Shown here in pieces: positions 1-64,000 of a DNA stretch of 64,000 nt (position 1 is its first letter; each line of letters begins with the position of its first letter). The position numbers and the translations under genes are program-made. The notes beneath the pieces were generated by a model that saw only the letters and a program-made list of their open reading frames with translations, had not been told where the DNA came from and did no database searches. This DNA is from Novosphingobium meiothermophilum (lineage in GTDB: Bacteria > Pseudomonadota > Alphaproteobacteria > Sphingomonadales > Sphingomonadaceae), in NCBI RefSeq assembly GCF_003171715.1, contig NZ_QGHL01000012.1:1-64000 (forward strand), read 5' to 3'.

Positions 1-2
1 GC

Positions 3-101
3 AGTTTCAACAGGCTGGGACTCTGGACCCTCTATATGAAGGAGGTCAGACGCTTCTTCAAGGTCCAGACACAAACCATCTGGGCCCCTGCCGTCTCATG
101 A
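3..101 (+). pseudogene. ABC-2 type permease, N-terminal fragment, truncated
   Basis: Reading frame 3 gives about 32 residues (core LWTLYMKEVRRFF, then KVQTQTIWAPAVS) before a TGA at 99-101. This resembles the cytoplasmic N-terminus and first membrane entry of ABC-2 type export permeases, where an EVRRF motif is followed by a Q-T-x-x-A-P-x stretch leading into the first helix. The expected hydrophobic helix is absent: the frame stops exactly where it should begin, and the sequence turns into the 3' end of the esterase on the other strand. I read this as the stump of a permease gene cut by an insertion or rearrangement. The assignment rests on remembered family sequence, and the start codon lies outside the window. 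Confidence 0.5.
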
Positions 102-1059
102 AGGCGGCAAACAGTTGAGGCCATTGCCCCGCTGGTGCGTTTGAAGGCCCGATGCCAAAGCCGTGGCCTCCTTCCTCGAAGAGGTGAAGCTCCACCGGTC
201 GCTCGGCCTGTCGCATGGCATCGAGAAACAGCAGGGAGTTCTGATAAGGCACCGGTTCATCGTCGAGCGCATGCACCAGGAATGCAGGGGGTGTTTCCGG
301 CCCGACATGCCGCGCGGGTGAGCGCTTTGCGATTGCTTTCGCTGAAGGGGACGGGCCGAGCAGCATGGTGGCCGACTGCTGGTGTGTGAACGGCGGCTGT
401 GCGCTGATGACCGGATAGATCAGCGCCGAACAGAAAGGCATTGGATCGATCCGGTCCGCTTCATCGCGGGGCTTGTAGGTCTGCTCGCGGCCTCCGGTGA
501 TCAGCGATGCAGCAAGATGTCCGCCAGCGGAAAAGCCGATCACGGCAACATTGGCGGGGTTGATGCCGAATTCACTGGCACGGCTCTTGATGAGGCGCAT
601 TGCGCGCTGGGCATCCTGAAGGGGCACATCCGCGCGATTTTCCCAGCCCTCGCCGGGCAGGCGATAGACCAGAACGAACACGGTATAGCCCAGATCGGTA
701 AAGACGCGCGCAACATCGGTGCCTTCGTTGCGTATCGACACAAAGGTATAGGCCCCGCCCGGAATGGCGAGGATGGCCTGCCCGTTCCCCTTTACCGGAC
801 GGAAGACGCGGATTTCGGGATGGATGACGCCGGTGATGAAGGTGGGGTCGAGAGCGGCAGATGGCTTGGGCACAATGCCGGTCGCGCCCGGTGGCGGGTC
901 ATTCCATAGCGCGATAGCCGGGGCATTCGTCCATTCGGCGGGCAACGGTCCGTTGCCCTGCGGAATCTTCAGCGCTTCGCGCGCGGCATTGACGGACGAA
1001 CCCATGAACAGCAATCCACTCCCTTGAAGCATCTGCCTGCGATTGATCGGCATTCGCAT
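58..1059 (-). CDS. Exported alpha/beta hydrolase (BD-FAE / acetyl-xylan-esterase-like)
   Basis: A 333-residue serine esterase of the alpha/beta-hydrolase fold. The nucleophile is S177 in GFSAGG, a Pro-Gly-Gly-Ala-Tyr (residues 100-104) takes the place of the oxyanion HGG, and acid and base are expected in the ALDDEPVP and GGHGFG regions. The N-terminus INRRQMLQG followed by a hydrophobic stretch looks like a Tat signal. The start at 1059 is chosen because GAGGTAAGG lies just upstream; an in-frame ATG at 1116 is less well placed. The last dozen or so residues are encoded antisense to the permease fragment, so the natural C-terminus appears replaced by read-through. It is divergent from the GH68 gene across an operator. 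Likely role: deacylation of a sugar ester in the periplasm. Confidence 0.8.
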   Translation of the reverse strand: MRMPINRRQMLQGSGLLFMGSSVNAAREALKIPQGNGPLPAEWTNAPAIALWNDPPPGATGIVPKPSAALDPTFITGVIHPEIRVFRPVKGNGQAILAIPGGAYTFVSIRNEGTDVARVFTDLGYTVFVLVYRLPGEGWENRADVPLQDAQRAMRLIKSRASEFGINPANVAVIGFSAGGHLAASLITGGREQTYKPRDEADRIDPMPFCSALIYPVISAQPPFTHQQSATMLLGPSPSAKAIAKRSPARHVGPETPPAFLVHALDDEPVPYQNSLLFLDAMRQAERPVELHLFEEGGHGFGIGPSNAPAGQWPQLFAAFMRRQGPRWFVSGP

Positions 1060-1205
1060 CACCTTACCTCGCAACCTGCGCACGATCCGGCATGTCGCGC
1101 CATGCCAAGCCGGCATTCCTCAAACTTCGGCTTTCCCGCCAACCCGGTTGCCTCTGTGCTTCTCTTAGAGGAACGAGTGTCAAACTTCATCACAAAAGAC
1201 ATGAT

Positions 1206-1223
1206 TGCGTAATCGATTGCACT
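1206..1223. promoter_or_regulatory. LacI-type operator, site 1
   Basis: The left arm TGCGTAATC (1206-1214) is a perfect copy of the half-site shared by all four sites in this module; the right arm GATTGCACT keeps GATT. The centre is CG, as usual for LacI-family operators. It sits in the 360-bp divergent region between the esterase (start 1059) and the GH68 gene (start 1420), which otherwise shows nothing I recognise. The regulator encoded at 2594-3595 is the obvious candidate to bind it. Confidence 0.65.
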
Positions 1224-1419
1224 GGGCTACCAACCCTCAACGGAGATCACCTGCACGCTTGGGACTGGCTGTCATAATCACCGATTTTATTGGAGAACCT
1301 GAGTCTGACCTTCTGCTCCGGGATGGTCTTGTGCACCGTCCCAGACCGCAAGCAGGTGCTTCTTTAGTGAACGATTGCACGCATAGGCGGAGCGCCGTGC
1401 AACAAGAGGATGACCAAGG

Positions 1420-2601
1420 ATGGTGACGATCGCTTCCGGCAACGAAGAATGCGCAGATGATCGTCATCGCTCCGTGCCAACGCAGTGGTCCGCCCCGGAT
1501 CTTGAAGCACTGGTTCTGTCGGAAGATAATACGATCCCGGCGTTTTCTCTCGATCGTCGGCTACGGCTCGGCACGTTTGATCTGTGGGACATGTGGCCCG
1601 TGGAGCGGGCTGATGGAACCTTGCCGCGCTTTGACGGGGCTGCACTCTGGATGGTGCTGACAGCGCCTGCGTCCGATGATCCCGATGACCGCCATGCCCT
1701 GGCACGTATCCGTCTGCTGAGCGAGAGGAATGGCAGCTGGAGCCTGCACCAGCCGGTCTTTCCCGATGGCTTTACGCCAGGCAGCCGGGAATGGTCGGGT
1801 TCTGCCGTGCTGGATGAGAGCGCAGAGACACTGACTGTTTATTTCACGGCGGCCGGAAGACGCCAATCTGCGGCCGTGACGCTGGAGCAGCGGCTGTTTC
1901 AGGCACAGTGCCGCTTCTCGGCAAGGCAGGAGGAGATCACGCTCTCGGAATGGTCGGCACCGGTCGAATCCGTCATCGCCGATGGCATCGATTATGCAGT
2001 GGCCAACCAGACTGCCGGGACGGGCGGCGAGATCCTCGGATTTCGCGATCCGGGCTTCTTCTGCGATCCGGCAACCGGGCATTCCTTCCTGTTCTTTACC
2101 GGATCCTGCGCACGATCCCCGGCGCGCTGGAGCGGAGTTATCGGCGTTGCCGAAGCCGACAAGAGCGCGCCATCAGGCTGGAGGCTCCTGCCTCCGATCC
2201 TGACCGCTGCGGGCTTCAACAACGAGCTTGAACGCCCGCACATGCGCATGGTTGACGGGCGCTATTACCTGTTCTGGTCAACCCAGCGAAAGGTCTTTGC
2301 CGCTGGCGGTCCTTCCGGTCCGACCGGCCTTTATGGTGCGGTGGGCGACAGCCCGCTTGGCCCGTTTGCCTTGCTCAACGAGAGCGGCCTTGTTGCCGCG
2401 AATCCTGCCCAAGCCCCGGCTCAGGAATACAGCTGGTGGGTATTGGATGACCTTCAGGTCATTGGTTTTGCCGACTTCCCCGGTGTTGAACACCCCGCCG
2501 CGATCGGAACCGCTGGCCAGCGGCGTAGCGCATTTGCCGGATACCCTGCGCCCTTCTTCCGCATCGCGCTCGATGGCCGATGCTCCCGCGTGATCAGGTA
2601 G
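1420..2601 (+). CDS. GH68 fructosyltransferase (levansucrase / sucrose hydrolase family)
   Basis: A 393-residue glycoside hydrolase family 68 protein, which splits sucrose and transfers the fructosyl unit to water or fructan. All three catalytic signatures are visible: nucleophile D57 in WDMWP, transition-state stabiliser D210 in GFRDPGF, and acid/base E271 in NELERPH; SREWSGSA (about 122-129) is the usual sugar-binding loop. It is short and has no signal peptide, as in the Zymomonas levansucrases, so it either acts inside the cell or leaves by a non-Sec route. The start ATG has AAGAGG and CCAAGG upstream. The 3' end overlaps the convergent LacI gene by 8 bp. Hydrolysis versus polymer synthesis cannot be judged from sequence. 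Confidence 0.88.
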   Translation: MVTIASGNEECADDRHRSVPTQWSAPDLEALVLSEDNTIPAFSLDRRLRLGTFDLWDMWPVERADGTLPRFDGAALWMVLTAPASDDPDDRHALARIRLLSERNGSWSLHQPVFPDGFTPGSREWSGSAVLDESAETLTVYFTAAGRRQSAAVTLEQRLFQAQCRFSARQEEITLSEWSAPVESVIADGIDYAVANQTAGTGGEILGFRDPGFFCDPATGHSFLFFTGSCARSPARWSGVIGVAEADKSAPSGWRLLPPILTAAGFNNELERPHMRMVDGRYYLFWSTQRKVFAAGGPSGPTGLYGAVGDSPLGPFALLNESGLVAANPAQAPAQEYSWWVLDDLQVIGFADFPGVEHPAAIGTAGQRRSAFAGYPAPFFRIALDGRCSRVIR

Positions 2602-3595
2602 ATCCGCGAACGATGACATGCGGTTCGATCTGGCGCGATGGCGTTGCCTCGCCGCCAATCCGGCGAAGGAGCGTTTCGGTCAGCAACTGCGCGCCGTGGC
2701 GAAGCTGCTGGTCGATGGTGCTGAGCGGCGGGCTCATGTGTTCGCCGATCGGCAATCCGTCGTAACCGATCACGCGAACGTCATCCGGCACGCGCTTGCC
2801 CATGTCGCGCAGTGCACGGATGACGCTGATCGCGGTAACGTCCGAACCGGCAACTATGCCATCGGGCATGTCGGGCAGACTCTGCAGCTTCTCGCGCACA
2901 TCGGCATAGGCGGCATCGGGTTCGAAATGCGTGGGCAGCTCTAGCAGGGGCGCTCCTCCTGCTTCGAGCACGGCCAGTCGCGCCCCGTCGACACGTTCGC
3001 CAAACTCGGAACCTTCGAGCGGTCCGGCATAGGCAATCCTGCGGCAGCCCCGCTCGATCAGATGCTTTGCAGCCAGCCTTCCGCCCAGGCGGTTGTCCGA
3101 TCCGATCGAGCAATGGTGCTGACCGGGTGAATGGCCGCCCCAAACCACCATCGGTTCATAGCGGCGCGATACCGTCTCTATGACATGGAACTGGTCCGAC
3201 TGGCCAACCACGACGATGCCATCCACCCGGCCACTGCCGATGAAACGGTCCATCCAGCGATCGTTGCGCGGCAGGATGCGCGACAGCAGCATGTCGTATC
3301 CGTTCTCGGCAAAGGCATCGGCAAGGAAGCCGGTCATTGTGTTGAAGAACGGGTCCGAAAGGTGTTGCAGCGCTTCGTGACCAAGCGGCACGAGAACGCC
3401 GATCGTCATCGTGCGCTGGGTGCGCAGATTGCGGGCAGCGATATTGGGTTGGTATCCAAGCTTTTCGGCAAGGGCCGCAATGCGCTTGCGGGTATCGTCG
3501 CTCACACGGCCTGAACCGGTCAATGCGCGCGATGCGGTTGCGGTGGAAACACCCGCCAGTTCCGCAAACTCCTTGAGATTCCTGACACTGACCAT
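2594..3595 (-). CDS. LacI/PurR-family transcriptional regulator of the esterase/GH68 module
   Basis: A 333-residue LacI-family protein. An N-terminal helix-turn-helix (LKEFAELAGVSTATASRAL, about 6-24) and hinge helix (YQPNIAARNL) are followed by a periplasmic-binding-protein-like effector domain starting at TIGVLVPLG. It is the last gene of a minus-strand series TBDR - carboxylesterase - lacI and is probably co-transcribed with it. The effector is expected to be the sugar released by the module. The repeated GATTACGCA operators around it match the size and CG centre typical of this family; that it binds them is inference. Confidence 0.9.
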   Translation of the reverse strand: MVSVRNLKEFAELAGVSTATASRALTGSGRVSDDTRKRIAALAEKLGYQPNIAARNLRTQRTMTIGVLVPLGHEALQHLSDPFFNTMTGFLADAFAENGYDMLLSRILPRNDRWMDRFIGSGRVDGIVVVGQSDQFHVIETVSRRYEPMVVWGGHSPGQHHCSIGSDNRLGGRLAAKHLIERGCRRIAYAGPLEGSEFGERVDGARLAVLEAGGAPLLELPTHFEPDAAYADVREKLQSLPDMPDGIVAGSDVTAISVIRALRDMGKRVPDDVRVIGYDGLPIGEHMSPPLSTIDQQLRHGAQLLTETLLRRIGGEATPSRQIEPHVIVRGST

Positions 3596-3696
3596 GGACG
3601 ATGAAACTGCTGCTGCCTTCGTTCAGAGGTTGCTTCAATCCTGACCTGCGCCATCCCCACACCACGATGCGCGCGACGCAAACCCGTTCCGCCAGA

Positions 3697-5415
3697 TCAC
3701 GCCAGTGTGGCGCGCTCGGCTGCATCGGTTTCGCCGATCATCACAGCTTCCCGGCCGAGTTGCAACGATGCCATATCGTCCTTGGAGACCGCGCGCCAGA
3801 CCGGCAAGCCGCTGGCCATGGGAACGCCGCTGGCGGCGAAGGCCAGAAGCGCCTTGCTCATCCTTGCGGAAAGCGCCGTTGCCTCCGGGCCGCCTCCGGT
3901 CATCGATGCGCATTGCGCCGCATTGCCGAACCAGAATGGAATATCGAGGCAGTGGAAGGCTTTCGGCCGTCCATCAAGCACTGGTGTCTGCCAGGTGAAC
4001 CAGAACAGGTAAGTGGGCGCGGCGCCGCTTTCCAGCCTTCGCCTTGCCTGATCGATCACCGACTGGCGTATCGGCGCCGTGGCAATGCGTGACCACAGGT
4101 CGAACGGGCGCGCATGAGGAGCGGCTGTCCGGAATCCACCAAGCACGGCGGCGGCCCTTTCCGGAGCGAAGCGCCCGACCGCATCAAGCAGTTCTGCCTC
4201 GGTCATGGCGTCCGCATCGGGCTTGTTGATACCGGTTACGAACTCGTTGAGCGTCGAGCCTATGATAAGCGGCACTTGCGGATCGCAGCGCGGATGATCG
4301 GGGTGCTGCGGGTCGGCAAGAATTACCCGCCCGTCGAGCGAAGGGGCAAAGTTCGTCATCGCGGGAATGCGTCGGACATCGACGAAGCCGTCGAATGCGG
4401 GGTTGATCCGCGCCAGAACCTTTTCGGCTGCGGCCTGCATTGTCGCGTAGGGCAGGGCCTGCAAGGCCGCGATATCACCCCGTGCAACGCCAAGTTCTTC
4501 CAGCAGCAGGGCCGACAGGCGTCGCGACCGGTCCGGCCGGTTGAACATTGCGAACGATCCGCTCAGGACCATTGCGCGGTGGTAGAGGCCCTTCGCGGCC
4601 GGCATGGCCATCAGTGCCGTCACCTTGGCGCCGCCACCCGATTGGCCGAAGATGGTCACGCGCGAAGGATCGCCGCCGAACCGGACGATATTTTCCGCAA
4701 CCCAGCGAAGCGCGGCCACGATATCGAGCATGCCATGGCTGGCGGACGCGGCAAAGTCTGCACCCCAGTCGGAAAGATCGAGAAAGCCGAGCAGATTCAG
4801 ACGGTGATTGAGCGTGACCACCACCGCATCGCCGGTCGCGGCAAGGTTGGTCCCGTCGAATGCGGGAATATCATGGCCGGACCCTGCTGCGAAGCCGCCA
4901 CCGTGGAGCCACACGAGAACGGGACGGCGCTTGTCATCGAGCGCAGGAGTCCAGATATTGAGTCTCAGGCAATCCTCGTTCTCGACCGCATCGTTCCAGC
5001 GGAAGATGAAGGCTTCCTCGTCATTGAGGCGGCCGGTTCCCTTGTCTTGCGGCGCAATCGGGCCGTAGTGTAGGCACGAGCGGACACCCCGCCAGGGCTG
5101 GACCGGTTGGGGTGGGCGAAAGCGGTTTGTCCCGCCGGTCGGCGCTCCATAGGGAACGCCCTTGAACATGAGGACCGGACCCTGCCGATAGCCGCGCACC
5201 AGCCCGGCCGTCGTTTCTGCCATGGTGCGCTGCGGATCGGTCTCGATCGCGGCGTCGCAGGGCGCGTGATGCATGGTCTTCTCCGGCGCAGCGAGGGCCG
5301 ATGATGATACTGCCACGCCAGCACCCGAAACGAGCACAGCCTTGATCATGCTGCGGCGATCGGTCTGGCTGGTGGATCGACAGGTCGCCGACCGGCATTT
5401 CTCGGCTTCCGGCAT
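3697..5415 (-). CDS. Exported type-B carboxylesterase
   Basis: A 572-residue COesterase-family protein (PF00135 type). GGGFAAGSG forms the oxyanion-hole region, the nucleophile serine is in FGQSGGGAK, and EDCLRLNIWTP is the second family signature. The start at 5415 is preferred over 5466 because GGGAG lies 8-9 bases before it. The N-terminus then shows a Tat-like DRRSMIKA followed by a hydrophobic segment ending in ALAA, so the enzyme should be periplasmic. It begins 64 bp after the TBDR stop on the same strand and is likely in one operon with it. Family members hydrolyse carboxylic esters broadly; here a sugar ester is the contextual guess. Confidence 0.85.
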   Translation of the reverse strand: MPEAEKCRSATCRSTSQTDRRSMIKAVLVSGAGVAVSSSALAAPEKTMHHAPCDAAIETDPQRTMAETTAGLVRGYRQGPVLMFKGVPYGAPTGGTNRFRPPQPVQPWRGVRSCLHYGPIAPQDKGTGRLNDEEAFIFRWNDAVENEDCLRLNIWTPALDDKRRPVLVWLHGGGFAAGSGHDIPAFDGTNLAATGDAVVVTLNHRLNLLGFLDLSDWGADFAASASHGMLDIVAALRWVAENIVRFGGDPSRVTIFGQSGGGAKVTALMAMPAAKGLYHRAMVLSGSFAMFNRPDRSRRLSALLLEELGVARGDIAALQALPYATMQAAAEKVLARINPAFDGFVDVRRIPAMTNFAPSLDGRVILADPQHPDHPRCDPQVPLIIGSTLNEFVTGINKPDADAMTEAELLDAVGRFAPERAAAVLGGFRTAAPHARPFDLWSRIATAPIRQSVIDQARRRLESGAAPTYLFWFTWQTPVLDGRPKAFHCLDIPFWFGNAAQCASMTGGGPEATALSARMSKALLAFAASGVPMASGLPVWRAVSKDDMASLQLGREAVMIGETDAAERATLA

Positions 5416-5479
5416 TGGCCGTGCTCCCTTCGGTCTGGCTGGCGATGCCCCTGGTGTGCGGGGCATCGCCGTCAGGAGC

Positions 5480-7633
5480 CTAGTTGGTGTTGAGGCGGAA
5501 GGTTATGCCGACGGTGCGCGGGCGCGGACCTGCCAGCAGGGTTGGCCCATTGGCCGCCGTTGGACCGCGCAGATCGGAAAGGTTGTCGCCGAACAGGCGC
5601 ACCTCGTAGCGATCGAACCGCACGCCGATGCTCGCCTGATAGAGCTCGTAGGGGTTGATCTCGTTGACCGTGGCATCGCCTAGGCGGGAGCGGCCCACGA
5701 AGGTTGCCGAACTGGTGGCGAACAGCGTGGCGTTGCCGATCGGCCGTTCGTAGCTGGCATCGAAGCGGAAATTGTGCGTCGGGGTGTTCAGCAGACGCAG
5801 ACCATTCGATACGCGCGGATCCGCGCCTGAGAAGGCGGGACGGACCTTGGTGAACTTTGAATCGTTCACGTTCCCGATGGCATTGAGCGTCAGGCCCTTG
5901 AGCGGTGTGCGCCATGTCATCTCAAGGTCGATACCCTGCGCCTTGCCATCGCCAAGGTTCGCGAATGCGGCAAGTCCGATCGATGTGTTGAAGGCGCTCT
6001 GGATGTTCGTGTACTTGATGTCGTAAAGGCTCATCGCCACGCGCAGGTCGCCGTTGAACAGCGAACCCTTCATCCCGATTTCGAGGTTGCGCAGCTTGTC
6101 GGGCGTAAGCGAAATATCGCTGGGCACCCCATCCGCAATCACGGCGTCGGCCTGCGCTTGCGATTGCAGGATGCCGCTGCGGAAGCCGGTGCCGGCATTG
6201 AAGAACAGCATCCAGTTGGGCGAGGGATTGATCGCAAGGTTGGCGCGCCAGGTCAGCGCTTCGGGTGTTGCCTTGCTTTGCACCGCGACGCCGTTCGAGA
6301 TCGAGTCCGAATTGCGGCTGTCCTTGAAATAGCGCAGCCCCACCAGTGGCACGACCTTGCCATCGAACAGTTCATAGCTGGCTTCCGAGAAGATCGCCGC
6401 GTTCTCGGTCTTGGTGATGGTCTGGCCGCTGAGCGCGAAGGCAGGGAAGGTCAGGTTGAAGGTGTAGAGGCTGCGCGCATTCTGGTAGAACACGCCCGCA
6501 ACGCCCTTGAACGGTCCGGCGTCGTTTGTCGCAAGGCGAAACTCGTTGACGAAGTTGCGCGCATCGCCGCCGTTGATCAGGACGCCTGTGCCAAGCGGCG
6601 CGCCGAGGTTGAGGCCGACCTGAAAGCCGCCCGGCAACGACTTCTGGTAGGAGGTCGCATTGGTGAGCGTCACCCCGCCGAACTCGCGCTCGATCGTATT
6701 GGACGCATACCAGGCGCGGCGCCGGTCAAAGCCCACCACATCGCCCTGAAACGCCGCAAACGGCGGATCTAGCGAGTTGATGACATTGAGATACTTCTGG
6801 TCCATGCTGAAATACCAGAAGCGGGTGCGAACCGAGGTCAGGTCATCCGGCTTCCACAGCAACACGGCCTGAATGTCCTTGGAGGTGACGTGGTTGGCGT
6901 CCTTCTCGCGCGGGGTGCCGGTGGGTGCGTCAGAATAGATGTCTGCAACGCCCGCTCGCCGGTCGTATCCGCCGCTCACGCGCAGGGCGAGCTTTCCGGG
7001 CACGAGCGGCAGAGAGATCGCGGCCGCCCCCCTGTAGTTCGGATCGCTTGCCTCGACGGTCTTCGAAAGTTCAAGCTCGCCAGCAGAGGTCACGCGCTCA
7101 AGGTCGGGGTTCTTCGTGTGATAGATGATCGTTCCCGCCGATGAACCAAGCCCGTAGAGCGTGCCTTGCGGGCCGCGCAAGACTTCGACCCGCTCGATGT
7201 CGAAGTATTGAACCGGCGGTGCAGCCTGATTGTTGGGAACACCGAATGGTGTGTCGTCGAGATAGTATCCGATCAGCCCATCGCCGATAGGGCCGCCTGC
7301 GCCCGACCCGCGGAACGAGAAGATGCGATAGCCCGCCCCGATTTCCTGCGCCTGCGAAGCACCGGGGATGAGCTGGATCAGGTCCGCACCATCGCGGACA
7401 TTGCGCTGCTTGAGCAGATCGCCGTTGAACGCCTGAATCGCCAGCGGAACCTTGTCGAGCCGCACCGAGCCGGACTTCAGCGCGGTAACGACGATTTCGC
7501 CCGCATTGGCAGGTTCATTCGCGGTTTCGTCAGCCACGTCCTGCGCAAAGGCCGGCGCTGCCAGAGCAGTTCCGAGCAGCGCGGATGCGCACAAGTTACG
7601 CCGCAGCGCGCGAATCTTGTTATGAGCCTTCAT
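5480..7633 (-). CDS. TonB-dependent outer-membrane receptor (esterase/GH68 module)
   Basis: A 717-residue TBDR. It has a Sec signal ending PAFAQ, then the EIVVTALKSG region and a plug domain with the LRGPQGTLYG signature, and a beta-barrel ending in an aromatic-poor TFRLNTN. It imports a substrate across the outer membrane using TonB energy. Its genetic neighbours (four esterases, GH68, LacI) argue for an acylated sugar rather than a siderophore. An operator for the local LacI regulator lies at 7659-7676, right before the start. The ATG at 7633 follows an AGGACAAGC stretch. Confidence 0.92.
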   Translation of the reverse strand: MKAHNKIRALRRNLCASALLGTALAAPAFAQDVADETANEPANAGEIVVTALKSGSVRLDKVPLAIQAFNGDLLKQRNVRDGADLIQLIPGASQAQEIGAGYRIFSFRGSGAGGPIGDGLIGYYLDDTPFGVPNNQAAPPVQYFDIERVEVLRGPQGTLYGLGSSAGTIIYHTKNPDLERVTSAGELELSKTVEASDPNYRGAAAISLPLVPGKLALRVSGGYDRRAGVADIYSDAPTGTPREKDANHVTSKDIQAVLLWKPDDLTSVRTRFWYFSMDQKYLNVINSLDPPFAAFQGDVVGFDRRRAWYASNTIEREFGGVTLTNATSYQKSLPGGFQVGLNLGAPLGTGVLINGGDARNFVNEFRLATNDAGPFKGVAGVFYQNARSLYTFNLTFPAFALSGQTITKTENAAIFSEASYELFDGKVVPLVGLRYFKDSRNSDSISNGVAVQSKATPEALTWRANLAINPSPNWMLFFNAGTGFRSGILQSQAQADAVIADGVPSDISLTPDKLRNLEIGMKGSLFNGDLRVAMSLYDIKYTNIQSAFNTSIGLAAFANLGDGKAQGIDLEMTWRTPLKGLTLNAIGNVNDSKFTKVRPAFSGADPRVSNGLRLLNTPTHNFRFDASYERPIGNATLFATSSATFVGRSRLGDATVNEINPYELYQASIGVRFDRYEVRLFGDNLSDLRGPTAANGPTLLAGPRPRTVGITFRLNTN

Positions 7634-7658
7634 GCTTGTCCTCCCATGTTCTGCAGGA

Positions 7659-7676
7659 TGAGTAAACGATTACGCA
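7659..7676. promoter_or_regulatory. LacI-type operator, site 2
   Basis: TGAGTAAAC / GATTACGCA: the right arm (7668-7676) is a perfect half-site and the left arm differs from its mirror image at two of nine positions. It lies 26-43 bp upstream of the TBDR start, overlapping the likely promoter, so binding should repress the TBDR-esterase-lacI transcript. Confidence 0.7.
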
Positions 7677-7724
7677 AATTGTGGTCAAGACGGTTCCGGA
7701 GTTCTGTTCCACGCTTCCTTGCTC

Positions 7725-8804
7725 TCAGGCGGCGGTCTTCGAGAATGCGGCGCGCAGCCTGCGCTTCCAGGCGGCAACGAATGCCTGCGAGACAGTTGCT
7801 TCCGGCACCACGAAATCAAAGCCGTGGAAGGCACCGGGCGTGACCAGCAGTTCTGTCGACACGCCTGCCTGAATCAGTCGCTGCGCATAGGCGATGTTCT
7901 CTTCGACGAAGAGGTCTATCGAGCCGACACCAATGAAGGTGGGGGGCAGTCCGGCAAGATCTGCCACGCGTGCGGGCACGGCTCCTGCCGGAACTGTCCG
8001 CCGTCCCGCAGGCTGTCCCAGAAGGCTGCTCCAGCCAACCACGTTCCCGGCCTCGTTCCAGCCGATCGTGCCAATGAACGATGGCACCCGCCGGGTGCTG
8101 CCGGTGCGGTCGTCAAGCATTGGATAGATGAGAATCTGGCAGCACAATGGCACGCTGCGCCGGTCGCGTGCGGCGATGGCCAGCATTGCCGCCAGCCCGC
8201 CTCCGGCGCTTTCCCCCATGATCGCGATGCGAGATCGATCAACGCCCAGCGCATCGGCATTGGCATGGAGCCAGACCAGCGCGGCATGGCAATCTTCCAG
8301 CGGTCCCGGAAAGCGCGTCTCAGGCGAGAGGCGGTAATCGACCTCGACCACGACGCAGTCCATTTCTTCTGACAGGCGCTGTGATGCCGGGATCGTGTCA
8401 TCCATTCGGCCAACAATGAAGCCGCCGCCATGAATGTGCAGCACGGCCGGGCGCAAGGTCGCCTTGCGGCCCGCTCCGATGACGGCAATACCAACCGGCG
8501 GTTGGCCTGAAGCACCGGCAACCGTTCGCAACTCGACCGCTGGCGCGGGCGACGGCAGCACGGGCGGTGGCGGTGGTGCCGACTTTCGCATGCCAAGGAT
8601 TGCGGCGTGGTTAAGCGGTTCGGGCAGGGGGCGCGAGAGAATCACCTTGGCGCCATCGCGCAATTCAGGATCGAGCAGCGTCATGGGGTCGATTGGCTGC
8701 CCGGCTTTTGCGGCCGGACCGGCCAGTGCAGGTGTCTGCACAATTGCTGGCGCCGCTGCGGCGGCCAGTGCCACCTTGCCGAATGTCCTGCGCGTGAAGC
8801 TCAC
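7725..8804 (-). CDS. Tat-exported alpha/beta hydrolase fold-3 esterase (HSL family)
   Basis: A hormone-sensitive-lipase-type esterase of about 359 residues: HIHGGGF (oxyanion hole), GESAGGGLA (nucleophile) and the GAFHGFD histidine. I place the start at the GTG at 8804 because CAGGGAGAGACAGG precedes it and because the protein then opens with SFTRRTFGKVAL, a textbook Tat motif, with a cleavage region at TPALA. An ATG at 8831 would add nine residues without a clear ribosome site. It lies upstream of the TBDR on the same strand, with its own operators at 8847-8897 shared with the divergent esterase gene. Confidence 0.87.
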   Translation of the reverse strand: MSFTRRTFGKVALAAAAAPAIVQTPALAGPAAKAGQPIDPMTLLDPELRDGAKVILSRPLPEPLNHAAILGMRKSAPPPPPVLPSPAPAVELRTVAGASGQPPVGIAVIGAGRKATLRPAVLHIHGGGFIVGRMDDTIPASQRLSEEMDCVVVEVDYRLSPETRFPGPLEDCHAALVWLHANADALGVDRSRIAIMGESAGGGLAAMLAIAARDRRSVPLCCQILIYPMLDDRTGSTRRVPSFIGTIGWNEAGNVVGWSSLLGQPAGRRTVPAGAVPARVADLAGLPPTFIGVGSIDLFVEENIAYAQRLIQAGVSTELLVTPGAFHGFDFVVPEATVSQAFVAAWKRRLRAAFSKTAA

Positions 8805-8846
8805 GTCCTGTCTCTCCCTGTGCCCTCTCATATGGGGCTTGGTGCT

Positions 8847-8864
8847 TGCGTAATCGTTTTCTTA
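8847..8864. promoter_or_regulatory. LacI-type operator, site 3
   Basis: TGCGTAATC is a perfect half-site; the right arm GTTTTCTTA is weak. Its centre is 33 bp, about three helical turns, from the centre of site 4, so two dimers could sit on the same face of the DNA in this divergent promoter region between two esterase genes. Confidence 0.6.
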
Positions 8865-8879
8865 CACCTTGCAAGGAAT

Positions 8880-8897
8880 AATGCAATCGATTACGCA
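8880..8897. promoter_or_regulatory. LacI-type operator, site 4
   Basis: AATGCAATC / GATTACGCA: the right arm is a perfect half-site and the left arm keeps the inner AATC. It lies about 67 bp before the esterase start at 8964 and pairs with site 3. Confidence 0.62.
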
Positions 8898-8963
8898 ATC
8901 GCGTGGCTGAAAACGCGTGGCCGAACAAGAGCCGGAAAATGCAGATAGCACGAGGATGGGGTT

Positions 8964-10061
8964 ATGGCGGGGATGTGGAGAATGGCTGCTTCATGTGTGG
9001 CGCTGGTCGCCGTGGCTGGCTTTGGCGCGAGCGCCGGGGCGCAATCCGCACCGCCGACGGTCATCAAGGTTGAGGACGATGGCACAGTGCATGTGCCTGC
9101 CATGGCGGTGCCGGTTTCCTCGATGCTGAGCCCGCAAGCCAAAGCCTATGTCGCCGAGCATCTCAAGGCGATGCAGGATCCCCAGCAGGTGAGGCAAGTG
9201 GCGGGCGTTCCCGTGTTCATGCAGGGCTATCTTGCAAGGGCCAGGGACACATTCGCCTACGACCTGACCGATCACCAGATCGGCGGGGTGCACGTCTATG
9301 ACTACAGGCCCCGCGAAGGCATTGCCCGCAAGAACGCAAGGCGCGTGCTGATCAATCTTCACGGCGGCGGTTTCATGGGGTGTTTTCCCGGTTGCGCCGA
9401 ACTGGAATCGATCCCCGTGGCGGGCTTGGGCAAGGTTCGCGTGGTGTCGGTGGATTACCGTCAGGGGCCTGACCACGTCTTTCCTGCGGCGAGCGAGGAT
9501 GTGGCCTCGGTCTATCGCGAACTTCTCAAATCCTACCCGGCGCGCAATATCGGCATCTATGGCTGTTCTGCCGGAGGAATGCTGACCGGCATGGCTACTG
9601 CGTGGTTCCAGAAGCATGGCCTGCCGCGGCCCGGCGCGATCGGCGTATTCTGTGCCGGCCTGACAACATCCGCTTTCGGCTTCGGGGGCGACGCCGACTA
9701 CATGACTGCCGCCATCGGTGACGCCCGGCCTGCGCCGGAATGGCCCGCCCCGGCCGGCTTGCCATGGACGCAACTGCCCTATTTCAAGGGCAGTGACCCC
9801 GCCGACCCCACGGTTGCCCCCGGTTCCTCGGACGAAACCCTCCGACGGTTTCCGCCAACACTGATCATTACCGGCACAAGAGGGTTCGAGCTTAGCTCCG
9901 CCGTCAAAACGCATTCACGCCTCGTTGCGCTTGGCGTCGAAGCCGATCTCCACGTCTGGGAAGGGCTGTTCCACGGCTTCTTCTATAACGTCGACGTGCC
10001 GGAATCGCGCGAAGCCTATGACGTAATGCTTCGCTTTTTCGACCGGCACCTTGGCCGCTGA
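8964..10061 (+). CDS. Secreted alpha/beta hydrolase fold-3 esterase
   Basis: A 365-residue HSL-type esterase. A Sec signal peptide (MAASCVALVAVAGFGASAGAQ) opens it; LHGGGFMG is the oxyanion region, YGCSAGGM carries the nucleophile serine, and GLFHGFFYN the histidine. The start ATG follows GAGGATGGGG. It is divergent from the other HSL-type esterase across two LacI operators, so both should respond to the same inducer. This is the fourth esterase of the module. Different chain-length or position specificity of the four is plausible but not visible. Confidence 0.85.
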   Translation: MAGMWRMAASCVALVAVAGFGASAGAQSAPPTVIKVEDDGTVHVPAMAVPVSSMLSPQAKAYVAEHLKAMQDPQQVRQVAGVPVFMQGYLARARDTFAYDLTDHQIGGVHVYDYRPREGIARKNARRVLINLHGGGFMGCFPGCAELESIPVAGLGKVRVVSVDYRQGPDHVFPAASEDVASVYRELLKSYPARNIGIYGCSAGGMLTGMATAWFQKHGLPRPGAIGVFCAGLTTSAFGFGGDADYMTAAIGDARPAPEWPAPAGLPWTQLPYFKGSDPADPTVAPGSSDETLRRFPPTLIITGTRGFELSSAVKTHSRLVALGVEADLHVWEGLFHGFFYNVDVPESREAYDVMLRFFDRHLGR

Positions 10062-10083
10062 TGAGGCCATGCACGGTGCGGCG

Positions 10084-10458
10084 TCAGCGGGCATCCTCGC
10101 TTGGTTCCAGCAGACCCAGCAGGGCGGCGGCGTGGCTGTCAGCCGTGTCCTTGAGGGCGTTTTCCAGCGCGCGATAGGCAGCCAGCACGGCATGTCCGCG
10201 CTCGGTCAGGCGTGATCCGCCGCCGCTGCTTCCGCCCTTTTCCGTCTCTACCACCGGCGCGCCCCAGCACTGGTTCAGGGTGTCGATCATGTCGCGCGTG
10301 CGGCGATAGCTGATACCAAGCGTGCGTCCGGCTGCGGCAATCGATCCGGTCTGCTCCACCGCGTCAAGCAGGTCGGCCTTGCCCGGACCAATCGCGATCC
10401 GCTGCCCTACAAGGATCTGGGCCTTGATCTTGAGCCGGGCTGCGCCGTCCTGTGTCAT
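10084..10458 (-). CDS. ModE-like molybdate-responsive regulator, HTH domain only
   Basis: A 124-residue protein covering only the N-terminal winged-helix domain of ModE/LysR type: KADLLDAVEQTGSIAAAGRTLGISYRRTRDMIDTLN, then a glycine/serine wing (GGSSGGGSRLTERG). The C-terminal TOBE/Mop domains that bind molybdate in E. coli ModE are missing, so it must sense molybdenum in another way or act with a partner; short ModE forms are common in other bacteria. It is divergent from modA, and an inverted repeat that could be its operator lies between them. Confidence 0.82.
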   Translation of the reverse strand: MTQDGAARLKIKAQILVGQRIAIGPGKADLLDAVEQTGSIAAAGRTLGISYRRTRDMIDTLNQCWGAPVVETEKGGSSGGGSRLTERGHAVLAAYRALENALKDTADSHAAALLGLLEPSEDAR

Positions 10459-10524
10459 GGCCTCGTTCCTAGCATTACCCCGAACCTTTCGCCAAACCCG
10501 GCTTGACCGCTCCTATTGCAGCCG

Positions 10525-10548
10525 CGATGTATGTGCAGATGCACATCG
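10525..10548. promoter_or_regulatory. Candidate ModE operator (Mo-box)
   Basis: A 24-bp inverted repeat CGATGT-N12-ACATCG lies 67 bp outside the ModE-like gene and across the first possible ATG codons of modA. Size and arm spacing resemble the known Mo-box (CG-rich ends, two arms separated by about 12 bp), but the arms are not the E. coli sequence. Confidence 0.4.
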
Positions 10549-11357
10549 AGTTGAGCAAGCACCTGTCCGGGCAAACCATCTTCGGGAAACTCTGGCTGAT
10601 CGTCGTGGGCTGCATCTTGCTTGCGGCCTGCGGCCGGGCAGATCACGCACCACCGCGGATCGCGGCGGCGGCGGACCTGCGTCTGGCCCTTACCGAGGTT
10701 GCGGCCGCGTTCGAGCGGGAAACCGGCAGGAAGGTTGAACTGGTGTTCGGTTCTTCCGGGAACTTTCACCGGCAGTTGCAGCAAGGTGCGCCGTTCGAGA
10801 TGTTTCTTTCCGCAGACGAGCACTATGCGCTCGATCTGGCTTCGGCCGGGAAGGCGGCGGATGAAGGGCGGCTTTATGCCGTGGGACGCATCGCCCTGAT
10901 TGCGCCAAGGGGCTCGCCGCTTCGGGTTGACGGCACTCTTGCAGGGCTGCGCGATGCCCTCTCGCGCGGCCAGATCAGGCGCTTTGCCATCGCAAATCCC
11001 GATCATGCCCCCTACGGCAAGCGGGCGCAGGAGGCGCTGGAGCATGCCGGGCTGTGGCAGGGTCTGAAGGGCAGGCTGGTCATGGGCGAGAACGTGGCGC
11101 AGGCGCTTCAGTTTGCCACCGAGGGCGGCGCGCAGGGCGGGATCGTCGCGTGGTCTCTGGTGCAGGATCCGGCTCTGGCCAACAAGGCGGATCACGCGCT
11201 CATCCCGGCAGATTGGCACGAACCCTTGCGTCAGCGCATGGTCCTGATGAAAGGGGCAGGTGAGACCGCACGTCGCTTTTACGCCTTCATGGGCGAGCCT
11301 GCGGCGCGGGCCGTCTTTGTGCGCTACGGTTTTGCCCTGCCTGACGAATTGCACTGA
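10527..11357 (+). CDS. modA: Molybdate ABC transporter substrate-binding protein, likely lipoprotein
   Basis: ModA binds molybdate in the periplasm for the ModBC transporter. After a hydrophobic segment comes LAACG, a convincing lipobox, and then APPRIAAAADLRLALTEVAAAFE, the family opening; LVFGSSGNFHRQLQQGAPFE and NPDHAPYGKRAQEAL are oxyanion-binding signatures. The start is uncertain: ATGs at 10527 and 10539 and a TTG at 10551 are possible, none with a good ribosome site, and the first two lie inside a candidate Mo-box. It is followed by modB after 6 bp. In context it feeds the molybdenum cofactor of the sulfite dehydrogenase downstream. Confidence 0.9.
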   Translation: MYVQMHIELSKHLSGQTIFGKLWLIVVGCILLAACGRADHAPPRIAAAADLRLALTEVAAAFERETGRKVELVFGSSGNFHRQLQQGAPFEMFLSADEHYALDLASAGKAADEGRLYAVGRIALIAPRGSPLRVDGTLAGLRDALSRGQIRRFAIANPDHAPYGKRAQEALEHAGLWQGLKGRLVMGENVAQALQFATEGGAQGGIVAWSLVQDPALANKADHALIPADWHEPLRQRMVLMKGAGETARRFYAFMGEPAARAVFVRYGFALPDELH

Positions 11358-11363
11358 CCACCC

Positions 11364-12029
11364 GTGGACTGGCAGGCTCTTAACCTATCGCTGGCGCTGG
11401 GCGGGATGACCGTGCTGATCCTGCTGCCGCTGGCCTTGCTGCTGGGGCGCTGGCTGGCGTTCACCCGCTTTCGCGCACGCGCGCTGGTCGAGGCGCTGGT
11501 GACACTGCCGCTCGTCCTGCCGCCCACGGTCATCGGTTTCTACCTGCTTTCGGGCATGGGGCCGAACTCGCTGATGGGCAGGGTCTGGACCGCCCTGTTC
11601 GGAGATGGACTGGTGTTTACCTTCGAGGCGGTTGTGATCGCCTCTGTCATCGTCAACCTGCCCTTCGCGGTTCAGCCGGCGCAGCGGGCCTTCGAGGCTA
11701 TCGGGCAGGATCTGCGCGATGCGGCGGCAACCTGCGGCCATTCGGGCTGGGCCAGTCTGTTGCGGATCGAACTGCCTTTGGCCTGGCCGGGGCTGGTTAC
11801 GGGGGCGGTGCTGACCTTCGCGCATACCCTTGGCGAGTTCGGCGTGGTGCTGATGGTTGGCGGATCGATTCCCGGCGAAACCCGCACACTGGCCCTTTCG
11901 ATCTATGACCGGGTGCAGGCCTTCGACATGGCATCAGCCGATCGCATGGCCCTGCTTCTCATGGCCATCTCGCTCGTGACCATGACAGCCACTTTCCTCC
12001 TTGCCCGGCGGACGCGTCACCATGGCTGA
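11364..12029 (+). CDS. modB: Molybdate ABC transporter permease
   Basis: A 221-residue inner-membrane permease with about five membrane helices. The cytoplasmic EAA-like loop and the family signature HTLGEFGVVLMVGGSIPGET are clear. It starts at a GTG six bases after modA and overlaps modC by 8 bp (modC ATG at 12022), so the three are translated as one unit. Confidence 0.93.
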   Translation: MDWQALNLSLALGGMTVLILLPLALLLGRWLAFTRFRARALVEALVTLPLVLPPTVIGFYLLSGMGPNSLMGRVWTALFGDGLVFTFEAVVIASVIVNLPFAVQPAQRAFEAIGQDLRDAAATCGHSGWASLLRIELPLAWPGLVTGAVLTFAHTLGEFGVVLMVGGSIPGETRTLALSIYDRVQAFDMASADRMALLLMAISLVTMTATFLLARRTRHHG

Positions 12030-12750
12030 CGGGCTGGAGGTTTGCCTGCGACAGCACGCGCCCATGCCGCTCGACTTCAGGTTGAGCGTTGCGCGCGGCG
12101 AGACGATTGCCCTGGTTGGCCCGTCTGGTGCGGGAAAGACGACGGTGCTGCGCTCCATTGCCGGGCTGCACGCCCCGGAGACAGGCACTGTAGCCTGCAA
12201 CGGGCGGGTCTGGCTGGATAGTGCAGGGGGCATCAATCTTCCGGCCAGAGACCGGCGCGTGGGCTTCGTGTTCCAGTCCTATGCCCTGTTCCCGCACATG
12301 TCGGCACTTCAGAATGTGATGGAGGCCATGCTGGAACTGCCGCTGCCCAGACGGCGGGCCGAAGCCCTGCGTCTGCTTGATCAGATGCAGCTCCGGGGCC
12401 TCGAACACCGGGGTCCCGCGCAATTGTCTGGCGGGCAGCAGCAGCGTGTGGCCTTGGCCCGCGCGCTTGCCCGAAAGCCGGATGTCCTGTTGCTGGATGA
12501 GCCGTTCTCGGCGGTCGATCATCCCACGCGGCGCCAGTTGCACCGGTCGCTCCAGACCGTGCGGGACGCCAGTGACATTCCGATCCTGCTGGTGACGCAC
12601 GACATCGATGATGCCGCTCGCGTGGCTGACCGGCTGTGCCTTGTCATCGCAGGCCGCAATGCCGAGACCGGTGCGGCCGCCACCATGCTTGGCAAAGCCA
12701 CATCCCGGTTGGCCCAGTGGATGACGGGCAGCGATCCGGCCGCACCGTGA
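12022..12750 (+). CDS. modC: Molybdate ABC transporter ATPase, short form without Mop domain
   Basis: A 242-residue ABC ATPase: Walker A GPSGAGKTT, Q-loop FQSYALFPHM, signature LSGGQQQRVALARAL, Walker B VLLLDEP and switch LVTHDID. E. coli ModC is about 350 residues because of a C-terminal TOBE/Mop domain; that domain is absent here, as it is in the local ModE-like protein. The ATG at 12022 is used because it overlaps the end of modB in the usual way; a TTG at 12001 would start inside modB. It converges on the SulP gene. Confidence 0.92.
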   Translation: MADGLEVCLRQHAPMPLDFRLSVARGETIALVGPSGAGKTTVLRSIAGLHAPETGTVACNGRVWLDSAGGINLPARDRRVGFVFQSYALFPHMSALQNVMEAMLELPLPRRRAEALRLLDQMQLRGLEHRGPAQLSGGQQQRVALARALARKPDVLLLDEPFSAVDHPTRRQLHRSLQTVRDASDIPILLVTHDIDDAARVADRLCLVIAGRNAETGAAATMLGKATSRLAQWMTGSDPAAP

Positions 12751-12769
12751 TCGCTGCCCCTCCTTCGCC

Positions 12770-14263
12770 TCAGTGCGGCACGGCCCCCAGTTCGAACCCG
12801 GTCTTGTCGTGCATGGCAAAGCGGTCGACAATGTCGGCGCTGGCTTCGTTGTAGCCGATAACGTCCACGACTGATCCGTCACGGCGCAAGCGGGCAATGA
12901 TCTTGTCGAGCGCACCCACGCCAGAGATGTCCCAGAAATGCGCGCGCGACACATCGATGGTGACAGGCCGCCCGCCTTCGGCCTGAAATGCCTGCGTGAA
13001 GCGGTCGACCGAGGCGAAGAAGATTTCGCCCCGGACCTTGTAGAGCACCATGCCCTCGCTCCCGTCCTCGATGCGTTCCACTGCGAACATGCGGCGCACC
13101 TTGCCCGCAAAGAAGATGCCTGAAAGCAGCACACCCGTCAGCACGCCCAGCGAGAGGTCGTCTGTCGCAACGACCACGATCACGGTCGCCACCATGACAA
13201 TCGATGAGGTAGGCGGATGGCGCCGCAGGTTCGGGATCGAGTTCCAGCTGAACGTGCCGATCGAAACCATGATCATCACCGCAACCAGTGCGGGCATCGG
13301 GATGCGCCCGACCCATGGGCCAAGCACCGCGAGCAGGAACAGCAGGAACGCCCCGGCCACGAAGGTGGACAGGCGGCCTCGGCCACCGGAGGTCACGTTG
13401 ATGACCGACTGGCCGATCATCGCGCAGCCGCCCATGCCGCCAAACAGCCCGGCCAAGATGTTGGCGCTGCCTTGCCCGGCGCACTCGCGCCGCTTGTCGC
13501 TATCGGTGCCGGTCATGTCGTCGACGATCTGCGCGGTCAGCAGTGATTCAAGCAGGCCGACCGCCGCCATCGTCAGCGAATAGGGGGCAATGATCTTCAG
13601 GGTTTCCAGCGTGAGTGGCACCTGCGGCAGGGCGAAGAATGGCAGACCGTCAGGCAGCTTGCCCATATCGCCAACGGTATTGACCGGAAGGTTCAGCCAG
13701 ATGCTCAAGCCACTGAGCACGAGGATCGCCACCAGCGGAGAAGGCACGGCCGTGGTCAAGCGTGGAAAAAGGTAGATGATGGCAAGGCCGCCTGCGACCA
13801 TGGCATAAGTTTCCCAGCTCACGTTCGTCAGCTGCGGCAACTGCGCCATGAAGATCAGGATGGCGAGCGCGTTGACGAAGCCGGTGATGACTGAGCGCGA
13901 GACGAACTGCATCAGCAGGTCCAGACGGATCAGGCCCGCGATGATCTGGATCACGCCCATCAGGATGGTGGCGGCAAAAAGATATTCCACTCCGTGCGCG
14001 CGCACCAGAGGGCCTACCAGCACGGCAACGGCCGCAGTTGCCGCAGAGATCATGGCTGACCGGCCGCCGGTAAAGGCAATGACCATGGCAATGGCCACCG
14101 AGGCATAAAGGCCGACGCGGGGATCGACCCCGGCAATGATCGAAAAGCCGATCGCTTCGGGGATCAGGGCAAGCGAAACCACGATGCCGGCAAGCACATC
14201 ACGGCGTATCTGAAGGGGATCACCAAGCCACTGGCGAGGAGAAAACAAACGGGAATTGGTCAT
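12770..14263 (-). CDS. SulP-family anion transporter with STAS domain
   Basis: A 497-residue SulP (SLC26) protein: [25 protein letters not shown] at the front, about 11-12 membrane helices, and a C-terminal STAS domain (about 395-497) with the [10 protein letters not shown] loop. Such proteins move sulfate, bicarbonate or related anions. The location between modABC and sulfite dehydrogenase favours sulfate. The start at 14263 is firm because everything upstream is a structured leader; a longer frame reaching 14530 would run through that RNA and is rejected. Missing residues: none obvious. Confidence 0.9.
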
Positions 14264-14269
14264 TATTGG

Positions 14270-14395
14270 TCCACAACAAGGCACGCGGTGCCAGCCGGCA
14301 CCGGAAATAACAGGCGTGCATGATGTTTCCCCGGCGGATTGGCGGCCGGGATAGCCACCCGGAATCTCACCGGGTCCTTGCGATTGGGGGCCGCT
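14270..14395 (-). ncRNA. Structured leader upstream of SulP gene, candidate sul1-like riboswitch
   Basis: Read on the minus strand, the leader folds into three strong hairpins: ACCCGG-(UGAGAUU)-CCGGGU, CCCGGC-(9 nt)-GCCGGG directly after it with the linker GGCUAU between, and a larger stem GCACG...CGUGC enclosing CGGUGCC-(GGCU)-GGCACCG about 20 nt before the start codon. The last stem could control ribosome access. A conserved alphaproteobacterial RNA motif, sul1, is described upstream of sulfate transporter genes; place and host fit, but I cannot compare it with the published consensus here. Confidence 0.55.
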
Positions 14396-14577
14396 TAGAC
14401 GGCAAGGGCGGTTGTGCGCAAGAGGTTTGACCTGCCGGATGATTGGAAACCGCCAGCTCACCACCACGAGATCGGGCAAGGGGGCGGCACAATTATCGCG
14501 ACACGAACGGCCTTGTCTATCGATGGACAACGCGGCAGGATCGTCGCGAATCCCCTGCGACAGCCGGAGAGTTTATC

Positions 14578-15777
14578 GTGCCGATTGATCGTCGCTATTT
14601 CATTGCAGGAGCAGGCGGCGCGCTGTTGGGCGCAGGCAGGCTTGTCCGTGCTGCCGAGATGACCGACCTGCCATTTGCCAACGGCGCAAGGCCGCTGGTG
14701 CAGATGCCGCAAAAACGTCCGCTAATCTTGCAGACTTCGCGCCCACCCCAGCTTGAAACCCCGTTTTCCGTGTTCAACGAAGGGTTGTTGACGCCCAACG
14801 ATGCCTTCTTCGTGCGCTATCACCTGTCGGGACTGCCGCCTGAGGTCGATCCGCGCACGTTCCGTGTGACAGTCGGCGGTCATGTGAAACGGCCTCTCAA
14901 GCTTTCCCTCGCGGCCTTGAAGCGCGATTTTCCTGCGACCGAGCTTGTGGCGGTGAACCAGTGTTCGGGCAATGGACGCGGTTTTATGGAGCCGCGCGTT
15001 GGCGGCGGGCAGCTTGGCAATGGCGCCATGGGCAATGCACGCTGGCGCGGTGTGGCTCTGCGCCATGTTCTGGAAAAGGCAGGCGTTCGTGCGGGGGCAC
15101 GGCAGGTGACGTTCAACGGGCTGGACAATCCCCCGCTCGACGGCATCCCCGATTTCGTCAAGGCGCTCGATATCGATCATGCCGCCAATGGCGAGGTTAT
15201 GCTGGCATGGTCGATGAACGGCGAGGATCTGCCCTATCTCAACGGTTATCCGCTTCGCCTTGTCGTGCCCGGATATTACGGCACCTACTGGGTCAAGCAC
15301 CTTCATGAAATCAACGTGGTCGATGAAAACTTCGATGGCTACTGGATGAAGACCGCCTATCGCGTCCCCGACAATGATTGCCACTGTCTGGAGCCAGGGC
15401 AGAAAGCGGATCGCACTGTGCCGATCAGCCGCTTCAACGTCCGCTCGTTCCTGACCAGCCATGCCGAAGGCGATCGTGTGCGGGCAGGTGCTCTTAGCGA
15501 ACTGCGCGGTATTGCCTTTGCAGGGGGCGATCCGGTGCGGCGGGTGCTCGTATCGGCCGATGGGGAGCGGACCTGGCAGGAAGCGCGGCTGGGCGAGGAC
15601 ATGGGGCGCTATGCATTCCGCGAATGGCGGATGGGGCATACCTTCATGCCGGGACGCCATGCGGTGAAAGTGCGGGCAGAAACGGCCAGTGGCGAGATTC
15701 AGCCGCTGGCGCAGCGCTGGCAACCGGCCGGATACATGCGCAACATGGTCGAGACGGTTACGGTGGAGGCGGTGTGA
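14578..15777 (+). CDS. sorA: Periplasmic sulfite dehydrogenase, molybdopterin subunit
   Basis: A 399-residue sulfite-oxidase-family enzyme that oxidises sulfite to sulfate. The molybdenum ligand is C129 in AVNQCSGNGRG; the C-terminal Mo-co dimerisation domain (VRRVLVSADGERTW) is present, and there is no b5 heme domain. The GTG at 14578 is the start: GGAGAG precedes it at the right distance and the protein then begins PIDRRYFIAG, a Tat motif, as needed for export of a folded cofactor enzyme. The stop overlaps the ATG of the cytochrome subunit by one base. In context it removes the sulfite made by the sulfoquinovose monooxygenase. Confidence 0.92.
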   Translation: MPIDRRYFIAGAGGALLGAGRLVRAAEMTDLPFANGARPLVQMPQKRPLILQTSRPPQLETPFSVFNEGLLTPNDAFFVRYHLSGLPPEVDPRTFRVTVGGHVKRPLKLSLAALKRDFPATELVAVNQCSGNGRGFMEPRVGGGQLGNGAMGNARWRGVALRHVLEKAGVRAGARQVTFNGLDNPPLDGIPDFVKALDIDHAANGEVMLAWSMNGEDLPYLNGYPLRLVVPGYYGTYWVKHLHEINVVDENFDGYWMKTAYRVPDNDCHCLEPGQKADRTVPISRFNVRSFLTSHAEGDRVRAGALSELRGIAFAGGDPVRRVLVSADGERTWQEARLGEDMGRYAFREWRMGHTFMPGRHAVKVRAETASGEIQPLAQRWQPAGYMRNMVETVTVEAV

Positions 15778-16088
15778 TGCGTGTTCTGCTGGCTTGTGTC
15801 GGGTTGGCTCTCCTGTCGGCGGCTTCGGCGGCATCGGGGCAGAAACCTTTCACGATTGAACTGCCCGATGAAGTGGTGCCCGCCGCACTTGCCGACGAAG
15901 AGGCCGAGCCTGTGGTGGCGGCCTGTTCAACCTGCCACTCGCTGGACTACATCACCACGCAGCCGCGCGGCAAAGGCGCTCAGTTCTGGCGCGATACCGT
16001 TGCCAAGATGATCAATGTCTACCAGGCACCGGTCGAGCCGGACGAGGCCGGGAAAGTAGCGGAATTGCTGGGCAGGCGTTTCGGCTGA
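15777..16088 (+). CDS. sorB: Sulfite dehydrogenase c-type cytochrome subunit
   Basis: A 103-residue secreted monoheme cytochrome: signal peptide ending AASG, and one heme site ACSTCHS near residue 50. The ATG overlaps the sorA stop (TGATG), a hallmark of the SorAB pair, and it passes electrons from SorA to the respiratory chain. The methionine heme ligand is probably M65 (AKMINVY). Confidence 0.9.
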   Translation: MRVLLACVGLALLSAASAASGQKPFTIELPDEVVPAALADEEAEPVVAACSTCHSLDYITTQPRGKGAQFWRDTVAKMINVYQAPVEPDEAGKVAELLGRRFG

Positions 16089-16098
16089 AGCGTCGCCT

Positions 16099-17190
16099 TC
16101 AGGCGAGCATCAGCGCAAACAGCAACGAGGCAACGAAGCTGACAAGCGTGGCCATGGCCACGGGAATGGCCGGCTTAAGCCCCGTCTCCAGCAGAAGGTC
16201 GAGCCTGCTTCGCATGGCAGTGGCAATGACCGCAAGCAGCAGCAGCCCTTTTGAGCCGTCAAGAGCCGCGTCGCGGGCAGGCTCCGGAATGGTGATCATC
16301 GAGTTGACGAGAACGACGGCAAAGAAGGCAAGGATGAACCATGGCAGGGCCAGCCGCTTCCACAGCGGAGCATCGCCTTTGCCCTGCGCGCTGCCGATCG
16401 CAATGCCGGTCACGATGACAACCGGCGCGAGCAACGCCACGCGCGAGAGCTTCACGATCGTGGCATAGCTGCCTGCACTTTCCGAGAAGGCGTAGCCTCC
16501 GCCGATGGCCTGTGCCACATCATGGATGGACGCGCCTATGAGGAAACCGGCCTGACTGTCGGTCAGCGCAAGGTTCTCAGCGATGACCGGATAGAGCGAC
16601 ATGGCCAGCGCACTGGCGACCGAGACGACCACGAGCGTTATGGCAAACTGCGACTGGCTGAGCCGTTCGCGGCCGATGATGCCGTAAAGCGCCATCGCGG
16701 CACTGGCCCCGCAAATTGCCGTGGCGCCGCCTGCCAGAATCCCGGTGTAGCGCGATTGACCCGCCAGCCTTGCGCCGACAATGCCGGCAAGAAAGGTTGC
16801 GGTCATGATCGCGATCAGCGCCGCAAACGGCTTTGGCCCCAAAGAGCCGATCTGGTCGAATGTGACCTGAAGCCCCAGCAGGACCACGCCGAGGCGCAGA
16901 CAGGTGCGCGATGCGAAGTCAAGGCCCCGGTGGCTGCGCGGATCCTTGGCCACGAAACTCAGCGAAAGGCCGATCAGCAGGCCCAGAAGAATGATCGGGA
17001 AATGGTAGTGTTCGGAAAGCCACGCCGCTGCGGCCGCCGCAATGGCGCAGATCGCCAGACCGTGAAACACCGTCTCGCGCACTGGTGCTGGTGGCGGGGT
17101 CAGCTCCGCAAGATGGATTTCGCCAAACAGGTCCGCCGCCGATGGCAGCGAATCCCAGTCGATCGTCTGGCCAGTGTTCTGGCGTTCCAA
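16099..17190 (-). CDS. YeiH/UPF0324-family putative sulfite/sulfate exporter
   Basis: A 363-residue integral membrane protein of the 'putative sulfate exporter' family (YeiH). About ten helices follow a 40-residue cytoplasmic N-terminus; typical stretches are LRLGVVLLGLQVTFDQI and GGATAICGASAAMALYG. Family members often sit with sulfonate-degrading enzymes. Here it converges on sorAB by 10 bp and can clear cytoplasmic sulfite or sulfate. The start is a TTG at 17190 with GGGAGAG seven to eight bases before it. Confidence 0.85.
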   Translation of the reverse strand: MERQNTGQTIDWDSLPSAADLFGEIHLAELTPPPAPVRETVFHGLAICAIAAAAAAWLSEHYHFPIILLGLLIGLSLSFVAKDPRSHRGLDFASRTCLRLGVVLLGLQVTFDQIGSLGPKPFAALIAIMTATFLAGIVGARLAGQSRYTGILAGGATAICGASAAMALYGIIGRERLSQSQFAITLVVVSVASALAMSLYPVIAENLALTDSQAGFLIGASIHDVAQAIGGGYAFSESAGSYATIVKLSRVALLAPVVIVTGIAIGSAQGKGDAPLWKRLALPWFILAFFAVVLVNSMITIPEPARDAALDGSKGLLLLAVIATAMRSRLDLLLETGLKPAIPVAMATLVSFVASLLFALMLA

Positions 17191-17342
17191 GCGCTGCTCT
17201 CCCGGTTTGCCCCTTGTCGGACGCTCGACAGCTGGGCGCCCTTATGTCCTACGGTGTCACATTCTGCTTTCCTTACGCGCCGCAGCGGCTATCTTGCAAG
17301 CGATAAGCGCGAATGGCGCAGGCTATTCTGGGAGAGCGGGCA

Positions 17343-18602
17343 ATGAATGACGTGATGCAGCATGGGGGCACGGTCGATGCCAATCGGGGCCAGTTGATGG
17401 CACGCGGTGCGGGCATCGCGCTGGTCATGCTGCTTTTTCTCGGAAATGCGCTGAACTATGTCGATCGGCAGGTTCTTGCCCTGCTGAAGCCCACTCTTGA
17501 GGCAGAGTTCGGCTGGACCGACAGCGATTATGCGCACCTTGGCTCCTCGTTTCAGATCGCGGCGGCGGGAACGCTGCTGTTCGTCGGCTGGTTCGTTGAT
17601 CGTCTGGGGGTGCGGGTGGCCTATGCCGTTGCTGTCACGGTGTGGAGTGCGGCCGGCATGGCCCATGCTCTGGCGCAGACGGTGCAGCAATTCGTGGCGG
17701 CGCGCATCGTTCTGGCAGCGGGCGAATCCGTCTCGACACCGGCCGGGCTGAAAGCGGCGGCCACTTATCTTCCCGTTGGTCAACGCAATTTTGCCATCGG
17801 GCTGGTCAATACCGCCCCCAATATCGGCGCGATTCTCACGCCCCTGATAATCCCGCCCTTTGCACTGGCGTTTGGCTGGAAGGCGGCCTTTGTCGTCACC
17901 GGGGCACTGGGTTTCCTGTGGCTTGCGGGCTGGTGGTGGGGCACGCGCAACCTGCGGCCCATCGGCAATGCCCCCGAACGCGCCCGTGTGCCGTGGCGCG
18001 CACTTCTTTCTGACCGCCGGACATGGACCGTCATCGGCGCCAAGTTCTGCACCGATGCCGTCTGGTGGTTCGTGCTTTTCTGGATGCCCGATTTCTTCAA
18101 CCGGCAGTTCGGCCTGGGGCAGGGCGCGCTGGGCTGGCCGATTGCCATCATCTTCACGCTGGCAGCACTGGGCGCCCTGACTTCTGGCGGGCTTTACCCG
18201 ATCCTGCTTGGCCGAGGCTACAGCGTGAACCGGGCGCGCAAGACATCCATGCTGTTCTACGCGCTCGTCGTTCTGGCGATGCCGCTTTCCTTGCAGACGG
18301 GCAATCCCTGGCTCGCCGCCGTGCTGATAGGGCTTGGTCTGTTTGCCCATCAGGGCTTTTCCACGAACGTCTTCGGCATGACCGCCGACGTGATCCCTGC
18401 CACCCGCGTTGCCAGTGTAATCGCGCTTGGCGCCGTGGCCGGAAATCTTTCCGGCACGGCCATCATCGAGTTTGCCGGATGGTCTCTGGGCAACGGGCTT
18501 GGCTACATTCCGCTTTTTGCCCTGTGCGGCAGTGCCTATCTCGTCGCTCTGGGATTCATTCACCTGATGTTGCCCCGGCTGGAACTCGCCGCCGGGCAAT
18601 AG
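17343..18602 (+). CDS. MFS transporter, anion:cation symporter (ExuT-like) type
   Basis: A 419-residue, 12-helix major facilitator. NALNYVDRQVLALLKP in helix 1 is the signature of the sugar-acid/anion symporter branch (hexuronate, galactonate and similar acids). The ATG at 17343 follows GGGAGAG; an upstream TTG at 17313 is less likely. It lies between the sulfite-disposal genes and the sulfoquinovose TBDR, so an anionic sugar such as sulfoquinovose or sulfoquinovosyl glycerol is a natural substrate (inference); no ABC importer for it is present. Confidence 0.88.
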   Translation: MNDVMQHGGTVDANRGQLMARGAGIALVMLLFLGNALNYVDRQVLALLKPTLEAEFGWTDSDYAHLGSSFQIAAAGTLLFVGWFVDRLGVRVAYAVAVTVWSAAGMAHALAQTVQQFVAARIVLAAGESVSTPAGLKAAATYLPVGQRNFAIGLVNTAPNIGAILTPLIIPPFALAFGWKAAFVVTGALGFLWLAGWWWGTRNLRPIGNAPERARVPWRALLSDRRTWTVIGAKFCTDAVWWFVLFWMPDFFNRQFGLGQGALGWPIAIIFTLAALGALTSGGLYPILLGRGYSVNRARKTSMLFYALVVLAMPLSLQTGNPWLAAVLIGLGLFAHQGFSTNVFGMTADVIPATRVASVIALGAVAGNLSGTAIIEFAGWSLGNGLGYIPLFALCGSAYLVALGFIHLMLPRLELAAGQ

Positions 18603-18853
18603 GACAAGCCTTCACAGAGGCGGGAGCAGGCACTGGTGGCGTAGCGTCGGTGCCTGTTCTGCTGCGTCGATGGGCATGTCTCCGCAAAGAGCTCCGCGCC
18701 CTGACAAAGGCTGCGTAACGTAGGCGCAGTGCGACAAGGCTCTGCGCCCGTTGCTTATTTCCCGCGTATCAGCAAGATCGTCGAGCCAGCCTTGCATGGC
18801 ACGGAGCTGAGAGCGGGGAAGGGTAGCCACGTAAGTCCCGGCGGCGAAAAAAA
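18603..18853. other. Intergenic region without recognised gene
   Basis: Between the MFS gene and the terminator of the next TBDR. I see no convincing coding sequence; a minus-strand frame at 18612-18830 (72 codons) has no ribosome site and no family features. Confidence 0.5.
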
Positions 18854-18881
18854 GAGACCCCGGACTGCTGTCCGGGGTCTC
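18854..18881 (-). terminator. Rho-independent terminator of the sulfoquinovose TBDR
   Basis: A perfect 12-bp stem (GAGACCCCGGAC / GTCCGGGGTCTC) with a four-base loop, followed on the minus strand by seven T residues. It lies 35 bp after the TBDR stop and is the best intrinsic terminator in the window. Confidence 0.9.
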
Positions 18882-18915
18882 GTCCCGTCAGGAATGAGGG
18901 GTCGACGGGCGACGC

Positions 18916-21252
18916 TTACCTGATCTTCGCGCGCAGGCTCACGCCAAAGTAGCGGTCGGCATCGCGGGGGATTTGCAGGCGCTGGCCCGCGCTCACGTTG
19001 AGCAGGGCATAAGCCTTGTCCGTGATGTTCCGCGCATGAAGCGTCAGGCGATAGAGGTCATCCGGATCGGAGAAGCCGATGCTGGCATTCCAGATGCCAT
19101 AGGCATCGATCGGTCCGGATTCACCCAGATCGGAGAACTGCTTGCTGACATGGCGGAAGTCGGTGTCGAGATAGACTTTCACCCCGCCCAGATCACGCTC
19201 GTAGCTGCCACCCAGCGTGTAGGTGAACTTCGGCGCCAGCGGCAGACGCGTGCCATTGCGCGCGTCCGGCGCGTTGGTCAGCGGGTTGGGGTTGAACTTC
19301 TTGACCTTGGCATCGGCATAGGCCCCGCTCGCGCGCAGGGTCAGGCCGTCAACCGGAACTGTCAGCAGGTCGACTTCGAAACCTTCGCTCTTCACCGAGC
19401 CGGCATTGGTCAGGTTGGAAACGACCGCCCCGTTGAGCAGCACGAAGTTGTTGGCCTGGAAACCGTTGTAGGTGACGGTGAAGGCCGCGGCGTTGAACTG
19501 CACGCGGTTGTTCAGGAACTGCGACTTCAGACCCACTTCGAAAGCGTCTGAGGTTTCCTCGTCGATCGGCACCGCGTTGGTGGGGGCGGTGTGGTTGAAG
19601 AACACGTTGAACGCAGGCCCCTTGTAGCCGCGGGTGTAGCTTCCGTAGAGCATCACGTCGCGCGAGGGCGTGTATTGCAGGACGGCGCGGCCCGAAAGGT
19701 TGCCGTTGCTGCTGCTGCCGCGCGAGGTGTTGGTGCCGTTGCCGCCCGATGCAATCGTGCCGCCTGCCGGGCTTCCCGAAACGCCGGGGCCGGTGGCAGG
19801 TGCGCCATTGGTTGCGTTCACGCCCGGTGCGCGGGTGTGGGTGAACTCAAGATCATCCCAGGTATAGCGCAGGCCGCCGATCAGCGAGAGCTGCTCGGTA
19901 AGGCGATAGGTGGCCTGTCCGAAGACGGCATAGTTGCGCACCTTCACGTCGCTGAACGAGGTGGCGGTGGGGAAGATCGTGTTGACCGTATCGGCAAGGT
20001 TGCAGGGCCGCGCGCCCGAAGCCGCCACCGGCAAGGTTGAAGTGGCGCAGGTGATGGTGCGGCGCGTGAAGTCCTGCTGGTTGTCCGATCCCCAGGCGAA
20101 TGCGCCTACCTGATAGAAGAACGGCTTTGTCTGATCGGAAGCAAGGCGCACTTCAAGGCTGAGCTGCTGCGTGCGCACCACGCCGTTGTCATGCAGTTCG
20201 CCGGTTCCCACGATCGGGCGCGGCAGGAAATCGCCTTCGCGGATTTCCTCGTTGCGCCAGTTGCGATAGCCCGCAATCACGCTCAGCACGTGGCTTTCGA
20301 ATACGTCGAAATCGCCCGTCGCGGTAAGGCTCCACTGGCGGTCGCGCGTGCGGGTGACAAGGTTGTGGTTGACGAAGCGCTGGCCAAGCCCCTGTGCCAC
20401 GCCGCCCGGAAGGCCAAGCTCGGCGTCAAGCACCGCGCCCCGGCTGACCGTGGTCACGTCGGCGCAGCAATCGTCATCGGCCTCGAAATAGTCGGCGATC
20501 AGGCGCAGGCGCGCGCCGCCCTTGTCATAATCGAGGATGCCGCGTGCACCATAGTGTTCGTAGCCGTTGATCTTCTCGTTGCGGCCACCAAAGACATTGG
20601 TGATGTTGCCATCGAACGAGCCGTAGAAGCCGGTGATGCGCCCGGACAGCCCTTCTGCGAGCGGGCCGGAAACCGCGGCGCGAAGCCGGTATTCCTTGCC
20701 TTCGAACCATTCGGCGCGGGCTTCGGCCTCAAGCGTGTCGGTGCCGCCCTTGGAAACCATGTTGACGAGGCCCGCCGATGCGTTCTTCCCGAACAGCGTG
20801 CCCTGCGGACCGCGCAGCACCTCGATCCGTTCAAGATCGACCAGATCCATGAAAGCCTGGCCCGACCGGCTGAGGACGACGCCATCGACAACGGTCGACA
20901 CGCTCGGTTCTGCGGCCACCGAGAAGGTGATCGTGCCCACGCCGCGCATCACGATGGCGCTGTTGGCGCTCGTCGTGCCCTTGCGGAACGTTACCGAGGG
21001 GACGAGGCGGGTGATGCCTTCAAGGCTCGTGGTGCCGGTGGACTCAAGGCGGTCGGCCGTGACCGCGCTGATCGCGATCGGCACGGTCTGGATGTTTTCC
21101 TTCACCTTCTGTGCGGTGACGACGATTTCACCGATGCCGCCGCTGGTTTCCTCGGATGCCTCCTGGGCATGGCCCTGTGCGGCAACCGCCAGCGACAGGG
21201 CGCTTGCCGATGCGGCAAGCACGCGTGCAACGGGTAATCTGGTAAAGCTCAT
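18916..21252 (-). CDS. TonB-dependent receptor, candidate sulfoquinovoside importer
   Basis: A 778-residue TBDR: Sec signal ending GHAQ, EIVVTAQKVKENIQTVP at the N-terminus, plug signature LRGPQGTLFGKNASAG, and a full barrel ending in SLRAKIR. The start at 21252 follows CAGGGAGAG; the longer frame back to 21354 has no such site. It is divergent from the sulfoquinovosidase operon with 160 bp between, so it should be co-induced and bring sulfoquinovosyl glycerol or the diacylglycerol into the periplasm. Confidence 0.92.
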   Translation of the reverse strand: MSFTRLPVARVLAASASALSLAVAAQGHAQEASEETSGGIGEIVVTAQKVKENIQTVPIAISAVTADRLESTGTTSLEGITRLVPSVTFRKGTTSANSAIVMRGVGTITFSVAAEPSVSTVVDGVVLSRSGQAFMDLVDLERIEVLRGPQGTLFGKNASAGLVNMVSKGGTDTLEAEARAEWFEGKEYRLRAAVSGPLAEGLSGRITGFYGSFDGNITNVFGGRNEKINGYEHYGARGILDYDKGGARLRLIADYFEADDDCCADVTTVSRGAVLDAELGLPGGVAQGLGQRFVNHNLVTRTRDRQWSLTATGDFDVFESHVLSVIAGYRNWRNEEIREGDFLPRPIVGTGELHDNGVVRTQQLSLEVRLASDQTKPFFYQVGAFAWGSDNQQDFTRRTITCATSTLPVAASGARPCNLADTVNTIFPTATSFSDVKVRNYAVFGQATYRLTEQLSLIGGLRYTWDDLEFTHTRAPGVNATNGAPATGPGVSGSPAGGTIASGGNGTNTSRGSSSNGNLSGRAVLQYTPSRDVMLYGSYTRGYKGPAFNVFFNHTAPTNAVPIDEETSDAFEVGLKSQFLNNRVQFNAAAFTVTYNGFQANNFVLLNGAVVSNLTNAGSVKSEGFEVDLLTVPVDGLTLRASGAYADAKVKKFNPNPLTNAPDARNGTRLPLAPKFTYTLGGSYERDLGGVKVYLDTDFRHVSKQFSDLGESGPIDAYGIWNASIGFSDPDDLYRLTLHARNITDKAYALLNVSAGQRLQIPRDADRYFGVSLRAKIR

Positions 21253-21316
21253 GATGTCTCTCCCTGCTTGAATGCGGTCTTTCAAGGGTGGCAATCTCCC
21301 TTGCGGTCGGCCGCGA

Positions 21317-21363
21317 TTGACGCTTGATCTGCTATGGCCGTCTCGATATGTCAAGCGGTGTCA
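21317..21363. promoter_or_regulatory. Candidate promoter/operator between TBDR and sulfoquinovosidase genes
   Basis: On the minus strand TTGACA (21354-21349) is a possible -35 for the TBDR. The 15-mer TGTCAAGCGGTGTCA (21349-21363) has related five-base ends and could be an operator half-overlapping it; CGCTTGA (21321-21327) and TCAAGCG (21351-21357) form a wider inverted repeat. The local LacI regulator is the expected binder. The match is imperfect. Confidence 0.3.
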
Positions 21364-21412
21364 GAAGAACGGACACGGCCTGCGGTCATTTCGCCACAGT
21401 CGCGCCGCCGGG

Positions 21413-23437
21413 ATGAGGAAAATCACGTTGGAACTGCGGTTCGAGACGGGAAATGAAGGGTTCGAGCTCCGATTCGGGGATCGTCTCGTTCTGCGTCATG
21501 CGCTCGATTGTCCTGCGGTGGTCATTGCGCGTGGCAACCCCGACGTGCTGATGTATCGCGGCAACTTCCGCATTTCCGACGCACCGCATGATGTGCTTGC
21601 CCCTACCGCATGGCGTTCGTGCGAGAGCGGCGTGGAACTGCTCCACGACGACGAGGCGGTTGTCCGGCTGACTGCTGCGGGCAACGTGATCGATGTGCGC
21701 GCGCTGCGACCGGGCCATGATCGCCTGCGCCTGCACTTTCATGCCGAGCCGGACGAATGCGTGTGGGGCGGCGGCGAGCAGATGAGCTATCTTGCGCTCA
21801 ACGGCCGCAGCTTTCCCGTCTGGACCAGCGAACCGGGCGTGGGCCGCGACAAGTCCACCGAACTGACCCGCATCATGGACGCCGAAGGCATGGCCGGCGG
21901 CGATTACTGGAACACCAATTACCCCCAACCCACCTTCCTCACCTCGCGCTGGCTGGCGATCCATCTTGATGCAAGCTGCTACAGCGTGCTCGATTTCACC
22001 GACCCTTCGCGCCACGCGGTCGATGTCTGGAGCGGGGCGGCCCGGTTCGAGCTTTTTGCCGATGATGGCCCGCGCGGGCTTGTCGGTCAGCTTTCGTCCC
22101 GGTTCGGGCGCCAGCCGGAACTGCCCGAATGGGCCATCGGCGGGGCGATTGTCGGGCTGAAATCAGGCGCATCCAGCTTTGACAGGCTTGAGCGTTTCAT
22201 CGCTGCGGGGGCCGCCGTTTCGGGCTTGTGGTGCGAGGACTGGGCCGGCATCCGCGAAACCAGTTTCGGCCGCCGCCTGTTCTGGGACTGGCATAGCGGC
22301 GCGCGCAGTGCCGAGCGCTATCCTGATCTGCGCGGGCATATTGCCGCGCTGGCCGAACGCGGCATCCGTTTCCTTGCCTATGCCAATCCCTATATCGCGG
22401 TCGACGGCGATCTTTACGATGAAGCGCGGGCGGGCGGGCATTTCTGCCTTCGTCAGGATAGCGACGAGGTCCATCTCGTCGATTTCGGCGAGTTTGATTG
22501 CGGCGTTGTTGACTTTACCCGCGCCGAAACGCGCGCGTGGTTTGCCGAACGCATTCTGGGGCGCGAGATGCTGGATATCGGCATTTCCGGCTGGATGGCC
22601 GATTTCGGCGAATATCTGCCCACCGATCTGCGCCTGGCCGATGGTTCGGACCCGATGGAGGCGCACAACCGCTGGCCCGTGCTCTGGGCCGAGGTCAACG
22701 CCATGGCGCTGGCATCGCGCGGCAGGACCGGCGATGCCCTGTTCTTCATGCGAGCGGGGTTTTCGGGCGTTCAGGCATTCTGCCCCCTGCTCTGGGCCGG
22801 GGACCAGTCGGTCGATTTCACCCGCCATGACGGCATTGGCACGGTCATCACGGGCGCGCTTTCGGCTGGTCTGGTCGGCAATGCCTACAGCCATTCGGAC
22901 TGTGGCGGCTACACTTCGCTGCATGGCAATGTGCGCACGGCCGAACTGATGCAGCGCTGGTGCGAGCTGGCCGCCTTCGCACCGGTCATGCGCAGCCACG
23001 AAGGCAACCGTCCGGACGAAAACCTTCAGTATGACAGCAACGACGAGCTGCTGGCCTGCTTTGCCCGCTGGAGCCGCGTGCATGCCCATCTTGCGCCTTA
23101 TGTCCGCCATCTGACCCATGAGGCGCGCAGCCACGGCCTGCCAGCGCAGCGCCCCCTGTTCCTGCACCATCCGCAGGAAACCGCGCTCTTTACCGTGCAG
23201 GACCAGTTCCTCTACGGTGCCGACCTGCTGGTGGCGCCGGTCATCGAGGAAGGTGCTGTGTCGCGCCGGGTGATCCTTCCGGGAACACATGTCTGGCGGC
23301 ATTGCTGGACGGGCGAGGACTTCGCTCCGGGCGCGCATGACATTTCTGCTCCGATCGGGCAGCCACCCGTGTTCTACCGGCCGGACAGCGCCTTTGCGCC
23401 GCTGTTCGCAGGGCTGAAAGGGGTGCTGGAAGGATGA
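21413..23437 (+). CDS. smoI: Sulfoquinovosidase (GH31, YihQ/SmoI type)
   Basis: A 674-residue GH31 enzyme (E. coli YihQ is 678) that cleaves sulfoquinovosides such as sulfoquinovosyl glycerol. The nucleophile is D397 in SGWMADFGEYLP, a motif specific to sulfoquinovosidases, and the acid/base is D464 in WAGDQSVDF; their spacing of 67 equals that of D405/D472 in YihQ. R288 and W291 in SFGRRLFWDW match the Arg-x-x-Trp pair that holds the sulfonate. No signal peptide, so cytoplasmic. The ATG at 21413 has no strong ribosome site. It overlaps the regulator gene downstream as ATGA. Confidence 0.92.
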   Translation: MRKITLELRFETGNEGFELRFGDRLVLRHALDCPAVVIARGNPDVLMYRGNFRISDAPHDVLAPTAWRSCESGVELLHDDEAVVRLTAAGNVIDVRALRPGHDRLRLHFHAEPDECVWGGGEQMSYLALNGRSFPVWTSEPGVGRDKSTELTRIMDAEGMAGGDYWNTNYPQPTFLTSRWLAIHLDASCYSVLDFTDPSRHAVDVWSGAARFELFADDGPRGLVGQLSSRFGRQPELPEWAIGGAIVGLKSGASSFDRLERFIAAGAAVSGLWCEDWAGIRETSFGRRLFWDWHSGARSAERYPDLRGHIAALAERGIRFLAYANPYIAVDGDLYDEARAGGHFCLRQDSDEVHLVDFGEFDCGVVDFTRAETRAWFAERILGREMLDIGISGWMADFGEYLPTDLRLADGSDPMEAHNRWPVLWAEVNAMALASRGRTGDALFFMRAGFSGVQAFCPLLWAGDQSVDFTRHDGIGTVITGALSAGLVGNAYSHSDCGGYTSLHGNVRTAELMQRWCELAAFAPVMRSHEGNRPDENLQYDSNDELLACFARWSRVHAHLAPYVRHLTHEARSHGLPAQRPLFLHHPQETALFTVQDQFLYGADLLVAPVIEEGAVSRRVILPGTHVWRHCWTGEDFAPGAHDISAPIGQPPVFYRPDSAFAPLFAGLKGVLEG

Positions 23438-24447
23438 GCGAGCGGGCCAACATCAGGGACGTGGCAGCGAAGGCGGGCGTTGCGGTGAAGACCGTGAGCC
23501 GCGTGCTGAACGGCCATCCCTATGTCAGTGCCGATACCAAGGCGCGCGTCGAGGAAGCGATGCGCGCGCTCGACTTCCGGCCAAGCGTTGCCGCGCGCAT
23601 CCTTTCGGGCGCCAAATCGAACCAGATCGCGCTGATCTACGACAATCACAGCCCCTACTACATGTTCCAGATCCAGACCGGCTGCTGGGACTTCTGCCGC
23701 GCCAACGGCATCCGTCTGCTGGCCCAGCCGGTCGATGTGGCCGATCCGCAAGTGGGTGAGCAGGTGCGCGGACTGGTAACGGAAACGCATGTCGACGGGA
23801 TCATCCTGTCATCGCCCGTGACCGATTGCGACCCCGTGCTGCGCGCGCTGGAATCGCTCGACATTCCCTTTGTTCGCATTTCGCCGGGCACCAACCACGC
23901 GCTGACCAGTTCGGTGTTCATGGACGATGCGCAGGCCGCCGACGACATGACCACGCATCTCATCAACGCGGGGCATCGGCGCATCGGGTTCATCAAGGGG
24001 CACCCCAATCACATGGCCTCCGATGATCGCCTGTTCGGTTATCGCCGCGCGCTCGACAGGGCGGGGCTGCCCTATGACCCCGTGCTGGTTTGCGATGGCG
24101 CGTTCGATTTCGATTCAGGCGTTCGCGGCGGGCGCATGCTGCTGGACCTTGCCAACCGGCCAACCGCAATTTTTGCCTCGAACGATGACATGGCCGCCGG
24201 TGTGCTGGCGGTGGCGCATGACCGGGGCATAGCTGTGCCGGCCCAGCTTTCGGTTGCCGGTTTCGACGATACCACGCTGGCGCGCACGGTCTGGCCGCCA
24301 CTGACCACGATCCATCAGCCGATGGCCGAACTGGCGCGCACGGCAACGGAAATCCTCATTGCTGGTGGCGACATCACCCACCGCCGCCTGCCCCACACCC
24401 TAGTAGAGCGCGGATCGGTCGCGCCGCCAGACAGGACTGTTTCATGA
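23434..24447 (+). CDS. LacI-family regulator of the sulfoquinovose operon
   Basis: A 337-residue LacI-family protein: HTH NIRDVAAKAGVAVKTVSRVLNG (about 4-25), hinge FRPSVAARILSG, then a sugar-binding effector domain. It is sandwiched by ATGA overlaps between the sulfoquinovosidase and the reductase gene. Regulators of this family sit in many sulfoquinovose clusters; sulfoquinovose or its glycoside is the expected inducer. Confidence 0.9.
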   Translation: MSERANIRDVAAKAGVAVKTVSRVLNGHPYVSADTKARVEEAMRALDFRPSVAARILSGAKSNQIALIYDNHSPYYMFQIQTGCWDFCRANGIRLLAQPVDVADPQVGEQVRGLVTETHVDGIILSSPVTDCDPVLRALESLDIPFVRISPGTNHALTSSVFMDDAQAADDMTTHLINAGHRRIGFIKGHPNHMASDDRLFGYRRALDRAGLPYDPVLVCDGAFDFDSGVRGGRMLLDLANRPTAIFASNDDMAAGVLAVAHDRGIAVPAQLSVAGFDDTTLARTVWPPLTTIHQPMAELARTATEILIAGGDITHRRLPHTLVERGSVAPPDRTVS

Positions 24448-25358
24448 GCGAACTGCCCCTACCATCTGCCACGCGCCTCCTTGGAAAGAGCGGCATTGCC
24501 GTCTCGACCATTGCCTGGGGCATGTGGCGTCTTGCCGAGGATGGCCGCACCGCGGCCGATGCCGCGCGGCTGGTTCACGCCGCGCTCGATGCAGGGATCA
24601 CCTTCCTCGATACAGCCGACATCTATGGCTTTGACGGCACCGGCGGCTTTGGCGATGCAGAAGCGCTTCTGGGCGAGGTGCTGGCTGTCGAACCTTCGCT
24701 GCGCCAGCGCATGGTGCTGGCCACCAAGGGCGGTATCCTGCCCCCGCTGCCCTATGATCAGAGCGCGGACTACCTGCGCAAGGCGATCGAGGATTCGCTG
24801 CGCCGCCTGAAGGTTGACGTGATCGACCTGTGGCAGATCCACCGGCCTGACATTCTCGCCCATCCGCAGGAAGTGGCGCGTGTGCTGGATGATGCGGTGG
24901 CATCGGGCAAGGTGCGCGCGCTCGGCGTGTCGAACTTCACCATGGCGCAGATTGCTGCGCTCGATCATTTCCTCGGTTCCGGTCTGGCAACGACCCAGCC
25001 CGAAATCAGCCCGCTGCGCATTACCTGCTTCGAGAATGGCGAACTGGATCAGGCGATGATGCTGGGCCTGACGCCGATGGCATGGTCGCCGCTTGGCGGA
25101 GGGCGTCTCGCCTCGCCCGAAACCGCGCGCGACAAAGCCGTGGCCGCAGCGCTGGATGCGGTGGCCGAAGCGCAGGGCGTTTCCCGCACGGTGGCGGCCT
25201 ATGCGTGGCTCATGGCGCATCCTGCGGGCATCGTGCCGATCATCGGATCGCAGAAGGCTGAACGCATTGCCGAAGGAGCTGAGGCGCTGAACGTGCGCTG
25301 GACGCGCCAGGAGTGGTATGCCGTGCTTGTCGCGGCAAGGGGAGAGCGGCTGCCGTAA
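24444..25358 (+). CDS. smoB: Aldo-keto reductase, likely 6-oxoglucose reductase (SmoB type)
   Basis: A 304-residue AKR with the catalytic set visible: D and Y in FLDTADIYG, K in LATKGG, H in QIHRPD. In the sulfo-SMO pathway this enzyme reduces the 6-oxo-D-glucose made by the monooxygenase to glucose. That role is assigned from its place between sulfoquinovosidase, regulator and monooxygenase genes, all overlapping or closely spaced; the sequence alone shows only the family. Confidence 0.82.
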   Translation: MSELPLPSATRLLGKSGIAVSTIAWGMWRLAEDGRTAADAARLVHAALDAGITFLDTADIYGFDGTGGFGDAEALLGEVLAVEPSLRQRMVLATKGGILPPLPYDQSADYLRKAIEDSLRRLKVDVIDLWQIHRPDILAHPQEVARVLDDAVASGKVRALGVSNFTMAQIAALDHFLGSGLATTQPEISPLRITCFENGELDQAMMLGLTPMAWSPLGGGRLASPETARDKAVAAALDAVAEAQGVSRTVAAYAWLMAHPAGIVPIIGSQKAERIAEGAEALNVRWTRQEWYAVLVAARGERLP

Positions 25359-25452
25359 AGGCCCGCACAGGATTGAAACGCAAGGGCGCACGGCACCGTT
25401 TCGCGGTTCTGCCGGCAAGGAGACGCGCCCGCTGCATGAAGGAGAGGCAAAG

Positions 25453-26541
25453 ATGGCCGAACAGAATTGCGAAATCGCCTGGTTCTCGGCGCTGTGCGAC
25501 GACGATTACGAGTTCCTCGGCGTGCCCGACAAGTATCTCCAGTCAAGCTGGGAGCATTGCCGCAACATCGTCCTGCGCGCCGAAGAGGGCGGCTTCGACA
25601 ACATCCTGCTGCCATCCGGCTATCAGCTGGGGCTTGATACCACTGCGTTTGCAGCCGCCGTGGCCACGCAGGTGCGCCGCATCAAGCTGCTGTGGGCCAC
25701 GCGTATGGGCGAGGACTGGCCGCCGCAGCTCGCCCGCCGCATCGCCACGCTGGACCGTATCCTTGGCCCCAATGCAGCGGGCACCGGCGGACGGCTGAAT
25801 GTCAACATCATCTCGTCCGACATGCCGGGCGAAACCATCGCCAGCGGTCCGCGCTACGCCCGTGCGACCGAGATCATGAAGATCGTGCGCACGCTGCTCA
25901 ACGGCGAGCATCTCGACTTTCAGGGCGAGTTCTACAAGCTCAAGCTCGATCCGCCGCGCATCGGCACCATTTCGGGCAAGTGCCCCGCGTTCTACTTCGG
26001 CGGTCTTTCGCACGATGCGCGCGAATGCGCTGCCGAGGCCAGCGACGTTTACCTGATGTGGCCCGATACGATGGACAAGGTGCGCGAGACCATTGCCGAC
26101 ATGAAGGCGCGCGCCGCCCGCTTTGGCCGCACGCTGAAGTTCGGCTACCGCGTCCATGTGATCGTGCGCGAGACCGAGGATGAAGCGCGCGCCTATGCCG
26201 ACCGGCTCCTGTCCAAGCTGGACGACGAGGCGGGCAAGGCGATCCGCGAAAAGTCGCTCGATGCCAGGAACTACGGCGTGCAGCGCCAGCAGGAACTGCG
26301 CGGGGCGGCCGATGGCGACGGGTTTGTCGAAGAGAACCTGTGGACCGGGATCGGGCGCGCAAGATCGGGCTGCGGCGCGGCGATTGTCGGCACGCCCGAT
26401 CAGGTGCTGGCCAAGCTGCGCGCCTATCAGGCCGAGGGGATCGAGGCGTTCATCCTTTCAGGCTATCCGCATGTGCAGGAAGCCGACATGTTTGCCCGCT
26501 ATGTGCTTCCGCACATCAAGCACGGGCCGCTGAACATCTGA
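25453..26541 (+). CDS. smoC: Sulfoquinovose monooxygenase (SsuD-like flavin enzyme)
   Basis: A 362-residue bacterial-luciferase-fold monooxygenase of the alkanesulfonate (SsuD) branch: SALCDDDYEFLG at the start, LLPSGYQLGLDTTAFAAAVA, TGGRLNVNIIS and RYARATEIMKIV are SsuD-like segments. It would cleave the C-S bond of sulfoquinovose with O2 and reduced FMN, giving 6-oxoglucose and sulfite. The ATG at 25453 follows AAGGAGAGG. Close SsuD relatives act on plain alkanesulfonates; the sulfoquinovosidase and AKR neighbours decide for sulfoquinovose. Confidence 0.88.
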   Translation: MAEQNCEIAWFSALCDDDYEFLGVPDKYLQSSWEHCRNIVLRAEEGGFDNILLPSGYQLGLDTTAFAAAVATQVRRIKLLWATRMGEDWPPQLARRIATLDRILGPNAAGTGGRLNVNIISSDMPGETIASGPRYARATEIMKIVRTLLNGEHLDFQGEFYKLKLDPPRIGTISGKCPAFYFGGLSHDARECAAEASDVYLMWPDTMDKVRETIADMKARAARFGRTLKFGYRVHVIVRETEDEARAYADRLLSKLDDEAGKAIREKSLDARNYGVQRQQELRGAADGDGFVEENLWTGIGRARSGCGAAIVGTPDQVLAKLRAYQAEGIEAFILSGYPHVQEADMFARYVLPHIKHGPLNI

Positions 26542-26545
26542 TAGG

Positions 26546-28042
26546 GTGGCTGGCGTGGACACGCAGGACACGATCTTCGATGTCGCCGTCATCGGCGGCG
26601 GCGTCAACGGCACCGGCATCGCGCGCGATGCGGCGGGGCGCGGTGCCTCGGTGCTGCTGCTGGAGGCGGACGATCTGGCCAGCGGCACGTCGTCCAATTC
26701 CAGCAAGCTGATTCACGGCGGTCTGCGCTATCTGGAGCATTACGAGTTCGGCCTTGTGCGCGAGGCGCTGGGCGAGCGCGAGAAGCTGTGGCAAATCGCG
26801 CCGCACATCATCTGGCCGATGCGTTTCGTGCTGCCCTGGGTTGAGGGGCTGCGTCCGCGCTGGCTGCTGCGGCTGGGGCTGTTTCTTTACGATCACCTCG
26901 GAAAGCGCAGGCTTCTTCCTGCAACGGAATCGATCCGGCTTGACCGTCACCCGGCCGGTGCGCCGCTCAAGCCGGAGTTCGTCCACGGTTTCGTCTATTC
27001 CGATGGCTGGGTGGACGATGCGCGGCTGGTCGTGCTGAACGCGCGCGATGCCGCCGACCGGGGGGCAGAGGTGCGCACGCGCTGCCGGGTCGAGCAACTG
27101 GAGCGCGAGGGCGATCTCTGGCGGATAGGGACGGTGCTGGGCGCCTTTCGTGCGCGTTCGATCATCAATGCGGCAGGGCCTTCGGTTCTTTCGATCCTTG
27201 ATCGCAGCGGCGAGCAGCACACCCAGTCGATCCGGCTGGTGCGCGGCTCGCATATCGTTGTGCCGAAGCTGTTCGACCATCCCCATCCCTATATTTTCCA
27301 GCTACCTGACGGGCGCATCTTCTTTGCGATACCTTATGAGCACGACTTCACCCTGATCGGCACGACTGACCGCGATCACGTGGCTGGCCAGCCGATTGTC
27401 GCCAGCGAAGAGGAAATCGCCTATCTGTGCGAAGGCGCGAGCCGGTTCTTCCGCAAGCCCGTCAGGCCCGCCGATGTGGTCTGGACCTATTCCGGGGTCA
27501 GGCCGCTGGTCGATGACGGTTCGGGCAAGCCAGAGGCGGCAACACGCGGCTATCGCTTCGAGGTGAGCGATCCCGAAGCGGGCGCGCCGATCCTTTCGGT
27601 CTTCGGTGGCAAGATCACCACGTTCCGCACACTTTCGCAGGAAGCAGTGGACCGCATGGCGCAGCGCATCCCGGCGCTGGCAGGCGCCCACTGGACCGAC
27701 CGCGCGCCGCTGCCCGGCGGGGATTTCGGCGTTGGCGAAGTGGAAGCGATGGTTGCGGCATTGCAGCGGCACTATCCGTTTCTCGAATCCGGCTGGGCGG
27801 AGCGTCTCATCCGGTGCTATGGCACGCTGGCCGATGAAGTTCTGGCCGGGGCGCAAGGCTTGCAGGACTGTGGCGAACACTTCGGCCACGGTCTGACGGC
27901 CAACGAGGTGCGCTATCTGGTTGCGCGCGAATGGGCGCGCGAGGCAGACGATGTGCTGTGGCGCCGCACCAAGCTGGGCCTGCGGCTGTCAGCGCAGCAG
28001 CAGGAACGCCTGCGCCGCTTCATGGGAGAGATCACCGCGTGA
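26546..28042 (+). CDS. glpD: FAD-dependent glycerol-3-phosphate dehydrogenase
   Basis: A 498-residue GlpD. The FAD site is VAVIGGGVNGTGIARDAAGRG, with the family segment SSNSSKLIHGGLRYLEHYE and a C-terminal cap rich in arginine. It oxidises glycerol-3-phosphate to dihydroxyacetone phosphate at the membrane and passes electrons to quinone. Start is GTG at 26546 or GTG at 26555; both are near AGGG. It begins 5 bp after smoC and overlaps glpK, so it belongs to the sulfoquinovose operon and deals with the glycerol part of sulfoquinovosyl glycerol. Confidence 0.93.
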   Translation: MAGVDTQDTIFDVAVIGGGVNGTGIARDAAGRGASVLLLEADDLASGTSSNSSKLIHGGLRYLEHYEFGLVREALGEREKLWQIAPHIIWPMRFVLPWVEGLRPRWLLRLGLFLYDHLGKRRLLPATESIRLDRHPAGAPLKPEFVHGFVYSDGWVDDARLVVLNARDAADRGAEVRTRCRVEQLEREGDLWRIGTVLGAFRARSIINAAGPSVLSILDRSGEQHTQSIRLVRGSHIVVPKLFDHPHPYIFQLPDGRIFFAIPYEHDFTLIGTTDRDHVAGQPIVASEEEIAYLCEGASRFFRKPVRPADVVWTYSGVRPLVDDGSGKPEAATRGYRFEVSDPEAGAPILSVFGGKITTFRTLSQEAVDRMAQRIPALAGAHWTDRAPLPGGDFGVGEVEAMVAALQRHYPFLESGWAERLIRCYGTLADEVLAGAQGLQDCGEHFGHGLTANEVRYLVAREWAREADDVLWRRTKLGLRLSAQQQERLRRFMGEITA

Positions 28043-29532
28043 TGACCGACACCTTGGCAACAGACCAGCGCTGCATCCTCGTGCTCGATGAAGGCACAAC
28101 GTCGACCCGCGCCATGCTCTATTCGGCTGGCGGCGAGGTTCTTGCCTCGGCGCAGGAGGAACTGACCCAGCATTATCCCGCACCCGGCCTTGTGGAGCAC
28201 GACGCGGCCGAAATCTGGGAGCGCACCTTGCGCTGCGCCCGCGCGATGGTTGAGCGCGCAGGTGGCCCCTCGCGCATTGCGGGGATCGGCGTGACCAACC
28301 AGCGAGAAACGGTGGTGGCATGGGACCGGTCAACCGGGCGGCCCGTCACGCGCGCGCTTGTCTGGCAGGACCGCCGGACCGAGGATCGCTGCCGCGCCCT
28401 GCGCGAGGCCGGGCACGAAGCCATGGTGCAGGAAACCACCGGCCTGCTGCTCGATCCCTATTTCTCTGCCAGCAAGATGGCATGGATCCTTGAAAACGTG
28501 CCCGAAGCGGCAGCCCTTGGTGATCGGCTTGCATTTGGCACGGTGGAATCATGGCTCGTGTGGAACCTCACGGGCGGGCTGCACATCACCGATGTGACCA
28601 ATGCGAGCCGCACCATGCTGATGGCGCTGACCGGCAAGGACTGGGAGCCGGCCCTGTGTGACCTGTTCGGCATCCCCCGCTCGGCCCTTGCGCAGATCGT
28701 GCCGAGCGCGGGCAGCTTCGGTGAAACCCGCGCCGACCTGTTTGGCGCGCCCATTGCCATAACCGGTCTTGCCGGTGACCAGCAGGCCGCCACGATCGGG
28801 CAGGGCTGCTTTGCCATGGGCGAGGCCAAGGCCACCCTGGGCACCGGGGCCTTCATCCTGTCCAACATGGGCACGCGTCCGCCGCGCTCCACCCACCGGC
28901 TGCTCGGAACAGTGCTGAGCGAAGTGAACGGCGAACGCATGTTTGCGCTCGAAGGATCAGTTTTCGTTGCCGGAAGCCTTGTCAAATGGCTGCGTGACAG
29001 CATCGGCCTGCTTGACAACGCGGCCGAGAGCGAGGCCATGGCACGTTCCGTCAAGGACAGCGCCGGTGTGGTGGTGGTGCCCGCGCTTTCGGGCCTTGGC
29101 GCGCCCTACTGGCTGGCCGATGCGCGCGGCAGCATCACCGGTCTCAGCTTTGCCGCAACCCGCGCCCATATCGTGCGTGCCGCGCTTGAATCGATCGGCC
29201 ACGTTTTTCACGATCTGGCCGAAGCCTTCGCTGCCGATGGCGCGCCGTGGAAGCTGCTGCGGCTTGATGGCGGGATGAGCGCGAACGACTGGCTTGCGCA
29301 GGACATCGCCAACATCCTGAACCGGCGCTGCGAACGGCCTCAGGACGTGGAAACCACCGCGCGCGGCGCGGCTATCCTTGCCGCTATCGGCGCAGGTCTC
29401 TTCCCCAATCTTGCCAGCGCGGTCGCCATGGTCAGCCCGCGCACCGTGTTCGATCCGCAGATGAACGCACACGAGCGCGCCGCGCGGCTAAGTGCATGGC
29501 AATCCGCAATCGGTCGCCACGCAGCACCATAG
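28042..29532 (+). CDS. glpK: Glycerol kinase
   Basis: A 496-residue FGGY-family kinase: LDEGTTSTRAMLY phosphate motif at the start, NQRETVVAWDRSTG, WLVWNLTGGLHITDVTNASRT and LDGGMSANDWLAQ. It phosphorylates glycerol for GlpD. The ATG overlaps the glpD stop by one base (ATGATG/TGA), so it is translationally coupled. No glycerol facilitator gene is nearby, in line with glycerol being made inside the cell by the sulfoquinovosidase. Confidence 0.94.
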   Translation: MTDTLATDQRCILVLDEGTTSTRAMLYSAGGEVLASAQEELTQHYPAPGLVEHDAAEIWERTLRCARAMVERAGGPSRIAGIGVTNQRETVVAWDRSTGRPVTRALVWQDRRTEDRCRALREAGHEAMVQETTGLLLDPYFSASKMAWILENVPEAAALGDRLAFGTVESWLVWNLTGGLHITDVTNASRTMLMALTGKDWEPALCDLFGIPRSALAQIVPSAGSFGETRADLFGAPIAITGLAGDQQAATIGQGCFAMGEAKATLGTGAFILSNMGTRPPRSTHRLLGTVLSEVNGERMFALEGSVFVAGSLVKWLRDSIGLLDNAAESEAMARSVKDSAGVVVVPALSGLGAPYWLADARGSITGLSFAATRAHIVRAALESIGHVFHDLAEAFAADGAPWKLLRLDGGMSANDWLAQDIANILNRRCERPQDVETTARGAAILAAIGAGLFPNLASAVAMVSPRTVFDPQMNAHERAARLSAWQSAIGRHAAP

Positions 29533-29569
29533 GATCTTGGCTGCACAAGGCCCGCGTGGCGGCGGTCAG

Positions 29570-29593
29570 GGCCGGGGGTGGCCCCGGCCTTTC
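29570..29593 (+). terminator. Terminator after glpK
   Basis: GGCCGGGG-GTGG-CCCCGGCC followed by TTTCC. The stem is strong and the T-run short; it lies between the convergent glpK and TBDR genes and may serve both strands. Confidence 0.6.
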
Positions 29594-29601
29594 CTGTTGC
29601 G

Positions 29602-31857
29602 TCAGAAGTTTACCCCCAGCGTCACGCCATAGGTGCGCGGCGGAGCGACAGAGCCGACGCGGACACTGTTGAACAGGGGGGCGGTGATGATGTTGTTGGT
29701 GATGACCAGCTTGTTGGCAAGGTTGCGCCCCCACACATCGACCGACCACTTGTCGTCAGCCGAAGTGAAGCGCAGTCCGGCATTGATAAGCGCATAGGGG
29801 CCTTGCGTGGCATCGGCGTTGTTGAACTCGGTGAAGAACACCCGGTCCTGCCAGTTCACCTCCGCGCGCGCGTTGAGCTTTCCGGCCGAACCAAGGGCAA
29901 AGTCGTAGTCCGCACCCGCACGGAACGAGAACTCCGGCGCATTCGACAGCCGGTTCCCTGCAAGATTCACCTGCGCAAAGCCCTGTCGGTAGTCACCCGT
30001 GGTGAAATTGCGATACTTGGCGTTGAGATAGGTGCCAAACAGTTCAAGCGTCAGCCCCTGAACGGGTCTCGCGCGCAGTTCCGCTTCCACGCCATAGTTG
30101 CGCGCGGATGCGGCGTTGACAGTCGTCACCACGCTGCTGGCATCGACGAAGCCGACCTGGAGATCGGAATAGTCCATGTAGAAGGCGGCAAGATTGGCTT
30201 GCAGCTTGCGGTCGGCCGTTGCCGTCTTGAGGCCGACCTCATAGCTCCACGCATATTCCGGGTTGATCACGTCGTTGCGCGAACCCACGTTGATGACGCC
30301 CGATTTGAACCCGCGCGTGACCGAAGCATACGCGAGGGTCGTGTCGCTTGCCTGATAGTTCAGGGTAAGGGTCGGGGTGAATGCGTTCCAGCTCTTCTGC
30401 TTGTCGGTGTTGACGCTGCCAAGGAAATCGAACGTGCCGACGCCCTTGCGCTTTTCATGGCTGAACCGCCCGCCCGCCGTCAGTTTCAGCTTGTCGGTAA
30501 GCGCATAGGAGCCTTGCGCGTAAAAGCCCAGAGCATCGATGGTGACAGTGCCGAATTGCAGGTAGTTGGCGCCATCCAGTGCGTTGTCAGGGACTGTGGG
30601 CGGAAGCTGGCCTGCCAGCTTGAGCAATACCGCTAGATTGGTAAGCGGCACGCGCACGCTGCCGAACAGGTTCTCGTGGAAATACATGGCGCCGATCAGC
30701 GCGTCGAACTTCTCGCTCTTGTAGGTGCCGACGAACTCCTGACTGAAAGACTTGCTGCGTTCGTCATAGTTGTTTTGGCCGAACATGTTCGCGCTTGAAC
30801 CATCGAGGTCGTTGCGGTTGAAGCGCGTGAACTTGCGATAGGATGTTATCGACTTTACGTCCCAGTCGCCTGGTGTCCACGTGATCGTGCCGGTGAAGCT
30901 GTACCCATCGCGCTTGTTGAGCGGTTCCTGATCGGAATAGATGTTGCGCAGGTTGGGCTGCCTGCCAGCCGCCGCAGCCACCGTGAACAGCGACTGTCCG
31001 CCAAGAAGCGCGCCGAGAAAGTTTTCCGGCGCCACGGTCGGGCCGAAATAGTGGAAGGCATAGTTGCTGTCGTTCTCCTTGAAGTATTCGCCGGAAAGGA
31101 GAACTTCCAGATCGTCGGCGGGCTTGGCAAGGATGCTGCCACGAAAGGCGTAGGCATCGCGATCATCGATGTCCTTGCCAGTGAACTCGTTGATGCCGAA
31201 GCCGTCCCGCTTGTCGTATTTTCCGGCAACGCGCACCATCAGCCGGTCGCCACTCAATGGCCCGCTCATCGCGCCTTCCAGAGCGATGGCATTATAGTTG
31301 CCGTAGCTGGCGCGGAGATAGCCATCGAGCGTTTCGGTTGGCCGCTTGGTAATGAGGTTGATGGCACCGGCGGTGGCGCCGCGACCGTAAAGCGTGCCCT
31401 GCGGTCCGCGCAGCACTTCGACGCGCTCCAGATCGTAGAAGCCCGAAAGCTGGGCGGCAGGCCGCGCAATCTGCGCGCCATCCTGAAGGAAGGCGACGCC
31501 GCCGTCCGCGCCAAGATCGATGCTTGTCATGCCTATGCCGCGGATGAAGATGCGGTTCACGCCGAACTGGTCGCCAACCGAAAGGTTGGGGATCGCAGTG
31601 GCGAGCGAAGCCACGTCCTTGACCCCGCCCACGCCTAGATCGGCAGCCGAAATGGCAGATACGGATGCCGGAACCTTGGAAAGCGCTTCCGAACTGCGTG
31701 TGGCCGTCACCACGATATCGGCAAGCCCTTCTGCGGGCGGTGCGGCTTCCTGTGCCAGAGCGGGCACGGCAAGCAGCGCTCCCCCGGCCAGCAGAACGCC
31801 GCGCGAGGCTTTGCGCAAGTTCGAACCAACACACGCGGAAATCCGGTCGCAAACCAT
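29602..31857 (-). CDS. TonB-dependent receptor of the oxidative module
   Basis: A 751-residue TBDR: signal ending VPALAQ, DIVVTATRSSEALSKVP, plug signature LRGPQGTLYGRGATAG, and a complete barrel ending in VTLGVNF. It is divergent from the Baeyer-Villiger monooxygenase gene, with two inverted repeats in the 211 bp between. This suggests a role in uptake of the hydrophobic substrate of that module and not of sulfoquinovose, although it lies next to glpK. Confidence 0.9.
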   Translation of the reverse strand: MVCDRISACVGSNLRKASRGVLLAGGALLAVPALAQEAAPPAEGLADIVVTATRSSEALSKVPASVSAISAADLGVGGVKDVASLATAIPNLSVGDQFGVNRIFIRGIGMTSIDLGADGGVAFLQDGAQIARPAAQLSGFYDLERVEVLRGPQGTLYGRGATAGAINLITKRPTETLDGYLRASYGNYNAIALEGAMSGPLSGDRLMVRVAGKYDKRDGFGINEFTGKDIDDRDAYAFRGSILAKPADDLEVLLSGEYFKENDSNYAFHYFGPTVAPENFLGALLGGQSLFTVAAAAGRQPNLRNIYSDQEPLNKRDGYSFTGTITWTPGDWDVKSITSYRKFTRFNRNDLDGSSANMFGQNNYDERSKSFSQEFVGTYKSEKFDALIGAMYFHENLFGSVRVPLTNLAVLLKLAGQLPPTVPDNALDGANYLQFGTVTIDALGFYAQGSYALTDKLKLTAGGRFSHEKRKGVGTFDFLGSVNTDKQKSWNAFTPTLTLNYQASDTTLAYASVTRGFKSGVINVGSRNDVINPEYAWSYEVGLKTATADRKLQANLAAFYMDYSDLQVGFVDASSVVTTVNAASARNYGVEAELRARPVQGLTLELFGTYLNAKYRNFTTGDYRQGFAQVNLAGNRLSNAPEFSFRAGADYDFALGSAGKLNARAEVNWQDRVFFTEFNNADATQGPYALINAGLRFTSADDKWSVDVWGRNLANKLVITNNIITAPLFNSVRVGSVAPPRTYGVTLGVNF

Positions 31858-31902
31858 GATCTATCCCCTCATCCCTCGCAGCTTCTAAACTGCGCGCTTA
31901 TT

Positions 31903-31922
31903 TATCTACTGATGCGTAGATA
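31903..31922. promoter_or_regulatory. Inverted repeat at the TBDR promoter (7-6-7)
   Basis: TATCTAC-N6-GTAGATA is a perfect inverted repeat 46 bp before the TBDR start. It has the same 7-6-7 layout as the GTAAG operators in this region but other arm sequences, so it may be read by a different TetR-like protein. Confidence 0.45.
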
Positions 31923-32031
31923 CAGGTTATATCGGGTAGATGGCAAGCGATATTGCAGCATCCCCTTCCGATCACGGGAAAGCGCAGAACAGTCTGCCTG
32001 TGGATCAGGTCTTCCAAGCTCCCGAAAATTG

Positions 32032-32051
32032 ATGTAAGCGCATACTTACAT
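32032..32051. promoter_or_regulatory. TetR-type operator, GTAAG family, site 1 (perfect)
   Basis: ATGTAAG-N6-CTTACAT (spacer CGCATA) is a perfect 7-6-7 inverted repeat that ends 17 bp before the monooxygenase start. It is the best copy of a motif that recurs at 35244, 44642, 46589, 47333 and 50895. Confidence 0.7.
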
Positions 32052-32068
32052 ATTGGGAGATTGCGGAT

Positions 32069-33997
32069 ATGGTTTCGACTCTGGCGGCAACGCGAAACAC
32101 CTTCAGACCTCTGGCTGATGAGGCCGCGCTCGCCCACGCTCTCGACGAGGCAAACGTGCCAACCTTGCTGGCCGCCTATGTGCATCTCTCGCACGATCGC
32201 GAAATGCTGGAAGCCTTCGCGCCGCATATCCGCCCCGCCTATTCCGATCCGCCCACGTCCATTCCCGATGCACTGGCGGATGAACTGCGACTCAAGCTGC
32301 GCGATCTGCTGACCACTGGCCGGGGCATTGCCGACCGTGCGCCCTCGGACGACCTGATCCAGCAGATCATGTCGGTGACAGTCGGCGAGCCGGTCGAAGA
32401 CGAGTTCATCGAGCTTGTTCACGATCAGTGCGGTTTCCGGCCATGGATCGATCGCAGCAGGCAGCCCGGCCGCACTGCGCCCCAGGCCGGTTTCAAGGTG
32501 CTGGTCATCGGGGCCGGCATGACGGGCATGGCCGCTGCCACCAAGCTGCGCGAGGCCGGTTACGGATTCGTGGTGATCGAGAAGAATCCCGAAGTTGGCG
32601 GCACCTGGTATGAGAACCGCTATCCGGGGGTTGGCGTCGATACGCCAAGCCACTTCTACAGCTTCAGTTGGGAGATATGGCCCGATTGGCAGCACTATCA
32701 CCCGCTTGGCGCCGACATGCAGCGCTACATGACGAGTGTTGCGGACAAGTATGATCTGCGACGCGATATCCGTTTCAACACGACCGTGGAAGCGCTGGTG
32801 TGGTGCGGGAAATCATGCACGTGGACTGTGACTGTCCGCAACGCCGACAGCTCGCGTGAAGATCTCATCGTCAACGCCGTCATCAACGGACATGGACCCG
32901 TAAACCGATTGAAAATGCCTGATATTCCTGGTCTTTCGGACTTTGCGGGGCCGGTCGTTCACACCGCGGCCTATCCGGCCGATCTTGATCTGACGGGCAA
33001 GCGCGTTGCCGTCATCGGCACGGGCGCCAGCTCCGCCCAGCTTTGCGGCGCCATTGCAGCCGAAGTTGCCGAACTGACGGTTTATCAGCGCACCAGACAC
33101 TGGGTGCTCTACAACCCTGAAATTGCCCACGAAGTGAGCGATGGCATGAAATGGGCGCTCGCCAATATCCCCACGTTCAAGGAATGGTTCCGCTTCCGGG
33201 TCTATTGGGCGGCTGCCGATGGCCTGTTCTCCAACGTGCTGAAAGACCCGGCATGGGCCGACAACATGCTGGCCGTGTCCGAAGGCAACGAGATGACGCG
33301 CCAGTATGCGCTTGCCTATATGCAGCAGCGCTTTGCCGACCGGCCCGACCTGATCGAGAAGCTGACCCCCGATTTCCCGATCTTCTCGAAGCGGATCATT
33401 CTCGACAATGGCTGGTTCGATGCCCTTGCCCGGCCCAATGTTCATCTGGAGGATCAGGGCATTGCCCGCATCCTTCCCAATGGGATCGAGGCGAAGGACG
33501 GCTCCGTCTTCGAATGCGACGTCATCATCTGCGCCACGGGCTTCAACGTTGCAAAGATGGTCGGCAATCTTGTGATCAAGGGCGAGGGCGGTCGAGATCT
33601 GGGGGAAGAGTGGGGAGCGGAAGACCCGCGCAGCTATCTTGGCATGTGCGTGCCCGGCTACCCGAACTACTTCCACACCGTCGGACCCAACAGCGCGCCC
33701 AATCACGCCGCAGGGCAGAACCTGATCTCGGAGGCGCAGGTGAACTGGATCATCGAGGCGCTTGACCGGATAAACGAGAGCGGTGCGCGCGCCTTCGAGG
33801 TGACACAGGAGGCATTCGATGCGTGGAACCGCAAGGTGAATGAGCGAATGCCGGAGATGATCTGGACGCACCCCCGCGCCAATTCCTATTACAACAACTC
33901 CAAGGGCCGGGTTTTCCTCTCATGGCCCTGGCGTCTGGTCGATTTCTTCAATGCCACGCGGCGGCCGGAACCGGGAAGCTACCGCCTGATCCCATAG
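32069..33997 (+). CDS. Baeyer-Villiger monooxygenase (HAPMO-like, long form)
   Basis: A 642-residue flavin monooxygenase turning ketones into esters or lactones with NADPH and O2. About 140 residues of extra N-terminus precede the FAD site VLVIGAGMTGMAAATKL, as in 4-hydroxyacetophenone monooxygenase. The NADP site is VAVIGTGASSAQ, and just before it stands FAGPVVHTAAYP, a variant of the family fingerprint FxGxxxHxxxWP with Tyr for Trp. GGTWYENRYPGVGVDTPS is the typical substrate-loop segment. The ATG follows GGGAG. The esterase that could split its product is the convergent next gene. Confidence 0.9.
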   Translation: MVSTLAATRNTFRPLADEAALAHALDEANVPTLLAAYVHLSHDREMLEAFAPHIRPAYSDPPTSIPDALADELRLKLRDLLTTGRGIADRAPSDDLIQQIMSVTVGEPVEDEFIELVHDQCGFRPWIDRSRQPGRTAPQAGFKVLVIGAGMTGMAAATKLREAGYGFVVIEKNPEVGGTWYENRYPGVGVDTPSHFYSFSWEIWPDWQHYHPLGADMQRYMTSVADKYDLRRDIRFNTTVEALVWCGKSCTWTVTVRNADSSREDLIVNAVINGHGPVNRLKMPDIPGLSDFAGPVVHTAAYPADLDLTGKRVAVIGTGASSAQLCGAIAAEVAELTVYQRTRHWVLYNPEIAHEVSDGMKWALANIPTFKEWFRFRVYWAAADGLFSNVLKDPAWADNMLAVSEGNEMTRQYALAYMQQRFADRPDLIEKLTPDFPIFSKRIILDNGWFDALARPNVHLEDQGIARILPNGIEAKDGSVFECDVIICATGFNVAKMVGNLVIKGEGGRDLGEEWGAEDPRSYLGMCVPGYPNYFHTVGPNSAPNHAAGQNLISEAQVNWIIEALDRINESGARAFEVTQEAFDAWNRKVNERMPEMIWTHPRANSYYNNSKGRVFLSWPWRLVDFFNATRRPEPGSYRLIP

Positions 33998-34023
33998 CGA
34001 CGATGGCTCAGGGCGAGCCTGTC

Positions 34024-34058
34024 CGAACCGCGACTTTCTGTGCGTCTGTCGCGGTTCG
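34024..34058. terminator. Hairpin between convergent monooxygenase and esterase genes
   Basis: CGAACCGCGAC / GTCGCGGTTCG, a perfect 11-bp stem with a 13-nt loop. No T-run follows on either strand, so termination strength is uncertain. Confidence 0.45.
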
Positions 34059-34072
34059 TGCCTGCCGCGCAG

Positions 34073-35104
34073 CTACGCCTTGCCGATGCCCAGATGGCGT
34101 TCAAAGAAACGCGCCATGATGCTGATCGCCTCGCGCGATTCGGGCAGAGCAACGCTGAACCAGAAGCCGTGCGGCATGGCTTCGAATACGCAGAGTTCTG
34201 CCTCGCGTCCGGCCTTGCGCAAGGCGAGGTGGAACATCGCGGCCGAACTCAGCACGGCATCGCGCGTGCCGCTGATCAGCAGTGTTGGCGGGAAGTCGGA
34301 AAGATCGCCCTTGATCGGAGCAAGGAGCGGATCATCCCGGTCGGCCTTGCCGATGAACACGCCGCGTTCGCATTGCGGATCATCCAGCTTGGCTCCGATA
34401 TGGCCGTAGAAGCCCGACAGCGTCAGGTAGTTGAACGTATCGCCAAGCTGCGTCACATCGCCGCCAGCGGTGAACACACCGCATGCTGCGGGAAGCGGCA
34501 GACCCTCCTTCCTGAACCGCATGATCGCCATGGCCGTGAGGAAGCCGCCTGCCGACGTGCCGAAAAGGATGACGTCGCTGGCGGCATGGGTCTTGAGCGC
34601 ATTGCGATAGACCGCGACGATATCATCCACGGCAGCGGGGAAGGGGTGCTCTGGCGCGAGGCGATAGTCCACGGCGATGACCTCGCAGCCCGTTTCCGCC
34701 GCGATCGGGATGGCTTCGACCAGCGAGCCGGACCCCATGACGAAGCCGCCGCCATGCAGGTTTATCAGAACCTTGCCCGTATGGCGCACACCCTCCGCAG
34801 GTGTGATGCGATGACAGCGCACACCAGCGATAACAGTGTTCTCGACTGTGCAGGGATAGGCTTCCAGCGCTTGCTGGTTCAGCCATTCGAACATCGGTGC
34901 AAGCGGTTCGCGCATGTGCCACATCGGCACCGGCGGGGCGTCTTCGGGCATCTGCTGGTTGGGGTCGAAACGCAGGTAAGCCTTGGCCTCCTCGCTGATC
35001 GTGTCGGGTACGTCGAGCTTGACCCTGCCGAGATCGACCACGCCATTCTCGACATTGTAGCTGCGCATGGAGTTTGTTCCTCTCTCGTCACTGGCTTCGC
35101 TCAA
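34073..35104 (-). CDS. Alpha/beta hydrolase fold-3 esterase (HSL family), cytoplasmic
   Basis: A 343-residue esterase: NLHGGGFVMGSGS oxyanion hole, FGTSAGGFLTA nucleophile, and AMPHGFWF histidine. Unlike the esterases at the left end it has no signal peptide, fitting a role on an intracellular ester such as a Baeyer-Villiger product. It is divergent from the glyoxalase/SDR operon, with an operator of the GTAAG family between. Two in-frame starts are possible at 35104 and at ATG 35068 (SYNVENGV follows); the latter has AGAGAGG just before it and is quite likely. Confidence 0.85.
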   Translation of the reverse strand: MSEASDERGTNSMRSYNVENGVVDLGRVKLDVPDTISEEAKAYLRFDPNQQMPEDAPPVPMWHMREPLAPMFEWLNQQALEAYPCTVENTVIAGVRCHRITPAEGVRHTGKVLINLHGGGFVMGSGSLVEAIPIAAETGCEVIAVDYRLAPEHPFPAAVDDIVAVYRNALKTHAASDVILFGTSAGGFLTAMAIMRFRKEGLPLPAACGVFTAGGDVTQLGDTFNYLTLSGFYGHIGAKLDDPQCERGVFIGKADRDDPLLAPIKGDLSDFPPTLLISGTRDAVLSSAAMFHLALRKAGREAELCVFEAMPHGFWFSVALPESREAISIMARFFERHLGIGKA

Positions 35105-35243
35105 TCGGTCAACAGGGGCGCGTGCCGCTGATGCTGGGCAGGTCCGGGACCGGTATCAACCGGTTCCGGCATCCGCGCCGCTGGCCTGCCTTTCGGCTTG
35201 TCATTGCGCAGCATATGCGCGAAGAGGCTACGATAATCAATGA

Positions 35244-35263
35244 TAGTGAGTGCTGATTCACTT
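35244..35263. promoter_or_regulatory. TetR-type operator, GTAAG family, site 2
   Basis: TAGTGAG-N6-TTCACTT (spacer TGCTGA). The inner bases GTGA/TCAC pair; the spacer is identical to that of the site at 46589. It lies in the divergent region between the esterase and the glyoxalase-fold gene. Confidence 0.6.
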
Positions 35264-35336
35264 TCTTTGCAGAATATGTTCCGGCAAAGATCGGGCCTTG
35301 GCATCACGTTGCATGCGAAGACGGGAGACCGATACG

Positions 35337-35732
35337 ATGAACGCACCCGCGGGCTTCACCAAGCTCATCTGCCGCGATGAAGAGGCCATGGCCGCCTATT
35401 ACGGCAAGGTCTATGGCTATGGGGCAGTGCAGCGCGTTTCAGGCACCAGCGATGGCGAACCGTTTCGCGAGGTCATCCTTGCGCCCGGTGGTGACTGGAC
35501 GAAGGGCTCGCTCGTCATGTTCAACTTTATCGAACGCGATGCACCGCGCGATCAACAGGTGATCCTGGGCTTCATTGTCGATGACATCGACGCGCTGGCA
35601 GAGCGCATCACCGCCAATGGCGGCAAGCTTGTCGGCCCGATCCGCGACGAAGGCGAACACGGCGTGCGTGTGGTCTTTTCCACCGATCCCGAAGGGGCGC
35701 TGTGCGAGAACGTGCAGATGATTGCGCATTGA
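35337..35732 (+). CDS. Glyoxalase/bleomycin-resistance-fold (VOC) protein
   Basis: A 131-residue vicinal-oxygen-chelate protein. The pattern FTKLICRDEEAMAAYYGKVYG and DPEGALCENVQ shows the two beta-alpha-beta-beta-beta units. Many such proteins bind a metal and isomerise or open a substrate; here the first metal ligand expected near the N-terminus is not an obvious His, so catalysis is uncertain. GGGAGA precedes the ATG at 35337. The SDR gene follows after 23 bp. Confidence 0.75.
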   Translation: MNAPAGFTKLICRDEEAMAAYYGKVYGYGAVQRVSGTSDGEPFREVILAPGGDWTKGSLVMFNFIERDAPRDQQVILGFIVDDIDALAERITANGGKLVGPIRDEGEHGVRVVFSTDPEGALCENVQMIAH

Positions 35733-35755
35733 TAGAACAAGGAGAGGCAGGTCTG

Positions 35756-36610
35756 ATGGCACGCGACAAGGACGTATTCGCAGGCGGGGTGGCCGTCGTA
35801 ACCGGTGCAGGTTCGGGCATCGGCGCCGGTCTGGCTCGCCGGGCGGGCGCACTCGGCATGACGGTTGTCGTGACCGACATCAACGAGGCGGCAGCGGCCG
35901 CGACCGTGGATGCTATCCTTGCCCAAGGGGGCAGGGCAGAGGCCGAGAAGGTCGACGTTTCCATTCCTGAAGAGCTTGATCGCCTTGCCGAACTGGTATT
36001 CGACCGGCACGGTGAAGTGCGCCTGCTGATCAACAATGCGGGGATCGAGACTGTCGGTTATTCGTGGGAAGTGCCCACGGCGCGCTGGGAAGCCACGCTC
36101 AATATCAATATCCACGGCGTGATTCACGGCGTGCGCGCTTTTGTCCCGCGGATCATTGCAACCGGCAAGGAAGCGTGGATCGGCAATCTTTCATCCGTCG
36201 GCGCGTTTGGCCAGATGCCGGGGCAAACCGCCTATACCGTGACCAAGCACGCGGTGCAGGCATTCAGCGAATGCCTCTTTCTGGAAATGGAACTGAAGAA
36301 CCTGCCCATCCACGTTTCGGCAATCGTGCCGGGGATGCTGCGCACCAACATCTTCAACGCCGAGGCGGGTGAGGGCGAGCCGGGCAATGCCGCAAGGCAC
36401 CGCCGCGCCATGTTCGAGATGATGCGCGATCACGGCATGGACCTTGATGAAGGCTGCCGGCTGTTCCTTGAACAGATGGCCGAAAACAGGTTCTGGGTGC
36501 ACAGCCAGCCTGAAATGAGCGAGCAGATCATTGGTGGCCGGATCCGCTTTCTAAAGGAGCAGATCCCGCCAATCATGCCCGACCTCGCGCGCCAGATCGC
36601 GGTTGATTGA
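35756..36610 (+). CDS. Short-chain dehydrogenase/reductase
   Basis: A 284-residue classical SDR. NAD(P) site TGAGSGIGAG, NNAG, catalytic S in NLSSVG, and Y-x-x-x-K in AYTVTKHA. VTDIN after the second strand places an Asp at the cofactor ribose, favouring NAD. The start follows AAGGAGAGG. In one transcript with the VOC protein; role is oxidation of an alcohol or reduction of a ketone in the oxidative module. Confidence 0.88.
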   Translation: MARDKDVFAGGVAVVTGAGSGIGAGLARRAGALGMTVVVTDINEAAAAATVDAILAQGGRAEAEKVDVSIPEELDRLAELVFDRHGEVRLLINNAGIETVGYSWEVPTARWEATLNINIHGVIHGVRAFVPRIIATGKEAWIGNLSSVGAFGQMPGQTAYTVTKHAVQAFSECLFLEMELKNLPIHVSAIVPGMLRTNIFNAEAGEGEPGNAARHRRAMFEMMRDHGMDLDEGCRLFLEQMAENRFWVHSQPEMSEQIIGGRIRFLKEQIPPIMPDLARQIAVD

Positions 36611-36714
36611 AGGCAGGCTGCGCCGGGTGAATGCGGCATTGAAGCAGGTATTGAACCAGTAGCGGTCCGTGCCGACGAGCGCTGCCGCTGCTTGCCCGGT
36701 TTGCCCGCTGTCGC

Positions 36715-38472
36715 TTAGCCCTGCACGTGCGCGGGCGCCGAAGACTTTGCCTGGCTTGAGCGCACAACCCGGCCTGGGCGTTCACCGGTTGGCTGATCGT
36801 TGCGGCGGATGATCCGGCCGCTGACCAGCGTTGCGACGTATCCGGTCGCTTTCTGATCGAGCCGCCGCCCGCCGCCCGGCAGATCATGGCGCACCACAGG
36901 AGCGTGGAGTTGCAACCGGTCCATGGCGATGACATTGACATCGGCCTTCATGCCTTCGCGCAGAACCCCGCGGTCGGCAAGACCGATGACACTGGCGGGC
37001 CGGGCGGCGAGCATGTTCACGGCTTCGGCCAGCGAGAGGCGTTGGCCGATGCGATCGCGCACCCAGTAGGTCAGCATGAAGGTGGGATAGCTGGCATCGC
37101 AGATCGCGGCATAATGCGCTCCGCCGTCTCCAAGGCCGATCACGGTGTCTTCGCGCCGGACCAGATCGAGCAGGGCATCGAGCCGACCTTCATGGAAATT
37201 GCCAAGCGTGTTGAGGATCATGCCGCTGCCTTCGCGCTCCATCAGCACGTCATAGGCGACCTCTTCGGGGCGCATTCCCCTTGCTGCGGCAAGCGCGGCA
37301 ATGCTCGTTTCAGGGGCCGGTTCGTAATCGGGAGGATCCCCGAAAGGAAACATCCATTTCCAGTTGCGGGTGAGCATTGCGAGGGGGTGACCCTCTTGCG
37401 GGCTTTCCGCCAGAAGACGCGCGCGCATGGCAGGCTCGCGCAAACGGGCGAACTGGTCTTCGAGCGGAAGGTTGGCGAGCGGCTGATACGAGGGGCAGAG
37501 GCAGAATGGATGCGTTGAAAGCGCCCAGCCCGATATCATGCCGATCGGACGTGGCAGCACCTGCGGCCAGATCTCCAGTCCTTCGGCCCGCGCGCTGTCC
37601 GTCATCTTCAGGGCATCTTCCCATGTGCGCGGCCCGCTGTTCATCAGACCAAGCGTGAAAGTGGCCGGACGCCTGCTCTTTCGCGCCACTTCGATGAGGT
37701 TGGCCATTTCGGTTTGCCATGTCGCAAACGGCGCATCGAGCACTGCCTGAAACACGCCGGTTCGGGCATCGGTCATCGCGCTGGTAATGGCGACCAGTTC
37801 TTTCAGGTCCGCCCCAAAGGTGGGGATCATGTCGCCGGACTTGGTCCGATGGATGTTGAGCCGTGATGTGGCAAAGCCGATGGCGCCCGCGTCCAGGGCC
37901 TCGCGCGCAAGGCTGCGCATCTGTTCAAGGTCATTTTCCGTTGCGGCCTCGCGGGCAATGGCGCGCGCCCCCATGACCCAGACGCGCAGTGGGCTGTGCG
38001 GCAGGAAGCACGCCACGTCGATATCGCGCGGGCGCGCGGCCAGCGCATCGAGGTATTGCGGGAAGGTCTCCCAGTCCCATGGCAGGCCCTCCGCCATTAC
38101 CACACCGGGAATGTCCTCCACGCCCTCCATCAGCCTTATCAAGGCCTCGTGGTCTGTCGTGCGGCAGGGTGCAAACCCGACACCGCAATTGCCGAGAATG
38201 GCTGTCGTCACGCCATGCGAACTGCTGGGTGATAGCGTGTCCGACCAGATCGCCTGCCCATCGTAATGGGTGTGAATATCCACGAAGCCGGGCGTGACGA
38301 TGCAGCCCGTGGCATCGATGATTTCGGCCGCACTTCCGGCGAACCGGCCGCCGGCGTGGATGATGCGGTCGCCTGCGATGGCCAGATCGCCGCGGAAAGG
38401 CTCTGCGCCGGTGCCATCAACGACAAGGCCGCCCTGAATCAGAACATCAGCCCGGATTTGCGGTTCCGTCAT
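36715..38472 (-). CDS. Amidohydrolase, N-acyl-D-amino-acid deacylase-like
   Basis: A 585-residue metal-dependent amidohydrolase. ADVLIQGGLVVDGTG and IVTPGFVDIHTHYDGQ give the metal-binding H-x-H; GNCGVGFAP carries the cysteine ligand seen in D-aminoacylases, and GLGDGGAHYAAI the late Asp. Such proteins occur in many catabolic clusters where no D-amino acid is involved, so the substrate here is open (an amide or a cyclic ester/diketone). An operator CCGAACGGT-N5-ACCGTTCGG lies 25-47 bp upstream of the start, linking it to the tandem TetR. Confidence 0.82.
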   Translation of the reverse strand: MTEPQIRADVLIQGGLVVDGTGAEPFRGDLAIAGDRIIHAGGRFAGSAAEIIDATGCIVTPGFVDIHTHYDGQAIWSDTLSPSSSHGVTTAILGNCGVGFAPCRTTDHEALIRLMEGVEDIPGVVMAEGLPWDWETFPQYLDALAARPRDIDVACFLPHSPLRVWVMGARAIAREAATENDLEQMRSLAREALDAGAIGFATSRLNIHRTKSGDMIPTFGADLKELVAITSAMTDARTGVFQAVLDAPFATWQTEMANLIEVARKSRRPATFTLGLMNSGPRTWEDALKMTDSARAEGLEIWPQVLPRPIGMISGWALSTHPFCLCPSYQPLANLPLEDQFARLREPAMRARLLAESPQEGHPLAMLTRNWKWMFPFGDPPDYEPAPETSIAALAAARGMRPEEVAYDVLMEREGSGMILNTLGNFHEGRLDALLDLVRREDTVIGLGDGGAHYAAICDASYPTFMLTYWVRDRIGQRLSLAEAVNMLAARPASVIGLADRGVLREGMKADVNVIAMDRLQLHAPVVRHDLPGGGRRLDQKATGYVATLVSGRIIRRNDQPTGERPGRVVRSSQAKSSAPAHVQG

Positions 38473-38496
38473 CGTGTATGCTCCCGCTTGAAATCT

Positions 38497-38519
38497 CCGA
38501 ACGGTATCAGACCGTTCGG
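38497..38519. promoter_or_regulatory. Operator CCGAACGGT-N5-ACCGTTCGG, site A
   Basis: A perfect 9-5-9 inverted repeat (spacer ATCAG) just before the amidohydrolase gene. The same arms form the core of the 45-bp palindrome at 48342-48386, next to the tandem TetR gene. Confidence 0.7.
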
Positions 38520-38532
38520 TTTGTGCAAGAGG

Positions 38533-39432
38533 CTATCGTCCCGGACCGGCGATGGCCTGCACCCTGGCGCCACCTGCGGATTGACGGAAGGCGCGGGGCG
38601 TCTGCCCGGTTGACCGGCGGAAGGCGCGGGTAAAGCTGTTGGGGTGGGAAAAGCCGCAAGCCTGCGCCACCGCCTTCACCGGCAGGTCGCCTTGTTCGAG
38701 CAGTGCCTTGGCCTTCTCGATCCGGGTCGTTTCCATGTAATCAGCCACTGTCTTCCCGGTCAGTGCAAGGAACTGTCGCTGAAGATGGCGCGGGCTGATA
38801 CCGCATAGGGCGGCAAGCTCTGCCACGGACGGCAGAAGACCCGGCCGGGCAAGCCTTTCACGGATCCGCCGAAACTGCCATGGCGCCAGCCGCCCTGAAA
38901 CCGATGGACGAACCTGCTGGCCAATCACGCGTTCGAGTTCGATTGCCGCCAGACCGATCAGCGCAGCCACAGCGTCCTCGCGGCGGTCGGTTGTGTTCTC
39001 CAGCTCGCGCTGCATCAGCCCCAGCAACAGGCGCAAGGTTTCGCTGCCAATCGCGAGCAACCCTTGAAGGAAAGCAAGGTTGGGCTTGGGGCGCAGGGCC
39101 ATCAAGTGCGCCGTCTGCTCCGGTCCGAACACGCAGCGCACCACACGGATACGCCCGCCTTCCGATCGGCCCGCAACCAGCACACCCGGCCAGCGCACGA
39201 ACAGGGTGCCCATGAAGCAGCGCCGCTGCTCGTCGATTTCCGGAAAACAGGCCGATGCGTTGGCCGAGGTGGGCGGGACCGACATTTCGATCATCAGATC
39301 GCTTTCCCGCCGCGTGAAGTCGAGCATGTCCGGCCAGTGCCACTCGACCGTTTCGGCCCGGCCGAGGGGCGTTTTCACGCATGTCAGGATGCGGGGCGCA
39401 TAGTCGATCATGGTTCGCCGTCCCGGTGCCAT
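38533..39432 (-). CDS. AraC-family transcriptional regulator
   Basis: A 299-residue regulator with two C-terminal helix-turn-helices: SVAELAALCGISPRHLQRQF and PVKAVAQACGFSHPNSFTRAFRRSTGQTP, the AraC signature. The N-terminal half is a sensor domain without recognisable features. Start at 39432 or ATG 39411. It follows the GMC-ADH operon on the same strand and may control it. Confidence 0.9.
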   Translation of the reverse strand: MAPGRRTMIDYAPRILTCVKTPLGRAETVEWHWPDMLDFTRRESDLMIEMSVPPTSANASACFPEIDEQRRCFMGTLFVRWPGVLVAGRSEGGRIRVVRCVFGPEQTAHLMALRPKPNLAFLQGLLAIGSETLRLLLGLMQRELENTTDRREDAVAALIGLAAIELERVIGQQVRPSVSGRLAPWQFRRIRERLARPGLLPSVAELAALCGISPRHLQRQFLALTGKTVADYMETTRIEKAKALLEQGDLPVKAVAQACGFSHPNSFTRAFRRSTGQTPRAFRQSAGGARVQAIAGPGR

Positions 39433-39447
39433 GTCCGCAGCTCGCCT

Positions 39448-39499
39448 TGCGCATTCTCTGCGGCCGGCATAACAGGTCCGGGCTGCGACGGAATGCGCA
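39448..39499. repeat. Spaced inverted repeat between AraC and ADH genes
   Basis: TGCGCATTC (39448-39456) and GAATGCGCA (39491-39499), 34 bp apart. It could be an operator for the AraC protein or an mRNA hairpin. Confidence 0.3.
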
Positions 39500-39506
39500 T
39501 TGACCT

Positions 39507-40613
39507 TCAGAAGGCCACGACTGTGCGCAGCGATTCCCCGCGCCGCATCAGGTCGAAGCCTTCGTTGACCTCGCTCATCGGGAGGCGATGAGTGACCAGA
39601 TCGGCAAGGTTCAGGCGTCCTTGGGCAAAGTGATCGAGAAGTCCCGGCAACGCGCTGCGCCCCTTGACGTTGCCCATGAACGAGCCTTGCACCCGCCGCC
39701 CAAGCTGGAGCTGGAAGGGGATCAACTGCATCGACTGGCCATCGGGCGGAACACCGAGGACGACCGTGCAGCCCCAGCCGATCCGTGTGGATTCAAAGGC
39801 TTGGTTCATGAGCTTGACGTTCCCGGCGCACTCGAAGGCGTAATCGACCCCACTACCGGTCAGTGTCTGAATGGCGACCACGGGATCGTTGCTGCGGGCG
39901 TCGATGAAGTCGGTCAGGCCGAAGCGTTGGCCCTGCTCGCGCCGCAGCGGGTTGATGTCGACGCCAATGATCCGCGAGGCCCCGGCAAGACGGGCACCCT
40001 GCACGACATTGAGGCCGATGCCGCCAAGGCCGAAGACGGCAACGGTCGCGCCGCTCTCGACATGGGCGGTGTGCATCACCGCGCCGACGCCCGTCGCAAC
40101 GCAGCAACCGGCGGTGCAGGCAAGGTGGAACGGAACGTCCTTGCGGACCACGGCCACGTTGCGCTCTGGCGTGACGATGAACTGGGCAAGGCTGCCAACG
40201 CCTGAGTAGGAGGACACCGGGTTGCCGTTCAGCGAGAAGGGGCTGGGCTGGACGGCCATGTCGCCAAGGAACATCTCGCACAGGTTGGTCTTGCCCGACC
40301 GGCAATTTCCGCAGGTGCCGCACTCGCCGATGCCCACCGGGATCACATGATCGCCGACCTTGACCGAGGTCACTTCCGCGCCAACCTCGCGCACGATGCC
40401 TGCACCTTCGTGGCCGACGACGACCGGAAAGGGATAGGGCGCGGCCTTGCCCTCGATCTGGCTGAGGTCGGTGTGGCAAAGCCCGCTCGCCATGATCTCG
40501 ATCAGCACGTCGCCGGGGCCGGGCGGGGCGAGATCGAGCAGTTCCTCGACCAGCGCTGCGCCGGGGGCGTGACAGACCATTGCCCTTGTTTTCAATGATG
40601 CTATGCTTTTCAT
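39507..40613 (-). CDS. Zinc-dependent alcohol dehydrogenase (class III-like)
   Basis: A 368-residue medium-chain dehydrogenase. Catalytic zinc ligands are in SGLCHTDLS and GHEGAG; the structural zinc set is CGTCGNCRSGKTNLC; the cofactor site is VAVFGLGGIGLNVVQGARLAGA followed by GVDINPLR, where the Asp favours NAD. Its ATG overlaps the GMC stop as ATGA, so the two oxidoreductases are coupled. Probable role: oxidation of an alcohol made by the P450 or GMC step. Confidence 0.9.
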   Translation of the reverse strand: MKSIASLKTRAMVCHAPGAALVEELLDLAPPGPGDVLIEIMASGLCHTDLSQIEGKAAPYPFPVVVGHEGAGIVREVGAEVTSVKVGDHVIPVGIGECGTCGNCRSGKTNLCEMFLGDMAVQPSPFSLNGNPVSSYSGVGSLAQFIVTPERNVAVVRKDVPFHLACTAGCCVATGVGAVMHTAHVESGATVAVFGLGGIGLNVVQGARLAGASRIIGVDINPLRREQGQRFGLTDFIDARSNDPVVAIQTLTGSGVDYAFECAGNVKLMNQAFESTRIGWGCTVVLGVPPDGQSMQLIPFQLQLGRRVQGSFMGNVKGRSALPGLLDHFAQGRLNLADLVTHRLPMSEVNEGFDLMRRGESLRTVVAF

Positions 40614-42214
40614 GACCTCGGCCCCTTCGCGAGAATAAGGTCGGCGGCCTTCTCGGCAATCATCGCGACCGGGATGGCGGTGTTGCCTCCCGGCAGGTGC
40701 GGCATGATCGACGCATCGACCACGCGGAGCGATTTGAGGCCGTGCACGCGCAGGGCATTGTCCACCACGGCCATCGGATCGGAACCCATGCGGGCGGTGC
40801 TGGTCGAATGGTAGTCGGCCTCGGCGTGGGCGCGGATATAGGCGTCTATTTCATCGTCCGACTGGACATGCGTACCGGGGGCGAGTTCTTCCCCGCGCAT
40901 TTCGTCGAAGGCGCTCTGGGCGAAAATGCGGCGGGCGATGCGCACGCCTTCGCGCATCACGCGCCGGTCATTATCGGTGGCATTGTAGTTCTGGTCGATT
41001 ACCGGGGGGGCATCGGGATCAGCGCTCGCAAGCGTCACGCTGCCGCGCGATTGTGGGCGCGCCACGTTGATGTGGGCATAGAAGCCATGCATCGGCGCCA
41101 TCTTGCGCCCGTTCTGGCCGAACAGGGCCGAGACCAGAAGCATCTTGATGTCCGGTTCGTCGAGCGCCGGATCGGAGCGGACCATGCAGGCGACCGACAT
41201 GCCGGGATCGGCCAGCGGGCCGGAGCGGAAGACGAGATATTGCGCCATCGCCAGCGCGCCGCGCAAGGGGTTGAGGAAGCGCAGCATCGACCATGGCTTG
41301 GTCGAGCGAAACTTCACGTGGGCGGCAAGATGGTCTTGCAGACCCTGCCCGACGCCGGGGAGGTCATGGACCAGCGCGATACCGTGTTCGGCGAGGTGGG
41401 CGGCGGGGCCGACGCCCGAAAGCATCAGCAATTGCGGCGTGTTGATCGTCCCTGCCGAGAGGATCACCTCGCGGGCGGCCTTGGCAAGCATTTCTGCCCC
41501 GGCCTGGCGGAATACAATGCCGGTGGCGCGGGTGCCATCGAACATCACCTGGCGGCTGTGTGCCCTGGTCAGCACGGTGAGATTGGGACGCTTCCGCACC
41601 GGGCGCAGGTAGGCCGAGGACGCGCTTGCACGACGCCCATTGCCAACGGTGAGATCGACCGCGCCGAACCCGTCGCGGGTTTCACCATTGAGGTCGTCGG
41701 TCAGAGGGTAGCCAGCTTGCGCTCCGGCCTTGAGGAATGCCTGGGCGAAAGGATGTTCCTGCGCTGCGCGGGTGACCCGGATCGGGCCGTTGTTGCCGTG
41801 CCATTCGTTCTGGGCCGCGCTGAAGCTTTCGAGCTTGCGGAAATAGGGCAGCACCTCTGCGAAGGACCATCCGCGATTGCCTGCCTGCGCCCAGCGATCG
41901 TAATCGGAATGAAAGCCGCGGTCATAGACCATGCCGTTGATCGATGATCCGCCGCCAAGAACCTTGCCACGGGGCAGGTAGAGCACACGGTCATCGAGAT
42001 GGCGCTGGGGCGCGGAAACATAGGGCCAGGCAAACGCGCCGGACATCATGATGGGCAGCAGTCCGCCCGGCGCAGCAATCAGCGCGCTGGTATCCTTGCC
42101 ACCCGCTTCCAGCAGCAGGACGCGGCACTGCGGATCGGCAGAAAGGCGATTGGCGAGGATGCATCCCGCCACCCCGCCGCCGACGATCACAAAGTCGAAA
42201 TCAAGGCTTTCCAT
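40610..42214 (-). CDS. GMC-family oxidoreductase (choline/alcohol dehydrogenase type)
   Basis: A 534-residue FAD enzyme. FVIVGGGVAGCILANRL binds FAD, GKVLGGGSSINGMVYDRG and LSAGTINTPQLLMLSGVGP are the two GMC signatures, and the active-site His is in YHSTSTARMG. Start ATG 42214 follows GGGAGAG. It resembles alkanol and choline dehydrogenases that hand electrons to quinone. It is divergent from the ferredoxin-P450 pair. Confidence 0.9.
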   Translation of the reverse strand: MESLDFDFVIVGGGVAGCILANRLSADPQCRVLLLEAGGKDTSALIAAPGGLLPIMMSGAFAWPYVSAPQRHLDDRVLYLPRGKVLGGGSSINGMVYDRGFHSDYDRWAQAGNRGWSFAEVLPYFRKLESFSAAQNEWHGNNGPIRVTRAAQEHPFAQAFLKAGAQAGYPLTDDLNGETRDGFGAVDLTVGNGRRASASSAYLRPVRKRPNLTVLTRAHSRQVMFDGTRATGIVFRQAGAEMLAKAAREVILSAGTINTPQLLMLSGVGPAAHLAEHGIALVHDLPGVGQGLQDHLAAHVKFRSTKPWSMLRFLNPLRGALAMAQYLVFRSGPLADPGMSVACMVRSDPALDEPDIKMLLVSALFGQNGRKMAPMHGFYAHINVARPQSRGSVTLASADPDAPPVIDQNYNATDNDRRVMREGVRIARRIFAQSAFDEMRGEELAPGTHVQSDDEIDAYIRAHAEADYHSTSTARMGSDPMAVVDNALRVHGLKSLRVVDASIMPHLPGGNTAIPVAMIAEKAADLILAKGPRS

Positions 42215-42399
42215 GCTCTCCCGATCACCTGAATGCTTGTTTAGCGGTATCGTGCCGGTGACGCAGGCGGCCCGCAACATGCGCAGTCTGGCTCTGGGCC
42301 AATGATGGCGCAAAGCGTTGCTTTTGGCGCCTTGAGTTTGATCGAAGCGCTTGGGTTCCGCTGCCCATGCGGTTTAGCCAGAAGGGGAGAGGAGGCCGC

Positions 42400-42621
42400 A
42401 TGATGCGAGTCATTGTCAACCATTCCCTGTGCCAAGGCCATGCCCGGTGCGAAGATCTTTGCCCGGAAGTGTTCGCAACCGATGCCGTCGAAGGCAAGGT
42501 GGTGATCGTGCAGGACGAGGTGCCTGCCGCGCTGGAGGATAAGGTTCGCCTTGCCGTGCGCAACTGCCCTGAAGGCGCGTTGCGTGTTGCAAGGTCAGGC
42601 CCGGCGGAAGGTGCAGAATGA
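42400..42621 (+). CDS. Ferredoxin, single [3Fe-4S]-type, P450 partner
   Basis: A 73-residue ferredoxin: CQGHARCEDLCPEVF and later NCPEGAL. The residue where a fourth Cys of a 4Fe cluster would stand is His-Ala (CQGHARC), as in ferredoxins that serve P450s. GGGGAGAGGAGG precedes the ATG pair at 42400/42403. It overlaps the P450 gene as ATGA. No ferredoxin reductase is seen in the window. Confidence 0.9.
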   Translation: MMRVIVNHSLCQGHARCEDLCPEVFATDAVEGKVVIVQDEVPAALEDKVRLAVRNCPEGALRVARSGPAEGAE

Positions 42622-43862
42622 CGCTGATGTTCCAGCCTTCGCCGCCCGATCATGTTCCGGCAGACCGCATGGTCGATTTCGACATGTTCCACATCCCCGA
42701 TGGCGTGTCGGACCCTGCGGAGATATGGCACGATCTGGTGCGCCGGGGCGTGCCTGACATCTTCTACACGCCGCATAACGGCGGGCACTGGGTGTTCCTG
42801 CGCTACGAGGACATTGTCGACGCCTACCGCGATCATACGGTGTTTTCGACCTACCAGACGCCAGTGCCGCCGATAGAACCGTTTCCGGTGGTCCAGCCGC
42901 AGGGCGTGGATCCGCCCGCGCACAACGTCTTCCGCCGTCTGCTCGCTCCGATGTTCACGCCCACGGCGGTGCGCGGGATGATGGACGAGCTGGAGCGGCG
43001 CGCAGCGGAACTCATCGAGGGCTTTGCTGCGCGGGGCGAGTGCGACTTCATCACCGAGTTCGCCGAGCGCTATCCGACCGGAACTTTCCTCTATCTGTTC
43101 GGCCTGCCTGAGGAGCGGCTCGACGAGTTTCTTGCGCTGGCAAACACTTTCTTTCGCAGCACCGATCCCGCAGCGCGAGCGCGGAACATCGGCGAGATCT
43201 ATGCCGTGCTCGACCAGCTTTTCCGCGAGAAGGAACGTAATCCGAGCAACGACATTGCCACGCAGATCGTCATGGCACGCGATGAGAATGGTGCGCAGCA
43301 TTCCTGGGAGGACATTCTCAACTGCGGGTTCCTGCTGTTCGTGGCGGGGCTGGATACGGTGACCAATACGATGGCCTATATCTGGCGCTATCTTGCCACC
43401 ACGCCTGCTGCGCAGAAACACTTCCGGGACCGGCTTGACGATCCAGACGGTTTTTTGCGAGGCATCGAGGAGCTGATGCGGATCAACGCCGTATCCAACC
43501 TGTTTCGCCGGGTGACGCACGATTGCGAATATCGCGGCGTGCAGTTTCGCCGCAACGATCGCGTGGTCCTGCCCAACACGGTTGCCAACCGCGATCCGCG
43601 AGTGTTCAAGGCGCCGCAGGTGATCGACCTCGACCGCAAGGTGAATGTGCACCTCACCTTCGGCGTTGGCCCGCACCGCTGCATCGGCTCGGTTCTGGCC
43701 AAGCGCGAGGTGATGGTTTCATTGCAGCAGTGGCTCCGGCGGATTCCGGAGTTCAGCCTGGCTGACGAGCAACCCGCGGGATCGGTGTTCGGCGGATCGG
43801 TGATGGGTTTCACCGCGCTGCGTCTGCGCTGGGAGGTGGCGGCCAGGCAAGCCGCCGCCTGA
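42618..43862 (+). CDS. Cytochrome P450, CYP101/CYP111-like
   Basis: A 414-residue soluble P450. Heme-thiolate C355 in FGVGPHRCIG, the K-helix ExxR in EELMR, and the I-helix AGLDTVTN. The stretch from the I-helix through EYRGVQFRRNDRVVLP to IPEFSLA follows camphor P450 closely in layout, pointing to a terpenoid-like alicyclic substrate (inference). Translationally coupled to its ferredoxin; converges on the next gene after 17 bp. Confidence 0.92.
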   Translation: MTLMFQPSPPDHVPADRMVDFDMFHIPDGVSDPAEIWHDLVRRGVPDIFYTPHNGGHWVFLRYEDIVDAYRDHTVFSTYQTPVPPIEPFPVVQPQGVDPPAHNVFRRLLAPMFTPTAVRGMMDELERRAAELIEGFAARGECDFITEFAERYPTGTFLYLFGLPEERLDEFLALANTFFRSTDPAARARNIGEIYAVLDQLFREKERNPSNDIATQIVMARDENGAQHSWEDILNCGFLLFVAGLDTVTNTMAYIWRYLATTPAAQKHFRDRLDDPDGFLRGIEELMRINAVSNLFRRVTHDCEYRGVQFRRNDRVVLPNTVANRDPRVFKAPQVIDLDRKVNVHLTFGVGPHRCIGSVLAKREVMVSLQQWLRRIPEFSLADEQPAGSVFGGSVMGFTALRLRWEVAARQAAA

Positions 43863-43879
43863 CGTCCATGCTTGCGCGA

Positions 43880-44572
43880 TCAGATTTCCACCACCGAAAG
43901 GATGTGGCTGTCCTTGTCCGGGAAGACATAGTCGAACTCGAGATACATGTTTTCGCCAAGCTGGCCTGCACGGATCAGGTCGGTCTCCACGAAGACCTGC
44001 ACACCTGCGCTGCCATAGGCATAGCGGGTGGCCTTTCCGAATACCGGCGAGGCATCGAGCCGGGCATCAATTGCCTCGTCCCCCCGGCGCGCACGGTTCA
44101 TGCCGATGGTGAGGCGGCCCTTGAAGGCGGTGTCGTTCTCGGCAAGATCCCACAGGGTCAGGACCATGCTTTCCAGTTCTTCCAGCGAATTGACGAGGAA
44201 GCCGAAGTGAAAGCTGGCCTCGAAATCCTGCGCCATCATTGCGCGGTAGTCCCTGACCGCCTGATGCTCGTCAGGCGTGCCGACCTGCAAGGCTTCATGA
44301 ATGGCGGCAATGAGTTTGCGCTGGGGTTCGGGCAGGCAGGAAAGGTAGATGATGCCATCGCCGCGCCCGAAGTGTCTGGATGAAACCACGAAGCGGTAGA
44401 AGCTGCCGCCGGGCAGGGGGAGCACCTGCGTCTGCGCAAGCCCGGCGATCTCCAAGAGCCGCGCGGCGGCAGGCCCATCTTCGGGCGATCCGTAGTGCAG
44501 CGCAAGGTGGCCCATCGAAAGCGACCCGTCGCTGATCGGTGAATGCGCGATTTCGGGTGCGGCGGTTGCCAT
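43880..44572 (-). CDS. Conserved protein of unknown function
   Basis: A 230-residue soluble protein I do not recognise. No signal or membrane segment; mixed alpha/beta with SMGHLALHYGS near the front, which recalls a VOC/extradiol fold (HLALHYGSPEDG resembles the first beta strand with a metal-binding His), and a late SAGVQVFVETDL. GAGAGGAG precedes the ATG at 44572; a longer frame to 44638 is possible. Upstream lie a GTAAG-family half-site and a stretch CCGAACGGGTATCAG very like operator site A, so it seems to belong to both regulons of the module. Confidence 0.6.
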   Translation of the reverse strand: MATAAPEIAHSPISDGSLSMGHLALHYGSPEDGPAAARLLEIAGLAQTQVLPLPGGSFYRFVVSSRHFGRGDGIIYLSCLPEPQRKLIAAIHEALQVGTPDEHQAVRDYRAMMAQDFEASFHFGFLVNSLEELESMVLTLWDLAENDTAFKGRLTIGMNRARRGDEAIDARLDASPVFGKATRYAYGSAGVQVFVETDLIRAGQLGENMYLEFDYVFPDKDSHILSVVEI

Positions 44573-44596
44573 TGCCAGCCACTCCTCTCTCATGTG

Positions 44597-44611
44597 CCGA
44601 ACGGGTATCAG
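44597..44611. promoter_or_regulatory. Degenerate copy of the CCGAACGGT operator
   Basis: CCGAACGGGTATCAG equals the left arm and spacer of site A (38497-38510) with one extra G; the right arm is not conserved. It is 25-39 bp upstream of the start at 44572, the same distance as at the amidohydrolase gene. Confidence 0.35.
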
Positions 44612-44641
44612 CGTATCATGGGCACGCGGTGGCTGCAACTT

Positions 44642-44661
44642 TTGTAAGTGAACGCTAATAG
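44642..44661. promoter_or_regulatory. TetR-type operator, GTAAG family, site 3 (weak)
   Basis: TTGTAAG-N6-CTAATAG: the left arm fits the family well, the right arm poorly. It lies between the divergent genes at 44572 and 44783. Confidence 0.4.
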
Positions 44662-44782
44662 CAATTTGCGTAAATTATGACTTTCATGGTGTGCCTGTAT
44701 CGCACATAATGCGCAATGTGTCCTTGATTTGCGTATCAGAAATCGGTGGATTGCCGCCTGCACAAGGGTTAGGCTTCTACGC

Positions 44783-45583
44783 ATGAAGCGGCTTGCCCTC
44801 GATCATATGACCGTTGTTGACACGACGCCGATCCAGCTTGCGCAGGCGGCCCACGGGGCTGGATGCGATGCGATGTGTCTCTTCATGGAGCCGATGGACG
44901 TGCTGCCGCTGATGCCGAAGTTCGACCTCTATGGCGACAGGGCGGCGCGGGCCGAGGTGCGGCGGGTAATGGACGATCTGGGGGTGACGCTCGACCTTGC
45001 CTATCCTTTCACGCTTTCCGGGCGCACTGATGTCGCGGCGTTTGCCACCGCGATGGACTGTGCGGCGCAGCTGGGAGCAGGTCTTCTAAATGCGCTGGTG
45101 TACGACCGCGAACCGGCACGGCGCATCGAGACTTTCGGCCGCTTTTGCGACATGGCTCAGCAGTTTGGCCTCAGAGTGGCTGTGGAGTTCTATCCGCCAA
45201 GCCGGATAGGATCTCTGGCGGCAGCGCTCGATCTGGTCAGCGCGATCGACCGTCCGGGCAGGGTCGGGGTGAATGTCGATCTCCTGCACCTTATGCGTTC
45301 TGGCGGGTCCATTTCGGGGCTTGCAGCGGCGCCTTGCGAATATGTGCTCTATGGTCAGGTTGCCGATGGTCCGGCACTTTCACCGGCCAATGCCGAGGCA
45401 GAGGCGTCGAGCGAACGAATGCTGTGCGGGCAGGGCGCGTTCGATGTTGCGGGCTTTGTGCGCGCGTTGCCCGTAGGTTGCCCGCTGAGCGTCGAGATCC
45501 CGCGCAACCATGCGGTTGAGGCCGAGTCTGTTGCAGTGCGCGCGCAGCACGCCGTGGACAGCGCGCGCGCGGCAATGGGCTAG
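44783..45583 (+). CDS. Sugar phosphate isomerase/epimerase-like TIM barrel
   Basis: A 266-residue xylose-isomerase-like (AP endonuclease 2) barrel. Metal-ligand candidates are E in VAVEFYPPS, D and H in VNVDLLHLMRSG, and E in LSVEIPRNH. It is paralogous to the protein at 56016-56864 (shared CDMA-x-x-x-GLR, E-F-x-P-S and LLH-x-x-RSG segments). The family isomerises or epimerises sugars, but members also work on cyclic polyols and other catabolic intermediates; substrate unknown. AAGGGTTAGG lies upstream of the ATG. Confidence 0.78.
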   Translation: MKRLALDHMTVVDTTPIQLAQAAHGAGCDAMCLFMEPMDVLPLMPKFDLYGDRAARAEVRRVMDDLGVTLDLAYPFTLSGRTDVAAFATAMDCAAQLGAGLLNALVYDREPARRIETFGRFCDMAQQFGLRVAVEFYPPSRIGSLAAALDLVSAIDRPGRVGVNVDLLHLMRSGGSISGLAAAPCEYVLYGQVADGPALSPANAEAEASSERMLCGQGAFDVAGFVRALPVGCPLSVEIPRNHAVEAESVAVRAQHAVDSARAAMG

Positions 45584-45596
45584 GGTCCGAACTCAG

Positions 45597-46571
45597 TCAG
45601 GGCACGCTTAATGCGTTACGCAAGGCGGCCAGTTCCTTTGGGGTGAGGGTCAGGGCATCAGCCTTCGCGCTGTCCGCCACTTGTTCGGGCGAGGAACCTC
45701 CGAAGATGGCGATGGTCTGGTGCGGCTGGCTAAGCAGGTAGGACAGTGCGATTTCATTGATCGAAACGCCATGCTTCGCCGCCAGCGACTGCGCCACGGC
45801 GAGGCGACGTTGGTTCGCCGGGTTGGCATAACGCGCCGCAAGCTGTTCGCCGATGGTCCCTGCGGCGAGCTTGGTGAAATAGCCGCCCGATTGCGCGGCA
45901 TAGGCGATGATCGGCAGGCCAGCGGCATGCAGGTCCTCGTATTCGCCCTCATAGTAGTGCTGGTAGCCCTGCTGCGCGGCAGCGGCCGCATCAGGCACGG
46001 CGAGGCCCCAGAACGTTTCCGAGGCGACAAAGCCTTTCTTCCCGATAGAGGCGGCATAGGCATTGGCGGCACTGATGCGCTCGGCTGCCCAGTTAGAGGC
46101 AGCGAAATGGCGGATGCGGCCAGCTTCGCGATGATCGATGAGCGCATCAATGATCGGTTCGACCGGACTTTCCGGGTTGTCGACATGCAGGAAGTATAGG
46201 TCGATCATGTCGATGCCCAGATGATCGAGGCTCTGCGCCAGATCGGCTGCGATGTCATCCGGGGTCACTCGGTTGCGGAAATCGCCCACGCGCAGATCGA
46301 AGAACCCGCCCTTGGTGGCGATCACGAAATCCTCGCGCTTGCGTGTCTTGAGCCATGCGCCCACGGCGCGCTCGCTGGCGCCAATCGGGGCATCAGGCAT
46401 CCAGTCGCCATAGGAGCGTGCGCTGTCGATGAAATTGCCGCCCAGACCGGCGAAGGTGTCGAGAATGGCGTTTGACCTGCCCTGATCGAGCATCCAGCCC
46501 AGCATGTTGGTGCCATAGCACAGGCGGCTGACCGCAAGACCGGTATCGTTGAGCGTGACCTTCCTTAGCAT
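45597..46571 (-). CDS. Aldo-keto reductase
   Basis: A 324-residue AKR: FIDSARSYGDW (D and Y), IATKGGFF (K) and LYFLHVDNPE (H) are the catalytic set; AIFGGSSPEQVADS is the cofactor-phosphate loop. Same family as the sulfoquinovose-cluster AKR but clearly different in sequence. Last of a minus-strand series Coq4-like - TetR - AKR, with its own operator at 46589. Confidence 0.88.
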   Translation of the reverse strand: MLRKVTLNDTGLAVSRLCYGTNMLGWMLDQGRSNAILDTFAGLGGNFIDSARSYGDWMPDAPIGASERAVGAWLKTRKREDFVIATKGGFFDLRVGDFRNRVTPDDIAADLAQSLDHLGIDMIDLYFLHVDNPESPVEPIIDALIDHREAGRIRHFAASNWAAERISAANAYAASIGKKGFVASETFWGLAVPDAAAAAQQGYQHYYEGEYEDLHAAGLPIIAYAAQSGGYFTKLAAGTIGEQLAARYANPANQRRLAVAQSLAAKHGVSINEIALSYLLSQPHQTIAIFGGSSPEQVADSAKADALTLTPKELAALRNALSVP

Positions 46572-46588
46572 CCCATGATTCCTTCTGC

Positions 46589-46608
46589 GTGTAAGTGCTG
46601 ACTTATCA
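46589..46608. promoter_or_regulatory. TetR-type operator, GTAAG family, site 4
   Basis: GTGTAAG-N6-CTTATCA (spacer TGCTGA); the inner GTAAG/CTTAT pair nearly perfectly. It lies 18-37 bp upstream of the AKR start. Confidence 0.65.
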
Positions 46609-46673
46609 TAAGGGGCGGCGGCTCACAAATGGCGACTGCGCGCGGCATTCATGTGGCAATGTGCCCCTTGGAT

Positions 46674-47336
46674 TCAGCCAGAATGGGCGAAGTAATCTTC
46701 GATGATCTTTTCCGGCATGCCGATGCCGCGCAGGCAGAACCATGTTGCCTGACGGACCAGATCGTCCCCTTCAAGGCCGTAAGGGCGCGCCGCAGGGGGC
46801 AAGGCCATGATGGCGGTAATCATTGTGCCGACATGCTCGATGAACATGGCTGCGGCGGGAACATCCAGTGCCATTCCGACCAGACCGCCCTCCGCGCGCG
46901 CGGATGCATAGGCAGCATTCATGGCCGTTGCATTGCGCCTCTGGGAGCGGCGGTAGATCAGGCTTGCGTAGGAGCCGTCGCCGGCAAGGCTGGCGAGGGT
47001 CATGCGGTGGATGTCGCAGCGCTCGGCATCGGCCGCATCGGCAACACAGGCATGGATGAAGCCGTGGATCGCCTCGGCAAGGCCGCGCGCGCCTTCTGCG
47101 TGGATGCCCTGCTCGCGCCAGCGTTCGTCCTGTTCAAGGAACACCTGCCGCAGCACCGCGCGATAAAGCGCCAGCTTGCTGGGGAAATGACGATAGACAA
47201 GCGCTTCGGACACGCCCGCTTCGCGGGCGATCTGCAAGGTCTTGGCGCCATCATAGCCATGCCGCGAAAACACCCGCCTTGCAGCCATCACAATCTGCGT
47301 GCGCCGTTCGGTTCCGGGGATGCGCTTGCGTGTCAT
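46674..47336 (-). CDS. TetR-family regulator, candidate for the GTAAG regulon
   Basis: A 220-residue TetR protein: IVMAARRVFSRHGYDGAKTLQIAREAGVSEALVYRHFPSK gives the HTH (about 30-50). The start is the ATG at 47336, with GTGAGTG upstream; a GTG at 47342 is also in frame. An operator of the GTAAG family overlaps its own start region and another lies just behind it before the AKR gene, the usual arrangement for an autoregulated repressor. This makes it the leading candidate to bind the family (inference). Confidence 0.88.
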   Translation of the reverse strand: MTRKRIPGTERRTQIVMAARRVFSRHGYDGAKTLQIAREAGVSEALVYRHFPSKLALYRAVLRQVFLEQDERWREQGIHAEGARGLAEAIHGFIHACVADAADAERCDIHRMTLASLAGDGSYASLIYRRSQRRNATAMNAAYASARAEGGLVGMALDVPAAAMFIEHVGTMITAIMALPPAARPYGLEGDDLVRQATWFCLRGIGMPEKIIEDYFAHSG

Positions 47337-47352
47337 GAACACTCACTTATGT
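47333..47352. promoter_or_regulatory. TetR-type operator, GTAAG family, site 5
   Basis: On the minus strand ACATAAG-N6-TTCATGA. The left arm fits; the right arm overlaps the start codon of the TetR gene. Confidence 0.45.
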
Positions 47353-47465
47353 CTGCACCCGTATCTGTCAACCGCGGTCTGGCGGCGCCGGGGCAAATGC
47401 GGTGGACAAGCGCGCCACTTACCAGCGGTCAGCGGGACCAGCCCTTGCGGGGGGGGGGCGGTGGA

Positions 47466-48320
47466 TCAGCAGGGCATGGCCTTTGCACACAAGGCGGAAG
47501 CGGGCGCTTTGCCTGCCCAGAACGCGCCTTCGATATCGGTGTCAACGTCCACCGCTCCGCGCACCCCCAGCGCGGCGCGGGCTTCGGCCAGCGGCAAGTG
47601 AAAGAAGGGCTCCAGCTTCTTCATGAACAGTGCGTCGCTTGCCTTGCCCACGGTGATCCCGCGCTGAATCGCATCGGTGCAGGTATCCCACACCTGAGGG
47701 TAATGGAGCAGCGTTCGCACGGTATATCGCAATGATCCGAAAATCTGGATCAGGCTGAGTTCCGCGGCCAGTTCAGGATCGTGGATGAACTTGAACACAT
47801 TGGTCAGCCGATACCAGTAGGGCACCAGTTCACCCATGAAGTTGAACCCGCCGCCGCACAGGATATGCTCGAAATCATGCGTCTGCCCTGAACGCAGATT
47901 ATAGAACTCAAGCTGGCTTTTCGGCTCCCGCCAGGGTGTTATCTGGATCTCGTAATTTCCTTCGGTGATCCACTGATAGAAGATTCCGCCAAGGGTGCCC
48001 GGTTCATAGTCGGCAAAATCCTCTATCGTGTAGGTCGAGTAGAAGCCTTCCGACAGCCAGGCGTCGAGTTCCGGATTGATCTTGCGCTCGGCCATGAACA
48101 TGGCCTCGATCGCGTCATGATCGCGCAGTTCATCAAGGATCGGCAGGAATGCATACATTTCCGCCGGGGGCGGCAGATCGGGCCCATTGCGGCGCAACAG
48201 GATCATTGCCAGCCAGTCGCGAAGGCGCGGGTTGTTGAGATACTTGGATGAGGAAACCAGCACGCTTGATGGGGTTTCCACAGGCATGATGCCCCGCGCG
48301 AGATAGGGAATGTCAGTCAC
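47466..48320 (-). CDS. Coq4-like protein (putative non-heme metal enzyme)
   Basis: A 284-residue protein with the Coq4 metal motif H-D-x-x-H-(x11)-E: HDFEH, then eleven residues, then the E of MGELV. Coq4 acts in ubiquinone synthesis at the C1 position of the ring (decarboxylation/hydroxylation). Here the gene stands among catabolic genes and under a palindromic operator, so it is probably a paralogue that acts on a degradation intermediate. No membrane segments. It starts at GTG 48320 after AAAGGACTC and is divergent from the tandem TetR gene. Confidence 0.68.
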   Translation of the reverse strand: MTDIPYLARGIMPVETPSSVLVSSSKYLNNPRLRDWLAMILLRRNGPDLPPPAEMYAFLPILDELRDHDAIEAMFMAERKINPELDAWLSEGFYSTYTIEDFADYEPGTLGGIFYQWITEGNYEIQITPWREPKSQLEFYNLRSGQTHDFEHILCGGGFNFMGELVPYWYRLTNVFKFIHDPELAAELSLIQIFGSLRYTVRTLLHYPQVWDTCTDAIQRGITVGKASDALFMKKLEPFFHLPLAEARAALGVRGAVDVDTDIEGAFWAGKAPASALCAKAMPC

Positions 48321-48341
48321 GGCGAGTCCTTTGAGGCTATC

Positions 48342-48386
48342 CTTGCACCAATCCGAACGGTATCGAACCGTTCGGATTGGTGCAAG
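48342..48386. promoter_or_regulatory. Operator CCGAACGGT-N5-ACCGTTCGG, site B, inside a 45-bp perfect palindrome
   Basis: Arms of 20 bp (left CTTGCACCAATCCGAACGGT at 48342-48361, right its exact complement at 48367-48386) flank the spacer ATCGA. The inner 9-5-9 core equals site A at 38497-38519. It lies in the 181-bp divergent promoter region between the Coq4-like and tandem TetR genes. Confidence 0.8.
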
Positions 48387-48501
48387 CGTTTCGCGTCAGG
48401 CTTTGCAAGGTGGCGTGGAACGTGCTGTCTGGCGCGTCGGCGCGCAGAAGCGAAGCATACGGAAGGGGTGCGACAATCCGGCGCGGTGTTATAGGGATCG
48501 C

Positions 48502-49749
48502 ATGGACCAGACAGGAAATGGCGCTGCGACTGGCAGGCTAACACCTTCGCGCATCTCGCACCTGCTTGGCGTGGCGCGGGACGTGTTCATGGCCAGCGGC
48601 TTTGATGCGGCGAGCATCGATGGCATTGCCCGACAATCCGGCGTGAGCAAGGAGACCATCTACCGGCACTTTTCGGACAAGCAGGCCCTGTTTCGCGCCG
48701 CGCTCGACGATATGGGCGGGCGCTTCGTCAGTCATGTGGAAAGCCTGCCTCGCGCGGGAATGGCGCGGGAAGATGTGCTTGCCGGTCTGGCGCGGGCCAT
48801 ACTCGATGCGGCGTGCGATGGCGGGCTGCTTGCGCCCCTGTGGCTGGCCGCAGGAATTGGTGAGCGAATGCCCGCCTTCGCAGCAGAACTGCACCATCGT
48901 CAGACCCGAAGCATGGAGCCGGTGCGCAACGCGCTCGGCGCGCTGGCTGAAGGCAGCAATCGGGAACTCGTCCCCACTATTGAGGATGCGCTTGATCTGG
49001 GGTCCCTTGCGGTTGGCGGTTCGGCGCTGCTGATGGGCTTCTCCCCTCCGGCGGAAGAATTGCGCCAGCGGCAATCGAGGCGTGTCGCAGCGCTTTTTGC
49101 CGGAGGCATTCTGGGCATGAAGGGCGAGCCGATGCCGTGTGTGACCGCAAGGGATGTCAGCCTTTGCGTCGAAGCTGAAATACCCCCCCGTCCTGCGCAT
49201 CTGCGCCGGCTGATCGATGTGGCAGCCGACCATTTCCTTCGCGAAGGTTACGAAGCGGCCAGTCTCGGCGCCATCGGCAGCGAGGCGCGGGTAGGGCGTG
49301 GCACGCTTTATCGGCATTTCCAGAGCAAGACGGGGCTGTTTGACGCAGTGGTCCGCGATCTTGCGCGTTCGCTCGCAATGATGGCAGCGCCGCCCCGGCT
49401 GCACGATGACGAAAGCCTCGGTCCGTTCATGGCTGATGCCGCCGCGCATCTTGCATCTCCCGCCTCGGTCCGCCTGCACCGCATGATCATTGCAGCATCG
49501 CGGTGTCATCCGGCCCTTGCGCGACATGTGCATGACATTGTGCGCGAACCGTGGATCGGTCCGCTGGCGCAGTGGATCGCCCACCGCACCAGCCATGCCG
49601 ATGCACGCTGGCTGGCGCGGCAGGGGATCATTCTTGCCATGCAGGGCAACCGCGCGATTGCCGCAGGCCAAGATCTGCCGACGGCCGTATTGCACGCACA
49701 CGGGCGGCGCGCGGCAAATCGCCTCTTGCGAGGTCTGTTCCTCGACTGA
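48502..49749 (+). CDS. Single-chain tandem TetR regulator (two TetR units fused)
   Basis: A 415-residue protein with two full TetR units in one frame. Unit 1: HTH at about 40-61 (IDGIARQSGVSKETIYRHFS) and ligand domain to about 205. Unit 2: HTH at about 255-277 (LGAIGSEARVGRGTLYRHFQ) and a second ligand domain to the end. Normal TetR proteins are about 200 residues and dimerise; this one can form its own two-headed dimer. There is no stop or frame break between the units, and they are diverged in sequence, so it is not a recent duplication. ATG 48502 follows AGGGATC. The palindrome at 48342 is its likely target. Confidence 0.85.
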   Translation: MDQTGNGAATGRLTPSRISHLLGVARDVFMASGFDAASIDGIARQSGVSKETIYRHFSDKQALFRAALDDMGGRFVSHVESLPRAGMAREDVLAGLARAILDAACDGGLLAPLWLAAGIGERMPAFAAELHHRQTRSMEPVRNALGALAEGSNRELVPTIEDALDLGSLAVGGSALLMGFSPPAEELRQRQSRRVAALFAGGILGMKGEPMPCVTARDVSLCVEAEIPPRPAHLRRLIDVAADHFLREGYEAASLGAIGSEARVGRGTLYRHFQSKTGLFDAVVRDLARSLAMMAAPPRLHDDESLGPFMADAAAHLASPASVRLHRMIIAASRCHPALARHVHDIVREPWIGPLAQWIAHRTSHADARWLARQGIILAMQGNRAIAAGQDLPTAVLHAHGRRAANRLLRGLFLD

Positions 49750-49756
49750 CAACGTG

Positions 49757-49784
49757 GAGAGAGGGGGTGGCGACGCCCTCTCTC
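49757..49784. terminator. Hairpin between convergent tandem TetR and next gene
   Basis: GAGAGAGGG / CCCTCTCTC, a perfect 9-bp stem with a 10-nt loop. No long T-run; may serve both strands. Confidence 0.5.
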
Positions 49785-49795
49785 AGTCAATTCTC

Positions 49796-50848
49796 TCAGG
49801 CAGCCTCGCGCTCAACCGGTTCCGGGGGGAAGATCGTCGGCTGTCCGGCGTCATAGACGCGTGTGAGCAGGCCGATGAAGGCCGTATCCGTCAGCGGATC
49901 GGCGGGCGTTGCGAAAGACTCGCCGCGCTTGCGCAGGTCAGAGAGGATGATGTCGAAGATCATCTCGTGGGTCAGGTCATCCGTATGGTCATGGGCGCGC
50001 TTGAACTCGGCCATGTCCATGAAGATGTCGGCCCCCCAGTGCACGAGAAAGCGGAACTCCTCCTCAGGAATCTTCTGGATGACCTTGCTGTCGGTGGTGA
50101 TCCGCCATCCGCCAGCGTTTTCGGGGTCTGCTTCCATCATGGAATGAATGGCCAGTCCTTCCGGGCGACGCATTGCCGCCGGTCCGTTCGTTTCGGCAGT
50201 GTGGAACATCTTCTCGTTCTCGACCACGACCGCGCGGCCCCACATCGGCGCATTGATCTGCTTGGGCTCCTCGAACGGCCCGTCCGGCCAGTAGGTAAAG
50301 CCGCCGCCGATCCGGCCCTTGTAATACCAGGTGATGACTTGTGCCTTCTTGGCGCGCCAGCGTTCGAAAAGATTGGACTTCACCATGATGTTCATAAGCC
50401 AGATGGGCGTGGTCTGCATGGATACCCCCCGGAACCGGGTGGCATCGACATGGGGACTGCCCCCGCCGGAGCACGGGCCCTGAATGTTGAACAGCATGTT
50501 CTCCGGCGTTGCATATTTCGCGCCCCAGTAGTCCCGCACCAGGGCGAGAAACCGGCTGTTGAAGAAGCAATCCTCGATTTCGGGATAGAACGGGGTGGAT
50601 GCCGTGCCGAAGTATCCGCGGAAAACCGGAGACAGGAACATGTCCCACGTGGGCTTGAAGCCTTCGGGAACCGAGCCTGAGGTCGTCGCGACGACTTCCT
50701 CAGGTGATTTGAAGTGCTGGGCGAGGATAAGCGACCATGGGCCATTGCGGCGCACGATGTCGAGCATCCGGGCGTGCTGATCGGGCGTGAAGGCATCCTC
50801 GATGATGCGCGGCGGAGCGACAGGACGGAAAATGGATGCGTTGGCCAT
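49796..50848 (-). CDS. Unassigned protein, possibly an Fe(II)/2-oxoglutarate oxygenase-like fold
   Basis: A 350-residue soluble protein without signal peptide. SPHVDATRFRG offers an H-x-D pair and KMFHTAETNGP or LAIHSMME a distal His, with a following arginine-rich segment: the order expected for a phytanoyl-CoA-hydroxylase-like Fe(II) oxygenase. I cannot confirm the fold from sequence alone. CGGAGAGAG precedes the ATG, and a GTAAG-family operator lies 47-66 bp upstream, so it belongs to that regulon. Confidence 0.55.
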   Translation of the reverse strand: MANASIFRPVAPPRIIEDAFTPDQHARMLDIVRRNGPWSLILAQHFKSPEEVVATTSGSVPEGFKPTWDMFLSPVFRGYFGTASTPFYPEIEDCFFNSRFLALVRDYWGAKYATPENMLFNIQGPCSGGGSPHVDATRFRGVSMQTTPIWLMNIMVKSNLFERWRAKKAQVITWYYKGRIGGGFTYWPDGPFEEPKQINAPMWGRAVVVENEKMFHTAETNGPAAMRRPEGLAIHSMMEADPENAGGWRITTDSKVIQKIPEEEFRFLVHWGADIFMDMAEFKRAHDHTDDLTHEMIFDIILSDLRKRGESFATPADPLTDTAFIGLLTRVYDAGQPTIFPPEPVEREAA

Positions 50849-50894
50849 GGCTCTCTCCGTGACTTGCGTGGCGCATTTCGCGACGCCGATCTTA

Positions 50895-50914
50895 AAGTGT
50901 GTATTCGCTTACTA
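50895..50914. promoter_or_regulatory. TetR-type operator, GTAAG family, site 6
   Basis: On the minus strand TAGTAAG-N6-CACACTT (spacer CGAATA). The left arm and the first spacer bases (GTAAGCG) equal site 1; the right arm is weaker. It is upstream of the gene starting at 50848. Confidence 0.5.
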
Positions 50915-51297
50915 ATCTTGAGCAACCTCGTCAATCCCGTGTGGGGGGCTTGCCAATCGCATGGATGTTCGAGCCGGGTCAGGCGCGTCATGCCGTCAGG
51001 CTCGCTCCGGGTTGGATCGTTGCAACGTGAGGGTGAGGCGATCGGTCTGCAACTATCGCATGATAGACATATCAAAATTACGCAACCTTCACCAAAAAAT
51101 CGATGTTGCATGTATTTTGCGTAGTTGTTAGTGTGCGCTCAACAAGAGAGCAGAATCCGGGGCGTCCGGGAAGAGGGTGATGACGGGAACGAGTCGCGGC
51201 TTGGGGCTGCGAAAGCCTTTGCGTCAGCAAGATCGCCCTCTCCTCCTCCAGGCAATCTGCGCGGGTCACGCCAAACACGTATCGGAGGGAGATACCA
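50915..51297. other. Intergenic promoter region of the TBDR at 51298
   Basis: No gene is seen in this stretch. An AT-rich patch at 51060-51130 holds TTACGCAA (51078-51085) and TTTGCGTA (51116-51123), an inverted pair that may mark the promoter or an operator. GGAGGGAG lies directly before the TBDR start. Confidence 0.45.
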
Positions 51298-53904
51298 ATG
51301 CCTGAAGGAAAAGCTTGCGATAGCGCTGCGCCATCCCGTTGGACGCGCCTGAGGAATGGCGTGCTGATGGCGGGGGCCGCAGCTGGCGCGTTCGGTCTGG
51401 CCCATGCGGCGCATGCAGCAGAAGATGCCGGGCAGGGCCCGGCATCCGACCAGGCCGCGGAAAGCCCGCAGCCGAGCAACATGGAAATCATCGTGACCGC
51501 CAACCGCCGCGAGGAACGCGCGCAGGACGTGCCGATCTCGATCACGGCAATCTCTGCGCAGGCAATCCGCGAGCGCGGGCTGACCCAGTTGCAGGATTTG
51601 CAGGCATCTGTTCCGTCGCTGGTCGTCGGCCCGAACGGGCAGGCTTCGCGCGATGTCATGTCGCCATCGATCCGCGGGCAGAGCGCTTCTTTCCAGGGAT
51701 CCCCGGCGGTCGTGGTCTACATGAACGAGGTTCCGCTGGTTTCGGCCATCACGCTTTCGGGGCAGGGCGGTCCGGGCAACTTCGTCGACCTTCAGAACGT
51801 GCAGGTGCTCGCCGGGGCGCAGGGCACGCTGTTCGGACGCAACACGACGGGCGGCGCAATCCTGCTGACGCCTGCCAAGCCGACTGACAGGCTTGAAGGC
51901 CATGTTCAGGCGGGCTTCGGCAATTACAGCATGGTCGAGGTGGAAGCCGTTCTCAATGTGCCGATTTCGGACAAGGTGCGGTTGCGCCTTGTCGGCGCAT
52001 CGCGCGATCGCGATGGCTTCACCTATGATACGAACTGGAACAAGGACCGTGATGACCAGCACTGGCGCATGGGCCGGGCCGGTCTGTGGATCGAGCCGTT
52101 CGAAGGTGTGACGAACTATACCCTTGTCACCTATGGCAAATCGCACAGCAACGGCACGGGTTCCATCGCCAAGAACTTCAACACCGCTTATTTCACCGCA
52201 ATCGCCACCCGGCCGATCCCGGTTGCGCCCGGCGTTTCCTTCCCGCTGGGTGCCATCGCACCCACGTTCAACTTCTGCGGCGCCGGCACCGGGCCTGCCA
52301 ATTGCAGCTACTATACCAACCTGCTTGCCGACCAGAATGCGCGTGGCATCCGCAAGACCGCGCACGGCATGGACAGCTTTGCCAAGCTGGAATCGTGGAG
52401 TGTCAGCAACACGACCGATATTGAGCTGACCGGCACGCTCAAGCTGCGCAACATTTTCAGCTATTCGGAACTGAAGTCCTTCTACGCCAACGATCAGGAC
52501 GGGACCATCGCGCCGATCTACGATACCGGCAATACCACGCTCAGCCGCACGGCCCCGCGCGACTGGTACAAGCAGGTGACGGAAGAACTCCAGCTTCAGG
52601 GCAACGCACTGGACGACAAGCTGGTCTATACGGTTGGCGGCTTCTACTACAAGCAAAGCCCGCGCGGCACGATGGTATCCTATTCGACCAACGTCTGCGC
52701 GTTGCAGAGCGTCAACGGCTGTCCCATCGGGCAGAGCGAAATCGGCGTGACCAACGAATCGAAGGCGCTCTATGCCCAAGGCTCTCTCGATTTCGGCGCG
52801 TTCTCGCCCTCGCTTGAACGGCTGCGCCTGACCGCAGGCTACCGCTATACCTGGGATACGGTCGACGGGACGACGGCATCGTGGAACTACACGCCTTTGC
52901 CGGGCGGGGGGCAGTTCGTTTCGGCATGTTCGTGGAAGGCGAATCCCAATCCCACCCAGTCGATCGCCGATCCGCGCACTACCTGCCGGTTTGGCGCAAA
53001 GCTTGAAAGCTCGTCGCCCAACTGGACCATCGGCCTTGATTATCGCCCCAACGACAACCTCATGCTCTATGGCAAGGTGACACGAGGCTACAAGGCTGGC
53101 GGCTTCAACTCCTATGCAGTGTTTGAAACCACGCGCACGTTCGGCCCGGAATCGGTGACAGACTACGAAGCCGGTTTCAAGAGCGACTTCACCATGGGCG
53201 GAATGCGCGGACGCTTGAACGTCAACGGGTTCTGGCTCGATTACCAGAACATCCAGCGCGCTGCGGGTGACTTCAACAACGCCACCGGCGGCAACGGGGC
53301 GATCACGCTCAACAACGCTTCGGCGGAAATCAAGGGCGTAGAGATCGAGGCGATGATCCAGCCCACGCGCAACATCGAACTTGGCGGCAACTACAGCCAC
53401 CTGAGCGCGAAATACAAATCCTTCACGTTCGATTCAACGTCGGGTGTCTGGGATTGCACGGCGCAATCGATCACCTCGCCGCGCGTGTTTGCCGGGGCCG
53501 ACATGAGCTGCCGTCCGCTTCAGTATCTCTCGCCGAACATTGTCTCGGTCTATGGCCGTTTCAACGTGCCGGTATCGGATGATGTGGGCAACTTCAGCCT
53601 CTTCGTCAGCTACAACTGGACCGACGCTCAGGAAACCGCGCCGTTCTCGACCGAGCGTTTTCCTGATGGCACGATCAATGAACCCGGCGTGCGTCTGCCA
53701 AGCTTCGGCCTGCTCAATGCCACGCTTGACTGGCGCGGCGTGATGGGGGCGCCCGTTGATCTCAGCCTGTTTGCAACCAACCTCACCAACAAGAACTATC
53801 TGATCTCGAACACGGGCATCTTCCAGACGATCGGCGCGCAAAGCGTGATCTACGGGGAGCCGCGCATGTTCGGTGTGCGCATGCGCTACAGCTTCGGCGG
53901 CTGA
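51298..53904 (+). CDS. TonB-dependent receptor, large form
   Basis: An 868-residue TBDR. A long N-terminus with hydrophobic signal ends AAHAAED; then EIIVTANRREERAQDVPISI and a plug in which the usual RGPQGTL motif reads AGAQGTLFGRNTTGG. The barrel ends RMRYSFGG. It is divergent from the gene at 50848. Layout resembles the receptors of sphingomonad aromatic/terpenoid loci; ligand unknown. Confidence 0.9.
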   Translation: MPEGKACDSAAPSRWTRLRNGVLMAGAAAGAFGLAHAAHAAEDAGQGPASDQAAESPQPSNMEIIVTANRREERAQDVPISITAISAQAIRERGLTQLQDLQASVPSLVVGPNGQASRDVMSPSIRGQSASFQGSPAVVVYMNEVPLVSAITLSGQGGPGNFVDLQNVQVLAGAQGTLFGRNTTGGAILLTPAKPTDRLEGHVQAGFGNYSMVEVEAVLNVPISDKVRLRLVGASRDRDGFTYDTNWNKDRDDQHWRMGRAGLWIEPFEGVTNYTLVTYGKSHSNGTGSIAKNFNTAYFTAIATRPIPVAPGVSFPLGAIAPTFNFCGAGTGPANCSYYTNLLADQNARGIRKTAHGMDSFAKLESWSVSNTTDIELTGTLKLRNIFSYSELKSFYANDQDGTIAPIYDTGNTTLSRTAPRDWYKQVTEELQLQGNALDDKLVYTVGGFYYKQSPRGTMVSYSTNVCALQSVNGCPIGQSEIGVTNESKALYAQGSLDFGAFSPSLERLRLTAGYRYTWDTVDGTTASWNYTPLPGGGQFVSACSWKANPNPTQSIADPRTTCRFGAKLESSSPNWTIGLDYRPNDNLMLYGKVTRGYKAGGFNSYAVFETTRTFGPESVTDYEAGFKSDFTMGGMRGRLNVNGFWLDYQNIQRAAGDFNNATGGNGAITLNNASAEIKGVEIEAMIQPTRNIELGGNYSHLSAKYKSFTFDSTSGVWDCTAQSITSPRVFAGADMSCRPLQYLSPNIVSVYGRFNVPVSDDVGNFSLFVSYNWTDAQETAPFSTERFPDGTINEPGVRLPSFGLLNATLDWRGVMGAPVDLSLFATNLTNKNYLISNTGIFQTIGAQSVIYGEPRMFGVRMRYSFGG

Positions 53905-53935
53905 GCCGCGCGGCACGGCCAGACAAGGCTCCAGC

Positions 53936-53973
53936 GAAGCCGGACATGATGGTAGTGCGTCATGTCCGGCTTC
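53936..53973. terminator. Hairpin after the large TBDR gene
   Basis: GAAGCCGGACATGA / TCATGTCCGGCTTC, a perfect 14-bp stem with a 10-nt loop, 32 bp after the TBDR stop and between convergent genes. There is no T-run, so it may be a processing or stability hairpin as much as a terminator. Confidence 0.6.
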
Positions 53974-54106
53974 ATTGCATGCCGTTCGAAGGGCGATTGC
54001 ACGATCACTGGCAGGTGGGCGCAAAGCGCACGCAGATGCAGTCAGGCTTGCCCCGCATGACGGGACACGCTGTTCATCAAGATGACCAGCCTGTGCAAGG
54101 CCCGGC

Positions 54107-54859
54107 TCAACCCGATATCGTATAGCCTCCGTCCACCGCCAGCGTCTGGCCGGTGATCCAGCCCGCCGCAGGGCTGGCAAGGAATGCGATCGCCTGTGCG
54201 ATGTCGTCCGGATTGCCCAGCCGCCCCAGCGGCGTGCGGGCCAGCGTGGGGGCGGTCCATGCTTCCTGGGCGAAAGTGCCGGCGGTCATTCTGCTGCGTG
54301 TAAGGCCCGCCGCAACGGCATTGGCACGCACACCGCGCGGCCCCCAGTGGGCGGCCATCGTGCGCGTCAGGCCCACCAGCCCGGTCTTGGCAGCGCCATA
54401 ACCCGGCACCACCGGAATGCCGAAGAAGCTGCTCATCGAGGCGACGCCGATGACCGAACCGCCTCCGGGAATGACGCTCTGCGCGAGCAGATCGACCGTG
54501 CGGCGGGCCATGCGGAAAGCGCCGCTGAGCAGCATGGCCACCGCGCGGTCGAACACGTCCGGATCCCATTCATCCAGCCCGATCGATGGCAGGGCGAACC
54601 CGGCATTGTTCACAAGCACGTCGAGCCGGGCAAGCGCGGCGGCAACGGCGTCGATCTGCGCCTTGTCCTCCACATCAAGCTGGAGATAGCGCATCCCCGC
54701 AAGATCGGTGTCATAATCTGCCGTGCTGCCGCGTGTGCCGGTTATCGTCACCTCGGCGCCGGAATCGCGGAACAGCACCGCGCAGGCATGGCCGATGCCG
54801 CTGGTGCCGCCGGTTACAAGGACGTGTGCCCCTGAAAAATCATGCTTCGGCCCCATCAT
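54107..54859 (-). CDS. Short-chain dehydrogenase/reductase
   Basis: A 250-residue classical SDR. TGGTSGIGHA, NNAG, S in VASMSS, Y-x-x-x-K in GYGAAKTG; C-terminal GQTLAVDGGYT is the usual FabG-like ending. The ATG at 54859 overlaps the stop of the upstream Gfo/Idh gene, so it is the sixth and last gene of the operon starting at 60464. Confidence 0.9.
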   Translation of the reverse strand: MMGPKHDFSGAHVLVTGGTSGIGHACAVLFRDSGAEVTITGTRGSTADYDTDLAGMRYLQLDVEDKAQIDAVAAALARLDVLVNNAGFALPSIGLDEWDPDVFDRAVAMLLSGAFRMARRTVDLLAQSVIPGGGSVIGVASMSSFFGIPVVPGYGAAKTGLVGLTRTMAAHWGPRGVRANAVAAGLTRSRMTAGTFAQEAWTAPTLARTPLGRLGNPDDIAQAIAFLASPAAGWITGQTLAVDGGYTISG

Positions 54860-56019
54860 CCCTGCTCCACTTCGATCCAGCGCCGTTCTGCCCACGAGCG
54901 GCGTGCCGCGTCCAGCACAGCCTGCCCTGCGGCGGCATCGCTGAAATCGCCATATGGATCGGGAAGGGGCGGCTCGCGCCCCTCGATCCTTGCCTTCACT
55001 TGCGCGAACAGCTTGGCATAGGGTGCAACGTCGAAGCCCTGACTGTGCCAGCGGTCCATCTCGGTCTGCACCAGTTCGCTGATGGGGAAGGGGCCAACAT
55101 GGGGGTTGACGAGTTCCGCAGGCATTTCGACCTGCCGCGCGCCCGCCGCATCCTGCACCCAGACCTGTTCGGGATCGCCAAAGGCTGCGCCCGACTGGAT
55201 CCACGCGGCGCCCTTTGTCCCCGCCACCTTGGTGGACATGACAAACGGACCGGGAAAGCACAGCGCTGCCTCGATCAGGCCCATGCAGCCCGATGCCGTC
55301 TCGAACTGAATGGTATAGTAATCGTCAGAGGTCATGGCGGGGCGCCCGATCGACAGCTTGCGCAGCACCGCGCTTACGCGCGCGATCGGGCCGACCGTGG
55401 TCAGTGCCTGATCGATCATGTGCGTGCCGAACGCGCCAAGAAAGCCGCCGCCCTGCGCCGAATCGCTCCACCAGTCGGCGAGCGGTTCGCTCTGGTCGCC
55501 GCCCGGCTGCTGGTAGATGCGATGGAACATCAAGGGATCGCCGATCTCTCCTGACAGAACCACGCGGCGCAGCAGAGCCTGTGCGCTGTCGAAGCGGAAC
55601 TCCGCACCAAGAGCGTGGATGACGCCGGCCTTGCGCGCAGCTTCCAGCATCTCGCGCGCCTGTGCCAGATCCTTCGCAAAGGGCTTCTCGCATACGACAT
55701 GACGACCGGCGGCAAGCGCCTGCATGACGGGGGCATGATGCGCATGGGGCGGGGTTGCCACGGTAACGAGGCGGATTTGCGGATCATCGGCCAGAAGCCG
55801 GTCAAGATTGTTGCTGGCGATCGGGATACCCAGCGGCGCAGCGCGGGCGCGGGTCTTTTCCAGATCGCGGCCAACGATGGCGCGCACTTCAAAGCCTGCC
55901 TCGCGAAGGGCACGGGTGTGTGTGAACAGTCCGAAGCCCGTGCCGACGACCGCTGCACCAATCGGGCCTGCATCAATTGGGCATGCATCAACTGAGGCTG
56001 CATTGCGGCTTGTCATCAT
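54856..56019 (-). CDS. Gfo/Idh/MocA-family NAD(P)-dependent oxidoreductase
   Basis: A 387-residue dehydrogenase. AAVVGTGFGLFTHTRAL is the nucleotide site; CEKPFAKD carries the catalytic Lys of the E-K-P motif, and GTHMIDQAL the late His/Asp. The family oxidises hydroxyl groups of sugars, inositols and similar compounds. Two adjacent ATGs at 56019/56016; the first gives the ATGA overlap with the isomerase gene upstream. The pairing with a TIM-barrel isomerase is typical of polyol or glycoside catabolism. Confidence 0.88.
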   Translation of the reverse strand: MMTSRNAASVDACPIDAGPIGAAVVGTGFGLFTHTRALREAGFEVRAIVGRDLEKTRARAAPLGIPIASNNLDRLLADDPQIRLVTVATPPHAHHAPVMQALAAGRHVVCEKPFAKDLAQAREMLEAARKAGVIHALGAEFRFDSAQALLRRVVLSGEIGDPLMFHRIYQQPGGDQSEPLADWWSDSAQGGGFLGAFGTHMIDQALTTVGPIARVSAVLRKLSIGRPAMTSDDYYTIQFETASGCMGLIEAALCFPGPFVMSTKVAGTKGAAWIQSGAAFGDPEQVWVQDAAGARQVEMPAELVNPHVGPFPISELVQTEMDRWHSQGFDVAPYAKLFAQVKARIEGREPPLPDPYGDFSDAAAGQAVLDAARRSWAERRWIEVEQG

Positions 56020-56864
56020 GCCTGTCCTCTTGCCTGTGCGATCACGGCGCGGCCCGTGCTGGCGAAGTCTCTTGCGACCTCGCCCAATGGCCGGTCCGCG
56101 TATCTCGTGTTGAAAACCTCGATCCCCATGGGCGCGGTGCTGCCGATTGAATCCAGCGTCCGGATCAGCCCGCCGATGTCCAGCGCGCCTTCCCCCGGCA
56201 GGAGCCGCTTGGTCATCAGTTCGGTCCACAGGTCGTCCGAAAGCTCGCGCGGGGCATCGCTGAGCTGCACGGTATGGATGCGCTCTGCGGGAACGGCGGC
56301 CAACTGGTCGAGGGTCGATCCGCTGCGGAAGAAGTGCAGCGCGTCGATGGTCACACCGCCGTTGGGCCGGCCTGCGGCATCGACAATCGCCCAGGCTTCG
56401 GTCAGCGAGCGGATGGCGCTGCTGGGCAGGAACTCGATATGCGCCCGAAGACCGTGTTCGGCGGCCATATCGCACAATGCGGCAAAGCCCTGTGCCGCCT
56501 CGTCAAGCGCAGGCGGGGAGGATGACAGGTCGATCGCCGCAACCGACCGCGCTTCCATGCGGGCTGCGGTGGCAACAACCCTTTCGGCCGTCAGCGTTCG
56601 CAACAGCCGCGAAAGGTCATCATTGCCGCTGGTGGTGCGCTGGCGCTGCGTCCAGCAGGCTGTGCAGTCCATCTCGGCGACGGCCAGCCCCGCATCGATG
56701 ATACGCGCGCGGATCTCGGACGCGGGCATCCCTTGCTCCTCCAGCGTCCAGACATCGGCGGGCATTAGCGACAGGGCAGAAAATCCCGCATCCGCCACCG
56801 GGGCAAGCCGGTCAAGCAGCGGAACGTGTGCGAAGGGTGCCGAACAGAAGACGAGGCTTTCCAT
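56016..56864 (-). CDS. Sugar phosphate isomerase/epimerase-like TIM barrel
   Basis: A 282-residue xylose-isomerase-like barrel, paralogous to the one at 44783-45583. Metal-ligand candidates: E in AHIEFLPSS, D and H in TIDALHFFRSG, H in IHTVQLSD, and E in MGIEVFN. It starts 8 bp after the DUF1214 gene and is coupled to the Gfo/Idh gene. Confidence 0.82.
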   Translation of the reverse strand: MESLVFCSAPFAHVPLLDRLAPVADAGFSALSLMPADVWTLEEQGMPASEIRARIIDAGLAVAEMDCTACWTQRQRTTSGNDDLSRLLRTLTAERVVATAARMEARSVAAIDLSSSPPALDEAAQGFAALCDMAAEHGLRAHIEFLPSSAIRSLTEAWAIVDAAGRPNGGVTIDALHFFRSGSTLDQLAAVPAERIHTVQLSDAPRELSDDLWTELMTKRLLPGEGALDIGGLIRTLDSIGSTAPMGIEVFNTRYADRPLGEVARDFASTGRAVIAQARGQA

Positions 56865-56872
56865 GCTTCCGC

Positions 56873-58114
56873 TCAATCCACGAACTGGCCGGTTTGGATG
56901 GCCTGTGCCGGGTGAAGCGCGCCCAATCCTTCGCCTTCCAGCGCGGCCAGTGGCAACCGCCACAATTTGACGGGGGCGGTTGCCGTGGTCTGCACGAAGC
57001 GCAGGCCCCAGATGCCGCGTTCATGGCCGTAGCTGTTGATCCAGTTGCCGCCGATGCCCGGATCGCGCTCGGCAATTACGACGCGCACCGTGCCATCGCT
57101 TTCGGCCACATGACGGGTATTGTTGATCCAGCCGTTGCCATCCTCGAACGTATCGAGGTTTTCCTGCCAGATGTTGCAAAGCTGGAAGTTCCAGTATTCG
57201 CATTGTGGCGGGGTGAAGGCGAGCACGATGGCTTCGTCAGGCCGCTTCTCCCAACCGCCAAAGGCAACGTGCCGGTCGGGAACCCCGCCGTTCGAGAGAT
57301 ATTGCGCACGGCTGTAGTCCAGCCGGTTGAGCCGCGCGGCAAAGTTGCCCTGGCTCCCCTGCCACCAGTTGCGCACCAGTTCGGCGTAACCGAGCACGGC
57401 CTGCGCGGTCCAGGCAAGGTTGTCGGCAATCAGCGCAGGAGTGACAGGTTCGGGGGCGGCGCGGTCGATCCGCTCGATGCTCATGGCCGGGGCCATTTCG
57501 CTCGCGCGGTCACTCCATACAAGGCGGATCATGATGCAGTTGGTTTCCGGCGTCAGTTGCAGCCAGTTGTGCCCTTCACCCGGATCATTCTGCGAGAGGA
57601 TGACCTCGAAAGTGCCATCAGCCTCGACTTTGAGCTGCTGGCTGGCCAGAAAGCCGGTGGTCTTCAGGTTGGACGGGTCGAACTGCTTCAGTCCATCCAG
57701 CCCCTTGGGCGCCCAGTCGTGCGCACCGGGATGATCGGGCGCCGGACAGGTCAGCACCGCCATGACGAAATAGGGGATCGTGCCGCGCGTCCCGGTGATG
57801 CGGTAGTCGCGCGCCTCGTCGAACTGGCACATCAGGTGGTCCTGATCGACCGTCTGCACGTTGATTGACTGGCGCCAGACCATGTCGCGCAGGCGCGGCC
57901 GCGTTGGCTCGGCATTTTCGAGCAGACGCTCCATGCTCGACCGCGCGACGCGGGTGATGAAGCGATACCATTCCGCCCGGTCGAGGTCCGAGAGCGGCTC
58001 TTTCACCGCATTGATGTGACGACCGGCGAGCTTGAGCGTTTCGCAGAAGTCATCCCACGCCTGCCCGCTGACAAGACGCTGGCGAGCGGCTTCCGTCGGG
58101 GATCGATCGGCCAT
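56873..58114 (-). CDS. DUF1214-domain protein
   Basis: A 413-residue soluble protein of the DUF1214 family, recognised by the stretch PPQCEYWNFQLCNIWQENLD and GNWINSYGHERGIWGLRF near the C-terminus. Its function is unknown. Genes of this family often sit in catabolic clusters for lipids or steroids together with sulfotransferase-like genes, as here. Starts 2 bp after the sulfotransferase stop. Confidence 0.75.
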   Translation of the reverse strand: MADRSPTEAARQRLVSGQAWDDFCETLKLAGRHINAVKEPLSDLDRAEWYRFITRVARSSMERLLENAEPTRPRLRDMVWRQSINVQTVDQDHLMCQFDEARDYRITGTRGTIPYFVMAVLTCPAPDHPGAHDWAPKGLDGLKQFDPSNLKTTGFLASQQLKVEADGTFEVILSQNDPGEGHNWLQLTPETNCIMIRLVWSDRASEMAPAMSIERIDRAAPEPVTPALIADNLAWTAQAVLGYAELVRNWWQGSQGNFAARLNRLDYSRAQYLSNGGVPDRHVAFGGWEKRPDEAIVLAFTPPQCEYWNFQLCNIWQENLDTFEDGNGWINNTRHVAESDGTVRVVIAERDPGIGGNWINSYGHERGIWGLRFVQTTATAPVKLWRLPLAALEGEGLGALHPAQAIQTGQFVD

Positions 58115-58116
58115 GC

Positions 58117-59394
58117 TCAGTTCTCCTGCCTGACGGGAAAGCGGTCGTAATAGAAGGCGAACCGCTTGCGCAGGGCGGCAACATCGGTGGCGAATACGCC
58201 TTCGAGATCGTAAATCACCTTGCCGTGGGCATGGCGTGGATTTTCCGACAGGTAGCCCAGCAGCCGTCTTTCGGTATCAGGAGGCAGATCCAGCCGGGCG
58301 AGCGCATAGATGCGCCGCGCCATGCCTTCCTGATCGGCCATGTATTCGTGGAACAGGACATCGATTGACTGGTCGGCAGGCCATGCGGCGCGCTGGGCGG
58401 CGCATTCGCGCAGCAGCCGTTCGATCCGGTCGGCCCAGTGCCGTGCAAGGCCCGCCGGGTCCACGCGGTCGCGCCGGATGCGGTCCGAATAACCCAGCAT
58501 GGTCGTCAGCGATCGCAGCACGTCCACCGGATCGCGGTGGCAGATCACCATGGTGGCATCGGGAAACACCGCCCTGATGGCGACAAGGTTTTCCATGTGC
58601 TGCGGGGATTTCAGCAGCCAGCGCCGCCGCCCCGGCTCTCCCGGTGCCACGCCGCGATACCACGAGATGACTTGCAGCACCTTCTTCTCGTAGGCGTATG
58701 AGCCAGTGCGATCATGCGACAGGTAGTGGTCAATCCAGCGCGGCAGGCGCGCCTGGAACTCCCAGTTGTAGCAGTTGAGGTCCATGAACATCAGTTCGTT
58801 GTCCTCATGGATGTCGGTCGCGGCCATTTCGTGCATCGCGGCCATGTGCGGCAGCATCCGCCCGAAGGCTTCCCACCGGCCAGCGGAGCGCGCAAGACGG
58901 AGGTCGACTTCTCCGGGGGCGGTGCTTGCGTCCGGGACCGGCTCTTCCGATTCCCACAAGGTAAGCGCGTTCAGCCGGTCATCCCGCGCCAGCCAGTTGA
59001 CGAGATGCGTGGTCCCCGAACGCGGCAGGCCCGCGATGCAGATCGGCTTTTCGATCGGAATGTCGAGTATTTCGGGATGACGCTTGACCACATCCTCGAT
59101 CCGCAGCCGGTTGGCCATGACGCGGACCGCATTCTGCAGGATGGTGATGCGCCCGCCGCGCGTCAGCCCGGTGTCTTCGTAGAGCGATTCCAGCGTGACC
59201 TTCAGCCGTTCGCGAAAGCCGGTATCGGGGCCGAAATCGGACAGCCCGGTTTCGTCCATCGCCCGTTGCAGCACTTCGCCCGCGCCGAGGTGGTCGGGAA
59301 AGTCGGCGGGGCCTTGGCGTGCTGCGGCAAGTTCTGGTGTAATGACCGGCTCGGCCATGTCGTCGATGGTGATGATCGGCGGTCGGGGCATCAT
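58117..59394 (-). CDS. Sulfotransferase-family protein (PF13469 type)
   Basis: A 425-residue protein with the PAPS 5'-phosphosulfate loop GLPRSGTTHLVNWL and the 3'-phosphate segment VICHRDPVDVLRSL, the two hallmarks of sulfotransferases. It should move a sulfuryl group from PAPS to a hydroxyl. Its presence in a catabolic operon is odd; relatives in mycobacteria and sphingomonads keep both motifs yet lack proven function. The ATG at 59394 overlaps the ADH stop as ATGA. Confidence 0.85.
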   Translation of the reverse strand: MMPRPPIITIDDMAEPVITPELAAARQGPADFPDHLGAGEVLQRAMDETGLSDFGPDTGFRERLKVTLESLYEDTGLTRGGRITILQNAVRVMANRLRIEDVVKRHPEILDIPIEKPICIAGLPRSGTTHLVNWLARDDRLNALTLWESEEPVPDASTAPGEVDLRLARSAGRWEAFGRMLPHMAAMHEMAATDIHEDNELMFMDLNCYNWEFQARLPRWIDHYLSHDRTGSYAYEKKVLQVISWYRGVAPGEPGRRRWLLKSPQHMENLVAIRAVFPDATMVICHRDPVDVLRSLTTMLGYSDRIRRDRVDPAGLARHWADRIERLLRECAAQRAAWPADQSIDVLFHEYMADQEGMARRIYALARLDLPPDTERRLLGYLSENPRHAHGKVIYDLEGVFATDVAALRKRFAFYYDRFPVRQEN

Positions 59395-60464
59395 GCGGCC
59401 TCACCGAATGTGAGCACCACCTTGGCGGCCCTGCGGGCATCGGCGGCGGTCTTCAGCGCTTCGTGGAACCTTGTAAAATCCATGCGGTGACTGATGAGCG
59501 GGGACAGGTCGCGACGCCCCTCGGCGAGCATCGCGATTGCCTGCGCGAACTCGTCGGCGCGGTTGTCGGCGATGGACCCGGCAAGGGTGATCTCGTTCGC
59601 CATGAGCCGCCAGAGGTCGAGAGAAAGCGGCACGTGGTGGAGCGCGATCACCGCAATGCGCGCGCGGTATTTCGCCACTGCCACCGCATCGGCGAGCGCA
59701 GCGGCAGAGCCTGCGCAATCGACAAAGATATCGGTTTGCACGTGCCGCGATCCGAAGCGTTCGCCTTGGCCGTGAAAGCGGGCAAGAGCCTCGGTCATCG
59801 GTTCGGCAAGGACGTTGACTGCAAGTTCGGCACCCAGCGCGCGGGCGCGGTCAAGCCGTTCGGCAACCCGGTCAAAAATGGCAATCTGCGCGGCGCCCAG
59901 ATGACGCGCCATCACAACCGCGCACAGCCCGATCGGCCCCGCACCGATAATGGCTACCCGCTCTCCGGGGCGGACCCGCGCCACCTTCAAGCCATGCAAT
60001 GCAACCGAGAGCGGTTCGGCCAGCGAGGCTTCGGCAAATGGCAGGCTATCGGGCAGCGGGAACAGCGTTTCGCCCAATTCGGCGCCGCTCACCCGGATGT
60101 ATTGCGCCATAGCGCCATCAGGGCCGCCTCCGCCGATATAGCCGCGATCCGGGTTGACCGCGACGCGCATCCCGGCATGCACCCCCTCAACGCCTTCGCC
60201 CACGCGGACGACTGTTCCGGCGAACTCGTGTCCGATGGGCAAGGGCTCGTGCAGCGGTTCCACGCCGCCAAGGCTACCCTGCGCAATATAGCCAAGGTCA
60301 CTGCCGCATATGCCGCAAGCGCCAACGCGAATGAGCGCTTCGCCCCGGCCACAAGCAGGCACGGGCACCCTGTCGATACGGACATCGCCCGGTCCGTGGA
60401 CACGCGCCAGTTGCATCGTCTGCGCATCGGCCGCGCCGTTCGCATCCTGCCCGCCCAAGGCCAT
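59391..60464 (-). CDS. Zinc-dependent medium-chain alcohol/polyol dehydrogenase
   Basis: A 357-residue MDR enzyme of the threonine/sorbitol dehydrogenase type. Catalytic zinc: GACGICGSD and GHEFAG; the structural four-cysteine lobe is missing (PDRGYIGGGGPDGAMAQY instead), as in several polyol dehydrogenases. Cofactor site VAIIGAGPIGLCAVVMARHLGA. ATG 60464 follows GCGGGAGA. First gene of the six-gene operon. Confidence 0.9.
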   Translation of the reverse strand: MALGGQDANGAADAQTMQLARVHGPGDVRIDRVPVPACGRGEALIRVGACGICGSDLGYIAQGSLGGVEPLHEPLPIGHEFAGTVVRVGEGVEGVHAGMRVAVNPDRGYIGGGGPDGAMAQYIRVSGAELGETLFPLPDSLPFAEASLAEPLSVALHGLKVARVRPGERVAIIGAGPIGLCAVVMARHLGAAQIAIFDRVAERLDRARALGAELAVNVLAEPMTEALARFHGQGERFGSRHVQTDIFVDCAGSAAALADAVAVAKYRARIAVIALHHVPLSLDLWRLMANEITLAGSIADNRADEFAQAIAMLAEGRRDLSPLISHRMDFTRFHEALKTAADARRAAKVVLTFGEAA

Positions 60465-60501
60465 TCTCCCGCTTATTATTGCTTTCGAGTCGGCATAATT
60501 T

Positions 60502-60521
60502 AATATACTTGCAAGTATATT
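60502..60521. promoter_or_regulatory. Perfect 20-bp palindrome, TetR-type operator
   Basis: AATATACTTGCAAGTATATT is its own reverse complement. It lies in the 101-bp divergent region between the ADH operon (start 60464) and the TetR gene (start 60566), where an autoregulated repressor would bind. Confidence 0.75.
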
Positions 60522-60565
60522 TTGCAAGGCTTGATCGCCCGGCAGGGCAGGTTCAGGGAAAGACG

Positions 60566-61222
60566 GTGACAGGAACGGCAACGGCAACAGCAACAGAAGG
60601 ACGGCTTGCGGATGCCACAAGGCGTGGGCGTCCTTCGGCGGAAACCACTCGCTTGCGTATGGCGCATCTGCTGGACGTGGCACGCGAGATTTTTGTGCGC
60701 CGTGGCTTCCGCGCGACGACGATGGACGAGGTAGCCGCCGCTGCTGGCGTCACCAAGCGCACGCTCTATGCGTGGCACCGCGACAAGGAGGCCCTCTTCC
60801 GTGCCTGCATCATCGCCGGGGCAGAGCGCTTTCCGCGTCTGGAACCGGAGGTTGACGGCAAGGAAGGCTTGTCAGCCGCGCTCGAACGCTATGTCGTGGA
60901 ACTGCACACCGAAATGTCGCGCGAGACAAGCTATGGTCTGGGTAACGTGTTTGTGCGTGAACCGGGCGATGATCCCGACCTTGGCGCCGTGATGAGGCGC
61001 GCCTACTTCGATTACCTGATTGAACCGCTGGCCGCGTTTCTGCGCAGGCATGGGCTGGAAGATGAAGGACAGAGCGAGCGGGCCCTGCTGTTTGTCGCCA
61101 TGGCGCTTTCGCCGCTGCATCATACCATGCTGGTGGGAGTGCCGCTGCCGCTGCCAGAGGCGATCTGGGACCATGCGCGGCGATGCGTCGGCGTGTTTCT
61201 GGGCGGCAGCCGGGCGGGTTAG
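60566..61222 (+). CDS. TetR-family regulator of the six-gene operon
   Basis: A 218-residue TetR protein: HTH TMDEVAAAAGVTKRTLYAWHRDKEALF. The GTG at 60566 is preferred because CAGGGAAA precedes it; an upstream TTG at 60479 would place the start across the operator. The opening residues are a Thr-Ala repeat from an ACGGCAACGGCAACAGCAACAG run. Confidence 0.88.
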   Translation: MTGTATATATEGRLADATRRGRPSAETTRLRMAHLLDVAREIFVRRGFRATTMDEVAAAAGVTKRTLYAWHRDKEALFRACIIAGAERFPRLEPEVDGKEGLSAALERYVVELHTEMSRETSYGLGNVFVREPGDDPDLGAVMRRAYFDYLIEPLAAFLRRHGLEDEGQSERALLFVAMALSPLHHTMLVGVPLPLPEAIWDHARRCVGVFLGGSRAG

Positions 61223-61223
61223 A

Positions 61224-62399
61224 TCAGGAACAGGCTCCGCGGGGGGCATGTCCGAATGCTCCCGCCTGTTCCAGGGCCTTCACTTCGCTTTCGGAAAAGC
61301 CAAGTTCGGCAAGGATGGTCGCTTTGTCTGAATTTTCGCGCCACATCTTGGGCGGCTGGGCTGGCGTGCCGGAAAGGCGCGGGGCCGGGGCGGGCTGGAT
61401 GATGCCCTCGGCCTCGATGAAGGCTCCGCGCGCCGCGTTATGGGGGTGGGCTGGTGCCTGTCCTGCGCTCATCACCGGGGCAAAGCAGACGTCTTCATGT
61501 TCCAGCAGGCCCTGCCAGAATGCCAGCGTCTTTTGGCGGAATAAGTGCGATAGCGTGCTGCGCATGGCAGGCCATCGCGCCTGATCATATTGCTCTGCGA
61601 AATCGGGATCGTCATCCAACTCCATGAGCGTGCGCAGGCGTTCGAAGAACTTGCCCTCGATTGCGCCCAGGGCAACGTAGCCGCCATCGGCGGTTTCGTA
61701 TGTGTCATAGAATGGAGCACCGCCATCAAGCAGGCCAGTGCCGCGTCCGGTGCTCGTCCAGCCGTTGGCGATGAGTGTCCAGGTGCCTGCCATAAGCAGC
61801 GATGCGCCTTCGGTCATCGCGCAATCGATCACCCGGCCGGGTGAACCGGCGCGCACGGCCAGCAGCGCAGTCACCATGCCAAATGCCAGCATGAGACCGC
61901 CGCCGCCATAATCGCCGACGAGATTGAGCGGCGGCACCGGTTTGCCTCCGGCCGGACCGATGGCGTCCAGCACCCCGGCAAGGGCGATGTAGTTTATGTC
62001 ATGGCCCGGCATGTCTGCCATGGGGCCGGTTTGGCCCCAGCCGGTCATCCGGCCATAAACGAGCGAGGGATTGATCTGCATCAGGGCGTCGGGGCCGAGG
62101 CCCAGCCGTTCCATCACCCCCGGCCTGAAGCCTTCGATCAGCCCGTCGGACCTCAAGGCGAGACGCTTCACGATCCCGACGGCGGCAGGAGACTTGAGAT
62201 CGAGCGAGATGCTGCGCCGCGAACGCAGCATGACATCGCGGCCGCCATCGATAGGAACGCCCGCCTGCAATCCTCCGGCACGGTCGATGCGAATGACCTC
62301 GGCGCCGTGATCGGCAAGCATCATGCCGCAGAATGGCCCCGGTCCCACACCGGCCATCTCGATGATCCTGATGCCGGCGAGGGGGAGGGCAGTGGACAT
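61224..62399 (-). CDS. Class III CoA-transferase (CaiB/BaiF family)
   Basis: A 391-residue CaiB-type protein: LAGIRIIEMAGVGPGPFCGMMLADHGAEVIRID is the classic opening, with DLKSP and the catalytic Asp in GHDINYIALAG. Alpha-methylacyl-CoA racemases share the fold; the MAGVGPGP and GHDINY details lean towards racemase. Such an enzyme prepares a branched acyl-CoA for beta-oxidation. Converges on the TetR gene with 1 bp between. Confidence 0.88.
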   Translation of the reverse strand: MSTALPLAGIRIIEMAGVGPGPFCGMMLADHGAEVIRIDRAGGLQAGVPIDGGRDVMLRSRRSISLDLKSPAAVGIVKRLALRSDGLIEGFRPGVMERLGLGPDALMQINPSLVYGRMTGWGQTGPMADMPGHDINYIALAGVLDAIGPAGGKPVPPLNLVGDYGGGGLMLAFGMVTALLAVRAGSPGRVIDCAMTEGASLLMAGTWTLIANGWTSTGRGTGLLDGGAPFYDTYETADGGYVALGAIEGKFFERLRTLMELDDDPDFAEQYDQARWPAMRSTLSHLFRQKTLAFWQGLLEHEDVCFAPVMSAGQAPAHPHNAARGAFIEAEGIIQPAPAPRLSGTPAQPPKMWRENSDKATILAELGFSESEVKALEQAGAFGHAPRGACS

Positions 62400-62503
62400 A
62401 GGGCAGGCTCCGTTCTTTGCGGAATTTCAGATTGCTTTAGGCAAGGAAGAACTTGCCCGGCCACGACCGTGGCCAGTTGCTTTGCTTCTTCTGCCGGTCC
62501 GGC

Positions 62504-63151
62504 TCAGGGGCGCAGCCGCTCCAGCGTGTTGTTGCGGTAATGCTGCATCACCGTATGCAGGTTGATCCCGGAAGGGCTGGCAAGCCATTGATAGACCAGT
62601 CCGAAGATGAAGGCGCTGAACTCCACCGCGAAGCTGTCGGGGTCGATGCTGTCGCGCACTTCGCCCTTGGCGATACCTTGTGCGACCCAACGCGCCGTAT
62701 CCCGCCGATAGGCGATATGGTTCGCTGCCAGCCGCCGCCGGACGACCGGGTAGCTGCTGATCGATTCAAACCAGAGAATGTACATGGCCTGCATCTGCGA
62801 CGTGCGGTTGAGCAGGAAGAACTCCACCGCATCAAGCGCGCCCTCGATGGCGGCAAGACCATCGCTGCCACCCACGAACCGTCGCAGTTCGGCTGCCCAT
62901 TTCTCGTTGAAGTCGCGCACCAGATGGCTGAACAGCGTTTCCTTCGATCCGAAGCGGTTACTGGCAAGTCCGCGGCTGTAACCGGCCTTTTCGCCCACCT
63001 CCTTAAGTGTGGTGTTGTGCGTGCCGCGCTCGACGATGAGCAGCATCGCCGCCTCGAACATACGGGCATCCGAAAGCGCCGTCCGCTCAACCTGAGTCAG
63101 CCTTGGCCGTTCGCTGGAAATCACCCGCGCCTGGGAAAGATTCGCACTCAA
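62504..63151 (-). CDS. TetR-family regulator
   Basis: A 215-residue TetR protein: TTLKEVGEKAGYSRGLASNRFGSKETLFSHLV is the HTH region, with SNRFGSKE typical of regulators of acyl-CoA metabolism. It starts at a TTG overlapping the stop of the acyl-CoA synthetase gene (TTGA), with GGAGACGAAGG upstream; so the two are co-transcribed. Confidence 0.85.
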   Translation of the reverse strand: MSANLSQARVISSERPRLTQVERTALSDARMFEAAMLLIVERGTHNTTLKEVGEKAGYSRGLASNRFGSKETLFSHLVRDFNEKWAAELRRFVGGSDGLAAIEGALDAVEFFLLNRTSQMQAMYILWFESISSYPVVRRRLAANHIAYRRDTARWVAQGIAKGEVRDSIDPDSFAVEFSAFIFGLVYQWLASPSGINLHTVMQHYRNNTLERLRP

Positions 63152-64000
63152 CCTTCGTCTCCGGAGCCAAAACGCATTTCCGCCAGAACTGACAGTTCCT
63201 CCCCGTCGACTTTCCGTCTTATCGCCAGCTTGTCGTATTTGCCGACGCTGGTCTTGGGTATTGCATCAACGAATGCCCAATACTCAGGTATCATGAAACG
63301 CGCAAACCGCGAGAGGAGAGCCTGACGGAGAGCTGCCGGATCAGGCGCGCGGTCCTTTTCCAGCACCACCACCGCAAGCGGCCGCTCCTCCCAGCGCGGA
63401 TCGGGAACCGCCACGACGGCGGCCTCGATCACGCCCGGCAGTGCTGTCAGCCCGTTCTCCAGATCGACCGAGGAAATCCATTCGCCGCCCGACTTGATGA
63501 GATCCTTGGCCCGGTCGGTGATCTGGACATAGCCAAGCCGGTCAATCCGGCCGACATCGCCCGTGCGAAGCCAGCCATCGGGCGTAAGCGGCGATTCCTC
63601 CGGCGTTTGCCTGTGATAGCCCTGCGCCACCCATGGCCCGCGCAACTGGAGGTTGCCCACGGTCACGCCATCTTCGGGGAGGCGGTTTCCGGCATCGTCA
63701 ACGATGCGCACGCTCATGCCCGGAACGGGGCGGCCCGACTTGGCCCGCCACGCAATGGCATCGGATTCTGATGCGCCGCGCGGCGGGAACGAGAGCACGC
63801 ACATGGGGCTGGTCTCGGTCATGCCCCAGCCCTGCACGAGATCGACACCCCAGGCATCGCGCACCTTGCGGATCAGAGTTTCCGACACCGCCGATCCGCC
63901 CGAAACGATCGTGCGGAAGCAGCCGAGATCCAGCGGCTCGCGCGCGTGCAGTTGCAGCAGATCGTTGAGGATCGTCGGAACGGCGGCCATCAGGGTCGGC
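63148..64000 (-). CDS. Acyl-CoA synthetase (AMP-binding family), C-terminal part
   Basis: The last 284 or so residues of an ANL-family acyl-CoA ligase; the 5' part lies beyond the window. Visible: [11 protein letters not shown] (motif with the adenylate-binding Thr-Glu), [26 protein letters not shown], and the catalytic Lys in [21 protein letters not shown] is typical of medium/long-chain fatty-acid ligases. It would activate the acid produced by the oxidative steps. Confidence 0.93.

Follow-up and report, generated by a model that had tools for sequence, protein, structure and literature searches.

The gene at 48502 to 49749 of the window, by which we mean the whole stretch of 64,000 nucleotides analysed here, encodes a tandem TetR-family regulator (P0001) that we read, with a probability of roughly 0.7, as a natural single-chain pseudo-dimer which would repress a small regulon by blocking the promoters of a Coq4-like gene and an amidohydrolase gene (Table 1). 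The original prediction had implied that the fused architecture itself was novel; this part does not hold, as double TetR repressors have been described before. The double-TFR architecture is already known, and the new part is the DNA side, i.e. the near-palindromic operator, the regulon and the sphingomonad lineage. No paper on a sphingomonad tandem TetR, its operator or its regulon was found in a literature search that was noisy and covered top-ranked matches only. In the records listed, relatives carry only generic names ('TetR/AcrR family', 'TetR family', 'hypothetical protein'), and operator and target predictions are gained here for this regulator.

Table 1. Features of the tandem TetR locus and of the second predicted target (positions in the window)
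Feature	Position	Strand	Basis
Tandem (double) TetR-family regulator gene, 415 aa (P0001)	48502..49749	+	open frame, two TetR_N, relatives, fold
Unit 1 DNA-binding domain, helix GVSKETIYR	48562..48702	+	TetR_N 57.6 bits; cut-off 24
Unit 2 DNA-binding domain, helix VGRGTLYRHF	49210..49350	+	TetR_N 56.0 bits; cut-off 24
Candidate operator 1, CCGAACGGTATCGAACCGTTCGG	48353..48375		pattern match, conserved before tandem genes
Long palindrome around operator 1	48342..48386		20-base arms 100% complementary, 5-base centre
Candidate operator 2, CCGAACGGTATCAGACCGTTCGG	38497..38519		pattern match; before amidohydrolase gene
Putative promoter of divergent gene	48357..48385	-	position-wise conservation over 27 sites
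Putative own promoter of tandem gene	48467..48495	+	TATAG block upstream
Coq4-like gene, divergent from tandem gene, predicted main target	47466..48320	-	Pfam, operator before it
Amidohydrolase gene (Amidohydro_3), predicted second target	36715..38472	-	Pfam; operator 24 bases upstream
Single-unit TetR regulator gene, rival reader judged unlikely	46674..47342	-	Pfam, orthologue counts

P0001 is a conserved chain of two diverged TetR units

Translation of 48502-49749 on the forward strand gave 415 codons free of stops, and Pfam TetR_N matched the product in two stretches with 102.9 bits in sum (cut-off 24), which bears out the claim that two TetR units lie in a single 415-residue chain. The longest open frame already begins at 48310. 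However, the ATG at 48502 is likely the true start codon, because the operator falls within the extension from 48310 and a conserved promoter-like block ends right before this ATG. With two TetR_N matches above the curated cut-off and an all-helical TetR fold in each unit, P0001 is a member of the TetR family, and its conserved chain of two complete TetR units that are not identical gives it the architecture of a double TFR. BLASTP aligned units 1 and 2 at 38% identity across 58 residues of their DNA-binding parts and found no real similarity beyond.

We searched with P0001 in 396 genomes of the order, 195 of the genus and 397 of the family, draws that overlap, as well as in plasmids (E <= 1e-20), and with alignment A1 in the genome_contigs collection, of which the best 80 of 146 loci were used. 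Thirty-one stretches were sorted into 16 distinct full-length ones (the window and 15 others), six duplicates, one distant tandem (L128) and eight without two matches to the strict motif, these being six distant tandems and the contig-end pieces L135 and L137. The family search thus retrieved the same two-unit architecture in 15 distinct full-length sphingomonad relatives, which are 37-58% identical to P0001. The recognition helices GVSKETIYR of unit 1 and VGRGTLYRHF of unit 2 were unchanged in 16/16 proteins, the window included. Loci L054-L122 of genome_contigs held no two-unit frame of at least 300 residues, and one scan of viral contigs confirmed no relative of P0001. Tandem proteins of this type are rare, carriers making up 7/195 genus genomes; in the family carrier G682 the gene is split over two contigs. 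At E <= 1e-20, 13 plasmid records contained relatives, every one from Sphingobium or Novosphingobium, and one annotated fused relative is WP_011906953.1 (420 aa). The tandem gene sits on large plasmids (L192, L194, L195), including pNL2 of N. aromaticivorans (L192), and one plasmid with the gene, from S. herbicidovorans, is typed as conjugative.

A tree was built from N-units and C-units (24 each) and 46 of the 104 single TetRs found, six of them from the own genome and 40 drawn at random. All C-units fell into one group (support 87/87), together with row L137 labelled single, and the N-units into two groups, one of which included row L053, likewise labelled single; both rows are contig-edge pieces of G682 and not genuine single TetRs. 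Deep branches were weak and several single TetRs long-branched, and the tree gives no indication of the parent TetRs of the fusion. The position-wise grouping suggests that the fusion predates the spread of these tandem lineages. A recent duplication was ruled out, the units being 38% identical over just 58 residues and position-specific in the tree. Together with the 15 full-length relatives, this agrees with the earlier description of diverged units in an established protein.

Structural comparison with known TetR proteins

AlphaFold2 with P0001 and ten relatives gave an all-helical model (pLDDT 83.8, pTM 0.84), in which pLDDT fell below 50 at residues 1-13 and in the linker at residues 212-224. 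Residues 12-209 and 228-415 each aligned to TetR structures with Z about 11-13 among the matches listed, so that structure prediction, named as a check on the second unit in the original prediction, found a TetR fold there as well. Judged from the model, an internal (covalent) pseudo-dimer within one P0001 chain is likely, and it may be built around a shared four-helix core as in Mce3R. The best whole-chain PDB match was Mce3R (9b7y; Foldseek E 8.7e-07, TM 0.48/0.51). In VIA-align it gave Z 19.2 over 350 residues at an rmsd of 7.4, a large value that leaves the relative placement of the units unsettled, and was followed by single TetRs with Z 13.4 and below. By sequence, Mce3R ranked first with phmmer (E 3.5e-10) and fifth by profile, and it was the only two-unit chain recognised among the matches listed.

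Mce3R (Rv1963c), the "double TFR" of Mycobacterium tuberculosis whose structure was solved in 2024, is described in the report on that structure as a single chain that makes up one asymmetric unit, in which two heads are combined with a single ligand-binding domain that has a composite pocket; the same source calls double TFRs an infrequent subfamily and cites a previous prediction of 204 in actinomycetes (PMC11667970). The two ligands considered possible in the original prediction are not supported. Mce3R is stated to repress its divergent neighbour (PMC3511530). It resembles P0001 in being a chain of about 400 residues with two non-identical TetR units. However, the operators given for it are a pair of asymmetric, non-palindromic 25-base sites separated by 53 bases (PMC11667970), whereas proteins of the P0001 type are accompanied by a conserved near-palindrome, a candidate operator, over a putative -35/-10 region. 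Identity between P0001 and Mce3R was 16-18% in structural alignments, and the target genes differ. The homodimeric TetRs MexL (8wrf), NalC (8ke8), FrrA (6g8h) and FasR (6o6n) matched each P0001 unit in sequence and fold, but these are two copies of one chain, whereas P0001 holds two diverged units per chain. Two TetR units per chain are also found in the engineered sc-rtTA, where they are described as preventing mixed dimers (PMC1797012). The latter is man-made, whereas P0001 is natural and its units are diverged.

A near-palindromic candidate operator accompanies the tandem gene

TetR-family repressors commonly have palindromic operators close to divergent promoters. The tandem genes of 16/16 proteins, the window included, were preceded by a near-palindrome CGAACGGT-N5-ACCGTTCG with 0-3 mismatches; among the 16 specified bases, 12 proteins had no mismatch, three had one and a single one (L047) had three. 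Shuffling the window 100 times gave 0.00 occurrences on average of the 23-base core when up to three mismatches were allowed. In the own genome the exact pattern is found at window positions 48354 and 38498, and no other match has fewer than three mismatches; with up to three allowed, the pattern was no better there than a reversed control (23 vs 29). Across the genus, the exact pattern was present in 7/195 genomes, which are the seven carriers, and in 0/188 others (Fisher p 5e-13, relatedness ignored); up to one mismatch admitted 22/195 genomes. No operator match was found in G186 and G437, whose sole tandem TetR is a distant one with different helices. The palindromes that had been named at 48342 and 38497 thus exist and are linked with the tandem protein.

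We aligned 27 sites with the target gene on the left, 20 of them in tandem-gene loci and seven elsewhere, two being supplied by L053. Directly after the left half-site, A was found in 27/27 sites, with T at the mirror position in 2/27. To the right of the half-sites lies a CAAG block (C in 26, A in 27, A in 26 and G in 24 of 27 sites). The orientation of the operator centre can be explained by a -10 box alone. Departures from the half-site sequence concerned the left half only in seven sites, the right half only in one and both in one (p 0.07), and outside that count the later amidohydrolase sites L197 and L198 depart in both halves. This unevenness is suggestive, no more, of one strict and one lenient head. 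Extended mirrored arms of about 20-22 bases were seen in 4/27 sites (own, L014, L044 and L184); their outer parts differ in sequence between the own site, L014/L044 and L184, yet each remains mirrored. Such outer arms could stem from palindrome-correcting mutation or belong to a symmetric promoter working in both directions. A near-palindromic operator conserved across species together with two different heads is more unusual than the fusion itself.

Predicted targets and natural controls

The product of 47466-48320 scored 20.6 bits with Pfam Coq4, below the cut-off of 22.9, and its orthologue in N. aromaticivorans is annotated 'Coq4 family protein'. At E <= 1e-60, the Coq4-like gene was found in 40/194 genus genomes, that is, in the seven carriers, in 14 non-carriers whose orthologues are 74-91% identical and which were used for comparison, and in 19 others (<=63%) that were left out; in G450 the match spans residues 43-277 only. 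The operator precedes this gene in 7/7 genus carriers, with 0 mismatches each, vs 0/14 non-carriers: within 350 bases upstream, no operator was found in any of the 14, the best places having 5-7/16 mismatches, with relatedness ignored. In one non-carrier (G381, L219), a sequence with six mismatches occupies the place of the operator, with the ATCGA centre and GGCAAG kept and the half-sites mutated; it looks like a decayed operator copy.

Operator 2 recurs 10 kb from the tandem locus, ahead of the amidohydrolase gene. Operator-like sites were found before this gene in 7/7 genus carriers with 0-3 mismatches (0 in the own genome and L180, 1 in L181, L182 and L183, 2 in L198 and 3 in L197), as well as in the family carrier G223 (L185). 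The closest amidohydrolase gene of carrier G248 (56%) has no operator-like site, the best place showing five mismatches. In eight loci (L046-L049 and L188-L191), the amidohydrolase and Coq4-like genes both lie beside the tandem gene, and two annotated Sphingobium plasmids have TauD, Coq4-like (77%) and amidohydrolase (65%) genes in this order, each transcribed divergently to the tandem gene. The operator site therefore seems to move along with the amidohydrolase gene. In G585, a further exact operator stands before a second Coq4-like gene, 57% identical (L184 5403), and the regulon may be larger in this genome. An AraC-type regulator gene (38533-39432) directly precedes the amidohydrolase gene and operator 2 on the same strand.

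Putative promoters at the locus

Read on the opposite strand, the block conserved across the 27 sites is TTGNC-N17-TACCGT, plausibly the -35/-10 promoter of the left-hand gene. In the window, this corresponds to a putative -35 TTGCAC (48385-48380), a 17-base spacer and a -10 TACCGT (48362-48357) for the divergent gene, and operator 1 overlaps the spacer and the -10. A strict sigma-70 scan found no promoter at the operator region.

The tandem gene is preceded by a conserved promoter-like block of its own, GGTGCA-N17-TATAGC, which in the window reads GGTGCG, a 17-base spacer and TATAGG, with the ATG 6 bases on. The TATAG block was present upstream of the tandem gene in 16/18 loci (the window and 15/17 others), and in most of these, as judged by eye, TGCA-like bases lie 17 before the block and the ATG follows a few bases after it. 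It lies 27-115 bases beyond the operator and starts 48-136 bases past the operator start. This arrangement suggests a separate and possibly leaderless promoter for the tandem gene. Autoregulation is possible but not required, because the gene seems to have its own promoter at variable distance from the operator.

Proposed mode of action and competing explanations

We propose that the two units of P0001 are packed together as the subunits of a normal TetR dimer are, so that a single chain would place its two heads, 1 and 2, one on each half-site of CGAACGGTA-N4-ACCGTTCG. The operator covers the putative -10 and the -35/-10 spacer of the Coq4-like and amidohydrolase genes, and because of this overlap a bound repressor would keep RNA polymerase off these promoters. 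Release would be brought about by a ligand in a composite core pocket; this small molecule is probably a pathway substrate or intermediate.

Two different heads on a near-palindrome are unexpected, and a symmetric two-chain dimer fits the symmetry equally well. In such an assembly, two chains would pair unit 1 with 1' (or 2 with 2'), placing identical heads on the palindrome and leaving the remaining two free or on a second site. We consider this unlikely, if worth serious attention: the half-sites share one sequence although the two recognition helices differ, the palindrome is stretched to arms of about 20-22 bases in 4/27 sites, and a symmetric layout is considered in a figure of the Mce3R report (PMC11667970). 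However, for Mce3R itself that report describes an asymmetric single-chain layout in which both units are needed for DNA binding (PMC11667970). The AlphaFold2 monomer of P0001, moreover, is already packed (pTM 0.84), and both helices are equally invariant, therefore neither head looks idle. The single-chain pseudo-dimer remains our preferred reading.

Palindromes are the normal sites of homodimeric TetRs, and the single-unit TetR encoded at 46674-47342 belongs to the same cluster as the tandem gene, so that it could be the reader of the palindrome with the tandem protein as a bystander. We judged this very unlikely. At E <= 1e-40, no more than 9/16 carrier genomes had an orthologue of the single TetR (57-100%), three others having matches of <=44% and four none, and in G555 and G450 it is kept (82% and 80%) beside the Coq4-like gene while the tandem gene and the operator are both absent. 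Both genomes also retain the TonB receptor gene. In a DAP-seq study of 44 regulators of N. aromaticivorans, the orthologue of the single TetR, SARO_RS19415, is given with 19 peaks; the tandem protein, SARO_RS20420, is outside the 44 as listed there (PMC12352068).

Slighter still is the chance that the palindrome acts as a terminator or attenuator hairpin in the RNA, or that it arose as a side effect of palindrome-making mutation. The outer arms of the own site, L014/L044 and L184 are indeed perfectly mirrored despite differing sequences, but the core is conserved in sequence itself, beyond mere pairing, and the presence of the operator is tied to that of the tandem gene. Rfam gave no match in 47000-50000, and no terminator-like site was found in 48250-48600. 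Finally, a frameshift or assembly error joining two genes, which the original prediction had named as a possible source of the fusion, is refuted for practical purposes by the conserved fused frame, which runs without interruption in 15 distinct full-length relatives as well as in annotated plasmid records (such as WP_011906953.1, 420 aa), with N-units grouping with N-units and C-units with C-units in the tree.

Other tandem TetR proteins of sphingomonads

The proteins of L018, L019, L128, L129, L136 and L138-L141 also hold two TetR units per chain and are 25-33% identical to P0001. They share with it the clustering of N- and C-units by position but differ in their recognition helices, and their operators are different or unrecognised. 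L019, L138 and L139 have a near-palindrome of their own, GGAACTATACNGTATAGTTCC, 60 bases before the ATG assigned by script, with 0, 2 and 4 mismatches, respectively, the next best place there having 7-9; in other loci the best place had at least five, and L139 taken alone is weak. GAAC-N11-GTTC is common to the P0001-type operator and GGAACTATACNGTATAGTTCC. It is exact at -60 in L019 and L138 and has one mismatch in L139, with a chance expectation per 600 bases of 0.04 for exact matches and 0.39 with up to one mismatch. In L018, L128, L129, L136, L140 and L141, GAAC-N11-GTTC was not found within 600 bases upstream (at least two mismatches).

The asymmetric operators of Mce3R, the one structure-solved double TetR found, suggest that fusion frees the heads for different half-sites. 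The sphingomonad family is a candidate counter-example, with an asymmetric chain, an almost symmetric site, a small regulon and natural knock-outs. The chances are about even, in our view, that it represents a natural single-chain TetR class in which two diverged, non-interchangeable heads recognise the same half-site and a monomer reads a near-palindrome and could gain direction, with the GAAC-N11-GTTC geometry in at least two sphingomonad lineages, unlike Mce3R. Why two different heads should be kept if one half-site sequence serves both is a testable question; they might give direction on the promoter, let one chain bind without forming mixed dimers, or make different ligand contacts.

The hosts of L047, L049 and L052 are Croceicoccus estronivorus, Novosphingobium sp. 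Chol11 and Sphingobium estronivorans, names that by themselves give a hint that the ligand of the tandem protein might be steroid-related.
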